Part shown: positions 1 to 64,000 of the stretch, piece after piece
Layout of the letters: every line of letters begins with the position of its first letter
Position numbering within the stretch: the first letter of the stretch is position 1
NCBI GenBank assembly: GCA_026770025.1
Contig: JAMXDE010000008.1
Span: 2,852,001-2,916,000 of the forward strand
Origin: Craspedostauros australis
Lineage: Eukaryota > Bacillariophyta > Bacillariophyceae > Mastogloiales > Achnanthaceae
Length of the DNA: 64,000 bases
Direction: 5' to 3'
Notes under the pieces: generated by a model
Told to the model about the DNA's origin: nothing
Seen by the model: only the letters and a program-made list of their open reading frames with translations
Databases searched by the model: none
Made by a program: the position numbers and the translations under genes

Positions 1-341
1 TGGCGATGACCTTCCTCGCCATCGAGTACTTCGTCGCGGAATGCTGGTTCGGACCCACCATCAGCACGCTGCAGGCCACCGTGGGACCCAAGGTGGGCGG
101 CACGGCGCAAGGCGTCTTTTCCTTGACGGGTGCCGTTGCCAATTTGGCGCCCACCCTGTTGGGGTATCTGTACGGCCGGTCGGTCGATGCCGCGAACATG
201 GCGGCCGGTGCCACGCAGTCGCAATCGTCGTTGGTGGATCTGCTCGTGGTGGGGGTTGTCGTGTCGTACTTGCTCAGCTCGTTTGGATTCGCTATGGCGG
301 CCACGGCCAAGGAGACGCCGGAGCCGTCCTCGGAGTCGTAA
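1..341 (+). CDS. Major facilitator superfamily transporter, C-terminal end (partial)
   Basis: The frame is already open at the left edge, so this is the last ~113 codons of a gene that starts outside the window; the ATG at 6 is internal. The protein has two or three hydrophobic segments separated by short polar turns (around AIEYFVAECWFGPTIS, GGTAQGVFSLTGAVANLAPTLLGYLYG and the LVDLLVVGVVVSYLLSSFGF stretch) and a short hydrophilic C-terminus ending at a TAA. The ALxxxxxxLGYLYG-like arrangement after a GTAQG motif resembles the last transmembrane helices of spinster/organic-anion type MFS carriers. The substrate cannot be inferred from this fragment. It would act in a membrane as a secondary transporter. 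Confidence 0.6.
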   Translation, partial: AMTFLAIEYFVAECWFGPTISTLQATVGPKVGGTAQGVFSLTGAVANLAPTLLGYLYGRSVDAANMAAGATQSQSSLVDLLVVGVVVSYLLSSFGFAMAATAKETPEPSSES

Positions 342-748
342 CTCGCAGAGTAATAGGACACTACCAAATGCTATAGAGTAGCCGTTTTGGAATCATCACG
401 TTGATTGCAGGAGGATGTCCTTCTTCTTTGGGTTCTTTTGAGGGTGCATAGGTAGTGCGTGTGGTAACGAACAAAACTGAAGTAGGATGATCTAGATTGG
501 TGGTATGTAGATTTTCGCTCCTCTTCTGATTGAGTCAACAGCGTTTTGACGTCATCACGCGAAGCAGAAAGAAGGGTTGGCCACCAGAGCCGCAACACGA
601 AACACGCGCCCACGCGAACATCAACATCAACAAGGAGCACCCATCAAAGCCCATCATCATCATCCTCCTTCACGAGAGACAACCAAAGGAACATCTCTCC
701 TTCTTTGAACAATACCATACACTTTGACGATACATTCCCACGCAGAAC
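342..748. other. Intergenic, no gene seen
   Basis: Both strands were read. The overlapping reading frames are short, change composition abruptly and show no domain. The stretch just before 749 must hold the promoter and 5' leader of the ISD11 gene, but I see no convincing TATA element. Confidence 0.5.
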
Positions 749-1226
749 ATGACCATGCCACCGACAGTACTGTACAGATCCCTGCTGAGGGAGGCCAAGA
801 AGATGGGAGATTACAACTTCCGATCGTTCGCCTTGAGAAGAGTCAAAGCTGGCTTCAAGGCCAACAGGGCGCTGCAAGGGTGAGTGCTGCTTGCGCGTGT
901 GTACTCGGAGAGCTTGTCTCACTGATGCTTCGATGTTGGCCGATGCGATATGCTGTTGCCACACATACGCGCATGAATGAATAGATACATACATAAGTGA
1001 CCAGTCGCTTCCTCCATTTCTCACACTCCTCTTCACGATCCTCTTTGCCTTGTTTCATCCTCACAATTCATGCAACTGCCTTCATGTGTCCACAATACTT
1101 CACCGTAAATCACGCAGCGAGGAAGCAACCGCAGCAATTCTGGATGGACAGAAACAGCTGGAAATGCTGAAGAGACAGGCGGTGTTGGGACAGCTGTATC
1201 CAAGCGCGAGAAGCGTGATGGAGTAG
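749..1226 (+). CDS. ISD11: ISD11/LYRM4, LYR-motif Fe-S cluster assembly factor (two exons)
   Basis: Exons 749-879 and 1118-1226 encode 79 residues; the 238-nt intron has a GTGAGT donor and a CGCAG acceptor and splits a codon after its second base. Exon 1 carries the LYR tripeptide in VLYRSLLREAKKM followed by DYNFRSFALRRVKAGF. Exon 2 ends with KRQAVLGQLYPSARSVME. These are the hallmark blocks of ISD11: N-terminal LYR, FRxxALRR helix and the C-terminal RQxxxGQLY motif. Known family role: a small mitochondrial-matrix partner that stabilises the cysteine desulfurase NFS1 for iron-sulfur cluster synthesis. Length fits the family (about 80-95 residues). Both exons are too short to stand out as single ORFs, but together they make a clean small gene. 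Confidence 0.88.
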
Positions 1227-1552
1227 ACAACAAGTGCTAGGAAACAAGTGCATGAAAAATGCATCATGATGATATTGCGACGTCTGTCACATCGTTACCT
1301 TCGACAGGCGCATAGTATCCACTCTGCAGTCCGATATGCTTGTGGCACATGCATGTGTTCTCCCGAGTATCATCAGAGCGCAAGAGGATCAACCCAATGC
1401 GGAATAGAGTACTCCATGGAGAGCACACGCGCACACACTGGATGGCATCTCAAATTACGGACCAAAGAAAATAACGGACTCCACATTGCGTGTTCGCACG
1501 AGTTCATGTTGTTACGGAGTATATGGCACCATATTCTAATGTTTTGAAGTTA
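1227..1552. other. Intergenic between convergent genes
   Basis: This holds the 3' ends of the ISD11 gene (plus strand) and the XPA-like gene (minus strand). No ORF with recognisable protein features and no RNA gene was seen. Confidence 0.5.
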
Positions 1553-2092
1553 TCACTTGCGCTTGAACATGGCCTCTGCCTTGGCCATATCCTTCATCAA
1601 TCGCTTTTCTTGTCGCTGTTGGCGTTCTTCAATGAGACCCTGCATGCCTCCAAATCGTTTGCGTGCTCGCCGCCGCAGTTCCGTGCGCTTGTACATCTTC
1701 ATCGGCGTCCAACCTTTGTGATGCGGATTCTCACGTTCTTCACATTCGCACACGGCCAACGTGCCCTGCGGCAAGCAATACATCTTCATGGCCTCCTTCT
1801 TCGTGACGAAGGACGATGCATTCTCTTCGAATTGTTCCAAGACATCGAGCTGAAGCAACTTGGTCTCTTCGTCATCAGCGTCGTCTTTGTCTTTGTCTTT
1901 CTTTGCTTCATCCTTCGTTTCACTTGTTTCGAGCTTGCGTCGTTTCTGCTGTTTTTGCTGTTGTTGCTCGATCTCTTGCTGCCGTTTCGCAGCAGCAGCA
2001 GCTTCCCGTTCTTCCCGTTTGCGTTTCTGGATGGCCAAGGCACGCTCTCGATTGCGGTGCATGCGATCCAGCTGTTCTTGCGTCAATTCCAT
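1553..2092 (-). CDS. XPA/Rad14-like DNA repair protein, C-terminal domain without zinc finger
   Basis: The 179-residue protein begins with QEQLDRMHRNRERALAIQKR, resembling the N-terminal RPA-contact helix region of XPA. A Lys/Glu/Gln-rich, probably coiled or disordered stretch follows (about 25-85). The C-terminal half has FVTKKEAMKMYCLPQGTL, NPHHKGWTPMKMYKRTEL and a basic helix to the end. ITKTEAK...YLL, NPHHxxWxxMKLY and the long basic helix are characteristic of the XPA DNA-binding domain in nucleotide excision repair. The four-cysteine zinc finger that normally precedes it is absent, so this is either a shortened XPA or a paralogue. A second in-frame start may lie upstream through a 149-nt intron (see the small ORF at 2098-2274). 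Confidence 0.7.
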   Translation of the reverse strand: MELTQEQLDRMHRNRERALAIQKRKREEREAAAAAKRQQEIEQQQQKQQKRRKLETSETKDEAKKDKDKDDADDEETKLLQLDVLEQFEENASSFVTKKEAMKMYCLPQGTLAVCECEERENPHHKGWTPMKMYKRTELRRRARKRFGGMQGLIEERQQRQEKRLMKDMAKAEAMFKRK

Positions 2093-2097
2093 TTGGA

Positions 2098-2274
2098 TTA
2101 TGCCTGAGCCGATGGCGGCAACGCCTTGTCACGTCCGGAAAAGAAGACAAAGGCCATGCGCAAGGCACCAAAGTAGACGCCCAGCTGTCCGAAGAACCAC
2201 AGATTCTGAGTGAGTTGGGAGGACGATCCGCTTCCGCCACCACCTCCCTTACCGTCGGGATACAAGACGAACAT
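2098..2274 (-). CDS. Small ORF with one hydrophobic segment, 5 nt upstream of the XPA-like ORF
   Basis: Fifty-eight codons on the same strand as the XPA-like gene. The product would have a Gly/Ser-rich N-terminus, then a hydrophobic stretch LWFFGQLGVYFGALRMAFVFF and a short polar tail. Its stop lies only 5 nt before the XPA-like ATG. Two readings compete. It may be a real membrane microprotein or upstream ORF on a shared transcript. Alternatively most of it is an intron: 2104-2252 starts GTAAGG and ends CTCAG, and splicing it joins the first seven codons in frame to the XPA-like ORF (M-F-V-L-Y-P-D then G-I-I-Q-M-E-L). The splice fit is good, so I do not treat this as a confirmed gene. Confidence 0.35.
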   Translation of the reverse strand: MFVLYPDGKGGGGGSGSSSQLTQNLWFFGQLGVYFGALRMAFVFFSGRDKALPPSAQA

Positions 2275-2537
2275 GTATGCAGCTTATTGTCGAGTGTTTC
2301 TGTTTGTTTGTTAGTGTTGGGTAGATTCACACGTGGAGATCAGATTGTAGTTAATCGATCCGACGTGCTTTGCCTGCCGATCCTCTCTTGCGATTGAGTC
2401 TCCCTTGGTTTTGTGTCGAAGCGTGGTTTGGGTTCGTGCTTTCTCCCTGTTGCGCTCTGTGTGTTTGGAGTGTGCTTTCGTTGTGTTGATGTGCGTGTGT
2501 GGCTGCGAATTCGCGACGACAAATCCAAAAAAGCGAT

Positions 2538-2873
2538 TTAGTCGAACGAGTCAAGGCACCAAAACCGAAACAAAAGATGTCTTCCTTCGCCATCTCTCCA
2601 ATTCTTCTGTGGCGACTTGTCACGTGGGATGTGCTTCCAAGTCGTTTCACTTGAATTCATTTCAATCCATCCCCACAACTGCAAGGATGGCTTTGGACAC
2701 ATCGATCTCGATGTCGATACCGATGTCATCTCCCAGCGAATGATCGACATCCTCCTCTTTTCCTGCAGTTGATGTGAATCGCCACTGAGCGAGAACGATT
2801 TCGGAGCGAAGAGCACTTGAAGAAGTGTCTCTCGAACACGATCACGAGAGAGAGCCGCGATACTCAACGACAT
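2538..2873 (-). other. Possible short minus-strand gene, unresolved
   Basis: An ATG at 2873 opens with a protein-like start (MSLSIAALSRDRVRETLLQ). Farther along, a different frame reads as an acidic stretch GDDIGIDIEIDVSKAILAVV before a TGA. A short intron ending in CTGCAG could join the two in frame, using weak GTGATC or GTGTTC donors. I do not recognise the product and the donor is not convincing. The plus strand over the same bases (2405-2743) is also open but shows no protein features. Confidence 0.2.
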
Positions 2874-2956
2874 ATTCTACTTCATCGCATAGTCGTAGCA
2901 CACCACTCGATCGGTTCAACCCAATCAATTGACATCAAGCAGCACACACCAAATAC

Positions 2957-2964
2957 TATATATA
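2957..2964 (+). promoter_or_regulatory. TATA-like element before the first PC-esterase-like gene
   Basis: An uninterrupted TATATATA run lies about 20 nt before the ATG at 2984. If used as a TATA box the 5' leader would be very short or the true start lower down, so it is only suggestive. Confidence 0.25.
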
Positions 2965-2983
2965 TCGTTGGCGTTCCGTGATT

Positions 2984-4153
2984 ATGAACAAGCGGAGGGA
3001 GACGACGGCGACACCAACGGCCAAGCCACGCACTGGTTCCGACCATATATTGCGCGCACCGACTCCATCATCATGCAAGAATAGACCGTCAGCGACCAAG
3101 CGCAAATTCATCCTCCTCCTTGGGAGTCTCTGCGCGGTCGCTGGCTTCATCTTTGTGACCACAGCAAGCAACGGATGGACGCAACAAACGATGGGCACGG
3201 AGCAATTCGCCAGCAATACTGCGAACAGCAACGCCAATGACCATGACAACGGCATCAACAGAATACACAGCGAACGATCGAACACGCCATCGATCACGGA
3301 TGCGAGTGCCGCTCATCCCATCAACGACGACTTTCCAACGAATAATTTGAGGATTGCATTTCTGGGAGACTCCCTCACGAGGTACACCTACCTCAGCTTG
3401 GTGCATTATTTGAAAAAGAACGAGTGGCCAAAGAATCGTGACAGATTCATGACCATGTCCCCGTCCCTTCCATCACAGGCATGGAACGAGTTCTTCCAAT
3501 ACACCAACGCGATTCTGCAACCCGAGGAAGCTTGTGACTGCTACAGGAACTGGGAGGGCGCATTCAACGCCGATCTGCACGTGGAGAATCGATATTACGT
3601 CGATGTGGACCGCAACGTCAGCATCGCCTTCTTCAACAGGTTTGGGCAGCATCCCTTCCATGGGCACTGGAACCGAGACGACGTCAGACTTCAACATCGA
3701 CGGCAGCGTGATGCCAAGGATCATGGACTCCCGCTGGACCTCCAATCGCGTCCGTTCACCTGGAAGTACCTGGCGTGGCCCAATTTTATTGTGCAATACG
3801 TCCGACCGTTCCGGCCTGATTTCGTCGTCTTCAATCAGGGCCACTGGTCGGGGCATGACCTGAGAAAGTCAAATGTCGTGCGCAACATCCGAGATGCGTT
3901 GAACCGAACGGGCATCACGGGTATCTATCGCACGACGACACCGCGCAGGGACGGCAAGATATCTGGCAATCACGATGGCCGTGTGTGCTCCATCATACAG
4001 CATTGCTGGAATGTGAGTTGGATCGACCAAATTCCGAAGGATGGCGATCACTTCATTGACCCCATTCACTTCCATGCCGAGATCAACAATCGCATGGTGC
4101 GGCAGTTGATGGAAATGATTCGCGACATTCAAGGCAATGCAGCTAACAGCTGA
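2984..4153 (+). CDS. Type II membrane SGNH/PC-esterase-like protein, copy 1
   Basis: 389 residues, no intron. The start is the ATG at 2984; a GTG two codons earlier is not needed. Residues 1-42 are basic and are followed by a single signal-anchor helix (FILLLGSLCAVAGFIFV, about 44-62), then a low-complexity stem and a lumenal domain. The domain opens with RIAFLGDSLTRYTYLSLVHY, with Ser130 in the GDS block, and ends with HFIDPIHFHAE, with Asp359 and His362 as the D-x-x-H pair. This arrangement is that of the SGNH-like PC-esterase/Cas1p/TBL acyl-transferase-esterase group, which acts on glycans in the secretory pathway. The substrate is unknown. Four conserved Cys and several N-glycosylation sequons support a lumenal location. 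It is paralogous along its length to the gene at 12934-14037. Confidence 0.75.
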   Translation: MNKRRETTATPTAKPRTGSDHILRAPTPSSCKNRPSATKRKFILLLGSLCAVAGFIFVTTASNGWTQQTMGTEQFASNTANSNANDHDNGINRIHSERSNTPSITDASAAHPINDDFPTNNLRIAFLGDSLTRYTYLSLVHYLKKNEWPKNRDRFMTMSPSLPSQAWNEFFQYTNAILQPEEACDCYRNWEGAFNADLHVENRYYVDVDRNVSIAFFNRFGQHPFHGHWNRDDVRLQHRRQRDAKDHGLPLDLQSRPFTWKYLAWPNFIVQYVRPFRPDFVVFNQGHWSGHDLRKSNVVRNIRDALNRTGITGIYRTTTPRRDGKISGNHDGRVCSIIQHCWNVSWIDQIPKDGDHFIDPIHFHAEINNRMVRQLMEMIRDIQGNAANS

Positions 4154-4249
4154 ATCACGCAGAGGAGCATACAATTTTGAATACTCTCCAGTTTTGTCAG
4201 TGTGCGTGCGACGGAAATATCATGGTGTTGTGCTTGTCGCACAGCACTC

Positions 4250-4274
4250 GAGAGAGAGAGAGAGAACGAGAGAG
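4250..4274. repeat. (GA)n microsatellite
   Basis: A run of alternating G and A interrupted once by AAC, between the first PC-esterase-like gene and the pseudogene fragment. Confidence 0.8.
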
Positions 4275-4395
4275 TCAAATAGAGAGGCTACCATGCTTTT
4301 GGACCTACCCAGAGCTCGATGCTGTGGCCACACCAAATGTACTCCTTTGCGGATATCTCTCTAGTTCCGTTCATGTAAAAAGTACATCTCCGATC

Positions 4396-4849
4396 CTGCG
4401 GTGGTGCAAGAAATCCGCGACACCCTCAATGGAACCGGCATCACGGGCATCTACCGAACGACGTCTTCTCGCAACAACTGACAATTCTCACTGAATTCCT
4501 TGCTTCTTACTCTTTTACTAATCGTACTAGTCAAATACTGGTCGGGGGTTGTCTTCGGACAACACTCACAAATAATCAACAAGAGCTCCGACCAGGGCAC
4601 GCAACAACGGGCCAATACGTCTTCCGTAGTTACTTGTGCTTGTTTGACAACGACGACAAGGAATTCGGTCAGCACGATGCTCACGCCTGCTCGATGATGG
4701 ACTACTGTTGGAATGTGAGCTGGACCAAGGAGTTGCCCAAGAACGCGAGCAACTTCGTAGACTACGTGCATCTCCATGCCGAGCCCAATATTCGCATGGT
4801 ACAGCAGCTGCTCGATATCCTCCACGACATCAGAAAGAACCCAAGATAA
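4396..4849 (+). pseudogene. 3' fragment of a PC-esterase-like paralogue with a ~190-bp insertion
   Basis: Bases about 4402-4469 and 4662-4849 are nearly identical to the 3' end of the intact gene at 12934-14037 (its ~13758-13835 and 13850-14036). The reading includes CSMMDYCWNVSWTKELPKNA and the D-x-x-H block VDYVHLHAE. Between the two parts lies about 190 bp with no counterpart in the intact gene; it brings a TGA almost at once. The 5' two thirds of the gene, including the GDS block, are missing. The copy stops close to the stop codon, as in the parent. The high identity indicates a recent partial duplication or gene conversion. Confidence 0.8.
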
Positions 4850-5551
4850 AGCCCATCACCACCAAATAAACTGATGCGTTTTTTGCTGACAACGTGAATG
4901 TGGGAGAACGGTCGGCGTTGCGGATGCTCTGGCAAAACCGCATTCCTGTATTTGCTGGCACACTGCCTGATGCAAGTTTTCTCTCGTGCAGAGCATTCCG
5001 ATATCGCTGGATGCAATCATGACTTCAGATAATTGAAGCATTGAGGATGTGTGAGACACGCCAAACATAACAAGAGGAGGAGGAGGTTGTTGCCATTGCT
5101 GTTTGTGATGCAAACCCACGAGTACGATACGAATACGAGTACGAGTAGTAGTGCAAACACTGGAGGATGACCCCACTCTCCCGAGAGAGTGCTGATTCTC
5201 ATCATTTGACGCGACCGCAGTTGTTGTGTGGAGGGACGCGATAAATGTCGATGAGGCAAGATCATGTGAAGTAGAGTATGTACATGCTACACGTAGCATT
5301 CTCTCTGGAGCTCTGCTCACTCGTTGACCAGGGTACAACTACACTCAAAGATAGCGATTTGTGGTGTTCTGGTGAATGGACGCGCGACTTGGACGATCAC
5401 TCGTTGATTTCAGGAAGAAAACAGAATCTGTTGCGTTTCTTTCTTTTTTGTTGAATCATCGATGAATAGGAAGGTAATCTGGTACTTCTCGAACTGTGAC
5501 ACTCGCTGTAGTTTTCACAAAACGTCAGAAACTCGCTAACTCCCATTTTTG
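4850..5551. other. Intergenic, no gene seen
   Basis: Minus-strand frames of up to 160 codons are open here but contain only low-complexity Leu/Gln/Arg mixtures without domains. The last bases, TTTG at 5548-5551, are the left target-site copy of the Copia element. Confidence 0.5.
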
Positions 5552-5726
5552 CAAGTTACGACACACGTGAAACTGATTTAGAGTGAAAAAGAGTAAAGAT
5601 GCAGATTATGAGTCTTATCGATGTCGTATGCGTCAGTGCAGTTGTCTCATGTCTGTGTTGTCGGTGATTGGTAGTAGTGGCTATCGTGTAACGCCGTTTC
5701 AACGGTTTCGTACATATCCCGGTTTG
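5552..5726 (-). repeat. Copia element 3' LTR (left copy)
   Basis: 175 bp, identical by eye to 12440-12614. It starts CAAGTTACGACACACG and ends CATATCCCGGTTTG on the plus strand. A purine-rich tract abuts its inner edge. Confidence 0.92.
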
Positions 5727-5897
5727 GTCCCCTCGATGCGCGGTGGCTGTGCTAGCCGTCGTATCGTCACATTTTGGTTGCATTCGGGATGTACCTGCTG
5801 CATGCCCCACATGTGGACACCACAGGGCGCTCAGCCCACCAACCATGAGCAGAGCCCATGATTGACCACCCTTGGGTACTGTTGCGCAGCGCCGAGG

Positions 5898-6911
5898 TCA
5901 AAAGAGGACCCGTTGTGCTTGTTCTTTTCGTCTCGGTCCTTGTTGTTGTTTCGTGAGCATGTCGGACAGATTGGTTTCCGATGGTTCATGTTGGACCACC
6001 AAGATGCCCGCAGCAATGCTTTCTCTGACGAAGTGGTATGCGATGGCATTGGCTTTCTTCCGCAATTGTGATTCTGGTAGTGAGGAGTTGTATACCACAC
6101 TCTGATTGTCGACCCGTACGTCCGCCGGGCCATCCAGCGGAATGCCCATCATGCGGAGCTTGTATCTCATGCCGATGATGATCTCGGTTGCAACCTTGAG
6201 TGCTGTGAACTTGCTGCTGAATGTGGATGTCTCAATGCTGTTCTGTTTCTTGCTGTACCATAGTATCGGTGATGTATTCAAGAATAAAAGCACACCAGTG
6301 CGTGAGCGTCGCGTGACGCGGTCACCTGCATGATCAGCATCAACAAAGCACGTCATTTGAACCTCCTTTCCGCGCGGCGATGGCATGTCAGCAGGCAATT
6401 GTTCATGAGCATCAGGGTAGAAATCGTTCCAGTTGGGTTGCATCACAGGCGGTTTGTCAATGTATGCGTCGTCAAAAACAAGGCGAGAACGATCGTGAGA
6501 TTTGAGGTATGCGAACATGTGAAAGAGAGCATGTAAGTGACCAATTCATGGCGCAACACAGTACGATGCCATCATCGAGGTCTCGCAGCAAATGTCAATG
6601 CGCCCGAGTTCAACAGTCCAACGCAGTATACCAATCAGTTGTTGGTAGAATGTCATTTGTTCGGAGTCACACAATTGTGATCCATCCAATTCCGGTCGGT
6701 ACTTGTTCGGTAGGACGCTGGGTGCTTTCGTCTTGAGCCTCAGCTTGTGGTCGGTGAGATATTTTGTGACGATCTTGAGAGCGGATTTGATGTATTCTTG
6801 TGAACCCATGCTCCATTTGGGGCGTGACGGATCGGCAGTGAGGTGAAATTGTGAGATGGTCGATCCAAGATATGTTGTAGGCGGGCCAATGGAACTCGGT
6901 TTGAGGAAAAA
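5898..6911 (-). pseudogene. Copia pol, connection domain and RNase H (broken)
   Basis: This is the 3' part of the pol frame, cut from the rest by the TRIM insertion at 6912. Reading from 6911 it continues the RT with FLKPSSIGPPTTYLGSTISQ, then the GSQEYIKSALKIVTKYL helix. RNase H begins near CFVDADHAGDRVTRRSRTG, followed by the KKQNSIETSTFSSKFTALK block and VDNQSVVYNSSLPES. An in-frame TGA at 6546-6548 interrupts the conserved segment just before GHLHALFHMFAYLKSH, where related elements usually have an arginine. With the TRIM and one target copy removed, the frame joins perfectly with 7579 onward. Confidence 0.85.
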
Positions 6912-7117
6912 GTATCAGCACAAAACCGAATAGTGCTAAGTACGTTACTCCCGTAGCCCCCACTATCTATAAATTTCACTTGTGTTCGGTTCAGCAATCG
7001 CATCGCCTGTAGCTCAACGGTAGAGCACCAGTAATTCTAACTGAGGTTCCGGGTTCGAATCCCGGCATGGTACTTTGCTTTTGCTCACCCCTTGTGATTT
7101 TACGATAGTGCTCTTTC
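6912..7117 (+). repeat. TRIM left LTR
   Basis: 206 bp from GTATCAGCACAAAACC to GATAGTGCTCTTTC, identical to the right repeat. It has a TATAAA at 6968-6973, about 30 bp before the tRNA-like unit. Confidence 0.88.
7003..7072 (+). ncRNA. tRNA-like pol III unit in the TRIM left LTR
   Basis: The 70-nt sequence has an exact A box (TAGCTCAACGG, 7010-7020) and an exact B box (GGTTCGAATCC, 7052-7062). The D arm (GCTC/GAGC) and T arm (CCGGG/CCCGG) are perfect, and a T4 run at 7079-7082 could terminate pol III. The anticodon arm has a mismatch and no U at the position before the anticodon, and only four of seven acceptor pairs form. It is therefore a tRNA-derived sequence and not a working tRNA gene. 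Its resemblance is closest to a GCCTGTAGCTCA-type tRNA. Confidence 0.75.
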
Positions 7118-7367
7118 AGATTAACAGTCGCAGCTAGTTCTACATCGCTGAGTTAGGACTACCTTGCACAACACGCCTTCGTGGGCGCGTTGCGATCGCC
7201 GGATTTCGACCCAGTCTCACACTTGTCTGCTACGGCAGCACTTCCAACTTCGTCTGCACTATTAGCCGCCCAGCTTTGAGGGTGTCCCGCTGTGGGGAGA
7301 CGCGGGAGATGACAACTTTCCGTCATAGTGCTCTTGAGCAGGTGGTCCACGGTCGTAGCGTAGGGGA

Positions 7368-7573
7368 GTATCAGCACAAAACCGAATAGTGCTAAGTACG
7401 TTACTCCCGTAGCCCCCACTATCTATAAATTTCACTTGTGTTCGGTTCAGCAATCGCATCGCCTGTAGCTCAACGGTAGAGCACCAGTAATTCTAACTGA
7501 GGTTCCGGGTTCGAATCCCGGCATGGTACTTTGCTTTTGCTCACCCCTTGTGATTTTACGATAGTGCTCTTTC
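7368..7573 (+). repeat. TRIM right LTR
   Basis: 206 bp, identical to 6912-7117. It is preceded by a purine-rich tract (7361-7367) and followed by the AAAAA target copy. Confidence 0.88.
7459..7528 (+). ncRNA. tRNA-like pol III unit in the TRIM right LTR
   Basis: Identical to 7003-7072, with the same A box, B box and downstream T4. Read antisense it adds a spurious tail (MPGFEPGTSV...) to the interrupted pol frame. Confidence 0.75.
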
Positions 7574-7578
7574 AAAAA

Positions 7579-9342
7579 GTGTGAGTCAATCGCATCAAGG
7601 ATGCGTCGTGGTTGTTTGGATACAGCGAGGATATCGTCGGTGTACACGAGCACGTATTCGTAATACTCTGACCCATCGCTCGCAACAGCAGGCTTCATCC
7701 AGACGTCGCTGTCAGCACGACAGGATGTGAATCCCAACGAATCGCGCAATGTCTCTGCTAAGTGTGCTCTCCATGCTGCTCCGCTTGACTTCAGTCCATA
7801 CAGGGCTCGACAAATGATTGCGATCTTCCCCTGATCGGATCCAAACTCCGGACCGCATCGTGTGTATATGCGTTCCCGACATGGAGCATTGAGGTAAGCA
7901 TTCTGCACATCCGCGGCAAGGATATCCAGATTGTTGAGTGCGGCGATCAAGAACGCAATGCGTACGCTTTCGCGTGAAACCACACTCGCGTATGTGATCG
8001 TTGCAGGTGCTTCCGTCATGTGTCCCCCAGCGACAAGCCGCGCCTTTCTTGTGAGGTCCACCTTGACGGCGAATATCATATGGCATTCCATGTATTGGTA
8101 GCCCACGGGATCAGGAGTATTAAGTTCCTTAATATCGAACGCTGGTCGGACAGCTTTCATCTCCTTTGCAATAGCTTGTCGCCACAGATCCGTGCCTGTA
8201 GCTGCATCGATCGCAAGTGCATGACGCACTGAGGTAGGGAGCTCCACGCCAAACATCTCGTTCTTTCGGACGTGTCGTCGCTTCGTTGCCATGATGATGC
8301 GTTGTCGTTTGCGTAGGGTGTGTGGCACCCACCACTTGAATGCAGGTTCGTTGACGAGCTTGTTGTCTGCAGCGTATTCGGCAACGCGTACGGGGTCGGC
8401 TTCTTTTGCGTCGCGTAGGTGGATCCAGGATGTGGACCCGTCCTTCCATCGGATGCAAAGCTTCCAACCTTTTGTGGATTTGGAATGGGGAGAAGGAGAA
8501 GAAACAGAGGGCAAGCGTTTGTGGTCGATGATTTCGTCCATCAGCACAGTTGTGTATCCGTCGTCATCGATGCGCGCGTAGATGTTCTCCGCAATTTGAT
8601 TGGCGCTGAACACCTCATAGTGTCCATCAAGGAATTCGACTTCATATTGGGCGGTGTCAAGCATAGGGTTTGGATGAGAGTGGCCGATGAGGTTGCCTTC
8701 TGTGTCTCGTTTGCGTTGTTTGACTATTCCGTGTTGCATTTCGTCCCCTGTCGGTAGAATAACTTTGGTAGCAATGTATTTGTCGAAGGTTGCACTGTCG
8801 ACATCATCTGGCTCCACGATTGGTTCTAGTGGTTCGGTGTTCTGCAGGATGGCGATGTCTGCTGCAGTATCGTCAACATCGTTGCCGTCATCGTCGATTG
8901 TGATGCCCTCCATTCGTTGTTTCCATTTGGACCGAAGTGTGTCCATGAACTCGTTGCATTTGTATGTGATGACATCGCTATGTGTATCATCGTGAGATAG
9001 CGGCAAAACAGAGGATTTGGAAACAACAATGCCGTTGGCAGTGAGGATGTACGAGCACATGGCGTCACCAACAGAGCGACTTGGCCCAAGGTAGCGACCA
9101 AGTTGCTTGACGTTCATGGATGCGTCCTGGATGTTGATATACCACACAAAGTCAAACCAGCCGAATTCAGCAATGTGAGAGATGTCAGCCGTGTCACCGG
9201 ACAGGATGGTAGCCGGTGTTTCGCCGTGAAGATCATGGATGGCGAGTGCAGTGTGACTGCGTATCTCGGCACAGTATTCGAAGCAATAGTCCCATAGGTA
9301 CTCTGGTGTATCGGTCGAGGTCATCAGCCGCCGATAGTGACG
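7579..9342 (-). pseudogene. Copia pol: integrase C-terminal part and reverse transcriptase (interrupted)
   Basis: In the same frame as the upstream protease-integrase segment but separated from it by a single TGA (9343-9345). It begins in the integrase (RRLMTSTDTPEYLWDYCFEY), runs through an acidic linker, and contains the RT with VDLTRKARLVAGGHMTE, DVQNAYLNAPCRE, ICRALYGLKSSGAAWR and the catalytic YTDD in LVYTDDILAVS. These are standard Copia RT blocks. The frame is cut at DAIDSHF by the TRIM insertion and resumes on its other side at 6911. There is an ATG at 9324, but it lies within the conserved integrase and is unlikely to be a real start. Confidence 0.85.
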
Positions 9343-10467
9343 TCAAAGCTCACGAATGGTTGCTTCTGCTTTGTTCTGATTGTGGATGTATGCTTCGATC
9401 GGTCGGATGGAAACTTGTGCTTTGTGTAGTTTGCGGCGGAATTCGCCAGCGACAAGTTCCTTGGCATTGTCAGGGATGATGGTATGTGGGATGCCGTGGT
9501 CACGAAACAGTTCGTCGAGTGTGCGATGTGCTTCCTTGCGTTCCGCCATTGGGTACACCCGGACCCAGTGAAACGGTGTACAGTAGATCATGGCGCATTT
9601 GTTGCCACGAATCGACTTGGTCTTTGCGTGCATGGTGTCGGCGTAGAGTTGGGTGTTGAGCCGACGATATCGTAGTTGCATGGCGTAAGGATTGAGACGG
9701 CGTGTTCCTGATGAGTGACGAAAGTCGCGAATGGCCAATTGTGTTGTTGCGTCCAGGGTACGTGCAGCGGCTTCCGTTCCGATGCGCCAGCGTTGTGCGA
9801 GGACATCGGGTGTGATAGTCCCCTTTCGATTGGATGTGTGCGTGCCTTGGATGCTGATGGACGATATGGTTCGATGTGATGAGAGAGACGCTCGAATGGC
9901 GTCTTCGTCGTCCCCTGACGACCACTGGGAGGGGTCCCATGTGGCCTCTTGTGTCATCAAGATATGGATGCAGTCACGATCGGATTGGACTTCTTGTTGT
10001 GTTGGCTTTCTCATATGGAAGTATGATACAGTGCCTTGCAATCGTAGAGGGATGTGTAGGTCGTCGTCGGATGAGACCACAGAATGGTCTTCCGGTTTCC
10101 GTTCATGCTCTTTGATCATGAGCAGAGGAACATCATTCACGACTATACCCGCAGCCCTCATTTGGTTGGGACACAACAAAGGATGCTCAAGACGAGGAAA
10201 GTAGATCGATTGTGGAAAGAAAAGAATGAATGTTTGATATGTAATTGGATCATCGTATGCTATCGCAGCTGTGACGATTGGTGCATTATCGATGGACCCA
10301 AGTGAGTCAATGAAAGGAGTTGCAGTGACAGTTTGATCGGTCTGATGTACAATGTACGCAGTGTCACCAAAACAGCATGTATCTGCATGCGAATCGAGCT
10401 CTGCCCGTGGGGTATCAGATGACAGAGACATGCTGACGGATGTGAGCCGCCGAATGTGACTTTGTGG
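9343..10467 (-). pseudogene. Copia pol: aspartic protease and integrase core
   Basis: The first ATG is at 10431. The protease motif is AELDSHADTCCFGDTAYIV near the N-terminus; LDSHADT is the usual form in diatom CoDi elements. The integrase core follows the GTITPDVLAQRW region, with LNTQLYADTMHA, CAMIYCTPFHWVRVYPM and IIPDNAKELVAGEFRR supplying the expected acidic residues. The frame ends at a TGA at 9343-9345 and continues in the same frame without shift. At its 5' side it is in frame with gag across the gag TGA at 10468-10470, so gag-pol would be one polyprotein but for stops. Confidence 0.85.
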
Positions 10468-11976
10468 TCAGGAACGTCCTTGTTGGTTGCGGCGGGTGGC
10501 CATGCTGCCGATTCCGGCCTGGTTGTTGGTACCGGACGGACTGCCGCCTGGGGTGGCAGCATCGGTTGGCCCGTAATGGCCAGCTGTCTCCTCATGAGGA
10601 CGTTTCGATGGCGTGTTTTGGCCCACTGACATGACCCCACAGCGCTTGTCTCGTTCCGCATGCATCTCAAGTGCCTTGGTTTTCTGTGCGGATGACATGA
10701 CCAACCATTCGTCGGGTGAATAGTGGCGGTCAGTGATGACCATGTTCGGATCATATTTCTTGGGTTTGCCTTGGCCTCCGCGACCGCCCTTGCTTGGTGT
10801 TCCATTGCGGTTGCCACGACCGCCTTTGCTGCGATCCATCGAGCCAATGGAACGTCTGGGTGATGCGATTTGCTTGTGGTCAATGACTTTGCTGAGGACG
10901 TTAATGGCCCCGGGCAAGTCTTCACGAAGGGTTTCGTTGATCTTGATGGCAACGCATGCGCTGTCGAGACGAGAATCACGAATACCGTCGAGGAAGTGGC
11001 GCACTTTTGCCGCATTCACTAACGGTTCGCCGCATCGTGCCATGTCCTCGAATGCGCCTTTCATGATCTGTGCGTATCGTTCGAATGAGAACTGGCGTGA
11101 CTTGCCGTCATAGAAGCTGGTTGCAATTGTCTTGGATGCTGCTGCCTTGGTGCGCGCCTGAAAGGAGTCGCCGTGATAGTGCTCCTTGAGAGCAATGAAT
11201 GCTGCACGACCATTGCGTGCGCGCTCGAAGCCTTGGACCCAAGCCCATGCAGGTCCGCCGTGAGTGACATGGCGAACAACTTGCCATACTTTGGCATTGT
11301 CTGCGTCGTAGCGGATGCCTTCATGGATTGCACGATCGATCAGCTCCTCCTTCATGGTGGGCACGCCAAACCCATCATTGATGGCAGGTGTGCGGTCTTC
11401 GGGTTTACGTGAGTCCTCACGGATCACATAGGAGAGCGGAGTGTCGAGTGCGCCATGTGTATTCTCCAAGTAGTTCTGAATGTCTTTGAGGCTATCACGG
11501 ACACGGTCTACTTTGACCAGCCGTTCTGGCATGTCCATCTCGGTTTCCTTCTTAATGCGTTGTTCCTCGAGAAAGAGCTCCCATAGCGCAACGAGGCGAT
11601 CCATGGGCGCCTCTGCCGCCGTGAAAGGGCGTTGAATACGCTGGAAGTGGAATCGTGCATAGCAAAGTTGGCGCAGCTTCGTCTCGTGAACCCAACCAAC
11701 ACTTATACCTGGGTCCTTGATTTGCGGTGGTATGTTGCCTTTGGCTCCTGCCTTGTATGCGGGGTTTTCGATGAACCCGCTACCGTCACAGATGCGCTTG
11801 CACAGGGCAGTAACGCCTTTGTCGGTGATGGAGAGGAAATCGTCGAATTTGGTCAAGCCTTGATCCTCCAAAGCATCGACGATGTCATCATCAGGGAAAC
11901 TGAGTATGTTCTTGCAATAGTCACGTATCTCGTTGACGTTGGGGTTTGCTGCGGCTGACATGTTGCTAATGTTCAT
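10468..11976 (-). CDS. Copia gag (capsid-like) protein
   Basis: About 502 residues from the ATG at 11976; a further ATG at 11961 is also possible. The frame is open upstream only through a non-ATG codon. The middle holds the Copia-type capsid region (DRAIHEGIRYDADNAKVWQVV, AWAWVQGFERARNGRAAFIA, LKEHYHG, RYAQIMKGAFEDMAR). The C-terminal part is Gly/Arg/Lys-rich (SKGGRGNRNGTPSKGGRGGQ) and ends YSPDEWLVMSSAQKTKALEM, a segment typical of diatom elements. No CCHC zinc knuckle is visible; the basic Gly-rich region may replace it in nucleic-acid binding. It ends in TGA in frame with pol. Confidence 0.85.
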   Translation of the reverse strand: MNISNMSAAANPNVNEIRDYCKNILSFPDDDIVDALEDQGLTKFDDFLSITDKGVTALCKRICDGSGFIENPAYKAGAKGNIPPQIKDPGISVGWVHETKLRQLCYARFHFQRIQRPFTAAEAPMDRLVALWELFLEEQRIKKETEMDMPERLVKVDRVRDSLKDIQNYLENTHGALDTPLSYVIREDSRKPEDRTPAINDGFGVPTMKEELIDRAIHEGIRYDADNAKVWQVVRHVTHGGPAWAWVQGFERARNGRAAFIALKEHYHGDSFQARTKAAASKTIATSFYDGKSRQFSFERYAQIMKGAFEDMARCGEPLVNAAKVRHFLDGIRDSRLDSACVAIKINETLREDLPGAINVLSKVIDHKQIASPRRSIGSMDRSKGGRGNRNGTPSKGGRGGQGKPKKYDPNMVITDRHYSPDEWLVMSSAQKTKALEMHAERDKRCGVMSVGQNTPSKRPHEETAGHYGPTDAATPGGSPSGTNNQAGIGSMATRRNQQGRS

Positions 11977-12439
11977 GTATGATGTTGTTGATGAGGATGA
12001 GAGAGACGTAGTGAAGGGAGAGAGAGATTGTGTTGTCAAGAAAATCACACTGGGACATGGTGTGTTTTCGACATGAAAAGTGTTTCAACGTGTGTTTTTC
12101 ACGGTGTCAATCCACGATGAGAAGCACAAACCGGGCGATAAGGCACACGATCTTTTCGCTGATGACAGCGTGTGTCTCAGTAGGGATTTCCGTGTGACCT
12201 ACGGTCGGTGCGTCCACCAGTGTCATCAACACCTCGCAACGCGAACGGTGAGATTGCATCCCGCTGATGCCGGTCACTCTGCATCAGCACACCATGGTCA
12301 AAGAGGATGCAGCACAGTACAAGCAGTGCCGGCTTGGTGACGGTCCACCCTCGGAGCGGGGTCCCAGTATTATCGTCGCCTCTTCAGGCGGTCCCTGCAC
12401 GCTCGCACATGCCCGCATGAGCGGATGAGAATGATAAAC
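11977..12439 (-). other. Copia 5' untranslated leader
   Basis: Non-coding region between the 5' LTR and gag. The bases next to the LTR read GTTTATCATTCTCATCCGC on the minus strand; this is where a primer-binding site should be, but I cannot match it to a tRNA with confidence. Confidence 0.6.
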
Positions 12440-12614
12440 CAAGTTACGACACACGTGAAACTGATTTAGAGTGAAAAAGAGTAAAGATGCAGATTATGAG
12501 TCTTATCGATGTCGTATGCGTCAGTGCAGTTGTCTCATGTCTGTGTTGTCGGTGATTGGTAGTAGTGGCTATCGTGTAACGCCGTTTCAACGGTTTCGTA
12601 CATATCCCGGTTTG
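12440..12614 (-). repeat. Copia element 5' LTR (right copy)
   Basis: 175 bp, identical to 5552-5726, followed by the target copy TTTG at 12615-12618. Confidence 0.92.
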
Positions 12615-12933
12615 TTTGACGACGAAGAAATCACAGTGTTCACCTCACTTCCTCATTAAATGAGAATTTTACGTTTTGCAAGAATCGCCAATGGCTGTCA
12701 CAGCATTGTCGCCGTTGCCGTTATTTTGCGCAACGCCAAATTTGAATTGCACAGGTCCTCGGAACTTATGGCGACCTTGGAGCTGTTGGGCTACGCTGCA
12801 CGCGCCATACTGTGCATTCAACAACATTCATCAACGTGCAACATAAAGAAATATAGTCACACACTCTGCAACAAGCCCCTCTGCGCATCCTGCAATCATC
12901 AACGACGAGCACTCTTCTCTGTAGTCGTGCACG
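12615..12933. other. Upstream region of PC-esterase-like gene 2
   Basis: A 319-bp stretch between the Copia target site and the ATG at 12934. An AT-rich AAAGAAATATAG lies about 90 bp before the start. No gene is seen. Confidence 0.4.
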
Positions 12934-14037
12934 ATGGTCAAGCCACCCACCAAGTCGTCTTCTGCCAACAAACACAAATCGAAGAGGCGCGCCGCAGCTG
13001 CTTCCGCCGCGTCCGGCAAACCAGACAGCCAACCAGACAGCCAACCAGCTCCTCCGACGAAAACGAAAAAAGTCTCGAAGAAGAGAAGGATCTCGACAGC
13101 ACTGCTTGTAATCTGCGCTTGCATCGCAGCGTGGAATGATCAGAAACTTCGGCTGAGTGATGTCATCAGAACGTCCACCTTGTTTCCAACAACGGATAGC
13201 GACGAAACGCATGCTCTCTCTTCGTCGGTTGGCGTTGAGCCGGATGACGACTTTCCGCAAAGGAACGTGAGGATCGCGTTTGTGGGAGACTCGCTGACGC
13301 GGTACACTTACCTCACTCTGGTGCACTACCTCCACTTCAACGAATGGCCAAAGCACAACGATCGGTTCGTGACGTTGGCTCCGAGGTCCAACTCGCGACA
13401 ATGGAATGAATTCTTCAACTATACGTCTTCTCTGGTTCATCCGCATGAGTCCTGCGACTGCTACAGAAACTGGCCACGGCGGTTCCAATACTCTGAACAC
13501 GTCGAGAATCGGTACTACATCGACGACGAACGCAACATCAAGATCATCTTCATCGGCAAATTCGGCAGGAACCCCACTCACGGTCACTGGACTCCGGATC
13601 TGATCCAAGCGTCTCCGCAGCCGCTCAACTTCACCACCCGCCCGTACGCGTGGACCCATCCCAGCTACTCCGATCTCATTCGAGAATACGTCCAACCCTT
13701 CGAACCGGACTACTTCATCCTCAACGAAGGCCACTGGCCAGACCACACATTAAAAGATCCTGCGGTGGTGCAAGAAATCCGTGACACCCTCAATGGAACC
13801 GGCATCACGGGCATCTACCGAACGACGTCTTCTCGCCATGACGACATGGAATTCGGTCAGCACGATGCTCACGTCTGCTCGATGATGGACTACTGTTGGA
13901 ATGTGAGCTGGACCAAGGAGTTGCCCAAGAACGCGAGCAACTTCGTAGACTACGTGCATCTTCATGCCGAGCCCAATATTGGCATGGTACAGCAGCTGCT
14001 CGATATCCTCCACGACATCAGAAAGAACCCGAAATAA
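12934..14037 (+). CDS. Type II membrane SGNH/PC-esterase-like protein, copy 2
   Basis: 367 residues, intronless. A basic Lys/Ser/Ala-rich N-terminus with a direct DSQPDSQP repeat precedes a short signal anchor (ISTALLVICACIAAW, about 53-67). The lumenal domain starts with VRIAFVGDSLTRYTYLTLVHY (Ser120 in GDS), continues with SCDCYRNW and HVENRYYIDDERN, and ends with NFVDYVHLHAEPN (Asp339, His342 as D-x-x-H). It shares these blocks in the same order with the gene at 2984-4153; their N-terminal tails differ. Expected role, by family, is acyl esterase or acyltransferase activity on a secreted or wall glycan in the Golgi. Its 3' third was the source of, or was converted with, the fragment at 4396-4849. 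Confidence 0.75.
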   Translation: MVKPPTKSSSANKHKSKRRAAAASAASGKPDSQPDSQPAPPTKTKKVSKKRRISTALLVICACIAAWNDQKLRLSDVIRTSTLFPTTDSDETHALSSSVGVEPDDDFPQRNVRIAFVGDSLTRYTYLTLVHYLHFNEWPKHNDRFVTLAPRSNSRQWNEFFNYTSSLVHPHESCDCYRNWPRRFQYSEHVENRYYIDDERNIKIIFIGKFGRNPTHGHWTPDLIQASPQPLNFTTRPYAWTHPSYSDLIREYVQPFEPDYFILNEGHWPDHTLKDPAVVQEIRDTLNGTGITGIYRTTSSRHDDMEFGQHDAHVCSMMDYCWNVSWTKELPKNASNFVDYVHLHAEPNIGMVQQLLDILHDIRKNPK

Positions 14038-14933
14038 GGCAGGCCAGAGTCAAGCGCCCGAATCCGGCTCCGACAGTTACGAGAGTGCGCATCGTATGTC
14101 GAGACAACCATTGCATAATTTGATGTAATGCACTGTAGTTGGAAGCAACGGTAATATGATACATTGTGCAATTATACAATCTGTACAACCGAAAATAACG
14201 GTCTTCTTCACAGACACAAACAACGTTCCGTTTGGTCATCACAGAGCAGAACATTGGTATCACTTGACAAGAGCGTCCCAGATGCAGACGAAACAAGTGA
14301 CAACGTTTTCTGCATTCGTGCGTCTTTCACGCGACACGGTTCGACACATCACGTCACATTCTGCGCGCCACGTTCGCGGAATCCAATCGCAACGAACGCA
14401 GCCCGACGATGACTCGTTTGTTCTTTTGTGCACCATGTCGCTGGACGATACCGTAGTACGTACCATCGATCGTATTACAAAGAACACGAGAAAAGACTCT
14501 GGCGGAGTGTGTGTCCGAGGAACGGACTTGCTCAACAGGACTGCTCCACCGTCCCATGCATGCCATGCGACCTCCGAGTGCCATACTTTCTCACGACGGA
14601 GAGGTGGGAACTGTCAGAACAAGAGAACTGGTGGGAGTTGGAAGCTTCTCGATTCGGTGAGAATGAATGCAGTTGATGAATCTTCGTTGTGCTCTGTGCT
14701 CTGGTGTCACCTCCAGCCAAGAGTACTTCAAAGTGCTGCAACCCTGTGGATTTCCGTCTCAGAGGATGTTTCACTTCTATTATTTTATATGCCTTCCCCC
14801 GCACTTGGTCCACACCCATCTCATCCATCATCGCCTGTCACCATCCATCGTCGCTTCCGTTTCCGGCTGTGCGCATTGACCTCAAACATCACCAGACAAT
14901 CATCAACATCGGAGAGCGACAACACAACGCAGA
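14038..14933. other. Intergenic, no gene seen
   Basis: A plus-strand frame open from 14156 to 15076 has no protein features and overlaps the start of the next gene in another frame. An AT-rich TATTATTTTATATG near 14779 may belong to the promoter of the Mpv17-family gene. Confidence 0.45.
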
Positions 14934-16001
14934 ATGACGCGTGCAATGGTGATCACGTTGCTAGCATGCTGGTGTTGTGCTCGGAGCATGGAAAGTGCAC
15001 TTGCTTTCTCGGCGCTCAACGTCCGGCCACGGGTGCGCAGCGCTCACGAACAGCCACGTTGCAGACACCACTATGACAGACTTCGTCGCAACTGTAACCA
15101 ACAAAAGCAGCAGAGACGGGATCAGTCTACGGCTCTGCAAGGGGTTGGCATTGAAGTGCAATCGGCATTGTCCCATATGGATGCATACTGGCAGGCATTC
15201 CCGTACACGGCCGCTGCCATCGTGTGCGGTATCAAGGCCTCTGCCGCAGACATGATCGCACAGTCCTCTGAAACGCAGCTGCATACCCTGAGCATTGACG
15301 ATGGGAATGCAGTTATGACAAGCGTTGAAACTTCAGCGCGAGAATCAAACTCAGGCTTCATGCCAAAGTCTTCATTCCTGCCGCAGTTCGACATCGGCCG
15401 CAATTTTGCATTCGTGGTGTACGGGGTATTGTACCAGGGCCTCGCGCAGGAGCACATCCTCAATCATCTGTACCCCGTGTGGTTCGGATCCGGGACGGAA
15501 GCCAGCGTGGTAATGGTGAAGGTGGCATTCAACCTGCTCATCCAGACAACTTTCGTCGCGTTGCCTATTGCGTACATTATCAAGGCTCTCATCGCACGCG
15601 ACCCCTTGTCCACGGCGCTCGGCAAGTACATCTACGATATCCGAGAGCAGGGACTATTGACCAAGTGCTTCCTGCTGTGGACGCCAGTGAACTGCGTCAT
15701 ATTCAGCGTGGTGCCAGAGCATTGGAGAGTCACTGCCACTGCGATGGTGTCGTTCTTTTGGTTGATCGGGCTATCCATCATATCATCGACCGAAGAAGCA
15801 GCTCCTGTTGATGTCACCGCGACAACAGCAATATCATCAGTTGCACTGGCAGACGGAAAAGTGATGGAGCCATCGATGGCCGCTGTTGAAAATCCATCTT
15901 GGATTTCACGAAAGCCCTCGTCCGTGTATGCACGGATGTCGTCTCCAATCGTCAGTTCAGATCAACGGCAGCCGCAAAAGGAAACATCATTGCGGAGATG
16001 A
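14934..16001 (+). CDS. Mpv17/PMP22 family membrane protein, probably organelle-targeted
   Basis: 355 residues from the first ATG of the frame. The N-terminus is hydrophobic (MVITLLACWCCARSMESALAF) and then basic; the A-L-A-F-S junction resembles the ASAFAP-type motif of diatom plastid presequences, so plastid targeting is possible but unproven. The mature region has the Mpv17 layout: YWQAFPYTAAAIVCGIKASAADMIAQ, DIGRNFAFVVYGVLYQGL, a helix pair, then the signature WTPVNCVIFSVVPEHWR followed by a W-containing helix ending LIGLSII. Family members are small four-helix channel-like proteins of peroxisomes, mitochondria or plastids. An insertion of about 60 polar residues between the first two helices and a ~70-residue Ser/Thr-rich tail are additions to the usual ~180-residue core. 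Confidence 0.8.
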   Translation: MTRAMVITLLACWCCARSMESALAFSALNVRPRVRSAHEQPRCRHHYDRLRRNCNQQKQQRRDQSTALQGVGIEVQSALSHMDAYWQAFPYTAAAIVCGIKASAADMIAQSSETQLHTLSIDDGNAVMTSVETSARESNSGFMPKSSFLPQFDIGRNFAFVVYGVLYQGLAQEHILNHLYPVWFGSGTEASVVMVKVAFNLLIQTTFVALPIAYIIKALIARDPLSTALGKYIYDIREQGLLTKCFLLWTPVNCVIFSVVPEHWRVTATAMVSFFWLIGLSIISSTEEAAPVDVTATTAISSVALADGKVMEPSMAAVENPSWISRKPSSVYARMSSPIVSSDQRQPQKETSLRR

Positions 16002-16175
16002 GAATGCAAGTATTTCTGAGAAGCTCAGAAAACTTAGACGGCATGTGCCACACTTCCTATGAACAGATTTTGTCCTACCGCCACAACAGCAACATGGGAT
16101 GAAAAATGATCTAGTTCATTCCATTCATTTGCAGCTACAATATTGAGAGTCGATTTTTTGTTGAGTATTCTATTA

Positions 16176-17751
16176 TTACCGTCCCAAACTGTTCAGCTTC
16201 TCCACCTTCTGTTGCAGAGGAGCTGGCCACTCCAGCTTCTCCGACAGATAATCCTTGTTCTTGAATCTGGAACAGCCGATCTCCAATGGGCCCAAACCGC
16301 CGGCATCATCGATACTGAATTTCAATGCATTCGTTTTTGGCGGCGGAATGCTACCTGTTCGTTTGTTGCGCGCAATCGCGTCCTCAGCCAGCTGGTCCAA
16401 CCGCGTGCAGGCCGTGGACAACTGCGTCTCCGCCTCGGCACGGTTACCGGCATCCCACAGGACGCTCGCGAGCGCGATGCGGGCCTCACCCTCCTTGGCG
16501 ATGACACGCTGCAGCAGCTTGATATCGCGTCCTTCCACCGACGTGGTGCGCGCGATGGCCTTCTGCAGCACGTTCTTGGCACGTTCCGTGTCCTGCGTGC
16601 TTGCCAGATCGATGCCGGCATCGAGCATGGAGATGACGGATCGCGCGCGGTCACCGATATCGTCAAAGAAATCCGACGCCATGATGTGGACGCGCGCAGC
16701 CTCGTCGTATTCACCCGCCAGTCGCAGCGAGGTTCCCCATTCCCATGCCGCGTATGGATTGCGCATGGCACCGTCCTCTTCCAGCTCCGCGTCCGTGTCC
16801 CAATCTTCACGTGCGGACAGACGCAGGGAGATCTGGTAGTCTGTGGCGGCAGTCTTGGCCTGTTCCGACGTCACCTGAATGCCCTGGCTGCGGATGGCAC
16901 GAGCCTGTCCCAAAAAGGCGGCTGGCAATTCGGTGGGATCGGCATCCGATTGATCCTGTGCCGATTGCAACAAACGGATGGCTTCACCGTAATCCTTTTC
17001 AGCATCCTGCGGTCGTGCCATGGCCTGTCATCGCGAGTATTGTTGTTGTTGTCGTCGTCGTTTCACCGCATTGCCATTAATTGAGGAAGTGCGATGGATG
17101 GCATTGAAAGAGTCCATGTGGGCGCTTGTGTGAGCGCTTGTGTGCGTGAGACTAACAGTGCTTGTTGAGCATGCATTGCAGGCATCCTCATTGCTCCATG
17201 CCAATCTGTCCATCAACAACAGCACAACAGTACAACAGCCCAATCCAAAACGGAATGAAATGAAAGGAAAAGCGACCATCCCATCATCTCCACGTGATGC
17301 ATACGCCAAGATACGACCCGCCGCACATACCTACCATGTAACAATCTCCGCGCACGCGGTACAATCCCGCCTTCTCATCATCGGGCTGTCGCTGCCACGC
17401 AGCAATGACCTGGTTGAAGAGCTGCTCCGAACGTTCCAGATCGCGGTCCACACCGTAGAACACGGCAAAGGCTTCGCGCAGCAACTTGATTTCGCCGTTG
17501 GTGGGCGGTGCGGGGCCGGCGGACAGCAGCGTCGATGATGAGAGGAAGGATTCCACGCCATGCGTGAGGGCGCTGATGCGTTCATTGCCGACGGTCAGCT
17601 GCTGCGCAGCGGCATGCGAGACGGCGATCGTCGCAGCGTCTGCCGTGGGTGGTGGAAGATCCGTCAGGATTGCGGATAGCGACGTCGATGGGCAGCTCGG
17701 AGGCTGGTTGACCGTGGTCAGAAACGAGATGAGGAACGGCGAGAACTTCAT
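16176..17751 (-). CDS. TPR-like protein with possible signal or targeting sequence (two exons)
   Basis: Exon 1 is 17335-17751 and exon 2 is 16176-17024; the intron between has GTAGGT and GACAG ends and phase 0, so ...YRVRGDCYM continues into AMARPQDAEKDYGEAIRLLQ. Total 421 residues. The N-terminus MKFSPFLISFLTTV is hydrophobic, suggesting export or organelle targeting. The remainder is alpha-helical with TPR-like spacing: LREAFAVFYGVDRDLERSEQLFNQVIAAW, DYGEAIRLL, AAWEWGTSLRLAGEYDEAARV, then an Ala/Glu-rich helix series (RAKNVLQKAIART, GEARIALASVLWDAGNRAEAETQL). TPR proteins mediate protein contacts; no specific partner can be named. The helix after the splice joins two halves of a repeat, which supports the intron model. 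Confidence 0.65.
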
Positions 17752-19160
17752 GATTGGATGTTTCGGCTTGTCTGGAAGAGGGAAGATGAGAATTGTAACT
17801 GCGATTGCTCACTCCTCCAAAGCAACGATAGCGACGACAGTGTAGTGATGATGTGATGTGATGTGATCTGCTCTGCTCTACTCTACTCTACTCTTCTCTG
17901 CTCTGTTCCTGGTGAGTTGTCATCCGTTCCAACTCATTGCGCTGCGTTGCGTTGCGTTGTCGTATCTTTTCGTCATCATCGTCAACTGATCCATGTGGTG
18001 ATGATGATTGTTTGCACCTCGTCAGCGTGGACTCTGCCACACAAACTTTGTGTGAGTTGGCTTGGGCGTTCTGTCACAAAGTGCGTCTTTTGATTGGATT
18101 CGCTTTCCTTTCTCGATGTGTTGTGACGTGTTTGAATCGTGGTGGTCGTCTTCGGTTTCTGTTCAGACTCACGGTCGTATTAGTCCAATATACCGGAATT
18201 CTTGGGGCGTCTAAAACTCCGAAGAATCCGAGGTCATCCTGTCGCTCTTCGGGCATTTATGACGAAGGGCTTGTCCCAAGGAACTTTTATGACAAAGCGG
18301 AAAAGAATCGAAACACGTTTTTTGCAAGCAACGACAGTTCTTGTTCCGCCACAGCTTCCCGTGTGACTTCGGAACGTCTCGTTGCGAGGAATGAAAATGT
18401 CACTAGTGTCAAGAGGACACTCGCCGACATGAGAAGGGCACATCGATCGTTGGCATCATTTATCGGAAGTGGATCCTATTTTCGGAGCGTCGCCTGCGCT
18501 TTGTGTCAAGAACAACGCGTGATGCGGATTCGTGTTGTCGGTGGTAACGCTGGTTGGCTGGTTTGGTTGGTGCCTGTGAAGAGAGCTGGATACCCAAGAA
18601 CAGGAGGGAGGCGAAGGAATAGGAATACGACCCAAAGACGGTGAAAGGAAGCACGAGGCACGAGGCGAGAAGTATGAGCTACTCGCAGACGACAAGAACG
18701 AGAGGAACGAGGAAGAAGGACGGCACAATTACTTGCGGTCGGAATGCAGTTGGTTGGAGTCGAGACGCATCGAGGAGGTCGGAGCGAAGCCCACGCGCAA
18801 TCATATTCTTCATCCCTGTCGAGGACTGGGAGGAGCACAAGGCTGGAGAACACAATCGCGTCCCCTTCCGCATCCACTAGTAGTACGACCTACCCCGTGC
18901 GACCATCCGTGGCAGTCACAACGAGCATCGCCTCCGCAAGAACAATCACACAATCGAGGTGCTTCTCAACAGCATCAACAGCATCAACGGCATCAACGGC
19001 ATCGGCCATTCTCACACTCCATTTCAGACAGCACACGAGTGACTCAATCTGCATACCGGCATCTCCTCGAATCTGATAGCTTCCAATTGTACCCCATCAA
19101 ACCTCATCGCATCTCCTCTCACCCATCAGTAGTATAATAGCATTCTCACATCCAAGCAAC
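17752..19160. other. Long intergenic stretch, no gene supported
   Basis: It contains CTCTA/CTCTG short repeats near 17870-17900 and several overlapping frames up to 235 codons on both strands, none with domain features. The last 150 bp probably carry the promoter of the cyclase-phosphodiesterase gene. Confidence 0.45.
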
Positions 19161-22100
19161 ATGCCCGCCTCCAAAACGAAGCAGTCGTCACCCAGGACAC
19201 CTGAAACAGCACTCGCCAGCAGCCGCAACGACGACGACAACGACAGCGTCGCATCATCATCCATCAGCTATCAGAGCGACGTCGGAGACAGCAAGCTCCG
19301 TCTCAAGGACACCAACAGATCGAACCATGCTGCAGCGACGCCCAAACGCGATGGGTCCAAGCAAGCCGAACAGAAGCCATCGCTGCTGGGTCTCAAGCTC
19401 ATCATAGTCGCGCTTCTGTTGGTGCTGCTGGCGGCCATTGCTTACTCGGTCTATCAGACGCTGTTCGAGGAAGATGACGATGGCGAGTCTGCGGACGCTA
19501 TCAACCGACCAGCCATCATGGCGCAGAACGAGGTGAGTTGCGATTGCATCAGCTATCGCTGGCATTCACACAAACACGCAGACACACACAGACACACACG
19601 TGCAATTCCATCATCTCATTCCATTCCATCCCGATTGCACCTCCGCTTCTGCTCGTGCGTCTGTCTCTTGCTCTGCCTTTGCTTCACCGTGCTGCACGCT
19701 ATCGGAACGCGCTGGATCCCTGCCGAATCTCACAGATCCAAGATACGGCAAATCTTTTCCTGGATGCGACCATGCACAGATACCAAAACATGGTCAACGC
19801 GCTGCGTTCGTTGAGCGTGGCTGCGACCATGCTCACCATCCACAACGCGAACGGCAACGATTGGCCGCTCGTCACATTTATCGACTTCGAGCAGTGGATC
19901 ACCTCCACGATAGGAGGACAGCGGAATTACACGATCCTCCAGAATTTGCAGTTCGGCCCGCTCCTCTCACGCGATCAACTCGCACCATGGAACGAGTACA
20001 CGCAGCAGCAACGTGACGACGCGACGTCGGCCGCTTCCGTTTGGATATCCAACGCGCGGGCGCACGGCGCCGCAATCGTCGGTGATCGTCTCACGCCCTT
20101 CGTTTGGCAGGACGAGGATCGACGCGTTGCGGATTCCGAGTCGTTCGCGCCGATATGGCAGATGTGGAAGAATATCTCCATGCCGACGATCAATCGCAAT
20201 CAATTTCAATATGGTGTCTGTTTTGCGCAATTGTGGAACCGTGGACAGTCGTCGCAGGATGTCTTGTTTTCCGCCGCGTGCGACGAGAGCAACAAGAATA
20301 CGACAGGCAGCGTCGACGGTTCACCTTTGGGGATGCTCATTCGGCCGATTTACAAAGATTTGGAGGCCGACAACCAGCTCGCCGATGCCGTGGGTTTCTT
20401 CGAATCGACGGTCAATTGGAGCGTGCTGCTTGGTTCCGTATGGAGCAACATCCTGATGGCCGAGCATGACTTGGAGAATGAGGAGTCCATCGCCCTCGAT
20501 GCTGTCTTTTCGTCGCAAGGAAGCGCCTGCAATTCATCGTCGTCATCGTTGTCGCATGTCTATCGTATCGAACTGGAGTCGGCATCCAACAGCAACGACC
20601 AGGTCATGCCCATCGTTCGATTCGTTGGTTCAACCGATTCCTATTCTACCAACAGGACAGGATATTCACGCGTGCTGCACGCAACCACCGATGGTGTGAC
20701 AGATGGGTGCTCACAAGTTATGCATGTTTACCCAACGAGCGCCTACTACAACGAGCTGGTGGAATCAGCGACGGTATCTGCAGACTCGTCATCATCGGAA
20801 ACATCCACGGAAGATTACATCTTGGCCGGCATCCTGGGTGGCGCGACGCTCCTCGCCCTCTTCTCGTTCTGCATTTACGATCATATCTACCGCAGATCGC
20901 AGACCAAGATCATCCGTTCCACGGAACGTTCCAACAGTCTGCTCAACTCCCTCTTCCCCGCCAACGTGCGCGATCGCGTCCTCAAAAATCAAGCATCCAA
21001 GCGCAAGCTCTTCGGAAATGCGACGCCCGGGATTCCGAAAGAACCGGCTGCTGCTGTCGCTGTTCCCAAAGCACCCTACAAATCGAAACCCATCGCAGAT
21101 ATGTTCCCCAACACGACCGTGCTGTTCTCGGATATCGTCGGGTTCACGGCGTGGAGCAGCCAGCGCGATCCGACTCAGGTACGTTGCAAGTTGTACATGT
21201 TGGTTGGGACCGATGATGCAATCGAGTTGGACGCAAGTACATGCAGTCCTGGCCAACTTATCCCGTATTACAGAGGAGTTGTGCATGGTGATGCTCTCAC
21301 ACAGTCCCGTTCTTCTGCCTTTTGTCCCATCTCGTTTCTTCCTCTGCCCTGTGCTTGTTCTGGAATAACTTCGCAGGTGTTCACTTTGTTGGAAGCGCTG
21401 TACAACTGCTTCGATGGGATCGCACGCAAGCGAAAAGTGTTCAAGGTGGAGGTAGGTGTCGACCGTAGTGTATGGAGCAGACGTGCTGCTGCCGCAGATG
21501 TCATGAACTCGCATTCTACAAGAATCATGATCCTCTCCACTGTGCTCACCGACTTTCATGGATGCCTTGCTCTATTCTATTATACTTCCGTAACTGTGCT
21601 CCCTATGTTAATGATCAAATGCGGCAACGTGCGTCAACACACGGCAACGCAACATGCTACTCCATATCACAACAGACGATCGGTGACTGTTACGTTGCCG
21701 TGACCGGGCTTCCCAACAGGATGGACGACCATGCCATCGTCATGGCGAAGTTTGCCAGAGAATGTCTCGCGCGGATGGTTGACATTGTCCGGGGATTGGA
21801 GTTGCAGTTGGGCCCCGACACTGGAGATCTTTCCATGAGATTCGGCCTCCATTCTGGTCCTGTCACCGGTGGCGTTCTGCGCGGCGAGAAGTCTAGATTC
21901 CAACTGTTCGGCGACACGGTCAACACGGCTGCGCGCATGGAGTCCACGGGTGCTAGCGGAAGGATTCACGTATCGAAGGAATGTGCCGATGCCATCATCG
22001 ATGGTGGAAAGAAACAGTGGGTGCGACCGCGAGAGAACATGGTCAACGCCAAGGGCAAAGGACGGTTGCAGACGTACTGGGTGGAGTTTTCGAGCGGATC

Positions 22101-23982
22101 TGTCGTCACGAAAAGCACCAACGACGATTCGACGCTGCGTTCCATGGATGACATGAATGGGGAGAACGACAGACTCGAAATCGGCCAAAGCGCAGCGTCG
22201 CTGGGCGTGCATTCCATCATTGCCAAATTTGATAGGGTCGGAAAGTTCAACAAGATGAACGACCGCGCCCGTCGGTTGGTGGATTACGACATTGAGGTTC
22301 TATCGCAGCTACTTCGCAAGATCATGGCCATGCGAAATCCTGGGAATGATGCACCATCACCGACGGCTTCGGCCGTACCACAAGAAGCGGCGTCACCGCC
22401 CCGAGCTGTGACTATACACAGCGATGGCATTCCGAGGGAGATTTCGGGCGAGATGCGAACGATTGAGGTGGGCACCAAGACGATCTCCGTCTTGAACAGC
22501 CTCAGCGATGTGATCTGGTTCCCGAGGGAATCGCTGGCGTACAAACAAGATCCTGACGCTATTAAGCTCCCAGAAGAGGCCGTGACGCAACTGCATGACT
22601 ACGTTTCAACGATTGCGAACAAGTACCGCGATCAGCAGAACTCCTTCCATTGCTTCGAACATGCCAGGTGAGTTACGCCATGAATACTGCCGCGTGTTCC
22701 AAGTGAAATGCTGCAAATTCCGAGGACGATATCGCACTGCGCTGCGTTCCAATAGGACGTGCGTTGTAATGCATTGGGTTGCGTTGCATTGTGCTTTCAA
22801 AGTTCGACCCAACTGTGCATCGTTCACACAAGTTTCGTTCTCACATACTCTCCACTCACCACTATTCCATGTTCTATTGCCACAATGCTCAACTTCAACG
22901 CAACGCAACGCAATGCAATGCAATGCAATATAATGAAACCTATCTGTACTCTGCTGCGGATTGCTCGTAGCCATGTGATGATGAGCGTGACGAAATTCCT
23001 GGCTCGGCTGGCAACGCCGGAATCCATCGATTACGAGGCCATGGAGTACAAGCAAAAGACCGACAGCTTGCATGATTGCACCTTCGGTATCACGTCAGAC
23101 CCGTTGACGCAATTTGCGCTGGCCTTCTCGGCATTGATCCATGACGTCGATCATCCAGGGTCGCCCAACTCGCAGCTCGTGAACAAGAAGCATGCGCTGG
23201 CAAAGAAGTTCAAGAACAAGTCGGTCGCGGAACAGAATTCGTTCAACGTTGCATGGAACCTCCTGATGGGCAAAGGATACGAACACCTCCGAAAGTGCAT
23301 CTACTCCAACGAGGCAGAGCTGGAACGTTTCCGTCAGCTCGTGGTGAACACCATCATTGCGACCGACCTTCACGACAAAGACCTCGTGGCGCGACGCAAC
23401 AAACGCTGGGAGAAGGCGTTCCGAACGACGAATGCCAACTCTGGCAAGTCAAAGCCACCCTCGAAGAGAAGGAAACGAAAGGGAACCGCTGGCGACAATC
23501 CGGGCAACAACGACCGCAAGGCAACTGTCATCGTGGAAGCGCTGATGCAGGCATCCGACATCTCGCACACGATGCAGCACTGGCACGTGTACCTCAAGTG
23601 GAACAAGAGGCTGTTCCTCGAGATGCATCATGCATACGCGGACGGGCAGAGTGACATCGATCCTTCCGAGGGCTGGTACGAAGGCGAGCTCGCATTCTTC
23701 GACAATACTGTGATCCCGCTGGCGAAGAAGCTGAAAGAGTGCGATATTGTGGGGGTCGGCGCCGACGAGATGTTGAACTACGCGTTGGTGAACCGAAGGG
23801 ATTGGGAGCACAAAGGCAAGCGCACCGTGCACGATTTCTCGATGGAAGCGAGGAGGAGGAAATCCGCCACGCGACCCTCCAGCATCCAATCCTTCAACTC
23901 CTCCACCGGATCGTTCTCCATACCGTTGGGCGCTGCCGGCAAGGCGTCCAACAACAACTCCCTCTCCTCCCTTGGCTATTAG
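19161..23982 (+). CDS. Receptor-type guanylate/adenylate cyclase fused to a cyclic-nucleotide phosphodiesterase (five exons)
   Basis: Exons 19161-19532, 19736-21178, 21377-21451, 21676-22667 and 22971-23982 join in frame to 1297 residues; all introns are GT-AG. Residues 1-75 are Ser/Asp-rich and cytosolic. TM1 is about 76-98 and TM2 about 485-507, with an extracytoplasmic sensor region of ~385 residues between them. The class III cyclase domain starts with VLFSDIVGFTAWSS (about 586) and includes IGDCYVAVTGLPN, MRFGLHSGPVTGGVL and LFGDTVNTAARMESTG; the two aspartates of metal binding are present. A ~150-residue linker follows. The PDE domain has FEHASHVMMSV, ALIHDVDHPG and MQASDISHTMQHW, the HD-type metal ligands. 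One membrane protein thus makes and destroys a cyclic nucleotide. Such fusions are known from diatoms and other protists. Substrate choice (cGMP or cAMP) is not settled. Confidence 0.88.
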
Positions 23983-25046
23983 GACACTCTACCAGAGTAT
24001 GCTCTGCAGAATCATTGTGTGGCGCACCGCAAGTACACTGATACAAAAAGGACGCGCGGTATACACGTAGACCGCATGTACTGTACAGCAAGATTGTATT
24101 ATAGAATAGTTTGCTCTTCTCCACTGTAGTCGTACGGTGCGATTATCTGCGCGAGAAGCTCGCAGAGTGTGAAAGTCTATCTTCGTCCACCAAACGAAGC
24201 AAGGGCGAAAAAGATACCTCTTGAATGCACTGAAATAGTCTTGAACGCGGGAGATTTGTGGAGGTCACAATTTTGTGGGCGAAGTTCGCTCGTGGGAGTT
24301 CCTTCTGCTCTTGGCACAACGCACCGAAACGGTTTTCTTTGTCTTGGCCCGTCATGCTTCAATGCAACACGATGCGGAGGGGTGGGAAGCAGCAGCGAGC
24401 CATAAGAGGGGGCGTATTGATGCCTGATCTGTATGTCTTCTTGCTCATCCCTGGTCTTTCCGATGACAAGCTGGACGTTCTTGGAGAATCAAGCACGAGA
24501 CGAAGCACGAGTGCGGCGAGGAACAATCGAATCGGAAACGTCAGGTGGGACCATCACAGTCTGAACTGGCGTAGCGTCATCAACCGCGTTGTCGTGGGAC
24601 ACCTCCCGTTGCCCATGGTGCATTTCGCCAGACCAGACGAGTTCGCGCAGAGTCATCATGACGCGACATTGGCAACAGGACAACCACGGCTACCGCGACG
24701 GCAACGGCGATGGCCAAGCCACTGAACGCTTCCTCTCTGGCTCATAAAACAAACAGGTATGCCAACAGGTATTCCAACAGGTATGCCAACCGCACCACTG
24801 ATCGAAGAAACATGGCAAGCACTTTGCACGAAACGGCCATGCTATGCGGTGAGTTTATGCAGTGTGCTTTGCTTCTCGCTTTCTTCTGTGCTTCTCGTTC
24901 GGTTCAGTGCTGTTCTGTTCAAATGAAGTAAGGAAGAGTGGAGAGATCACTCATAAAGTTGGATCACAGTTCAATCTCCAATCCAAACGAGCAGCATACC
25001 CGTCCTGCAAATCATCGATCAAGCGCAAACCAACAAGACACTCATC
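23983..25046. other. Intergenic with a short tandem repeat
   Basis: A 156-codon plus-strand frame (24258-24725) has no recognisable features. Four imperfect copies of a 12-bp unit (CAACAGGTATGC-like) occur at about 24754-24795. The promoter of the LRR gene lies at the right end. Confidence 0.45.
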
Positions 25047-26801
25047 ATGGCAACTTCCATCCCCCGTTCCAAAATCTCGAAACCCCGCCGTGTGTCCTTC
25101 ATGATCCCGCTCGAAGTCGACGGTAGTGGTAATAAAGGAGGACGCGGCAACAACGCCGGCGTGAGCAACGTCAACGGCAACGTCGCCATGTACGATATTG
25201 ATTGCCCACCATCGATGACGGCCCAGGTCGTGCCCGACGAACGGCACCATTCCATCGACCAAGACAAGGAGATGGCATCGACCATCAACGGCTTCACCAG
25301 CGATGACGATTCGTTCGGCAAGTCCCACAGCATGATGGTCTCCGGCAAGAGCACCTGCATGCGCTGGCTGTGCCGCATCCTCGGTCTGTGCGTCGTGGGT
25401 GCCGGCGTCGGCTGCCTCATGTTCCTGGTGGTCTCGAAGGCAGGCACAGGTTGGTTTGGTGGAAAGGGAAGTGCGTCGTCTTCTACCGGAGATGCGACTT
25501 CGTCATCCGAAGACGGCGGTCCCAAGTCCGGTGCGGGCGTCCCTTCGTCCCGCGCCAAGTATTTCAACACCCTGCTCGGCATCATTGAGACGGAATCGCT
25601 CGTCATCTCCTCGCACGGCGCCTTGGCCGAACCCAGCTCTCCGCAAGATGCGGCCTTGCAATGGCTGGCCTTTGAAGACGACGTGATCTTCGAAGATGAC
25701 GTGGACTTTCTCCTCGAACGGTACGCCCTGGTCGTGTTCTACCATTCCACGGGAGGCCCGAGCCTCTGGGATCAAGATGGCGACTTCCTCAAGTCCACCA
25801 AGTCCCACTGCGCGTGGAGAGGCATCGCGTGCCGCAACGATGGGAACGACCGCGTGACGGAGATCTCGCTCGCCCAAGGCTCTCTGCGCGGCACCCTCCC
25901 GCCCGAGATCTACTTCCTCCAGCACCTCGAGTACCTCGAGGCATCGTACAACCGCATCGAGGGGACCATCCCGGAAGAGCTCTACCGCCTGTCATCCCTC
26001 CAGGTGCTGGCCATCGCCGGGAACTCCTTCATCGGCACCGTGAGTCCTGCCATCGCCCAGCTCAGCCAGCTGCGTGGATTCTACGCCCCGGATACGTTCC
26101 TCAGCGGCGAATTCCCCTTCCAGAGCCTCAGCACGATGTCCGCCCTGGAGTACTTCTCCATCTCCACGAATGCCTTCCGCGGCGAGATGAACGACGTCCA
26201 GTTCGCGCCGGACTCCAACATCACCTTCATCGACATGTCCGGGAATCGCGAGATCCGCGGCTCCATCCCGACGGAGATCGGCACGTGGGGATCCAACCTG
26301 CGATACCTCGATGTCTTCCACTCGGGCATCACCGGCACCGTGCCATCCGAGCTGGGACTGCTGCAGAACCTCCGAGATTTGCGCCTGCAATCGAACACGG
26401 AGCTGCACGGCACCATCCCCGAAGAACTGTACGACTGCACCAACATGAAGGGCCTCGTCTTCGGCAATACCAACATCAGTGGCACGCTCTCGACATCCAT
26501 CGGCCGCCTGAAAGGCCTCGACGTGCTGGCCCTCCACAGCACTTTCATTTCCGGGCCCGTGCCATCTCAGATCGGCAAGTTGAAGAAGCTGGTCATCCTC
26601 AGTCTCTTCGACACCAACATGAAGGGCGAGTTGCCCAGCCAGATGCGCAAGCTGACCAACCTCGAGAACCTGTTGATCCACCGCACTCAGCTCAGTGGCT
26701 CCATACCCACGGAGCTTTGTTCCGCCGATCATTACATCAACTTCCGTGTCGGATGCGACAACTTGGTGCGATGCGAGTGCTGCGGTCGCTGTTCCGCATA
26801 G
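25047..26801 (+). CDS. Membrane-anchored leucine-rich-repeat protein, plant-type LRRs
   Basis: 584 residues, no intron. A polar N-terminal ~105 residues precede one transmembrane helix (about 109-131, CRILGLCVVGAGVGCLMFLVV), so the N-terminus is probably cytosolic and the LRRs outside. After a Ser/Gly linker comes an LRRNT-like capping segment with paired Cys and Trp (SHCAWRGIAC), then about ten repeats from residue ~269 with the plant consensus G-x-I/V-P-x-E-L (RGTLPPEIYFLQHLEYLEAS, EGTIPEELYRLSSLQVLAIA, TGTVPSELGLLQNLRDLRLQ). The C-terminus is Cys-rich (CDNLVRCECCGRC). There is no kinase domain. Such proteins are a large diatom family thought to act in recognition or adhesion; this role is inferred only from the family. 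Confidence 0.85.
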   Translation: MATSIPRSKISKPRRVSFMIPLEVDGSGNKGGRGNNAGVSNVNGNVAMYDIDCPPSMTAQVVPDERHHSIDQDKEMASTINGFTSDDDSFGKSHSMMVSGKSTCMRWLCRILGLCVVGAGVGCLMFLVVSKAGTGWFGGKGSASSSTGDATSSSEDGGPKSGAGVPSSRAKYFNTLLGIIETESLVISSHGALAEPSSPQDAALQWLAFEDDVIFEDDVDFLLERYALVVFYHSTGGPSLWDQDGDFLKSTKSHCAWRGIACRNDGNDRVTEISLAQGSLRGTLPPEIYFLQHLEYLEASYNRIEGTIPEELYRLSSLQVLAIAGNSFIGTVSPAIAQLSQLRGFYAPDTFLSGEFPFQSLSTMSALEYFSISTNAFRGEMNDVQFAPDSNITFIDMSGNREIRGSIPTEIGTWGSNLRYLDVFHSGITGTVPSELGLLQNLRDLRLQSNTELHGTIPEELYDCTNMKGLVFGNTNISGTLSTSIGRLKGLDVLALHSTFISGPVPSQIGKLKKLVILSLFDTNMKGELPSQMRKLTNLENLLIHRTQLSGSIPTELCSADHYINFRVGCDNLVRCECCGRCSA

Positions 26802-27552
26802 AGCAGGAAAGCAGGCCGCCATGCAGAGTAGAGTACCTTAACTTGACTCGACTCAACTCGAGGCAAAGCCATTGTTGGGCAAGCCGTTGCGGAGTCGTAG
26901 TAAGAGGAGCACCGAGCCCACGAAGGGAATGAATGAAACGGATGGGAGCAAGTGAATGAATGGTTCAGATGGATTGCGTTAGGTCGTACACCAACAGAGA
27001 TGCAACCTCCAACATCTGATCCATAACAGCGTAGTTTGAAAATGAATGGAAGAACATATAGTACATGAGCATAACAGTAGCAGCGGTAGCGCCATAAGTA
27101 CATACGAGTATGCATGCATGGCATGGCATGGTAAGAAAGGTTGGATGACTCGCACAATAGTGGAATGAAAGTGATGCGCAACACATCAACATCAGCAACA
27201 TGTGAGATCTAACTGTGAGATCTAACTGTCCTCAATCATGACATGCACGAGAATAGCCGTAGCTCATCGCATGCCATCTCATCTCATCTCACACGACACA
27301 TGCCACACATCATCATTGGCAAGTCACAACGCAATGAGCAAAGGCAAGACAGGAGAGAGACGAAACATGGTGTGAATGTGCGACAGAAGTAAGGGGATGT
27401 AATCAGAAATCTAGATTGACGCTTCGCAGTTACGACTTCTCCGGAGTTCCCTTCATACAAGCGTTTGCGTTCCTCCATGCTCCATCCCGCTCTGCTCGCT
27501 GAGGACCTTTTGGCACGCCAACGAGCAGAGTAAGAGGGACGAAGGGAGAGGC
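26802..27552. other. Intergenic between convergent genes
   Basis: Contains the 3' ends of the LRR gene and the RPL10 gene. No supported ORF. A TCTCATCTCATCTCA-type short repeat lies near 27274. Confidence 0.5.
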
Positions 27553-28206
27553 TTACTCCTGTCCGGCCTTGAACAGGGCAGACTTCGCAAGCGGACCGCG
27601 GCGGTTGTGCACCTTGACGATGTTGCCATCGGCAGAGAGCTCTCCACATCGGCGCATGCGCACGTAATCCTCGCGATTGTACTTTGTGAATCCCCACTTC
27701 AGCGACTTCAGGATCTTCTGGCGTCCTGCGAACTTGAACTTTCCACGACGGATGGCCTCAATGACGTGGGCCTCGTTGGCGTCCTTGGATCGCACGGAGA
27801 TGAGGATCTGTCCGATGTCGACGCGGGCGGCAACACCAATTGGCTTTCCGTAGGAGTGACGCATACCGGATGACAGACGATCGGCTCCGGCGCAGCTAAG
27901 CATTTTATTGGCGCGCAGCACGTGGTATGGGTGGGCGCGGATGCGGATGTGGAAGGCGTCCTTTCCGATGGTCTTGGACAAATGCTTGTTGATGGCGACG
28001 CGGCAAGCCTCGAGGGCCTCGGACGAGATCTGCTGCTTCTCGTCGCAGACCAAGTGGGCGACGAATGGGAAGAGATCGACTGGCGCCCTCTTGGCACCGA
28101 CGTCGAAAATGCGGATCTTGGAGTCAGGGACACCACGGCAGTAGCGCGACTTGATGTATGGCTTGTTCTTCTGGTAACGGTAGCAGCGAGCTGGACGGCG
28201 ACCCAT
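27553..28206 (-). CDS. RPL10: 60S ribosomal protein L10 (uL16)
   Basis: 217 residues with no intron, the normal length for eukaryotic L10. It starts [20 protein letters not shown] and contains [60 protein letters not shown] and [12 protein letters not shown], all near-invariant uL16 blocks. The protein sits between the central protuberance and the peptidyl-transferase centre and is required late in 60S maturation. Codon use is strongly biased to C/G-ending codons, as expected for a highly expressed gene. Confidence 0.97.
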
Positions 28207-29349
28207 GATGACGATTTCCTTGCGACGTGAACGAAAAGGGAGAGAGGTGTGTGTTGTTGTTGTGTTTTGATTTCAATCCGAAACAGATGAAATTCAATTT
28301 ATGAGCACAGAGGTGACAGCACAGGCAACGCGGCGCTCACGAAGTCGACGATGGCGACAATGGCGAGAGCAGTCGGCAGCAGAGACACAACGCGCGACGG
28401 CACCTAAGTTTTCGGTGGACGGCGCCCATGGCGGCTGCGCTCACAAGACGACACAGACGAACAACGACGGCTTCAATTGAATTCGATCGAACCGACTCAA
28501 ACCTGCGCCCACGCTCCATCCAGTAGAGTTTCTACGGAACGCTGAACAACGACGGCGGCGAAGTACGAATGGTAGACAGTAACCACGTGTCGGTGTGATT
28601 CCTTTGTTGGGTGTGCGGTGACCGATCCGACTTTTTCAGTCGTGCCACTTTTCACAGACAGACATTTTCAGCCGTGCTTTGAGAGGTCTACCACCGAAGC
28701 TTCGGAAAGCTCGTGGGATGTCAATCGTGATTGAGTGTTGTTCTGTCTTTTCGTGAATGAGATGGCGAAGGGAGAAACGTGAGAGCCTTTGGGAGTCCCT
28801 GCGATTTCAGTCGTCCAAGTTTGTCATTCTGGCGGCAAACCGGACATAAATGGTGGAACTTTCTGCAAAACAGCCGTTCGTTTTGTCGCGCTCCCTGTCG
28901 TCTGTGACTCTCCTTCCCAGTCATGACCGCCTTCGCGCCGAAACAGGCCATGTGGCGTTGATGACCAAATTCTGGCTCCCTCCAAGAAAGAGATCCAAAG
29001 ATTGACACAAAAGAGAGAGAGAGAGAGTGAGACGAAACGGGACAAACAAGAGGTGGGTTACAACTGCGCGTGGTATGGTACGTCGTGCTATGGTGTGGTA
29101 TGGTGTGGTGTGGTGTGGTGTGGCAGTGTGGGATGCAATCATATTCTATAATAGTATGTTCCGAATCACTCACTTCGCATCACTTCGGCCATCTGCGCAC
29201 TCTTTTCAGACGGAACAAGGTTGATTCATCCTCTAACATCGTTCGCAACATCTGCGCTGGACAGAACGGCATCCGAGCCAACCACGAGTAGTACCCCGTA
29301 TTCGTGAGCATCCACCTGGCATCCACCTAGCATCCATCTGACATCCATC
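28207..29349. other. Divergent intergenic region
   Basis: Lies between the start of RPL10 (minus) and the start of the acidic protein gene (plus), so it should contain both promoters. A TGGTG/TGGTA short-tandem stretch is at about 29085-29124 and a GA run near 29010. No gene is supported. Confidence 0.5.
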
Positions 29350-30411
29350 ATGGAAGCCACGTCCAGATCACACTCCCAGCCTCGGCCAGTCAAGCAACGT
29401 GAATGCGATAGCCACTCGCCAAGTGACTGCACATCAGTCACCACCATCTTGGCATCCGAGCATTCCAGCATTTCATCGCATGGGATCAGCGATATCTCGC
29501 TCGGAGAAAGCTGTCGATCGATCGCCGCTGCGGAATGGCCGTCGTCTCCAAGCATGAATGGCGGCGGCAATCGAAGACGCAACCGCGAGGCAGGCGAAAG
29601 GATCTCGACGTCGACGACACAAGCGGTCACGAAGATTGAGACGGCGCCATCAAACAGCTTGGCCAGAATCGTGAGAGCCACAACGGCGTGGATTCTTCCA
29701 AGCTACACGCACGCGGAAGCATCAACGCCCAACGACCCCATTGCTGCCTCATCCCGTGAGCAGGCAAGCAGTATGGTGAACCGCAGAGACGAATTGCAGC
29801 ATCGCAATCAAAGTCAAGTCGCAGATTCCGACAGCCGGTCGATGTTGTCCGCCAGCGCGCACGAAGAGGCCATGCAACAGTTCAGATTTTGCACCATGGA
29901 CAAGTTCGTGGATATGATGTGCAGTGATGCAGATTTCGTGGACGACGACGACAATCTCACCTACAAATCCTTTGACACGTTCTCTCCGGCGCAGGATGCA
30001 GACAACACAAGAGTGATCATGTCGCTTCATGGCAAGCTGATGAAGGCGAAATCCATTGACGCGTTCCCTGCGGCGCAGGATGCAGACAGTACCAGCGAGG
30101 TCAGGTCGCTCCATAGCAAGCTGATGGAACTGAAAGAGACGGAGGTTTCGAAAGGTGAAAGCAAAGACGTGATCATCACGTACTTCCATCAGACCGATGC
30201 GGACACAGACCCGGAAACCGAAGAAGATGCGGAGAAACAGCACGAGGCTGTCGCGGTGGATGAAACACAAGCGGAACTGCAGGATGAAATGATGTCGCAA
30301 GGTTCGCAGCAACCGGAGGTGGAAGTGCGAAGCCGCGGCAAGAAATCGAGGCTGCTGAGACTGTCGAGAATGTTCAATCAATCTCGAGGCAAGAGCAAGC
30401 CAAGAAAGTGA
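29350..30411 (+). CDS. Acidic hypothetical protein with an internal tandem repeat
   Basis: 353 residues, no domain recognised. The N-terminal half is Ser/Arg/Gln-rich and probably disordered. Around residues 200-260 two ~30-residue repeats follow each other: SFDTFSPAQDADNTR...SLHGKLMKAK and SIDAFPAAQDADSTS...SLHSKLMELK. The third quarter is acidic (TDADTDPETEEDAEKQ). The last 30 residues are strongly basic (RGKKSRLLRLSRMFNQSRGK), which could be a nuclear-localisation or membrane-binding tail. No signal peptide or transmembrane segment is visible. Function unknown; composition and continuous reading support a real gene. Confidence 0.55.
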   Translation: MEATSRSHSQPRPVKQRECDSHSPSDCTSVTTILASEHSSISSHGISDISLGESCRSIAAAEWPSSPSMNGGGNRRRNREAGERISTSTTQAVTKIETAPSNSLARIVRATTAWILPSYTHAEASTPNDPIAASSREQASSMVNRRDELQHRNQSQVADSDSRSMLSASAHEEAMQQFRFCTMDKFVDMMCSDADFVDDDDNLTYKSFDTFSPAQDADNTRVIMSLHGKLMKAKSIDAFPAAQDADSTSEVRSLHSKLMELKETEVSKGESKDVIITYFHQTDADTDPETEEDAEKQHEAVAVDETQAELQDEMMSQGSQQPEVEVRSRGKKSRLLRLSRMFNQSRGKSKPRK

Positions 30412-31298
30412 CACGATCGCCGCGCAAGAGAACTTCGGTGGGTGCGCTTGTGCATGCACCAACACAAGAACAGTACAACAGCAGCAGCGATAATCAGTAA
30501 ATGCTCCTTTGATGATGTGACTTCTGAATTGCGACAACATACGATCTGAGTATTATTCTGGGGTACTCTGGAGAGTACTACTCCTCATACCATTCTGTGT
30601 ATGGTCAGCAACCCGTCATCGTTCTACCATAGTATTATATATGCATGCGACAATGTGATGTATTCTCGAAGTAGCGTGGAGTGTATATAGTAGTAGAATA
30701 GCTAAGATTAGTATAGTAGCAAGAGATCGGAGGATGGTATGGTATCTCTGGCACATCTCGTTGTGAACTTGCCGGTGCTCTCTCTCTCTCCAACAGACAG
30801 CAGGATTGGGCCAAGGAGAAATCTCGCGCCAAATTTTCGTCACGGCCAAACCAACGACGTGCGCGATGTCGCGTGTTCGCGCGTGGTGAACTCCCATCCC
30901 AAGAATCGGGGGCATGTTGATCGATCACACATGTTTCCCGCGACATCGCGCGCCCTCGCGTCTGTTGATCACAATTTGTCTCGCAAAACGAATGGAGCAG
31001 ACCCAATCATTTCGGCTCAGCAGCGGTTCCACAGCGCTGGAGGCTCCCATTCCTGAACTGTACGCTCACACTACTTTATGCTACTCTGTTGACAACTGGG
31101 TGGCAATGCATGCAACGAACGATGGCCGTTTTATCTACCAATAGTCGTTTCATCTTCGTAGCATTGCGCTCTCTATCGTTACCAATAGTACATGCTTCAA
31201 CAGATTGGTCATGGGCAAATTCAGTCATGTGGGCTTCTCCAAACGGATTACGATTGCTTCACTAATGCAATACTAATACTGAACGCGTAGAGTACGAT
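30412..31298. other. Intergenic, no gene seen
   Basis: AT-richer than its surroundings around 30540-30720, with no supported ORF on either strand. Confidence 0.45.
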
Positions 31299-31860
31299 CT
31301 ATTCATCATCAACAACGGCACGATGGACTGACTCGTCCCCATGCTGCATTGTCGTTGTTATTTGTTCGAGAATCGGCGCCGTCCGATTGATCCGCATCCC
31401 TGTGATTGAAGTAAAGTAGTTAGAAGCACGGAGAGGAGGACATCGCAAAAGCGCAGATGTTAGCACAAGGAAGTGTTCCCTCATTCTATACTGACCAAAA
31501 GACGGACGATCATTTGGCCAGCTCAAACAGATGAACCGACGCATGAAACGCATCAGATACTCTTGCAAGGAAAATATTAGGAGACGTCAAGGATACTGCC
31601 GATCCATGAGTCGCTGCATCTTGCATAAACACCGCGCACCATTGGTGCGAGTAGTGCGTCGATGTACGGGAAGGAAACGAAGAGAAGTGGAAAGGACAAA
31701 CGAATCTTGCCGAAGCAAACAGACAGAGCATGACGCTGATACATCCACGACACACTGGAGCACAACGAGGACAACAAGCCACGCCCACGTGCATCGGCCG
31801 GACATACCTGTGCATCCTCCAGAGTAGCGCGCTCGCAACCGCTCTCATCAAGATACGGTC
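31299..31860 (-). other. Possible multi-exon small gene, unresolved
   Basis: Immediately downstream of UTP4 on the same strand, an ATG opens a mitochondrial-presequence-like peptide MRAVASALLWRMH that runs into a strong GTATGT donor (near 31806). A CTCCAG acceptor (near 31765) and, farther on, TCACAG|GGATGCGG (near 31400) before a TAG at 31299-31301 could be later exons. I could not settle a single consistent exon chain or recognise the product, so this is only a flag. Confidence 0.2.
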
Positions 31861-31874
31861 GCACTCCAAACACT

Positions 31875-34800
31875 CTAATCGATACCGTACACTCGCTTCT
31901 TGAGCGCGCTTGGGAAGGTCGCCACGACATCCAGCCACGGCTGTTCGACGATCACCATCTCGTTGGCATCGAGAAAGTCGAGGAACAGCATGCTCGTGTA
32001 GCGAAGGCACAATGTGCAACCCTTCTGCGATTCTTCGGTCATCGCCTCGACCTGCTTCTTCTTGCGGTCTCCAAGACCGTTGGTGTTGGCGAAAGCATTC
32101 TGGTCATCGTCGTCATCATCTTGCTTCTTTTTGTTCTTCCTTCGCATATGCGCTTGCGGGAAGACTCTGCAGTGCTCTGGCAGCTCCTGAGTCAAATCGA
32201 TGACACAGAACATCCCAAACGATCCCTGATGGTTATCAAAGTTCCGAAGAGACAAACGCAGAGTACAATAGAGTGTGGGTAATATCGTGCATGGTGCGTA
32301 TACGTATGTGTACATCCACATTGACAAAATCATGTGAGATGGGTGGGGACGCAGAAACAAGTGCACAGCGCAGTATCAATGAGAGCCCCAAACAGGACAG
32401 TGTCGCATTTTTTGTTCGCTGGAATGTGGTACATGTCCCTCCTTACTATACCACATCGATGATCGTGAAGCAATTCTCGACACGGGCGAAATGGAGGGGT
32501 GAATGCTGATGTTGCAAGTTCGGCAAGCCACCAAGATGTGGAAGGTTCATCGTGATGCAATTGCGATCGTGCGAGTGGAGAACAGAGGAATGCCGATGCT
32601 GATCCGTGCATACGTACCATGATCAGCTTGTCGCTGGAGCCAGGGTTGGCGGTCATGCGAACATGGAGCGCCCTCTTGCTCTGCAACTCCCGAGGCACCA
32701 TCGGCAATGGATACCCTTGTTGCTCGTTCCATGACGAGAACTTCTTGCTCTCTATGTCGAAAACGTACGCTTCCGACGCAGGGTTGGCGACTGCAACCAT
32801 GGGCTTGTCGTTGCTGCGCAAGAAGGTCAACGCACTGGTTCGGCCATTCACGGGTGGCATCGTCCAGAAGTGTCGGTACATGCCTTTGACCTTTTTGCCA
32901 CCGCGCTTCAGGATCGTCGCAGCGTTCTTCGTTTGGCTGGAGAGCGTGGCGATATAGTTCTCGTCGTCACTCACGAAGATGGAATTACACGGGAGGGCTG
33001 GCCAAAGACGACCACTGTTGGGGACTTCGTTGTTCCCCTCGTCTTTGTGCTGTCTGGGCTGCTGTAGGACGGAGTGCGAGATGGAAGCTAGGTTGCTGAT
33101 GGAGCAACAGTGGACATTGCCCAAGGCATCCGTCGCAACGAAACGGTGGTTCTTCAGGAATTTGAGACAAGTGAGAGGTGGGAAGTTGAGAGTGTCGATG
33201 CCGTCGACCTGCTGAGGATCGATGCGCACGACGGCGCCTTCGTTGGTTTCAAGCTCCAGGCGAAAGAGGTAGACTGTGGATGCGTCGCAGACCAGGAGGT
33301 ACTTTCCGTCATCGCTGATGGACGAAGACACGAGGTTGGACATGGAGTTGACCTTGACGGAACCCACCCGCTTCGTGGCGGGGTTGTCCGTTGTGTCCGG
33401 TTCCGACTTGCGGATGGCGTAGATGTCCACGCGCTGGTTGCGCTGGATGATAAGCAAGCGTGCATCCTTCGATAATCCCTTCACTGGCGAAATGGAGGGA
33501 TTGGGGTAGACGATCTTGGGACGCAACTTGAAGAACCGCTCCACAACGGCCAAGGAGAGCTTGGTGTCGACACCGCCCGTGACGAGGTACTCGACGAGAT
33601 CCCCGTTGAAGTCACGAATCTGGCATGTTGTCATGGCCTTGACGTCATGCGTGTGAGGCCGTTGCGCGCCGGTCATGCGCCAAGGACCATAGTTACCACC
33701 GACGCTGACCTGTCGCTGCAGACACATGACCTTGCTGTCCACGCCGCTGGCGAAGATGCGATTGCCATCGTCAGAGACGGCTAGGCACAGCACATCGGCC
33801 TGCTGTTCGTTGTGGTCGATGGACTGCAGGAGGGTGCCGCTGACGGCGTCCCAGAACTGCACCTTGCCGATGGACGTTGCGGTCACTAATGTGCCGTCGT
33901 CGAGCTGCTTGATGGACCAGACACGCGTGGGGGTATCGCGACCTTGCACTTCCACTGTGATGCGGCAGGATCTCTGGATGGAGGTCGATGCCACCGTGGC
34001 ACCCTCGCTGCTGTCCAAGCTGGTCTGCAGCTCCACCGCGTACTGTCGAATCGTACTGTTGGCAACACCTGCATAGAGGACGGTGTTGAGTTTCCTGGAA
34101 TTGCCGGAGATGGCGCTCTGCTTGCCATCGACCTTCCAGTCCATGGAGAGAATGGCGGATCCCAACGACGGCAACGTCGACACAATTTCAAGCGTCTTTC
34201 CGCTTGGTCCCGATCGGATCGCGACGATGCGGGCGGAGCCATCTTGACATCCCACGGCAAGCAAGCTGCCGCACTCGTTGAGCTTGCTGAGGGCGAAGAC
34301 ACCACCTCCACCGCTGGAGATGCGGGAGCAGATCTGCGACGTTTCAAAGTCGACGATGAACAACGATCCGTCCGCGCTGCCGCCCACCAAAGTTGGCGAT
34401 GCCGATGTGCGCGCCTCCTGCATCCATTCGATCGTGGATGCGACCACGTGTTGGCTGCCGGCAACGCGGGCGATGGTCCAGCTCTTGTCCTCCATCGACT
34501 TCAGCTCGACGCTACCATCATTGCGGGCGATGGCGAGGAAGGCATGCGACGTATCGCTGTCTTGAGCAACCTGGACGGCGCTCATGGCAACGATCTCGTG
34601 AGGAATGAACTTGAGATCCCGTATCCTGTGGACCCATGTATTCATGACTGACCCGGTCTTCTTCGACGATGATGATGATAATGTCGAGCCTTCGTCCGAC
34701 TTGTCCTGGATGATGTGAGGATTGGGTCGACCGTTGACCTGCTTGAAGGCAGATGAGATCTTCCTTCTCTTCTGCGACCTGCGTCCCTGCTTCGATGTCA

Positions 34801-35248
34801 CAGGCGTCAAGGGAGACAGCATAGGTTTGTTCTTGCCTGCATTGGGAGACTTGATCTGGTTAGTCGGTGTCTTGGCCTTCGATTTTGCAGCGGTCTTCGT
34901 GCTGGACTTCGCACTCGTTGGATGCTTTGACCGATTCTTTGCAGAAGGGGTCGTCGCAGGCGTCCTCGATGTTCGCTGATTGGACCCTCCATCGGTGTTC
35001 TTGGATGGTGTCACAAACGGGTCCGTGCTCATCGCACTCTTGCTAGCACGCAACGACGAGCGCTTCCTTCGCTTGCGTTTTGTGTTTGCATCCTTCTGAG
35101 GAGTCTCCACGCTGCTACTGTTGGCATCAAGCCTGTTTGGTGGCACGGTGATAGAATCGACATTGTTGTTCGATACTGACTTCTGCTTCTCCATCTTCTT
35201 TGGCGTTGGCGTCTGCGCCTCGCTGTGCGTAGCATTGGAGGCCGTCAT
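31875..35248 (-). CDS. UTP4: UTP4/cirhin, U3 snoRNP (SSU processome) WD40 protein (two exons)
   Basis: Exon 1 is 32618-35248 and exon 2 is 31875-32225; the intron has GTACGT and CATCAG ends, phase 0, joining ...SSDKLIM to GSFGMFCVIDLTQELP. About 993 residues from the ATG at 35248; the frame is open to an ATG at 35521, but the added segment looks like leader. Residues ~1-190 are Ser/Thr/Lys-rich. Two WD40 propeller arrays follow, with blocks such as VHRIRDLKFIPHEIVAMSAV, GGSADGSLFIVDFETSQI, WSIKQLDDGTLVTATSIGKVQFWD and VTGGVDTKLSLAVV. The C-terminus (LLFLDFLDANEMVIVEQPWLDVVATFPSALKKRVYG-like) matches the cirhin ending. Family role: early 18S rRNA processing in the nucleolus as part of the t-UTP subcomplex. 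The low-complexity N-terminal extension is unusual, since other UTP4 proteins begin near the first propeller. Confidence 0.85.
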
Positions 35249-36210
35249 GTCGCAAGGGGAGACGTTGTTGACGACGATGGCGATGATAATGATTTGTGCG
35301 ATGACGGAGATACGGATGGAGTGTTCCGCTCGACGATCTGCACAGATGAGTGGACACCGTGTTGGTTGGTGCCCCTCAAATCGACGCAAAATCATTTTTC
35401 GATTCTCATTTGGTTGATGGGTGGAGCAGGACTCATAACCCATTGCTGATCGATTCGATTGCAACCACCGATTATTCACATTTCGGTCCTTTGTGGTGGT
35501 TCCAGTGTAGGCATGTATCATAGAATGGTGCGTGCCTGCTCTATGTGATGATCAAATAGAGTATCGACCATTCCGGTAGCTGCGCCCTATTCCTCTTCTT
35601 ATATTATTGTAACATACTCGTAGAGAGCTCCATAATGCTGCGGTCCTTCTTCAATCGCGATCTCGCAGAGTTCTGTTGTCAGGAGATGCTTGCATTAGTA
35701 GATCTGAGACGCGTCGCGTCGTCCGCTGAATCAAGTAAATGCAGTTGCGACCGTAGGGAAAAATGCAGCAGGTGCGCCAGTGCAAGTTCTTTCTATTCCA
35801 GTTTGCTTTGGATTACTTCTTGGATATGTAGAGTGTTGTACTTATGCGATGTTATGCATTCTATCATGTGAATTCGGTTCTGTGGACGCCTGTGAGGAGC
35901 CTCGGGTGCTGGTCAAGATACGCAGTACACTTGATTCCCTCATTGTTTCAGGGACGCTCACGTCCAAAATCCCCTCAGGTTCAAATATCCACTATCATGG
36001 ATGTGTCATGTTCCACTTGTTGTGCTTTGTTCAATGTTCTGTTTTATTTTGTGTGGATTGATGGTCGAATGCTTTGGACGTTCCGGTGGCGCAGAAGAGG
36101 CAGCGAAGAAGATGATATCATCATCTGCCGCTGATTCAAGCTCTTCACGATTTGAGCTTGGTGTGGAACACGGAGAGGAATAGTGACATCCTGCTGCGGA
36201 GACAAGCCGC
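35249..36210. other. Spacer between UTP4 and PTS gene A, duplicated in part at 46456-46960
   Basis: No gene supported. Stretches around 35660-35700, 35765-35790 and 35838-35875 resemble 46470-46490, 46562-46590 and 46652-46685 in the same order (for example GTACTTATGCGATG in both), showing shared ancestry with the spacer left of PTS gene B. Confidence 0.5.
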
Positions 36211-39200
36211 TTAACTGCAGGCTGGGCAAGAGCTGCCGCTGGTGATCGTGAAGACTGCAGTGAGAGGCGTGCATGGGTTGGACGCGGAAAGGTTGTAGTA
36301 ACAGTAGCTGCATCCGGTGTAGGCTGCAACAGGTGTGTCATTGCACACATTGTTAGAAAGGTTGATGTCTGCGCTCCAGTAGTACTGGTAGCCCAAGTAT
36401 CGGCATGAACCGGATGGCACGCAAGTACCATCACCAATCGTTGTATCGCCCTCGAATTGGTTGTATGGGGTGTATGTGGTGGTGGTGAGGTCGTTCACGT
36501 GCGCGTTGACGTACGAGCAGGAGAAATCATTTGAGCACGATTCGGTGCCGACGATCGTGTTGGAGATACGCTTGTTGTCGGTGGTGCCGTTGCCCTGGGT
36601 TGGTGTGGCCGTGGCGTAGCTGGCTGGTCCAGCACCCATGGCAGCGCAGGCGCGTGCTCCAGTGCAGGAAGCGGTGCCGACAATGCCATCACCGTTGGCC
36701 TGCTGGGCGAAGGCATAGCATGCATTGTTTCCGATGCACGATCTTGGCGCAACAACGGAAGCCTTGTTGGTTCCGGAGTTGAAGTTGAAGTACGCACAGG
36801 CGTTATAGTCATTGGCGGCGCCACTGAGACAGGATCCCTGGAAGATGATGGCCTGAGTCTCGATGCTTCTACAGGCAACAACCCCGATGCAACTATTGGA
36901 TGCGATAGAGGCGATGTCAGTCCAGGAGCAGGCCTCGTATCCGACGCAGCATGTGCGGCCTGCTTCGGCACACCAGGAGGTGGCCGCAGCAGCGGTCCCT
37001 GTGAACATCTCTCCTGTGCTGGCGGCTCCTTCAGTGAAGGCCTCGAGGACACCGGCCTTTCCGCTGATGTCGTTGAAGAGAGCGACGCCGTCAGCGATGG
37101 TGGCCTGGTTGGCGAAGATCTCGAGGAGATCGTTTTCGCTCTGGATCGCAGAGAGAAGAGCAGTACCGGCGGAAGTGGTTGGTGTACCGAGGGCAGTGAG
37201 GAAAGCTGAAACATTGGAGCCTATGGTTGGAGCCGATGTTGGGGCGCCAGTTGGTGCTGAAGTTGGTGCACTTGTTGGGGAACTGACTGGGGCGCTTGTT
37301 GGAGCTGAGGTTGGAGCCGAAGTTGGTGCGCTCGTTGGAGCACTTGTTGGAGCTGAGGTCGTTGCCCTTGTCGGGGCACTTGTTGGTGCTGAAGTCGGTG
37401 CGTTGGTGGGTGCGCTTGTTGGAGCTGAAGTCGGTGCCCTTGTCGGGGCACTTGTTGGCACTGGGGTTGGAACCGACGTTGGGGCGCTAGTTTGTGCCGA
37501 AGTCGGTGCACTTGTTGGGGAACTGACTGGGGCGCTTGTTGGTGCTGAAGTTGGTGCACTTGTTAGCGTTGAAGTTGGTGTGCTGGTGGGTGCTGATGTC
37601 GGGACCGAAGTTGGTGCGCTCGTTGGATCACTTGTTGGCGCTGAAGTTGGAGTCGAGGATTGAAGAGCGGGAATGCTGGTTGGTGCCGAAGTCGGTGCAA
37701 AGGTTGGAGCACTTGTTGGAGCCGCGGTGAGAGGAGCGGGCACGCTGGTTGGTGTCAAAGTCGGAGCACTGGTTGGATCTGCGGTGAGAGGAGCGGGCAC
37801 GCCAGTTTCTGCCGAAGTCGGTGCTGAAGTCGGTGTACTTGTTGGATCTGCGGTGAGAGGAGCGGGAATGCCGGTCTGTGCCGAAGTCGGTGCTGAAGTC
37901 GGAGAACTTGTTGGAGCTGTGGTGAGAGGAGCGGGAATGCCGGTCTGTGCTGAAGTGGGTGTACTTGTTGGAGCACTTGTTGGAGCTGTGGTGAGAGGAG
38001 CGGGCACGCCAGTTTCTGCTGAAGTCGGTGTATTTGTTGGAGCACTTGTTGGACTTGTGGTGAGAAGAGCAGGCACGCTGGTCTGTGCCGAAGTTGGTGT
38101 ACTTGTCGCAGTACTTGTTGGAACCGCGGTGAGAGGAGCGGGCACGCCAGTTTGCGCCGAAGTCGGTGCACTTGTTGGAGCACTTGTTGGACTTGTGGTG
38201 AGAAGAGCGGACACGCCGGTTGGTGCAGAAGTCGGTGCACTTGTTGGAGCCGAGGTGAGAGGAGCTGGCACGCCAGTTTGCGCCGAAGTCGGTGCACTAG
38301 TTGGAGCTGCGGTGAGAGGAGCGGGTACGCCAGTTTCTGCCGAAGTCGGTGTATTTGTTGGAGCACTGGTTGGAGCCGAGGTGAGAGGAGCTGGCACGCC
38401 AGTTTGCGCCGAAGTCGGTGCACTTGTTGGAGCTGCGGTGAGAGGAGCGGGTACGCCAGTTTCTGCCGAAGTCGGTGTATTTGTTGGAGCACTGGTTGGA
38501 GCCGAGGTGAGAGGAGCGGGCACGCTGGTTTCTGCCGAAGTCGGTGCACTTGTTGGAGCCGAGGTGAGAGGAGCTGGCACGCCAGTTTGCGCCGAAGTCG
38601 GTGTATTTGTTGGAGCACTGGTTGGAGCCGAGGTGAGAGGAGCTGGCACGCCAGTTTGCGCCGAAGTCGGTGCACTAGTTGGAGCTGCGGTGAGAGGAGC
38701 GGGTACGCCAGTTTCTGCCGAAGTCGGTGTATTTGTTGGAGCACTGGTTGGAGCCGAGGTGAGAGGAGCGGGCACGCTGGTTTCTGCCGAAGTCGGTGCA
38801 CTTGTTGGAGCCGAGGTGAGAGGAGCTGGCACGCCAGTTTGCGCCGAAGTCGGTGTATTTGTTGGAGCACTTGTTGGAGCCGAGGTGAGAGGAGCTGGCA
38901 CGCCAGTTTGCGCCGAAGTCGGTGCACTTGTTGGAGCTGCGGTGAGAGGAGCGGGTACGCCAGTTTCTGCCGAAGTCGGTGTATTTGTTGGAGCACTTGT
39001 TGGAGCCGAGGTGAGAGGAGCGGGTACGCCAGTTTGCGCCGAAGTCGGTGCACTAGTTGGAGCTGCGGTGAGAGGAGCGGGTACGCCAGTTTCTGCCGAA
39101 GTCGGAGTATTTGTTGGAGCACTTGTTGGAGCCGAGGTGAGAGGAACGGGCACGCTGGTTTCTGCCGAAGTCAGTGCTGAAGTAGGAGAACTTGTTGGAG

Positions 39201-41871
39201 CTGTGGTGAGAGGAGCGGGTTCGCCAGTTTCTGCCGAAGTCGGTGTATTTGTTGGAGCACTTGTTGGAGCCGAGGTGAGAGGAGCTGGCACGCCAGTTTG
39301 CGCCGAAGTCGGTGCACTAGTTGGAGCTGCGGTGAGAGGAGCGGGTACGCCAGTTTCTGCCGAAGTCGGAGCACTTGTTGGACTTGTGGTGAGAGGAGCT
39401 GGCACGCCAGTTTCTGCCGAAGTCGGTGTATTTGTTGGAGCACTTGTTGGAGCCGAGGTGAGAGGAGCTGGCAAGCTAGTTTCTGCCGAAGTCGGTGCAC
39501 TAGTTGGAGCCGAGGTGAGAGGAGCGGGCACGCTGGTTTCTGCCGAAGTCGGTGCACTTGTTGGAGCCGAGGTGAGAGGAGCGGATACGCCAGTTTGCGC
39601 CGAAGTCGGTGCACTAGTTGGAGCTGCGGTGAGAGGAGCGGGTACGCCAGTTTCTGCCGAAGTCGGCGTATTTGTTGGAGCACTTGTTGGAGCCGAGGTG
39701 AGAGGAACGGGCACGCTGGTTTCTGCCGAAGTCAGTGCTGAAGTAGGAGAACTTGTTGGAGCTGTGGTGAGAGGAGCGGGAATGCCGGTCTGTGCCGAAG
39801 TCGGTGCATTTGTTGGAGCACTTGTTGGAGCTGTGGTGAGAGGAGCGGGAATGCCGGTCTGTGCTGAAGTCGGTGTATTTGTTGGAGCACTTGTTGGAGC
39901 TGTGGTGAGAGGAGCGGGCACGCCAGTTTCTGCTGAAGTCGGTGTATTTGTTGGAGCACTTGTTGGACTTGTGGTGAGAAGAGCAGGCACGCTGGTCTGT
40001 GCCGAAGTTGGTGTACTTGTCGCAGTACTTGTTGGAACCGCGGTGAGAGGAGCGGGCACGCCAGTTTGCGCCGAAGTCGGTGCACTTGTTGGAGCACTTG
40101 TTGGACTTGTGGTGAGAAGAGCGGACACGCCGGTTGGTGCAGAAGTCGGTGCACTTGTTGGAGCCGAGGTGAGAGGAGCTGGCAAGCTAGTTTCTGCCGA
40201 AGTCGGTGCACTTGTTGGAGCACTTGTTGGAGCCGAGGTGAGAGGAGCTGGCACGCCAGTTTGCGCCGAAGTCGGTGCACTAGTTGGAGCTGCGGTGAGA
40301 GGAGCGGGTACGCCAGTTTCTGCCGAAGTCGGTGTATTTGTTGGAGCACTGGTTGGAGCCGAGGTGAGAGGAGCGGGCACGCTGGTTTCTGCCGAAGTCG
40401 GTGCACTAGTTGGAGCTGCGGTGAGAGGAGCGGGCACGCCGGTCTGTGCCGAAGTCGGTGCATTTGTTGGAGCACTTGTTGGAGCCGTGGTGAGAAGAGT
40501 GGGAAATTCGGATTGTGCCGAAGTCGGTGTACTTGTTGGAGAACTTGTTGGAGCTGTGGTGAGAGGAGCGGGAATGCCGGTCTCTGCCGAAGTCGGTGCA
40601 CTTGTTGGAGCACTTGTTGGAGCTGTGGTGAGAGGAGCGGGCACGCCAGTTTCTGCCGAAGTCAGTGCTGAAGTAGGAGAACTTGTTGGAGCTGTGGTGA
40701 GAGGAGCGGGCACGCCGGTCTCTGCCGAAGTCGGTGCACTTGTTGGAGCACTGGTTGGAGTTGTGGTGAGAGGAACGGGAATGCCGGTCTCTGCCGAAGT
40801 CAGTGCTGAAGTCGGTGCACTTGTTGGAGCTGTGGTGAGAGGAGCGGGCACGCCAGTTTCTGCCGAAGTCGGTGCTGAAGTAGGAGAACTGGTTGGAGCC
40901 GCGGTGAGAGGAGCGGGAATGCCGGTTGGTGCCGAAGTCGGTGTACTTGTTGGAGCACTTGTTGGAGTTGTGGTGAGAGGAGCGGGCATGCCAGTTTCTG
41001 CTGAAGTCGGTGTACTTGTTGGAGCACTTGTTGGAGCTGTGGTGAGAAGAGCGGGAATGCCGGTTGGTGCCGAAGTCGGTGCACTTGTTGGAGTTGTGGT
41101 GAGAGGAGCGGACACGCCGGTTGGTGCTGAAGTCGGTGCACTTGTTGGAGTTGTGGTGAGAGGAGCGGGCGCGTTGGTTGGTGCTGAAGTCGGTGCACTT
41201 GTTGGAGCTGTGGTGAGAGGAGCGGACACACCGGTTGGTGCCGAAGTCGGTGCTGAAGTCGAAACACTTGTTGGAGCTGTGGTGAGAGGAGCGGGAATGC
41301 CGGTTGGTGCCGAGGTCGGGGCACTAGTTGGTGCTGAGGTAGGAGCATGGGGACTGCCGAGCGGGATTGAAGTCGCGCCGAGGGTTGGAGCCGAGGTCTG
41401 GATGCTTGTCAGGCCTCTCGCTTGATTGGAAGTAAGGGCAGTGGTTATGATTCCGCCCTCATCTAGGGGTGTTCCAATTGGTCCGCTTGTTGGCACTTGT
41501 GTTGGCTTGATGGTTCCGGTGGCTGCGGTTGGTGCCTGTGTGTCGTCGGAACTCTTCGACTTCTTGCTCTTCGTGTTGCTTGACTTCTCGCTCTTCGGTG
41601 ACTTGGAGTTGGATGCAGACATGTCCTCAGTGCTCTTGAAGTCCACATCCGAACCTGCCTCCTGGGCATTGCGACGGAGCTTATTGGGCGTATCAGTGAT
41701 CTCCTGGAGCTTCCTTTCATCGTTTCCGTAGTACGTCCATGACGGCTTACCGTCTCTGGCATTCTTATCGTCTCTGTTGGCTCCACTGCGGATGTTGGTG
41801 ACGGCATTGTTATTCACAGCGGCGGTCGCGGCGATGTTCGCCAAAACCAAGGAGCTGGTTGCGAACTTCAT
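36211..41871 (-). CDS. Giant secreted Pro-Thr-Ser array protein A with Cys-rich C-terminal domain
   Basis: 1886 residues from the ATG at 41871 (longer open frame upstream is leader). Signal peptide MKFATSSLVLANIAATAAV; then a charged segment ending in a Lys/Ser-rich patch (SKSPKSEKSSNTKSKKSKSS). Residues ~112-1550 are an array of about 56 degenerate units of the type GVPAPLTTAPTSAPTSAPTSAE, a mucin-like, probably heavily O-glycosylated stalk. The last ~335 residues form a folded domain: GSNVSAFLTALGTPTTSAG then repeated S-C-x-G-x-x-A-C motifs (NSCIGVVAC, RSCIGNNAC, ASCTGARAC, ESCSNDFSC, GTCVPSGSC). Such PTS stalks are common in diatom and other stramenopile secreted proteins. A cell-wall, frustule or adhesive role is inference. 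Close paralogue of the protein at 46961-49264. Confidence 0.8.
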   Translation of the reverse strand: MKFATSSLVLANIAATAAVNNNAVTNIRSGANRDDKNARDGKPSWTYYGNDERKLQEITDTPNKLRRNAQEAGSDVDFKSTEDMSASNSKSPKSEKSSNTKSKKSKSSDDTQAPTAATGTIKPTQVPTSGPIGTPLDEGGIITTALTSNQARGLTSIQTSAPTLGATSIPLGSPHAPTSAPTSAPTSAPTGIPAPLTTAPTSVSTSAPTSAPTGVSAPLTTAPTSAPTSAPTNAPAPLTTTPTSAPTSAPTGVSAPLTTTPTSAPTSAPTGIPALLTTAPTSAPTSTPTSAETGMPAPLTTTPTSAPTSTPTSAPTGIPAPLTAAPTSSPTSAPTSAETGVPAPLTTAPTSAPTSALTSAETGIPVPLTTTPTSAPTSAPTSAETGVPAPLTTAPTSSPTSALTSAETGVPAPLTTAPTSAPTSAPTSAETGIPAPLTTAPTSSPTSTPTSAQSEFPTLLTTAPTSAPTNAPTSAQTGVPAPLTAAPTSAPTSAETSVPAPLTSAPTSAPTNTPTSAETGVPAPLTAAPTSAPTSAQTGVPAPLTSAPTSAPTSAPTSAETSLPAPLTSAPTSAPTSAPTGVSALLTTSPTSAPTSAPTSAQTGVPAPLTAVPTSTATSTPTSAQTSVPALLTTSPTSAPTNTPTSAETGVPAPLTTAPTSAPTNTPTSAQTGIPAPLTTAPTSAPTNAPTSAQTGIPAPLTTAPTSSPTSALTSAETSVPVPLTSAPTSAPTNTPTSAETGVPAPLTAAPTSAPTSAQTGVSAPLTSAPTSAPTSAETSVPAPLTSAPTSAPTSAETSLPAPLTSAPTSAPTNTPTSAETGVPAPLTTSPTSAPTSAETGVPAPLTAAPTSAPTSAQTGVPAPLTSAPTSAPTNTPTSAETGEPAPLTTAPTSSPTSALTSAETSVPVPLTSAPTSAPTNTPTSAETGVPAPLTAAPTSAPTSAQTGVPAPLTSAPTSAPTNTPTSAETGVPAPLTAAPTSAPTSAQTGVPAPLTSAPTSAPTNTPTSAQTGVPAPLTSAPTSAPTSAETSVPAPLTSAPTSAPTNTPTSAETGVPAPLTAAPTSAPTSAQTGVPAPLTSAPTSAPTNTPTSAQTGVPAPLTSAPTSAPTSAETSVPAPLTSAPTSAPTNTPTSAETGVPAPLTAAPTSAPTSAQTGVPAPLTSAPTSAPTNTPTSAETGVPAPLTAAPTSAPTSAQTGVPAPLTSAPTSAPTSAPTGVSALLTTSPTSAPTSAPTSAQTGVPAPLTAVPTSTATSTPTSAQTSVPALLTTSPTSAPTNTPTSAETGVPAPLTTAPTSAPTSTPTSAQTGIPAPLTTAPTSSPTSAPTSAQTGIPAPLTADPTSTPTSAPTSAETGVPAPLTADPTSAPTLTPTSVPAPLTAAPTSAPTFAPTSAPTSIPALQSSTPTSAPTSDPTSAPTSVPTSAPTSTPTSTLTSAPTSAPTSAPVSSPTSAPTSAQTSAPTSVPTPVPTSAPTRAPTSAPTSAPTNAPTSAPTSAPTRATTSAPTSAPTSAPTSAPTSAPTSAPVSSPTSAPTSAPTGAPTSAPTIGSNVSAFLTALGTPTTSAGTALLSAIQSENDLLEIFANQATIADGVALFNDISGKAGVLEAFTEGAASTGEMFTGTAAAATSWCAEAGRTCCVGYEACSWTDIASIASNSCIGVVACRSIETQAIIFQGSCLSGAANDYNACAYFNFNSGTNKASVVAPRSCIGNNACYAFAQQANGDGIVGTASCTGARACAAMGAGPASYATATPTQGNGTTDNKRISNTIVGTESCSNDFSCSYVNAHVNDLTTTTYTPYNQFEGDTTIGDGTCVPSGSCRYLGYQYYWSADINLSNNVCNDTPVAAYTGCSYCYYNLSASNPCTPLTAVFTITSGSSCPACS
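37222..41440 (-). repeat. PTS-coding minisatellite of gene A
   Basis: About 4.2 kb of degenerate repeats of roughly 54-81 bp built from codons for P-T-S-A plus a spacer (G/S-V/I-P-A-P-L-T). Higher-order structure is present: the block around 38061-38230 recurs at 39975-40145, an offset of 1914 bp (a multiple of three). All length changes keep frame, so several frames on both strands stay open through it. Confidence 0.9.
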
Positions 41872-42600
41872 TGTGAGATATGGGTGATTGTTGGTTGATT
41901 GTGCTCGGAATATGATGCTTGGGTCTAGTGTCTTTTGGCTTGATGGAATGCCGCGAGTGAGGTTCGTACACTGTGGATACAAGAGGGACTGTCGGCATGG
42001 GTAAGCACACGAGACAGCGAGAGAGAGAGAGAGAAAAGGAGTACGATGGGCGTGGGATCGGATGAGTTGGAATGGCTGTGGCTTGGTCTCGTCACGCACG
42101 TTGGTGGTAGTCATGGACTTGCACGGATGGAGGTGCAGATAGTGACGAGCGACGGCAGGATCATTGGGAGCATCTGGCAGCGACGCGGCTGCGATGCGAA
42201 GAGATCTTCGTCTCTCTCGCCGCCACTGTCGGTGGAACCGCCGCCATCCTTATCACATTGCGTACTCTGTACGTCTTACTCATCGCACTCCCACCATGCT
42301 CGTGGAGACTGTCACTGTCGGCATCATTGCTGCCACCGCCATCAGGGCGATGATCATTGCCACACAACCATCCGCGTGAAATCTTCCCGTGGAATGTTGA
42401 ACAGCTGGTTGTGGTTTGGCTGCTTGGTTTGATTACGGGAGGGTCAAGTGGTGCGCACCGATGCGAATGCTCTGTGTTTGTTTCTTCTCTTACACTTTTC
42501 CTTTGGGTTGTTGCGAGATGTCGGAATGCGTTGTGTGTGGATGGGGATGTCCTTTGCAGGTTGTGTCCTGTGTTGGAGCGATGATGGAGCTTGGTGTGTT
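41872..42600 (-). repeat. Duplicated upstream region of PTS gene A
   Basis: The leader and promoter region matches 49265-49955 upstream of gene B, nearly identical for the first ~450 bp, then with a ~25-bp deletion and more substitutions. A GAGAGAGAGA run (near 42015) lies about 150 bp before the ATG in both. Confidence 0.85.
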
Positions 42601-44258
42601 GGCGTCTGCGAGGAATCAGGTGCTGTGGAACACTGGCTTGCCGCACCTCCCAATGGTGGAAAGGACCGAGTTTTTAGAAAAACTTCATTACCGCACCTTT
42701 CAACGATATCGATCACGACTGAATAAAATCAACTCGTGCTGAACACACTCGTGACCCATTGCAAACATGCCCGCTCCAGTCGTACCAAGAAAGAGAGCAT
42801 GTCCTCCTTTGGTCTGAGCACCATGAACATGTGACACACCATGTCCCAACATGAACCGGCAAAACAACAACCTAGTTGGTGACGTCAGACCAGAAGGTGT
42901 TGGTACAGCTGGTGCTCATGGCCGGCAGGATACAGTTCAACAGCCACGCAATGACCGAAATGGCTGGGCAGGTGCAAAGAAACAAGACCAGAGAACAAAC
43001 CAGGCACACACAGGAAAACCCAACAGCAGCAAACAACAAAGCAGAACCATAAAATCAAACAAACAGTATCTGATTGAACACAACCTCAGTACCATCGTAC
43101 AGCACTCTCTCTCTCTGGCTCCACTCTTCAGCTCACAGCTGGGTAAGGACCTGATGCGAGGCTGTAGTCTCAACAGAAAGGGCGCAGAGGCAGTGGGTAG
43201 GAGTTGTATCCCACCTGAAGAAACAGAAACCAATGTATAGGGATGCAGCCTGTGCTCCTGACAGACAAGACCAATTGTATGCTTGCACTGCCAATACGAA
43301 CCTTCATACAACAATCAGAACAGATCAATTGTAAAACAGGTGGAATCAAAGATACCAAGAGATTGAGACAAAACCTGTGACAAGATGGATGCATGACTGT
43401 GGAACATACCGCATGAATGTACATGAAATCAGTGTGCAGATATGCACAATGAGATACCATGATGAAGGGCATCATGGGATATACACGACGATGTATGTGG
43501 CAAGGCATGATGACAACAGGAGATAACAACCATGAATACAGCGACATGGCACGATGCTACTATGGATTCTGTTTGCAATGAAATTGCAATCGAAAGGGAT
43601 GAAGAGATTGAGCTCACAGTTCTAAAACGGTACGGTCTAATATCAGATTAGATTACCACGATCATAACCCCGGATTTCCAACACATAACGGACAAAAACG
43701 AACAATTATCAGTACGGACGTTCTACTACAGGACTAATCCCCGACTGAGACAAAGAGCTTGGAACAGTTGAAAAGTCTGTACGACGTCGGCAAAATGATC
43801 GTTAGACTTTCAGAACAGAAATATGAAGTTTATATTTTATCAACGAGAGCAATGAGTTTGAGGAAGCAAAAGTGTGATGATTCTCTTCGTAGGTATCACC
43901 AATTGGATTCAATTGATGGATCCTTGTGGTTCAGAAGTCCGGATGCTGCACAGGGTTGGGGTCGTTCTGGCACTGTTCGTGGTATCCGTTGCGATCTGTT
44001 GTCGGCGCTGCTTGCGAGCGGAGAACCAGTTTCTTCGCTGGCGTCCCTTTTTGGCACAACCATCGCGGTTGCTCCAGTTGAACGACAGACGATAAAAATA
44101 AGAGCAGAGCAGAATAGAGTACCCAACTTTATGGCATACCCTTTCACACTCCCACCGTCCCAATACGACGACGGCATCCTATTGCACGCTGCGACGGGTA
44201 TTCATTTCTCCCTCCTCTTTCCGTCGTGCGACTGTTCATCGCCACCACCACCACCACC
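42601..44258. other. Intergenic region with an LTR-like remnant
   Basis: No gene supported. Composition changes at about 42740 and again at 43685. The right part (43617-43684) matches the end of the solo LTR at 56216, so a decayed LTR element may fill much of this interval. Confidence 0.45.
43617..43684 (-). repeat. Terminal part of an LTR related to the solo LTR at 56216-57005
   Basis: Read on the minus strand it begins TGTTGGAAATCCGGGGTTAT, identical to the first 20 bases of the solo LTR, and about 30 bases later shares ACCGTTTTAGAACTGTGAG. Beyond that the two diverge. I could not find the other end or a target duplication. Confidence 0.6.
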
Positions 44259-45923
44259 ATGCTCCGCACACGCTCCGTCCTTTCGTCGTTCCAGACGAGA
44301 GCGGCCATTCAGCAAGGATCTCCACTGCGTTCATGGATCGATGGACGCTTCGTTGAAGCTGCGGGATCTGTATCAAGCCCATCAGGATCTCCATCGACGG
44401 AGCCGAAGGATGACAGCACCATTGTTCCCCTGGTGAATGCCACAACGCAGGAAGTGCGTGCACATTGGCAACCGGCCACCACTCCGCAGGTCAAGGATGC
44501 CATCACATCCGCCAAAACAGCACAAGCACAGGACTGGTACTCCGCATCCATGTCTCCCATGGATCGTGCGAATGTGCTGCGCACAGCAGCCCGTCTCATA
44601 CAGGAACGCGCGGAGGACATTGCGATAGCGGAGAGCGAAGATACGGGACGGTGCATCCAGGAAACGCGCCACGAAGCTCCAGGCGCCGCGGACTGCTTGA
44701 ACTACTTCGCCGGTGTTGCGACCAGCGTCGGTGGTCAATACATCGACCTTCCCAACGGTGGCGGTGGCGGTAACAGCGTTCCACATGACACCGCGACAGA
44801 CGAGAACCCAAACATCCAGCAACAGCAGCATTCCGCCACCACGAGCTTCGGGTACACCCGCAGGGAACCACTGGGTGTCGCAGCAGGTATCGGGGCTTGG
44901 AACTACCCGCTGCAATCGGCCGTATGGAAGAGTGCGCCGGCCTTGGCATTCGGCAATGCCATCGTCTTCAAGCCTTCCGAATTGACGCCCTCGACGGCCT
45001 TGATGATGGCGGAGATCTACCAGGAGGCCGGTGTTCCGGATGGTGTCTTCCAGGTCCTCCTGGGTGACGGCGCCACGGTGGGATCTGCGTTGGCGTCGGA
45101 TCCGCGGATCTCCAAGATATCCTTCACCGGTTCCGTCGCCACCGGCCAGAAGATCTACCAACAGGCCGCGCAGAACGTGACAAAGACGACGTTGGAACTG
45201 GGCGGCAAATCACCATTGATCGTGTTTGAAGATTGCGCCAACACGAGCAATGACCTCGACGATGCCGTCACGGCGGCCATGGTCGGGAACTGGTACTCCA
45301 GTGGTCAGGTTTGCAGCAATGCGACGCGTGTCTTCGTCCAGGACTCCATCATGCCGCAGTTCCTGGATCGTCTCGTGGAGCGCACAAAGAAACTTCGAAT
45401 CGGAGATGCCATGGACGAGACGACCGAGATTGGCCCCATGATCACGCAGCAGCACATGGAGAAGGTCCAGCATTACATCGACGTTGGATGCAACAAGGAC
45501 GGCGCGACATTGTTGTACGGCGGCGCACGCCTCCCACGTCCCGGCTGGTTCCTGGAACCTGCCATTTTCACCGATTGTCGTGACGACATGCAGATCGTGC
45601 AAGACGAGATCTTCGGCATGGTCATGTCCGTTCTGTCCTTCCAATCGGAAGCAGAAGTCATCCAACGTGCCAACGACACGACGTACGGCTTGGCGGCAGG
45701 CGTCTTCACCAACGACATCCGACGCGCGCATCGTGTTGTGGCTCAGCTGGAGGCTGGCACGACGTACATCAACAACTACAACTTGGCGCCTGTGGAATTG
45801 CCGTGGAGCGGGTACAAGCATTCCGGTTTGGGCGCGGAGAATGGGTTGGCGGGCATCGAATCGTGGACGAAGATGAAGTCGGTATACGTGGAGATGGACC
45901 GCATCCATAGTCCGTATGGATGA
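44259..45923 (+). CDS. Aldehyde dehydrogenase, betaine-aldehyde (ALDH9/BADH) type
   Basis: 554 residues from the ATG at 44259; the GTG-initiated extension is discarded. The N-terminus MLRTRSVLSSFQTRAAIQQG is Arg/Ser-rich and may be a mitochondrial or plastid presequence. The ALDH fold is complete: LGVAAGIGAWNYPLQSAVWKSAPAL (cofactor cleft), KPSELTPSTA, ISFTGSVATGQKI, catalytic Glu313 in LELGGKSPLIVF, catalytic Cys352 in GQVCSNATRVFV, and the C-terminal NNYNLAPVELPWSGYKHSGLG. The PVELPWSG and WNYP motifs favour the betaine-aldehyde/4-trimethylaminobutyraldehyde group, which makes glycine betaine or carnitine precursors with NAD(P)+. A ~30-residue Asn/Gln-rich insertion lies near 185-205. Glycine betaine would fit an osmoprotectant role in a saline habitat, but the substrate is inferred from motifs only. 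Confidence 0.87.
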   Translation: MLRTRSVLSSFQTRAAIQQGSPLRSWIDGRFVEAAGSVSSPSGSPSTEPKDDSTIVPLVNATTQEVRAHWQPATTPQVKDAITSAKTAQAQDWYSASMSPMDRANVLRTAARLIQERAEDIAIAESEDTGRCIQETRHEAPGAADCLNYFAGVATSVGGQYIDLPNGGGGGNSVPHDTATDENPNIQQQQHSATTSFGYTRREPLGVAAGIGAWNYPLQSAVWKSAPALAFGNAIVFKPSELTPSTALMMAEIYQEAGVPDGVFQVLLGDGATVGSALASDPRISKISFTGSVATGQKIYQQAAQNVTKTTLELGGKSPLIVFEDCANTSNDLDDAVTAAMVGNWYSSGQVCSNATRVFVQDSIMPQFLDRLVERTKKLRIGDAMDETTEIGPMITQQHMEKVQHYIDVGCNKDGATLLYGGARLPRPGWFLEPAIFTDCRDDMQIVQDEIFGMVMSVLSFQSEAEVIQRANDTTYGLAAGVFTNDIRRAHRVVAQLEAGTTYINNYNLAPVELPWSGYKHSGLGAENGLAGIESWTKMKSVYVEMDRIHSPYG

Positions 45924-46140
45924 AGCGGAATGAAGCGGGATGAAGCGGCGGTCCATTGCGTGGCATCTCATCAGGTAGCATTTCAGAGCGTTCAGTGCTG
46001 GTGCATACACACTACTCAGACCAAGCGGCATGCAAACGACGAGGACAGTAGAGATGGTAAATGGAGCAAGCGAAATGCATCTAACTCCAAGACCACCTTG
46101 CTATCTTCATTTCAGATTTGGTAATTCCAATAGTTGTGAG

Positions 46141-46349
46141 CAATCTGTTCGATCTGAGCCTCTGTGAAGTGTTCTTCCATGGTGGTACTCATCGCGCTCA
46201 TGTCGTTGAGGTGCTTGGAGTGAATGATGAGGAGCCGTAGGCACATCCCTTGCGACTCATCTGGCAAGTCCAAGGCGCCCTTCTTGCGACGATTGGGTGT
46301 GATGTACGAGTGCGGGGAGAACTCGGTCTTGCGCAGTCGATCTCCATCG
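46141..46349 (-). pseudogene. DAP3 (mS29) gene fragment
   Basis: About 200 bp aligning with 51531-51730 of the intact DAP3 gene in the same orientation, with scattered substitutions and a small length difference near 46312 (for example GTGAAGTGTTCTTC and TCTGGCAAGTC in both). It covers the segment downstream of the P-loop (around DLSQELCAQ to TEAQIQ). Too short and altered to encode anything. Confidence 0.85.
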
Positions 46350-46455
46350 CATTCGTTCAGCTTGTCTCAGGGCGAATAGACCACCTCCGACGCTGGAAAC
46401 GTGGGAGCAGATCTACGACGTCTCAAAGTCGACGATAAACAAAAAGCTGCCGTCG
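46350..46455 (-). pseudogene. UTP4 gene fragment, joined directly to the DAP3 fragment
   Basis: About 100 bp aligning with 34270-34385 of UTP4 in the same orientation (shared GGGAGCAGATCT and CTCAAAGTCGACGAT/TTCAAAGTCGACGAT). It still encodes FLFIVDFETS, matching LFIVDFETSQI in the intact protein. The junction with the DAP3 fragment is at about 46350. Confidence 0.85.
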
Positions 46456-46960
46456 TACTCATGACAGCGTTCTGTTGTTGGGAGATGCTCGTGGAGTCTG
46501 GATGTCTCGATGTCGCATTGCTGATCGAGGAGGTGCACTTGCGGCTGCAGATAAAAGAAGCAACAGGTGCGTGAGTGCAAGATGTTTGCTTTCCTCCATT
46601 CTCCGATGCGATTGTGGTTTGGTTTCATGACTGACAGGTATGATAGATTATAGTACTTATGCGATGGCACGTACTCTATGATATGAATTGTGTGCTGGGC
46701 CGCTTCCATCTTCCAGGAATGTTCCAGGCCAAAACGCCTTGGGTTGAACACCTGGTTCTGTTAATGTTGTGGACGTTCTGCTTGTTCCGTAATGATGCGT
46801 GCAGTTTGGCGTCGAGGTTTCTTGTGCATCCCTGTTGCCCAGAACATCCGGTAGCGATGATGAGACCATCATCCGTGGATTGCCCAAGCCCCCCAAGGTG
46901 TGGGATTGGTGTGGAAGAATGGGAAGACTGTCCATATGTAGGGTTGCCCACACGAGCCGC
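46456..46960. other. Decayed copy of the UTP4-PTS spacer
   Basis: Patchy similarity to 35650-36210 in matching order, ending where the coding similarity of the two PTS genes begins (GAGCCGCTTAA near 46955). No gene. Confidence 0.6.
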
Positions 46961-49264
46961 TTAAGTGCAGGCTGGGCAAGAGCTGCCGCTGGTGATGGTG
47001 AAGACCGCTGTGACAGGCGTGCAGCTGTTGGCGGCGCTAAGGTTGTAGTAACAGTAGCTGCATCCGCTGTAGCGCATGACAGGCGTGTCATTGCACACGT
47101 CATCGGAGAGGTTGATGTCTGCGCTCCAGTAGTACTGATAGCCCAAGTATCGGCATGAACCGGATGGCACGCAAGTACCATCACCAATCGTTGTATCGCC
47201 TTCGAATTGGTTGAATGGGGTGTTTGGCGTGGTGTTGAGGTCGTTCACGTGCGCGTTGACGTATGAGCAGGAGAAATCATTTGAGCACGATTCGGTGCCG
47301 ACGATCGTGTTGGAGATACGCTTGTTGTCGGTGGTGCCGTTGCCCTGGGTTGGTGTGACCGTGGCGTAGCTGGCTGGTCCAGCACCCATGGCAGCGCAGG
47401 CGCTTGCTCCAGTGCAGGAAGCTGTGCCGACAATGCCATCACCGTTGGCCTGCTGGGCGAAGGCATAGCAGGCATTGTTTCCGATGCACGATCTTGGCGC
47501 AACAACGGAAGCCTTGTTGGTTCCGGAGTTGAAGTTGAAGTACGCACAGGCGTTACCGTCATTGGCGGCGCCAGTGAGACAGGATCCCTGGAAGATGATG
47601 GTCTGGGTCTCGAGGTTCTCGCAGGCCTCCTGCCCGATGCAACTGTTGGATGCGATCGAGGCGACTCCCACCCAAGAACAGGCCATGTCTCCGACGCAGC
47701 ATGTGCGGCCTGCTTCGGCACACCAGGAGGCGGCGGCAGCAGCGGTCCCTGTGAACATCTCTCCTGTGCTAGCGGCTCCTTCAGTGAAGGCCTCGAGAAC
47801 ACCGGCCTTTCCGCTAATGTCATTGAAGAGAGCGACGCCGTCAGCGATGGTGACCTGGTTGGCGAAGATCTCGAGGAGATCGTTTTCGCTCTGGATCGCA
47901 GAGAGAAGAGCAGTGCCGGCGGAAGTGGTTGGTGTACCGAGGGCAGCGAGGAAAGCTGAAACGTTGGAGCCTACGGTTGGAGCCGATGTTGGGGCGCTAG
48001 TTGGTGCCGAAGTCGGTGCGCTTGTTGGTGCTGAAGTTGGTGCACTTGTTGGGGAACTGACTGGGGCGCTGGTTGGAGCTGAGGTTGGAGCCGCAGTCGG
48101 TGCGCTTGTTGGTGCTGATGTTGGTGCGCTGGTGGGTGCGGATGTCGGAGCCGAAGTTGGTGCGCTCGTTGGAGAAGGGAGGACGCCAGTTGGCGCTGAT
48201 GTTGGAGCACTTGTCGGAGCTGAAGTTGGTGCACTTGTTGGAGCACTTGTTGGCGCTGAAGTTGGAGCCGAGGTTGGAGGAGCGGGAATGCCGGTCGGCG
48301 CTGAAGTTGGAGCGCTTGTTGGGGCGCTTGTTGGAGCCGAGGTGAGAGGAGCGGGCACTCCGGTTGGTGCCGAAGTCGGTGCTAAAGTTGGTGCGTTTGT
48401 TGGAGCGCTTGTTGGTGCTGAAGTCGGAGCACTTGTTGGAGCCGAGGTGAGAGGAGCGGGAATGCCGGTCGGTGCTGAAGTTGGAGCGCTCGTTGGAGCA
48501 CTTGTTGGAGCCGAGGTTGGAGGAGCAGGAACGCCGGTTGGTGCCGAAGTCGGTGCTGAAGTCGGAGTACTTGTTGGAGCCGAGGTTGGTGGAGCGGGAA
48601 TGCTGGTTGGTGCCGAGGTCGGGGCACTAGTTGGTGCTGAGGTAGGAGCACCGGGACCGGTTTGTGGGGTTGAAGTTGTGCCAGGAGTTGGAGCCGAGGT
48701 CGGAGCAGAGGTCGGAGTGGTTGTCGGGCCGCCCGTTGGATTGGAAGTAGGGGCAGTGGTTATCGTTCCGCCCTCATCTGTGGGTGTTCCAATTGGTCCG
48801 CTTGTTGGCACTTGCGTTGGTTCGTTGGTTCCGATAGCTGCGGTTGGCGCCTGTGTGTCGTCGGAGCTCTTCGACTTTTTGCTCTTCATGACGCCTTCCT
48901 TGTCGCTCTTTGACTTCTTGCTTTTTGTTTTGCTTGACTTGTCGCTCTTTGGTGCCTTGGCCTTCGTGTTGCTTGACTTGTCGCTCTTTGGTGACTTGGA
49001 GTTGGATGCAGACATGCCCTCAGTGCTCTTGAAGTCCACATCTGAACCTGCCTCCTGGGCATTGCGACGGAGCTTATTGGGCGTATCGGTGATCTCCTGG
49101 AGCTTCCTTTCGTCGTTTCCATAGTACGTCCATGACGGCTTACCGTCTCTGGCATTCTTATCGTCTCTGTTGGCTCCACTGCGGATGTTGGTGACGACAT
49201 TGTTATTCACAGCGGCGGTCGCGGCGATGTTCGCCAAAACCAAGGAGCTGGTTGCGAACTTCAT
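46961..49264 (-). CDS. Secreted Pro-Thr-Ser array protein B with Cys-rich C-terminal domain
   Basis: 767 residues from the ATG at 49264. The signal peptide and first ~80 residues are nearly identical to protein A. The Lys/Ser patch is longer here (about 85-145): KSPKSDKSSNTKAKAPKSDK, then KSKKSKSDKEGVMKSKKSKS. The PTS array spans only about residues 145-431 and has simpler A-P-T-S repeats with a handful of P-A-P-P/L-T spacers. The C-terminal domain (from GSNVSAFLAALGTP) differs from that of A by few substitutions and keeps the S-C-x-G-x-x-A-C series. Alternating Lys and Ser runs recall silica-precipitating peptides of diatoms, a resemblance in composition only. Gene B lies in the same orientation as A, 5 kb away, with shared flanks. 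Confidence 0.82.
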   Translation of the reverse strand: MKFATSSLVLANIAATAAVNNNVVTNIRSGANRDDKNARDGKPSWTYYGNDERKLQEITDTPNKLRRNAQEAGSDVDFKSTEGMSASNSKSPKSDKSSNTKAKAPKSDKSSKTKSKKSKSDKEGVMKSKKSKSSDDTQAPTAAIGTNEPTQVPTSGPIGTPTDEGGTITTAPTSNPTGGPTTTPTSAPTSAPTPGTTSTPQTGPGAPTSAPTSAPTSAPTSIPAPPTSAPTSTPTSAPTSAPTGVPAPPTSAPTSAPTSAPTSAPTGIPAPLTSAPTSAPTSAPTSAPTNAPTLAPTSAPTGVPAPLTSAPTSAPTSAPTSAPTGIPAPPTSAPTSAPTSAPTSAPTSAPTSAPTSAPTGVLPSPTSAPTSAPTSAPTSAPTSAPTSAPTAAPTSAPTSAPVSSPTSAPTSAPTSAPTSAPTSAPTSAPTVGSNVSAFLAALGTPTTSAGTALLSAIQSENDLLEIFANQVTIADGVALFNDISGKAGVLEAFTEGAASTGEMFTGTAAAAASWCAEAGRTCCVGDMACSWVGVASIASNSCIGQEACENLETQTIIFQGSCLTGAANDGNACAYFNFNSGTNKASVVAPRSCIGNNACYAFAQQANGDGIVGTASCTGASACAAMGAGPASYATVTPTQGNGTTDNKRISNTIVGTESCSNDFSCSYVNAHVNDLNTTPNTPFNQFEGDTTIGDGTCVPSGSCRYLGYQYYWSADINLSDDVCNDTPVMRYSGCSYCYYNLSAANSCTPVTAVFTITSGSSCPACT

Positions 49265-49955
49265 TGTGAGATATGGGTGATTGTTGGTTGATTGTGTTCG
49301 GAATATGATGCTTGGGTCTAGTGTCTTTTGGCTTGATGGAATGCCGCGAGTGAGGTTCGTACACTGTGGATACAAGAGGGACTGTCGGCATGGGTAAGCA
49401 CACGAGACAGCGAGAGAGAGAGAGAGAAAAGGAGTACGATGGGCGTGGGATCGGATGAGTTGGAATGGCTGTGGCTTGGTCTCGTCACGCACGTTGGTGG
49501 TAGTCATGGACTTGCACGGATGGAGGTACAGATAGTGACGAGCGACGGCAGGATCATTGGGAGCATCTGGCAGCGACGCGGCTGCGATGCGAAGAGATCT
49601 TCGTCTCTCTCGCCGCCACTGTCGGTGGAACCGCCGCCATCCTTATCACATTGCGTACTCTGTACGTCTTACTCATCGCACTCCCACCATGCTCGTGGAG
49701 ACTGTCACTGTCGGCATCATTGCCACACAACCATCCGCTTGAAATCTTACCGTGGAGTGTTGAACAGCTTGTTGTGATTTGGCTGCTTGGTTTGATTGTG
49801 GGAGGATCAAGTGTTGCGCAACGATGCGGATAACCTGTGGTGGTTTCTTCTCTCACACTTTTGCTTTGGGCTGTTGCGAGATGTCGGAATGCGTTGTGTG
49901 TCCTTTCCAGGTTGTGTCCTGTGTCGGAGCGATGATGGGCTTTGTGTGTCTGGAT
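49265..49955 (-). repeat. Duplicated upstream region of PTS gene B
   Basis: Homologous to 41872-42600. Similarity fades just after the TGTCCTGTGT(T/C)GGAGCGATGATG stretch near 49935. Confidence 0.85.
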
Positions 49956-50925
49956 CAAAGCGTTTCGCGCCAGAGGGATGCTCAGATTTGCCTCGGTTTC
50001 GTGGTCGTGGCGATCTCTCATCCCTCCATTTTGTGGAGCACAAAGCATGTGTATCGACATTTTGAATGCTTGCAGCATCGGCTGACCAAATAACCGATGC
50101 CGATGTCGCATCGTCAACTGAATCGCCAACTCTTCTCTTGTTGCAAAAGCCCGCCAAAACTCGCTTCGATGGTTGGCTTGTGTTGGTGATTCTTGTTTCA
50201 TTTTTCAAATGTGGCTGACATACTCTCAGTATAATAAGTTTAGTCATATCCCTCCATTTTAAATCGTGACAAAGATCACGGCGAGCGTCCAAAGGCGTTG
50301 CATCGACGTTAAATTGGCTTGGGCCCTTGGCGGTTCTCGCGATGTAACACGTCGGAGTACGACTATGAGCTGTGTTGGGTGCAGGCACACTGTTCGTGTG
50401 GTCCTCCGCCGATACTCAACTATGCACGATTGCCAACGCGCAATGAAATCTCTAGTGCGTCGCGCGTACCGAGCCTGTCCGTGCCACAAATGGTCATGTG
50501 AATAGGGAGTCTCCATGGTCTCCACAGAGAGTGGGAGAGACCTACCCGCAGCGCGATCGTCCAATGCTATGAGTATCTATTCATGGTGTATGATGCAATA
50601 CGTACAAGCATACACGGCGTGTCCAAGATTACTTTTGGTTGCAGAGTATGGTTTGTTCGCCTTCCCTGTCCTACCGAGAGAGACAGGGAGTCCTGCCACT
50701 TGTCCTTTCCAGTCCTGCCTTCACGTATTGTACGTATTATACGTATTTGTGCGCGGCTACTCTTACTGCTTTTTGATGTGGTGAAGGCTGCTGGTGCCTG
50801 ACAAAGCGGCGAAGAAGAAATTTGAGAAGCGCTTCTCGCCACACGGATTCTACCCATCACGGATACCGAGAATGGCCAAATCATATGAACGCACGCTCCG
50901 CGTTCCTGTCGCCGTACCCAGTGCT
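49956..50925. other. Intergenic, no gene seen
   Basis: In a second copy of the ancestral block the aldehyde dehydrogenase would be expected about here; I see no trace of it. Frames present are short and featureless. Confidence 0.45.
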
Positions 50926-53271
50926 CTACATTATTGATGCATCCAGCAATCGTTGGCCGATCCTTCCTGACACCATCTTCAGATACGCCACCTCGTTGCC
51001 ATCCAGCAATGTATCGCCGCGATCCATGCGCAGCTTGCCAACGCCCGTCGCCTCAAAGTTGGCAAGGATGTGATCGACCTCCAAATCGGAGAATCGTTCC
51101 ACCTCCACGATATCGATGGATGATGCCCGTCGTTGCGCTGATGCCAGCATTCCATTTGTGATGACATGACGCACGGCGTGCGATTCGGTTGTGGACACCA
51201 CGATGCCACCGCGTTTCAGAAATTGGGGTTCTGTGACGTCATCCAAATCATCTTCGTCTGCACGCAAGGCCAACGCATGCATAGCTGGTGCGAAGAGGGA
51301 GATGTGATCGTAAGGGATGGCATCACGCACTTCGTCATCGTAGTCCATGTGGAAGTAATGACCTTGGTCGTAGTAGCAGTTAAACTGATCGAGGACCATG
51401 AGGAACGGTGTTTGGTCTTGCTGCATCAAGTGATCCACCACGATGGAATAGCACATGGGCGCATGTGCCTTGACGTCGGCAGCGTGCTGCAGAAGCTGCA
51501 CCAAGGACATGCCGTCGTTGGAATACCCATCAATCTTTTGGATCTGAGCTTCCGTGAAGTGTTCTTCTATGGTGGCGTGTGTAGCGCTCATGTCCTTGAG
51601 ATCTTTGGAGTGCATGGTGAGGAGCTGTGCGCACAGTTCTTGCGACAGATCTGGCAAGTCAAAGACGCCCTTCTTGCGACGGTTGGATGTGATGTAGAAT
51701 CCGTTCTTGCGCAGACGATCTCCGTCGGGGAGGAAGAGCACGATGTGACCCGAAGCTCGTGCCGATGCCACGACAGCAGCCAGAGTCGCCGATTTGCCGA
51801 CACCCTTCTCACCGTGAACGTAGACGAGGCTGGAGTCCTTCTCTGTCAAGGCCTGCGCTATGGCCCGTGTGGATTGCCGCAGCATGATGCGCTTTGTGGC
51901 ATGATTGGCTGCGAGTTCCCATTCCTCCACCATTCTGCCTGGACCATCGTGCGGATGAGGTTCGAGCGGTGTCAAGATGGATGGCACCATCGGTGGATTC
52001 TCGCCTGATGACTCCACGGAGTCAACACAGTCCATGAACACAGGTTGAGCATCATCGTCGTTGTCAGCGCTGATATTCGCAGTCGCTGCTGTCTCTGCCA
52101 CAGCAGAATCGTCGCTCTTTGGTTCATCGCCATTTCCATCTCCCTCGCCGTCTGTGATGGTTGCGTCGCTAGTCGCTTCTGCGTTACCAGTTGCTTCTGT
52201 ACTGTCCGTTGCGATCGATGGGACTGCCACGGGTTTCTCTGGCGCCTCATCCGAGACCGATCGGAGAAAGTCCTCCAAGGACTGTTCCACCCACTCGCCG
52301 AAGTGCGGGTGCAGACCCAGGATCTCTTCCGATTCCTTGAGCTGCGCTTCGACGGATTCGAACAATTCATCAATGGCATCCTGCTTGTCGTCCCAACTTG
52401 GCAGCTTGCGGATCTGTTCGGCACGCGGTGCGGCAAGTTCGATAACGCGAGGCCGGATTTGGGTGTCGAGGATTTTGCGCGCACGTTGCTTGGCGTACGC
52501 CTTGGCCTGTCCCTTGCCGGGGAGTGGGCCGAGGGGTGATGGCAGAGCGAGCTTGGCAATTGTTTCCAGTGTGGGGATGCCATCTGTGATTGGCAGACGG
52601 TGTGAACGGCAGTGAATGGGCAATTGGGATGAGTGAGGACTTGACGAGAGAGAGAAAGTATGCGACCAGCAACGGCAGCAGCAACAACACCAACAGCACC
52701 AGCTCTTTGACTAATACCACCAATACAGATGGCAACCGATATCATCACGATTGTAAATCCTTTCAAAGGAATGCACCGACTCACCAGGATGGACCTGCAC
52801 GCGTTCCTGAGCGATGCGTGAGACATATTCCGGGGACCAATCCAAGACATCATCTGGGCCCTTGGGGTTCATCCAGTCATCGTCTCCGATCTCCCATGGA
52901 TCGGACCAGATACGTCCCGTGCGTTCGTCGAGTTCGTTCTGGACAGCCTTGAAGTGCTCGTCATCCTTTTTCTTTTGGTCAAGCAATTCATCGATGTACT
53001 CCTCGTCCGTCATACCTGACGGCGCGTACACGGGTGTGTCAGCTGCGGCCGTTTGCAATTCCTCATTCGCAGAACTGTCAGTGTTGTTGTTCTCGGAGGA
53101 AAAGTGGCGCGCATAGGCACGCACTTGGCACTGCCATTGATGGTTGGATCGCGCGGCGGCGGTTGATGTATTGGCCTGGGTTGTTGCTGTTGCTGTCCCT
53201 GTCGTTTTGGTGCCGAAGACAGCTACCTTGGAGGAAAGCTGACGGCGGATGCTGTTGGCGGATCTCCACAT
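50926..53271 (-). CDS. DAP3: DAP3/mS29, mitochondrial small-subunit ribosomal GTP-binding protein (two exons)
   Basis: Exon 1 is 52785-53271 and exon 2 is 50926-52583; the intron has GTGAGT and CACAG ends and splits a GAT codon, giving RVQVHPDGIPTLETIAKLALP. Total 714 residues. The start at 53271 (MWRSANSIRRQLSSKVAVFG) is a typical Arg/Ser-rich mitochondrial presequence. An acidic ~120-residue insert precedes the P-loop ATPase/GTPase domain: VYVHGEKGVGKSATLAAVV (about 417-430), a Walker B-like PFLMVLDQFN, then GGIVVSTTESHAV and VERFSDLEVDHIL. These are DAP3 signatures. The protein sits in the head of the mitoribosome small subunit. A fragment of its middle recurs at 46141-46349. Confidence 0.85.
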
Positions 53272-54918
53272 GATTGTCAAGTTTGCTCGAGGATTGGGTT
53301 GGTCTATCTGAGTATCAACCTTGGCACTCTCTCTCTCTCTCTCTCTCTCTGGCGATCTGGGCAGCAATTTGGGAAGCTATTGGTCTGTTCTGCTCAGCGT
53401 TCGACGGTTGAAGGCTTCAAGGAATGATGAGAGGCGAGCGATCTTGGCCAAGTTCGTCTGCAATAGAGGGCGGCAGACGATGGCGGCGGTTCTGTGGATC
53501 TTGAGGTGGCAGCGAAGGATCAAGAACCAGGGGTTGGAGAGACTGAAGAGAAAGAGGGAGACGTTGCACGCATCAAATCGCCACCTCCATCGCGCTTCTT
53601 GTGTTTTCACCGTTCCTGGCGTCGCTGCGGCAGTTTTCTCTGTCGCCACCATCAATTCAGATACACGGACGACGTACGGACAGGGATGTACACATAGTTG
53701 AGATTGAATTAGAGAGTCGGAGTTGAGATTCAATAAGGGACAGACTATCACCGGACACGGTGTTCACCTCCGGCCTGATCGACCACCAAAGCTTTTCTCC
53801 CCCTTTCTCTCTTCCACTCACGAATCCATCCTGACTCATGACATTACCGATCTGACTCATACTCACCTTGGGAACTATATGCTCCTCAGATCCTTTCACT
53901 ACAACATACCTCAATTCCCTCAATGCCAATGGCTACTACATCATCACCGTAGTCTTGGCGCGTATATCCAACTTGCTTCAACTCAAGCAAAGGAATCCGA
54001 GAGTGAGCTCCAACCACAGCCATTGCTTCATGACTACCTCCATTGAGCATCATGATCTATGCTGCAGTGTGTCTATGTGTGAGGAGAGCAAGGAGCAACA
54101 GTCAACGCATGTCCTCAAGCGCTGGACTAAGTACATCAGTACAGGGCCCTATCAAGTTGCATGACATCGTTTCTTCATCCTACCAATACAGCTAGCTAAC
54201 TCAAAATAACACAGACAGAGATTAGTACAAAGGCACTCATCTATTCATCGTTGCAGTAACTTATCTACTAACCAGTATACTCCTCTTGTGTCGGAATGTG
54301 TGTACTCGGATGTGTATACATCAGTCACACTTGCGTGCCATCAAGAATATTTGTTGGCGCAATCACAACCCAAAGTTGGTGACATCACAACGATACCACT
54401 GTCGAAATTCCCCGTAGTCCCAAAAGTAACATGCTCCTGTAACGCTCAGGAGTGATCGATCCTACACTTGCCATGTTGAAAGTGAGGGGGATTTTGTTAT
54501 TTCTGTCCTCTGTTCTGGTTCAGTCCCGTACAATCGGGAATTACTGATGTCACACAGTTTGACACCCTCCCTAATTCGCGATTCGTACCCGACGATTGGT
54601 TGGTTGGTTGTTGTGCTTGTCCTCCATTACTTGTCTCTGTGTGTCTTCTTCTGGGGTCGTTGGGCCTTCAGCTTCTCTCTTGCGTCCTGCTGGAAACTGT
54701 TGTCACGTTCCTTTTTGTATACCGCTGATGCAAGCGGTCGCCCTCCCAGGTCTCGATGTTCCACCTGCGGGTTGTTTTTGCACTTTTTCTCTCGTTGTAT
54801 CGTTGTTCTTCTTTTTGCTTCGGAAAATCAGGTGTCGGTGGTATCGAACCCATGAAGTTGGTCCGATCTGATTCTTCCTCAGTCAACTATTCCGCTCTCC
54901 CGGGCGTAAGCCACAGAT
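53272..54918. other. Intergenic; (CT)n microsatellite and possible Copia 3' flank
   Basis: A (CT)n run of ~26 bp is at 53326-53351, in the DAP3 leader. No gene supported. The right part (about 54350-54918) probably contains the 3' untranslated region and LTR of the Copia remnant, beginning perhaps at TGTTGGCGCAATCAC (54353), but I could not confirm an LTR pair. Confidence 0.4.
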
Positions 54919-56215
54919 TTACGTTACCATGTTCCTCACGTAGTGATGGCGCACGTCGATATGTCGCGATCGTTGGGATGTTGATGGGTTCTTGGCGATG
55001 AAGATCGCTCCGATGTTGTCCACGCGGACTTTAATTGGTGTCTTCACTGGGACGCCCACACTTTCGAGTAGCTGCACGACGAAGAAGATTTCCTTTGCCG
55101 CTTTGGAAAGGGCAACGTATTCTGCTTCGGATGAGCTGAGTGTGACGGCCTTCTGTGCCTTGGATTGCCAAAGGATTGGTACCTTGCACAGGTATAGGAT
55201 GAACCCTCCTACGCTGATTCTCGTGTTCTTGTCTCCTGCATATTCGCTGTCGCAGAAGAGCTCCATGTCCCAGCCGTCGTCATCTGGACGCACTGGATGG
55301 ATCTTCAATCCATAGTCCTTTGTATCGATCACATACTTGATGATCCGATACATCTCCTTCATTGCGGCCTTGGTGGGCCCAATCAATACCTTGGAGAGTT
55401 CCCTCACAGGGTTCGCGATATTTGGTCGCGAGTGCTTGATGAGGAAGAGTAGCATACCGACGCCTCGGCGGTATTCGGCATGTTCTTCCGGTCCGACCTT
55501 CTGTAGTCCGTTGTCGTCGGATGGTCGTACAATGATTTGACCCGAGGTTCCCGGTGTCGCGTAGCATTGCATCTTCTCAACCTTGGTTCCGAACTCTTCG
55601 ATGAGGTGTCGGATGAGATGTGGTTGACGCAACGTTGCTCTGGTCTTGTCATGGTTCAGTTCGATGTTGCAGCTGAGGTAGTCTCCGAGTCCACGCTCGA
55701 TTGTTACCTTGAACTTGCTGCCTTGGATGTCCTTCAGGAATGTCTCCAGTGCCTTGGAGTCTCCGCAACAGAAGCAATCGTCCACGTAGATGGCCACGAT
55801 CATGCTTCCTTCGTTCGTCTTCCTGTAGAACAAGCACGGGTCTGCTGCGCTCTGTTCGAAGTTGATATTCTTGAGGGTCGACACCAACATCTTGAACCAT
55901 TGCCTGGCGCTCTGCACAAGCCCGTAGATTGGCTTGTGTAGGGTCAGGGCTTCGTCTGCTTGATGGTCCATCCCGTTGGGACAGTTCATGTAGATCTCCT
56001 CGTCGAGGTCTCCATGTAGGAATGCCGTTACGACATCGACGAGTGCGCAGTCCATCTTCTTAATCAGCATGATCACCATCATGACCCGATAGGTCATGTC
56101 ATGAATGACAGGTGAGTAATGCTCTTGGAAGTCTACTCCTGCGACTTGTGAATAGCCACATGCAACGAGCCGCACTCGATGTGTGCCGTCACGCTTCAGC
56201 TTGAAGACCCATTTG
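54919..56215 (-). pseudogene. Copia pol: reverse transcriptase and RNase H
   Basis: Reading begins at KWVFKLKRDGTHRVRLVAC and has all main RT blocks: VRLVACGYSQVAGVDFQEHY, DVVTAFLHGDLDEEIYM, PIYGLVQSARQWFKML and the catalytic YVDD in VAIYVDDCFCCGD. RNase H follows: ELFCDSEYAGDKNTRISVGG, WQSKAQKAVTLSSSEAEYVAL, IGAIFIAKNPSTSQRSRHID, then the C-terminus HHYVRNMVT. The frame is uninterrupted over 1.3 kb. It lacks a start of its own because the solo LTR cut it off from the upstream half. Confidence 0.88.
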
Positions 56216-57005
56216 TGTTGGAAATCCGGGGTTATAGATATAGTCTAATGCTTATTAAACTGTACCGTTTTAGAACTGTGAGAACAACATACTCCTTTCT
56301 CAAATCGTCAACTCGTTTGCCCATGATGATGCTGATGGCCTCCTGTAGTTGCCCCTCATGATCATCATTGCAGTCTCTCTCTGTCATGTCCATTTCATTG
56401 CTCATGACAAGTGCATTTCATCATGCTCAGCTGTTGAGAGATCAATCTACACTCCTGAGGCGCATGCATGCTGATGCTCGATTCACTCTCTTCTCATCAG
56501 ACATCCATCACTCATTCAGTGCACTCTTCCGTGTTGTTCACTCACTCTTCTCACATGTCCACCAACATTCACACTTGCTCAGAACATGGAGTTCTGGCAC
56601 GATCAGTGCAGTCCTTCGATGCTGTTCCAGTCCGCGCTTTGTTCTCCTTCGCTGGTTCTCTGTCAGTCACGTAATCATGTTCTGGGTTCCGAGCGACTCA
56701 ACCGTGATAGCGCATTCGCATAGATGTTTCAGGTTAACCGGTCAACCCTCATGCTTGGAACACTTCGGTGTTCCAGTCTCCCTTTTACATCCATCGTTCG
56801 CCATGCCAGTTCGTCAATCCACTCAAACCATGTCTCACGATTAGTCTGTCCGTTGTCCGTCATACTCTTGACACACAGAGGAGGAGGTCCACAATGGACT
56901 TGGGAGCGTGTCCGACTTTGATAGATCGGTCAGTCTATTTTTGGTATTCTGGGAGGTGCGGCAATCTAGGATAATACGACATAGTCGCACCCTCGATTCC
57001 TGACA
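56216..57005 (+). mobile_element. Solo LTR (790 bp) inserted in Copia pol, with target-site duplication
   Basis: Begins TGTTGGAAATCCGGGG and ends CGATTCCTGACA, i.e. TG...CA termini with an imperfect short inverted repeat. It is flanked by CATTTG on both sides (56210-56215 and 57006-57011). Removing it and one flank copy restores the pol reading RGRRCCKYKWVFKLKRDG exactly in frame. No coding capacity and no internal region, so it is a solo LTR left by recombination or a very small LTR element. The orientation could be either; its left end matches the remnant at 43617-43684. Confidence 0.85.
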
Positions 57006-58022
57006 CATTTGTACTTGCAGCATCTGCGGCCGCGTGGGATGGCGTCTCGTTTGATCTTGCTGTACACTTTGCGTGTGTCCATGGAGTCGAACTCCTTCTT
57101 GATGGCTGCTCGATATCCCTTTCGATGAATGGGATCTGGGTGATTGAAGGCTCCGTCGAACGTTGTAGGTTCGATGTGCTTCTCTGGCTCCTTGTTCTCG
57201 TCCTGCATCGATAATCCGATATCGATCGCTGGTACTTCGGTGATGATTGCGTTCATCCCGCATAGTCCTGTTGTGCTATGGTGAGTGATCTCGATCTTTG
57301 CTCCTTCGTCTTCGATCTCTTCGTCATCTGTAGTTTCGTTGTTGGATTCGTCAGTTATTTCATCACTGAGTTCATCACTGTCTTCATTGGATGACGATTT
57401 GCTCTCATAGCCTTCTTCCTTTCGACCTCGTTCATTGAAGTCTGCGAGCTCACGTAAAGCTCTGGGAATACTCTTCCCTGTAGTCGGCTTGGGATTAACT
57501 TCTCCCTTCCTGCCTCGTGCTTCGTGACGTCGGATTCTCTCCTTTCTAGCCATGTCACGCTTGCTTGGTGGAGGTCTCGATGGTGTGTCATGTGTAGACC
57601 TCGCTGGTGTGTTCGGAGGAGTAACGTCTGTATCATCGACGGCTTCGTCGCCGGATGGTATGATCTCGTCATCCTCATGATTAGATTCGCTCCGATCTTC
57701 CTCGTCGTTGTGGATTAGTTGAGTTACTACTCCATTGTCCTCATCATCCTCATCATCCTCATCATCGCTGTCTGATAAGATGTGATACTTGTTCGTGTCA
57801 GCAAAAGATACTCTCTTCGCTTCTGATGTTCGACGCACTGCCGTCCTTGGCATTGCTCCCTTCTGTCCAATGGTTGTGAAGCCGTCTGCGTCCGTTGTTC
57901 CTACTTTGCTGGATATGTTCGGTGCTGATGCTCAGCCACGGAACTGTCCGTATGATTGGTTGAGCCATTTGATGTCGCGAGAACAGACCAGTGATTTGGT
58001 TGATGATCTGTACATGTTGTAG
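57006..58022 (-). pseudogene. Copia pol: linker and RT N-terminal part
   Basis: An acidic linker (DSDDEDDEDDEDNG) lies downstream of the integrase position, followed by FDGAFNHPDPIHRKGYRAAI and KKEFDSMDTRKVYSKIKRDA, the conserved entry to Copia RT, ending at CCKYK where the solo LTR inserts. Upstream the frame passes an in-frame TGA (57932-57934) and continues back through RDIKWLNQSYGQF, a Copia-like segment, to about 58022. An ATG at 57853 is unlikely to be a genuine start. Confidence 0.8.
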
Positions 58023-58110
58023 ACATATAATCGGAATTCCGACAAACCAAACCAAAGAAAAATAAAAACTAATTAATCCCCTAACACAACACAAACAACA
58101 GCAAAGCAAA

Positions 58111-60723
58111 ATGACTTCGAACAACCAACCCAACACGAGCCACCGCGAAGAGACCGAACCCGAGGAAGTACCAACTTTGGAGCCTCCGACCAAGGAGCCC
58201 GACAAACCCCCAGCCAAAGGAAGTATAGATGCAAGCAACCAGCACCGAGCTCGACGGCAAGCAAAAAGAGCGATCCCATACGACGGCGGAATGGAGGAGA
58301 ACGACCCCGACGATGTGTCCATCACATACAGACCTCGATCCAACACGTTCAAGACAGCAGCCAACAAGACAGGCGTCGAAGTAGTACCATTCGAGAAAGC
58401 CACCGGCGACGGATCCATCGACAGAGCTGCGAAGGCAGCATGGAGGGCGCGAGCGATATGGTATAACGCAGACGAGGCAACAGCGGACCGAGAGAATCCA
58501 ACAATCAAGCAGTGGGAGCACTTTTTCAGGGACCTTGCAGATGGCAGAGTGACCGCCTTCGGACCGATCACACTACCCAACAAGGACCCCACGAGGTTGC
58601 GTCTCCTACAATTCGTGCTCAATGTGGCATCTACCAACCCACACGAAGTATTCCGCGCACATCTCAACAGCAACGGCACAGTGAAAAGCGCACGCGCAGT
58701 CAAAGTCTGGAAAGCAGCGAACCGAGTCCTCGGATCCAACTACGACCTAGGGACAGCACCTGCCGAAGACGCCGATGGTAACGAAACACGCATGGGAGGG
58801 CTCACGCTACAATCCAACGATGATTCCCCAACTGACCCAAAAGAATCACATGGACCAGCCGCAGCCTCAATGCCAACGCATCTGAACACAGAATCGCTCA
58901 GCACCGACAGCGACTCATATACCAGCAGACAGCCAACGAAGAGAACCAGATTCAAATCGCCGAAGAGCACCACAGACTCGCATCGAGTCAGCCAGCAAAG
59001 CGGAAGCAGTTCACAGTCCACAGGATCGGCACAAAGCAATGACTCATCCACAGACTCCGGCATCACCAACGCCCACCAACGCAAGCATCGACAAGCAACA
59101 AAAGAGGCAAGAACAGATGATCACTCAGTCAGCTCCGACGAAGAGTCCAACACGTCGCAAACGAAGATAGCGCCGCCAAGACACGAATTCACGACCCGAT
59201 TCACCATCAAGCTCAACGTCGACAGAACCGAGGAAGACACAACGGCAGCAGTCAGAGATCGCATTCGACGCTGGTTCAGACAAATCCGCAGAATCGATCC
59301 GTCCGCGGTGATACTGCCATGGAGAGAGTCCAGCAACACGGGACCGCACATTGCACACTCCGGGCAGATTCCAGAAAGAATGGACGAACTTCGAACATTC
59401 TTCCCCGGACTCCGAGCACCGTCCGGCGAGACTGGAATCACCTACGCCAAAGTACGCATTACCACCAGGGAAAACCCATTCGACATCACAGCCGACAGGA
59501 ACTCAGAACTCAACGCCTACTACTACAATGAACACGAAGGGTTGTACGAGGCGCAGCTCCAGGACGCAGAAGAAGTCAAAGAAATCGGATTCCTGCTGTA
59601 CTCCGGAGGGTTCACCGACGTCGATGGCACAGTCGACATCATCAACAGAAGCCTCCGACGCAACAACAGCCAAATCCGAGTGGGAGGCAAGATCAAAAAC
59701 ATCGTTCAGGTCAGCACGGAAACCAGAGAGAAGTACAGAGAGGGCAAGAGGCACTGGACAGTGCAACCATGGAGGGCAGTCAAACTCGAAGTCGAACGAT
59801 CTCAAGCATACAGCGCAGTCACCGAGGTGGCCAATCTGTTCAACACAAGGGAAGAGCGACCAGGAGCAACCAACTTCAGGTTCCTACCAGACAAAAAGTA
59901 CGAACAGATGTCACGAAAGAAGGCCGAATTCAGAGAAGGTCTGGTAGCCAAGCATCAGGCTATACTGTCAGTGATTGAGTACTCCGACGCCGATGGAGTG
60001 ATCCACCTTGACAAGAAAGTCAAAGGCTGTGACAACAAGTCCATCACGCTCAGGAAGCTCATCCTCAGAGAGACCAACGACAAAGGCAAGAGGATCTTTC
60101 ACAGCGTGGACCGCGCAAGAGGAACAGACGACCAAGTCGTGGCCCACTCCTTTCCTGAATACCAGGAGGAGGCCAAGCACTACATGAGTCTGCTACCGGC
60201 AATCGCGCGCCACAAAGTGGGAGAGAAGGCCGAGAAATGGTTCAGCCCCGAGGTGTGGATCGCCAGTCTCAACATCGTGCATGACCCGGCCACCAACGAT
60301 TACACATCCCCAGACGTCCACAATCTCGAAGACATCGCTGACGAAGAATTCCCGGCCAGTGTGATAATCACCAACATCCCGGACATGATGCCCACCACTC
60401 ATCGACCAGCAGCCCTCGACAACAGAAGCCTCTTCAACCCCAACTCCACCGTCGGCACAACCAACCGGTCCATCGATTCTGCCTACACAGTAGCCCCCAG
60501 GAAGGAGACCGACAGCCACCAGAGTGACCCAGAGCCATCAACGAGAGCCCCACACCACGATTCCGCCAGCCCCGAAGGCATACTCCGAACAGGCACCGAC
60601 ACGAGATACAGTCAGCAGCAAACCCGGGAAGCCCAGCTACTGGCACAGGTCCAAGCACTCCGAAGGGAACTCGGCAAGCCTAACGGCGAACCCCCGCAGC
60701 CTAATGGGGGACAGTCGCCATGA
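58111..60723 (+). CDS. Non-LTR retrotransposon ORF1, 870 residues, no known domain
   Basis: An intact frame from an ATG in an A-rich context (CAAAATGAC). Residues 1-90 are Glu/Pro-rich. About 110-215 is a folded, helical, basic region (AAKAAWRARAIWYNADEAT, TIKQWEHFFRDLADGR, LLQFVLNVASTNPHEVFRAH). A long Ser/Thr/Asp low-complexity stretch covers ~225-350. A second folded region at ~355-640 begins EFTTRFTIKLNVDRTEEDT and continues through RKKAEFREGLVAKHQAIL. The last 40 residues are Gln/Leu-rich and probably coiled (QTREAQLLAQVQALRRELG). No CCHC knuckle, RRM or esterase motif is visible. ORF1 proteins of LINEs bind their RNA; that role is expected by position only. Its stop TGA overlaps the ORF2 ATG. 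Confidence 0.75.
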   Translation: MTSNNQPNTSHREETEPEEVPTLEPPTKEPDKPPAKGSIDASNQHRARRQAKRAIPYDGGMEENDPDDVSITYRPRSNTFKTAANKTGVEVVPFEKATGDGSIDRAAKAAWRARAIWYNADEATADRENPTIKQWEHFFRDLADGRVTAFGPITLPNKDPTRLRLLQFVLNVASTNPHEVFRAHLNSNGTVKSARAVKVWKAANRVLGSNYDLGTAPAEDADGNETRMGGLTLQSNDDSPTDPKESHGPAAASMPTHLNTESLSTDSDSYTSRQPTKRTRFKSPKSTTDSHRVSQQSGSSSQSTGSAQSNDSSTDSGITNAHQRKHRQATKEARTDDHSVSSDEESNTSQTKIAPPRHEFTTRFTIKLNVDRTEEDTTAAVRDRIRRWFRQIRRIDPSAVILPWRESSNTGPHIAHSGQIPERMDELRTFFPGLRAPSGETGITYAKVRITTRENPFDITADRNSELNAYYYNEHEGLYEAQLQDAEEVKEIGFLLYSGGFTDVDGTVDIINRSLRRNNSQIRVGGKIKNIVQVSTETREKYREGKRHWTVQPWRAVKLEVERSQAYSAVTEVANLFNTREERPGATNFRFLPDKKYEQMSRKKAEFREGLVAKHQAILSVIEYSDADGVIHLDKKVKGCDNKSITLRKLILRETNDKGKRIFHSVDRARGTDDQVVAHSFPEYQEEAKHYMSLLPAIARHKVGEKAEKWFSPEVWIASLNIVHDPATNDYTSPDVHNLEDIADEEFPASVIITNIPDMMPTTHRPAALDNRSLFNPNSTVGTTNRSIDSAYTVAPRKETDSHQSDPEPSTRAPHHDSASPEGILRTGTDTRYSQQQTREAQLLAQVQALRRELGKPNGEPPQPNGGQSP

Positions 60724-63700
60724 TAGTCAGCCGCATGCGGGCACAGTCCAGCCCGAACCGCAACGGACCCACCAATGCCGGAATCTCGAGATCGGATGAT
60801 TCGACCGGCCAACACCACCACCTGGGGCACCAGACCAACGACAAGCCAACCACACAAATCAGGATTGCCACCCTCAACGCAGGCGGCATTCCACCAGACA
60901 AAACCGACCCAAAAAATGATGATCTGTGGCAGACCATCAAGCAGCATCAAGTGGATGTACTCCTGCTGACAGAAGTGGGTATCAACTGGAGCAAGACACC
61001 CACAGATGCAACCTTGTGCCGCAGAGCAGAACAGCACCTGAAGATGACGAAAACGAACACAGCGCACTGCCAAACCCAGTCCAACAGCCCGAGACAATGG
61101 GGAGGCACAGCGATTGTTGTGCATGGGAAGATAGCTGGCCGAGTACTCTCGCGCGACAGCGACCCTGAGAAATGCGGCAGATGGGCAAGCGTCCTTCTCC
61201 AAGGAAAGCATGGCATCAAAGTACGCACAGTCGCAGTGTACATTCCCACCAAATCCACACAGACCGCGGGAACGGTCTACAATCAACAAGCAGTCAGAGC
61301 TGCACAGAGGCAATCCACGCTCGATCCCATCGACCTTCTCATCCAAGACCTGCGCACACAAATTGAGCAATGGCGACACGCAGGAGAGTCCATCATCGTC
61401 GGCGGCGACGTCAACATGGACGTTCGGAGATCGAAGATCACTGACATGCTGACGGCCGCAGGGTTACACGAACACCACACCAACACAATCGACCGACCCT
61501 ACGCAACCATGATAAGAAACCGGAGCCACGTTCCCATCGACGGCATCTGGACCACCAGCGACGTGAAGCCCAACCAGCTTGGAGCAACGGCGTACGGCTG
61601 CTGGGACCACCGGATGGTGTGGATGGACATCGGAGAAAGCAATCTCTTTGGGCCAACCAAACAACCCACCACACCATTCCGAGGACGCAGGCTCCAGATG
61701 AGCCAACCATCCACAGTACGCAAGTACAAGGCGGAATACACGGCGCAGGCCAAGAAGCTCCAGCTGCTTCACCGAGCGCGCGAGCTGGACACTGCCATAG
61801 GAGCGGGGCCAGTCACAGCATCCCAAGCGCAGCAGCTAGAGAAATTGGACAACGACCGGATCACAGCGATGCTGCAAGCAGAAAGCAAGTGTAGAAGAGT
61901 GCGAGCAGGAAAGGTCCCGTTCTCCCCGATGCTGGCGAAGCTCCACTGAGAGCACAAGTTCTGGACCATCAGCATAAAACGCAGGAAGGGCCATCATATC
62001 AGTGGGAGAACCATTGACAAGGCCAAGCAGAAAGGAGGAGTGACAAGACTCACGCGCGACATGTCGGTGACAGAAATGCAGCACCACAGGAATGCAGCAT
62101 GGAAGAAGTACAAACAAGAGAAGAAACACGCAGACACCCACCGACGAACGTTCCTGGCGGAAGACGAGGCGGACGAGAAGGAGTCAGGACGAGACACGGC
62201 CAAGTACAGAACGCAGATCTTGCAACGGGAAGAAACAAAGGCGACGTACCGACGCATCAAGTGGTCGCTGCAGGCCGAGGGATCCGACGCACAAGTCTCC
62301 ATTGTGGTGGACGATGGACCCGGTGGAAGTGGCCGTCTGCTCACATCGGGAGAAGACGTTGCCAAGGCATGCTGCAACAACAACGTTGATAAGTACAGCC
62401 AAGCATGGCAAGCAGAGGTGTGCCAACGACCACTCAAACACACACTTGGACGGTACGGTACCAGCACGGCAGCCACTGCTGTACTGCGCGGAATCGTCCC
62501 GACGCAAGTCAAAGCCAACACCAGAGACATTCTACAGGCGCTCAGCAATCCGCCAAACAGGACAGCATGGAAACCCCAACAACTACAGATCAGCACTGCC
62601 GACCACTCCCAGGGATGGGCAAGGATAAAGGAAAGCACATCCTCAGGACCATCCGGAGTGCACTTCGGTTGCTGGAAGGTCAACTCAACCGACGACGAGC
62701 TGGCCACCATCGACGCCATCATGCGCGAGATCCCCTACCGCACCGGATACAGCTACAAGCGATGGCAGCAGTGCGTGGACATACAGCTCCGCAAAAAGCC
62801 TGGCGATCTCTCCGTAACCAAAACGAGGACCATCGGACTGATGGAAGGAGACTACAACATGAACAACCGGCTCCTGGGCAAGCAAGCACGCGCCCATGCT
62901 GAAGCCAACGGCACGATAGCATCTGAACAGTACGGCAGCCGGAAGTCGCACACGGCCCCAGAGGTACTGCTCAACACAACGCTCATCGACGATATCCACA
63001 GGATCACCGGCAATCACTACGCGGTGTGCTCGAACGATGCGAAAGGGTGCTACGACAGGATCGCACACCCCGTCTTCAGTCTTGCTCTTCAACGACAGGG
63101 AGTGCCAGCCCCGCCCATTGTGAGTACACTCAGTACGATCCAGTCGATGACCCACAGAATTCGCACATCGGCAGGGACGTCGACATCATCATACTCCGGC
63201 AGGCAACGCCGCAACTACCTGCAGGGATTAGTTCAAGGACTGGGATCTGCCCCAACCGGATGGCTTCTTATCAGCTCCGCCATCATAGACAGTATGAGAT
63301 CCCAAGGACATGGACTGCAAGTGCACAACCCGATCACGAACGAGCAGCACACGGTGGTGGGCACGGCCTATGTCGACGACGCCAACATCATGCACAGCCT
63401 ACCTCCCGTGCACCCCAACGAACAAGTTGCCATATTCCAAGCAGCAGTGCGCAGCTGGGACGAACTCCTCACAGCCACCGGAGGTGCGTTGGAGCCGTCC
63501 AAAAGCTTCTGGCAACTGATGCGATTCAAATGGAGCCGCACCAAATGGGTCTATGATCTCACTACGCCCAGCCGGGGCATCAACATGAGCACGCCCACAG
63601 GCGGCAGGGCAGAACTAACCATCACCAGCCCGAGATCTGCATCTAAGTATCTAGGGATGGTGTCGAGGCGCGATGGCAGGCAAACAGAGCATGCGGAATA

Positions 63701-64000
63701 CCTGATGCAGAAGTCGAGGGCCTGGGCGGAACGGATCCGAACGTCACGAATCCAACGACAGGATGTCGAAATCGCTGCCAAGGCAGTCCTATGGCCGGCG
63801 CTCTCGTACTCTGCCCCTGCCACGACAATGTCCCGGTCGCAATGGGAGCGTGTGATGAGTGCGGCTCTCACAACAGCGCTGCCGTCAATGGGCATCGCCC
63901 GAACCATCGCTAGGGACTACGTCTTTGGGCATGTGGATGTCATGGGGTTCGGAATGCAACACTTGTACTACGGCCAAGTGGTAGCGCACCTGTCCATGAT
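60720..64000 (+). pseudogene. Non-LTR retrotransposon ORF2: APE endonuclease and reverse transcriptase (partial, one TGA)
   Basis: The ATG at 60720 overlaps the ORF1 stop as ATGA. Endonuclease motifs are IRIATLNAGGI, VLLLTEVGI, SIIVGGDVNMDV, IDGIWTTSDV and CWDHRMVWM (SDH-type His). A TGA at 61947-61949 separates it from the RT, which continues in the same frame without a further stop to the window edge (~683 codons). RT motifs include SSGPSGVHFGCWKV, VCSNDAKGCYDRIAH (motif A), LQGLVQGLGSAPTGWLL, the catalytic AYVDDANIMH and SASKYLGMVSRRDG (motif E). GCYDR and QGxxQG forms are typical of algal and protist non-LTR RTs; I cannot place the clade. The TGA sits where CGA (Arg) would fit (LH-R-EHKFW). 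Confidence 0.82.

What the first reader, a model, noticed from the sequence alone, without database searches (positions are those of the whole stretch)
6912..7573. A TRIM whose LTRs carry a complete tRNA-like pol III unit (Cassandra-like, but tRNA-derived)
Two identical 206-bp LTRs flank a 250-bp non-coding core, with AAAAA target copies whose removal restores the host Copia frame. Each LTR contains TATAAA, then 30 bp later a tRNA-like 70-mer with exact A-box and B-box consensus and a T4 terminator. The acceptor and anticodon arms are degenerate, so selection seems to have kept the promoter boxes rather than tRNA function. Cassandra elements in plants carry 5S rRNA promoters in their LTRs. A tRNA-type equivalent in a probable diatom would be an independent case of an LTR element adopting a pol III promoter.
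Basis: partly seen in the sequence, partly recalled or inferred. Interest (0 to 1): 0.82.

Follow-up and report, generated by a model that had tools for sequence, protein, structure and literature searches.

The report
Diatom mini-retrotransposon with tRNA-like promoter
A 662-base parasite of a parasite in a probable diatom genome carries a worn tRNA gene in each of its end repeats, an arrangement described in 2024 in fungi, animals and one plant, and here it appears to borrow the machinery of local Copia retrotransposons.

Summary
Window 6913-7574 is a real TRIM: two identical 206-bp LTRs, a 250-bp non-coding core and a 5-bp target duplication (AAAAG, not AAAAA). It is a recent multicopy family: 18 plain two-LTR copies, at least 81 LTR starts, and a tRNA-like unit in 78 of 79 LTRs read.

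This is a Helenus-type family; my searches showed none from diatoms.

New detail: the core begins with a 14-nt site exactly complementary to the anticodon arm of nuclear tRNA-Asn, implying a half-tRNA primer. This site, the TAGGGGAG polypurine tract and the TATCA LTR start are shared with a Copia family whose roughly 709-bp LTR is unrelated and has no tRNA match. One TRIM (L026) holds a whole Copia joined at this site, inside a single target duplication; another TRIM LTR is joined there to a second Copia family.

Pol III transcription is inferred, not shown. The boxes are slightly but not significantly less variable than the rest of the LTR, and most LTRs have two T-runs that should stop pol III early, so a pol II start at TATAAA remains a serious rival. 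New member of a known kind.

The parts
6908..6912 (.). left target-site duplication AAAAG
   Evidence: 54 of 59 loci examined have a perfect 5-bp duplication at this boundary
6913..7118 (+). 5' LTR, 206 bp, TATCAG...CTCTTTCA
6968..6973 (+). TATAAA box; present in 73 of 79 LTRs read
7003..7072 (+). tRNA-like unit (covariance-model match 7008-7067)
   Evidence: 35.4 bits, gathering 29
7010..7020 (+). A box TAGCTCAACGG (pol III internal promoter, 11-base form)
   Evidence: consensus recalled
7052..7062 (+). B box GGTTCGAATCC
   Evidence: consensus recalled
7079..7082 (+). TTTT, first possible pol III stop; TTTGCTTTTG in 77 of 79 LTRs
7098..7101 (+). second T-run (T4 here; GTGATTTTT in 63 of 79 LTRs)
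7119..7132 (+). primer-binding site GATTAACAGTCGCA, exact complement of nuclear tRNA-Asn(GUU) positions 27-40
7119..7368 (+). non-coding core, 250 bp; 21 matches in the genome, all in copies of this family
7361..7368 (+). polypurine tract TAGGGGAG, same as before the Copia 3' LTR in L026
7369..7574 (+). 3' LTR, identical to the 5' LTR; tRNA-like match at 7464-7523
7575..7579 (.). right target-site duplication AAAAG
5898..12084 (-). host: an old, broken Copia polyprotein copy (RVT_2 on 7576-8502) into whose reverse-transcriptase region the TRIM inserted

Best explanation
It is a Helenus-type TRIM: a short non-autonomous LTR retrotransposon whose LTRs contain a decayed tRNA gene, copied by local Copia elements. 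Shown: structure, 5-bp duplications, recent multicopy spread, and a primer site, polypurine tract and LTR start shared with a Copia family of unrelated LTR. Inferred: (1) RNA starts about 30 bp after TATAAA, near the start of the tRNA-like unit, so that unit is about the R region; (2) pol III starts it through the A and B boxes, and some transcripts read through the T-runs of the 5' LTR and stop at the same place in the 3' LTR; (3) Copia reverse transcriptase primes it with the 5' part of tRNA-Asn cut after C40, as Drosophila copia does with half of tRNA-iMet; (4) Copia integrase inserts it. I put mobilisation by Copia at about 0.85 and pol III as starter of the genomic RNA at about 0.5.
For: 18 plain two-LTR copies, the window included; 16 of the 18 have identical LTRs. 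81 LTR starts with up to 2 mismatches, reversed control 0. Of 59 loci examined, all 20 two-LTR loci and 34 of 37 solo LTRs have perfect 5-bp duplications. tRNA-like unit in 78 of 79 LTRs (70 match both box patterns, 8 more are seen by eye in the printout); Rfam over gathering score in 15 of 20 loci given. Primer site: 293 exact sites, tRNA-Asn genes included, reversed control 0; five tRNA-Asn genes found, two read in full. The exact site follows the LTR in 38 of 39 further 5' ends of the L026 Copia family, the 39th having one extra base; in 11 of 11 ends read of a second family; and ends TATCA, TATTA or TAACA precede all 20 further sites sampled. Shared polypurine tract and TATCA start, read in L026. 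Copia: RVT_2, E 3.6e-21. L026: a TRIM with a Copia joined at the shared site inside one TCCAG duplication. T4-T6 is a normal tRNA-gene end here: first T-run T4 in 8, T5 in 9, T6 in 3 and none within 40 bp in 3 of 23 distinct tRNA genes. Fungal Helenus: 5-bp duplications, Copia partners, anticodon-loop primer sites (PMC10886601).
Against: No transcript data. Two T-runs in most LTRs should end most pol III transcripts before the core. Lower variability of the boxes is not significant (7 of 22 against 77 of 184 sites, p 0.49); 9 of 79 LTRs miss one or both of my box patterns and 5 of 20 loci fall under Rfam's gathering score. TATAAA suits pol II equally; of 23 tRNA genes only 4 had a TATA-like word 22-42 bp upstream, two more at -43. 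Outside primer site, polypurine tract and ends, no sequence is shared with Copia, so the helper is inferred from short signals and from the L026 junction.
Confidence: 0.8

Rival explanations
1. A Copia-dependent TRIM driven by pol II from TATAAA, with the tRNA-like unit as a passenger left by an old SINE or tRNA insertion into an LTR.
For: TATAAA in 73 of 79 LTRs; two T-runs in most LTRs oppose a full-length pol III RNA; no significant conservation of the boxes.
Against: The unit still scores as a tRNA over Rfam's gathering score in 15 of 20 loci given, also in the most diverged copy L028 (30.5 bits), although its arms are broken; the boxes lie on the less variable side of the LTR; the same arrangement recurs in Helenus lineages of fungi, animals and a plant (PMC10886601).
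Confidence: 0.35
2. The TRIM is an internal-deletion product of an autonomous element with the same tRNA-like LTR, so a complete retrotransposon would run on a tRNA-like promoter.
For: L026 has an uninterrupted 1819-aa Copia frame between two TRIM LTRs; L171 has a TRIM LTR followed by primer site and Copia leader.
Against: 0 of 59 other Copia ends fetched (39 5', 20 3') match the TRIM LTR or core at E 1e-3, while a TRIM control in the same run does; in L026 the Copia keeps its own 3' LTR inside; 11 of 11 other upstream ends read of the second family (of 23 other matches) carry that family's own LTR. Both cases look like joins at the shared primer site.
Confidence: 0.05
3. The tRNA-like unit serves the RNA rather than its synthesis, for example as a fold for processing, packaging or strand transfer in the R region.
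For: D and T arms are intact in the RNA and the unit lies where R is expected.
Against: Folding energy is ordinary (z -0.10); the longest stretch complementary to the primer site is 4 bases; processing was not tested.
Confidence: 0.08
4. Chance or artefact: a SINE duplicated once, or an assembly error.
For: None found.
Against: Many copies at different sites with their own 5-bp duplications.
Confidence: 0.01

Closest known systems
Helenus (TRIMs with tRNA-like LTRs; Kojima 2024, PMC10886601), above all fungal Helenus
   Same: Two short LTRs with a tRNA-derived unit keeping A and B boxes, short non-coding core with primer site and polypurine tract, 5-bp duplications, primer site complementary to a tRNA anticodon arm (tRNA-Asn once in fungi), Copia partners without LTR similarity, many solo LTRs.
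   Different: Host is a probable diatom; 'diatom' and 'stramenopil' have 0 occurrences in that paper's main text (supplements not seen). Sequence relationship to any published Helenus was not tested, so an independent origin is possible but not shown. The L026 join to a Copia at the primer site is not described in the sections I read.
Cassandra (plants)
   Same: TRIM with a small-RNA pol III promoter in the LTR.
   Different: 5S rRNA unit (PMC10886601 passages); here a tRNA unit and no 5S match.
Drosophila copia and yeast Ty5 half-tRNA priming
   Same: Primer site complementary to the anticodon arm (as cited in PMC10886601); the primer end near position 39-40 in copia is recalled.
   Different: Ty5 uses tRNA-iMet (reference title), copia too by recall; here tRNA-Asn, with the same site in several LTR types of this genome.
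tRNA-derived SINEs
   Same: Decayed tRNA head with A and B boxes.
   Different: This element has LTRs, primer site, polypurine tract and short fixed 5-bp duplications, so it is copied by an LTR-element route.

Membership tests
Helenus / TRIMp3 | two LTRs, total length 311-1263 bp, no coding region | tested here: met
   662 bp, LTRs 206 bp, core 250 bp
Helenus / TRIMp3 | tRNA-derived sequence in the LTRs with boxes A and B | tested here: met
   70 of 79 LTRs match both of my box patterns
Helenus / TRIMp3 | primer-binding site directly after the 5' LTR and polypurine tract before the 3' LTR | tested here: met
Helenus / TRIMp3 | fixed target duplication (5 bp in fungal and plant Helenus) | tested here: met
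   54 of 59 loci perfect
Helenus / TRIMp3 | an autonomous LTR element with the same primer site but unrelated LTR exists in the genome | tested here: met
   that the TRIM depends on it is inferred
Helenus / TRIMp3 | sequence conservation of boxes A and B | tested here: inconclusive
   7 of 22 box sites vary against 77 of 184 others, p 0.49
Helenus / TRIMp3 | functional pol III promoter | not testable with these tools
   no RNA or occupancy data; also unproven for published Helenus (PMC10886601 section 4.1)
Helenus / TRIMp3 | common descent with a published Helenus lineage | not tested
Cassandra | 5S rRNA-derived unit in the LTR | tested here: not met
   Rfam finds only tRNA
SINE | target-primed insertion of an element without LTRs | tested here: not met
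   LTRs, 5-bp duplications, solo LTRs

The most novel reading that the evidence does not exclude
This is an independently arisen Helenus-like family in the stramenopiles, and its primer site is also a recombination joint: Copia cDNA circles enter TRIM copies at the shared half-tRNA primer site, giving full Copia elements enclosed in tRNA-like LTRs (L026), which could move as one unit and hand a pol III-type LTR to an autonomous element.
Probability: 0.15. Interest if true: 0.65.

Novelty: new member of a known kind. Interest (0 to 1): 0.42.

Why it matters
It extends LTR elements with tRNA-type promoters to a further major branch of eukaryotes and pairs one with a Copia family in the same genome through a shared half-tRNA primer site. 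Because 16 of 18 copies have identical LTRs, the family was active recently, so a living diatom may allow a test of the open question whether pol III really makes the genomic RNA of such elements.

Tried and rejected
My first reading of L026 was that it is the autonomous parent with the same LTR (note). Rejected: other copies of that Copia have a different LTR and L026 holds that LTR inside. The same check on L171: 11 of 11 other ends read of its family have their own LTR, and its outer flanks (GACTT left; GGTGA right) do not match, so it is a second join of unknown history. My first count of box variability placed the B box three bases too early and kept L194, whose LTR is cut after base 131; it suggested that the boxes are not less variable. 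Search for a parent tRNA: best by score among the 25 distinct tRNAs recovered was Arg-TCT, 53 identical of 73, not decisive. Search for other tRNA-like LTRs with the same primer site: 21 sites, all with this family's LTR, L026 and L171 included. The RNA fold was uninformative. Limits: the genome search scores only 40 of 115 or 135 LTR candidates, 40 of 72 Copia leaders and 40 of 381 Copia 3' parts. My 59 loci are the 38 places (window included, two pairs of rows joined), L171, L173 and 19 more of the 81 LTR starts, chosen to include diverged ones; other LTR starts were not read. L043 and L044 have the same flanks and are one event.

Full report
What is there. The window at 6913-7574 holds two identical 206-bp direct repeats around a 250-bp core, flanked by AAAAG on both sides. 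The element sits in an old Copia copy on the minus strand, in its reverse-transcriptase region (RVT_2, E 2.3e-17). The host frames on both sides are in phase once 667 bases are subtracted; the host carries other in-frame stops.

A family, not a single event. The 662-bp query finds 18 near-full copies (the window plus 17) in the 74.8-Mb genome. Partial hits add L026 and L027, two copies split by large inserts, and L028, an older copy 86% alike in its LTR that gave only one LTR. The core alone gives 21 matches, all in these copies. The first 26 LTR bases give 81 sites with up to 2 mismatches, against 0 for the reversed pattern. I examined 59 loci: 20 with two LTRs (18 plain TRIMs, L026, L027) and 39 with one (37 solo LTRs, L028, L171). 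Perfect 5-bp duplications: 54 of 59; the five others are L028, L035 (4 of 5), L171, L194 and L195. Of the 18 plain TRIMs, 16 have identical LTRs; L010 and L025 differ at 6 and 8 positions.

The tRNA-like unit. Rfam's tRNA model matches 7008-7067 at 35.4 bits (gathering 29), and the two LTRs give the only Rfam matches at gathering score in the 64-kb window. By hand, D and T arms pair fully and four of five anticodon-stem pairs form; four of seven acceptor pairs form, and position 33 is A instead of U, so it is no working tRNA, in line with ARAGORN. 78 of 79 LTRs hold the unit; in L194 the LTR is cut after base 131. 70 of 79 match both of my box patterns, 5 miss A only, 2 miss B only, 2 miss both. 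Of 20 loci given to Rfam, 15 had a hit over gathering score; L043, L186, L187, L194 and L198 had none, and L025 scored in only one of its two LTRs.

Are the boxes kept? Among 53 distinct LTR sequences (L194 left out), 4 of 11 A-box sites and 3 of 11 B-box sites vary, against 77 of 184 elsewhere (p 0.49); mean minor-letter fraction is 0.016 and 0.012 in the boxes, 0.023 in the rest of the tRNA-like unit, 0.029 in the first 55 LTR bases and 0.047 in the last 46. Of 154 slid pairs of windows with the same spacing (the true place among them), 30 have as low a mean. The direction fits a kept promoter; it is not significant, and copies drift after insertion.

Signals for reverse transcription. The core opens with GATTAACAGTCGCA, the exact complement of bases 27-40 of the nuclear tRNA-Asn(GUU) gene. 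This implies a primer made of the 5' part of tRNA-Asn, cut after C40, as recalled for Drosophila copia; anticodon-loop priming of copia and Ty5 is cited in PMC10886601. The site occurs 293 times in the genome, reversed control 0; two of the first 100 places, the only ones listed, are tRNA-Asn genes (C7, C11). I read 20 listed sites that were neither TRIM nor in my first Copia set: all are preceded by TATCA, TATTA or TAACA; two belong to the L026 Copia family, the rest fall into several other LTR-like types, whose second LTRs I did not look for. None of these 20 upstream stretches resembles the TRIM LTR, and a B box 30-60 bases before the site is found in 21 places, all with this TRIM's LTR.

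The helper. The Copia inside L026 has an uninterrupted 1819-aa frame, RVT_2 at E 3.6e-21 (the other three pieces searched gave no Pfam match), a 3' LTR of about 709 bp from TATCAACATC to TATCA after the polypurine tract TAGGGGAG, and the same primer site. The LTR start is inferred from the tract and TATCA; repetition of at least about 690 bp at the 5' ends of other copies is shown. In 39 further 5' ends the same LTR end is followed by the primer site, exact in 38. None of the 59 ends fetched (39 5', 20 3') matches the TRIM LTR or core at E 1e-3, while a TRIM control in the same run does; at E 10 the main match is the primer site itself. Rfam finds no tRNA in the Copia part of L026. TRIM and Copia therefore share the short signals that the Copia machinery reads, and nothing else that I could find.

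Two joins at the primer site. L026 reads: TRIM LTR, primer site, Copia leader and frame, Copia LTR, primer site, TRIM core, TRIM LTR, with one TCCAG duplication outside. A 20-base stretch at the primer site is present at both joints. The simplest history is that a one-LTR Copia circle recombined into a TRIM at the shared site; this is inference. The two TRIM LTRs of L026 differ only at two of the last bases (ATCA against AATA), and the left ones match the Copia end. L171 is a TRIM LTR followed by the primer site and leader of a second Copia family; of the 23 other matches to that leader I read 11 upstream ends, all with that family's own LTR. One of these follows downstream in the same contig, and the outer flanks do not match, so its history is open.

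How it probably works. TATAAA lies 35 bp before tRNA-like position 1. A start about 30 bp downstream would make the tRNA-like unit roughly the R region. This holds for pol III or pol II. For pol III: both boxes in 70 of 79 LTRs, T4-T6 as usual tRNA-gene ends in this genome (20 of 23 distinct genes), and TATAAATT also seen before two of these tRNA genes. Against: TTTGCTTTTG in 77 of 79 LTRs and then T5 in 63 of 79, so most pol III transcripts should stop inside the 5' LTR. I weigh pol III as starter of the genomic RNA at about even.

Compared with what is known. Kojima 2024 (PMC10886601; I read the abstract, the Results and Discussion in full and passages of the rest) named TRIMs with tRNA-like LTRs Helenus, in fungi, animals and Selaginella, and proposed the term TRIMp3. 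Fungal Helenus has 5-bp duplications, mostly anticodon-loop primer sites, and Copia partners without LTR similarity, as here; tRNA-Asn was used once there. The paper argues that such a TRIM should not share long LTR sequence with its helper; the present pair agrees. Novelty searches in the held library: (listings); no report of a Helenus-type element in a diatom or other stramenopile was seen there. A haptophyte study lists 240 TRIM sequences, with 0 occurrences of 'tRNA' in its main text (PMC5963040, passages). Maumus 2009 on diatom Copia elements has 0 occurrences of 'tRNA' or 'TRIM' (PMC2806351, passages).

Host. Its RuBisCO large chain (contig C90) matches five solved chains best (7yk5, 5mz2, 5n9z, 5oya, 6ftl), which I recall as diatom entries; the tool gives no organism.

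Noticed in passing
L026 (C40:417714-427166): Copia with an uninterrupted 1819-aa frame and its own 3' LTR inside a TRIM copy, joined at the shared primer site, within one TCCAG duplication.
   Followed up: yes
L171-L172, L184 (C14:1571960-1589500): TRIM LTR joined at the primer site to a second Copia family, followed by a further copy of that family; outer flanks do not match.
   Followed up: partly
293 sites in the genome: Several LTR types without similarity to each other share the same tRNA-Asn anticodon-arm primer site, suggesting a general half-tRNA-Asn priming habit of Copia elements in this host.
   Followed up: partly
last four LTR positions in all copies read: The last bases of the LTR vary strongly (TTCA, AATA, ATCA, ATTA) compared with the rest; the cause is unknown.
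   Followed up: no
L027:947-6340: A 5.4-kb insert in a TRIM core with an 851-aa frame containing a DEKWFY stretch and inverted ends by eye; looks like a DNA transposon.
   Followed up: no
C34:633062-650267: Three Copia leaders at 7,808-base spacing, looking like a tandem array with shared LTRs.
   Followed up: no
C83 and C89 of the genome: Two contigs carry the same series of tRNAs; frames beside one of them on C83 look mitochondrial by eye, so an organelle genome seems to be present twice in the assembly.
   Followed up: no
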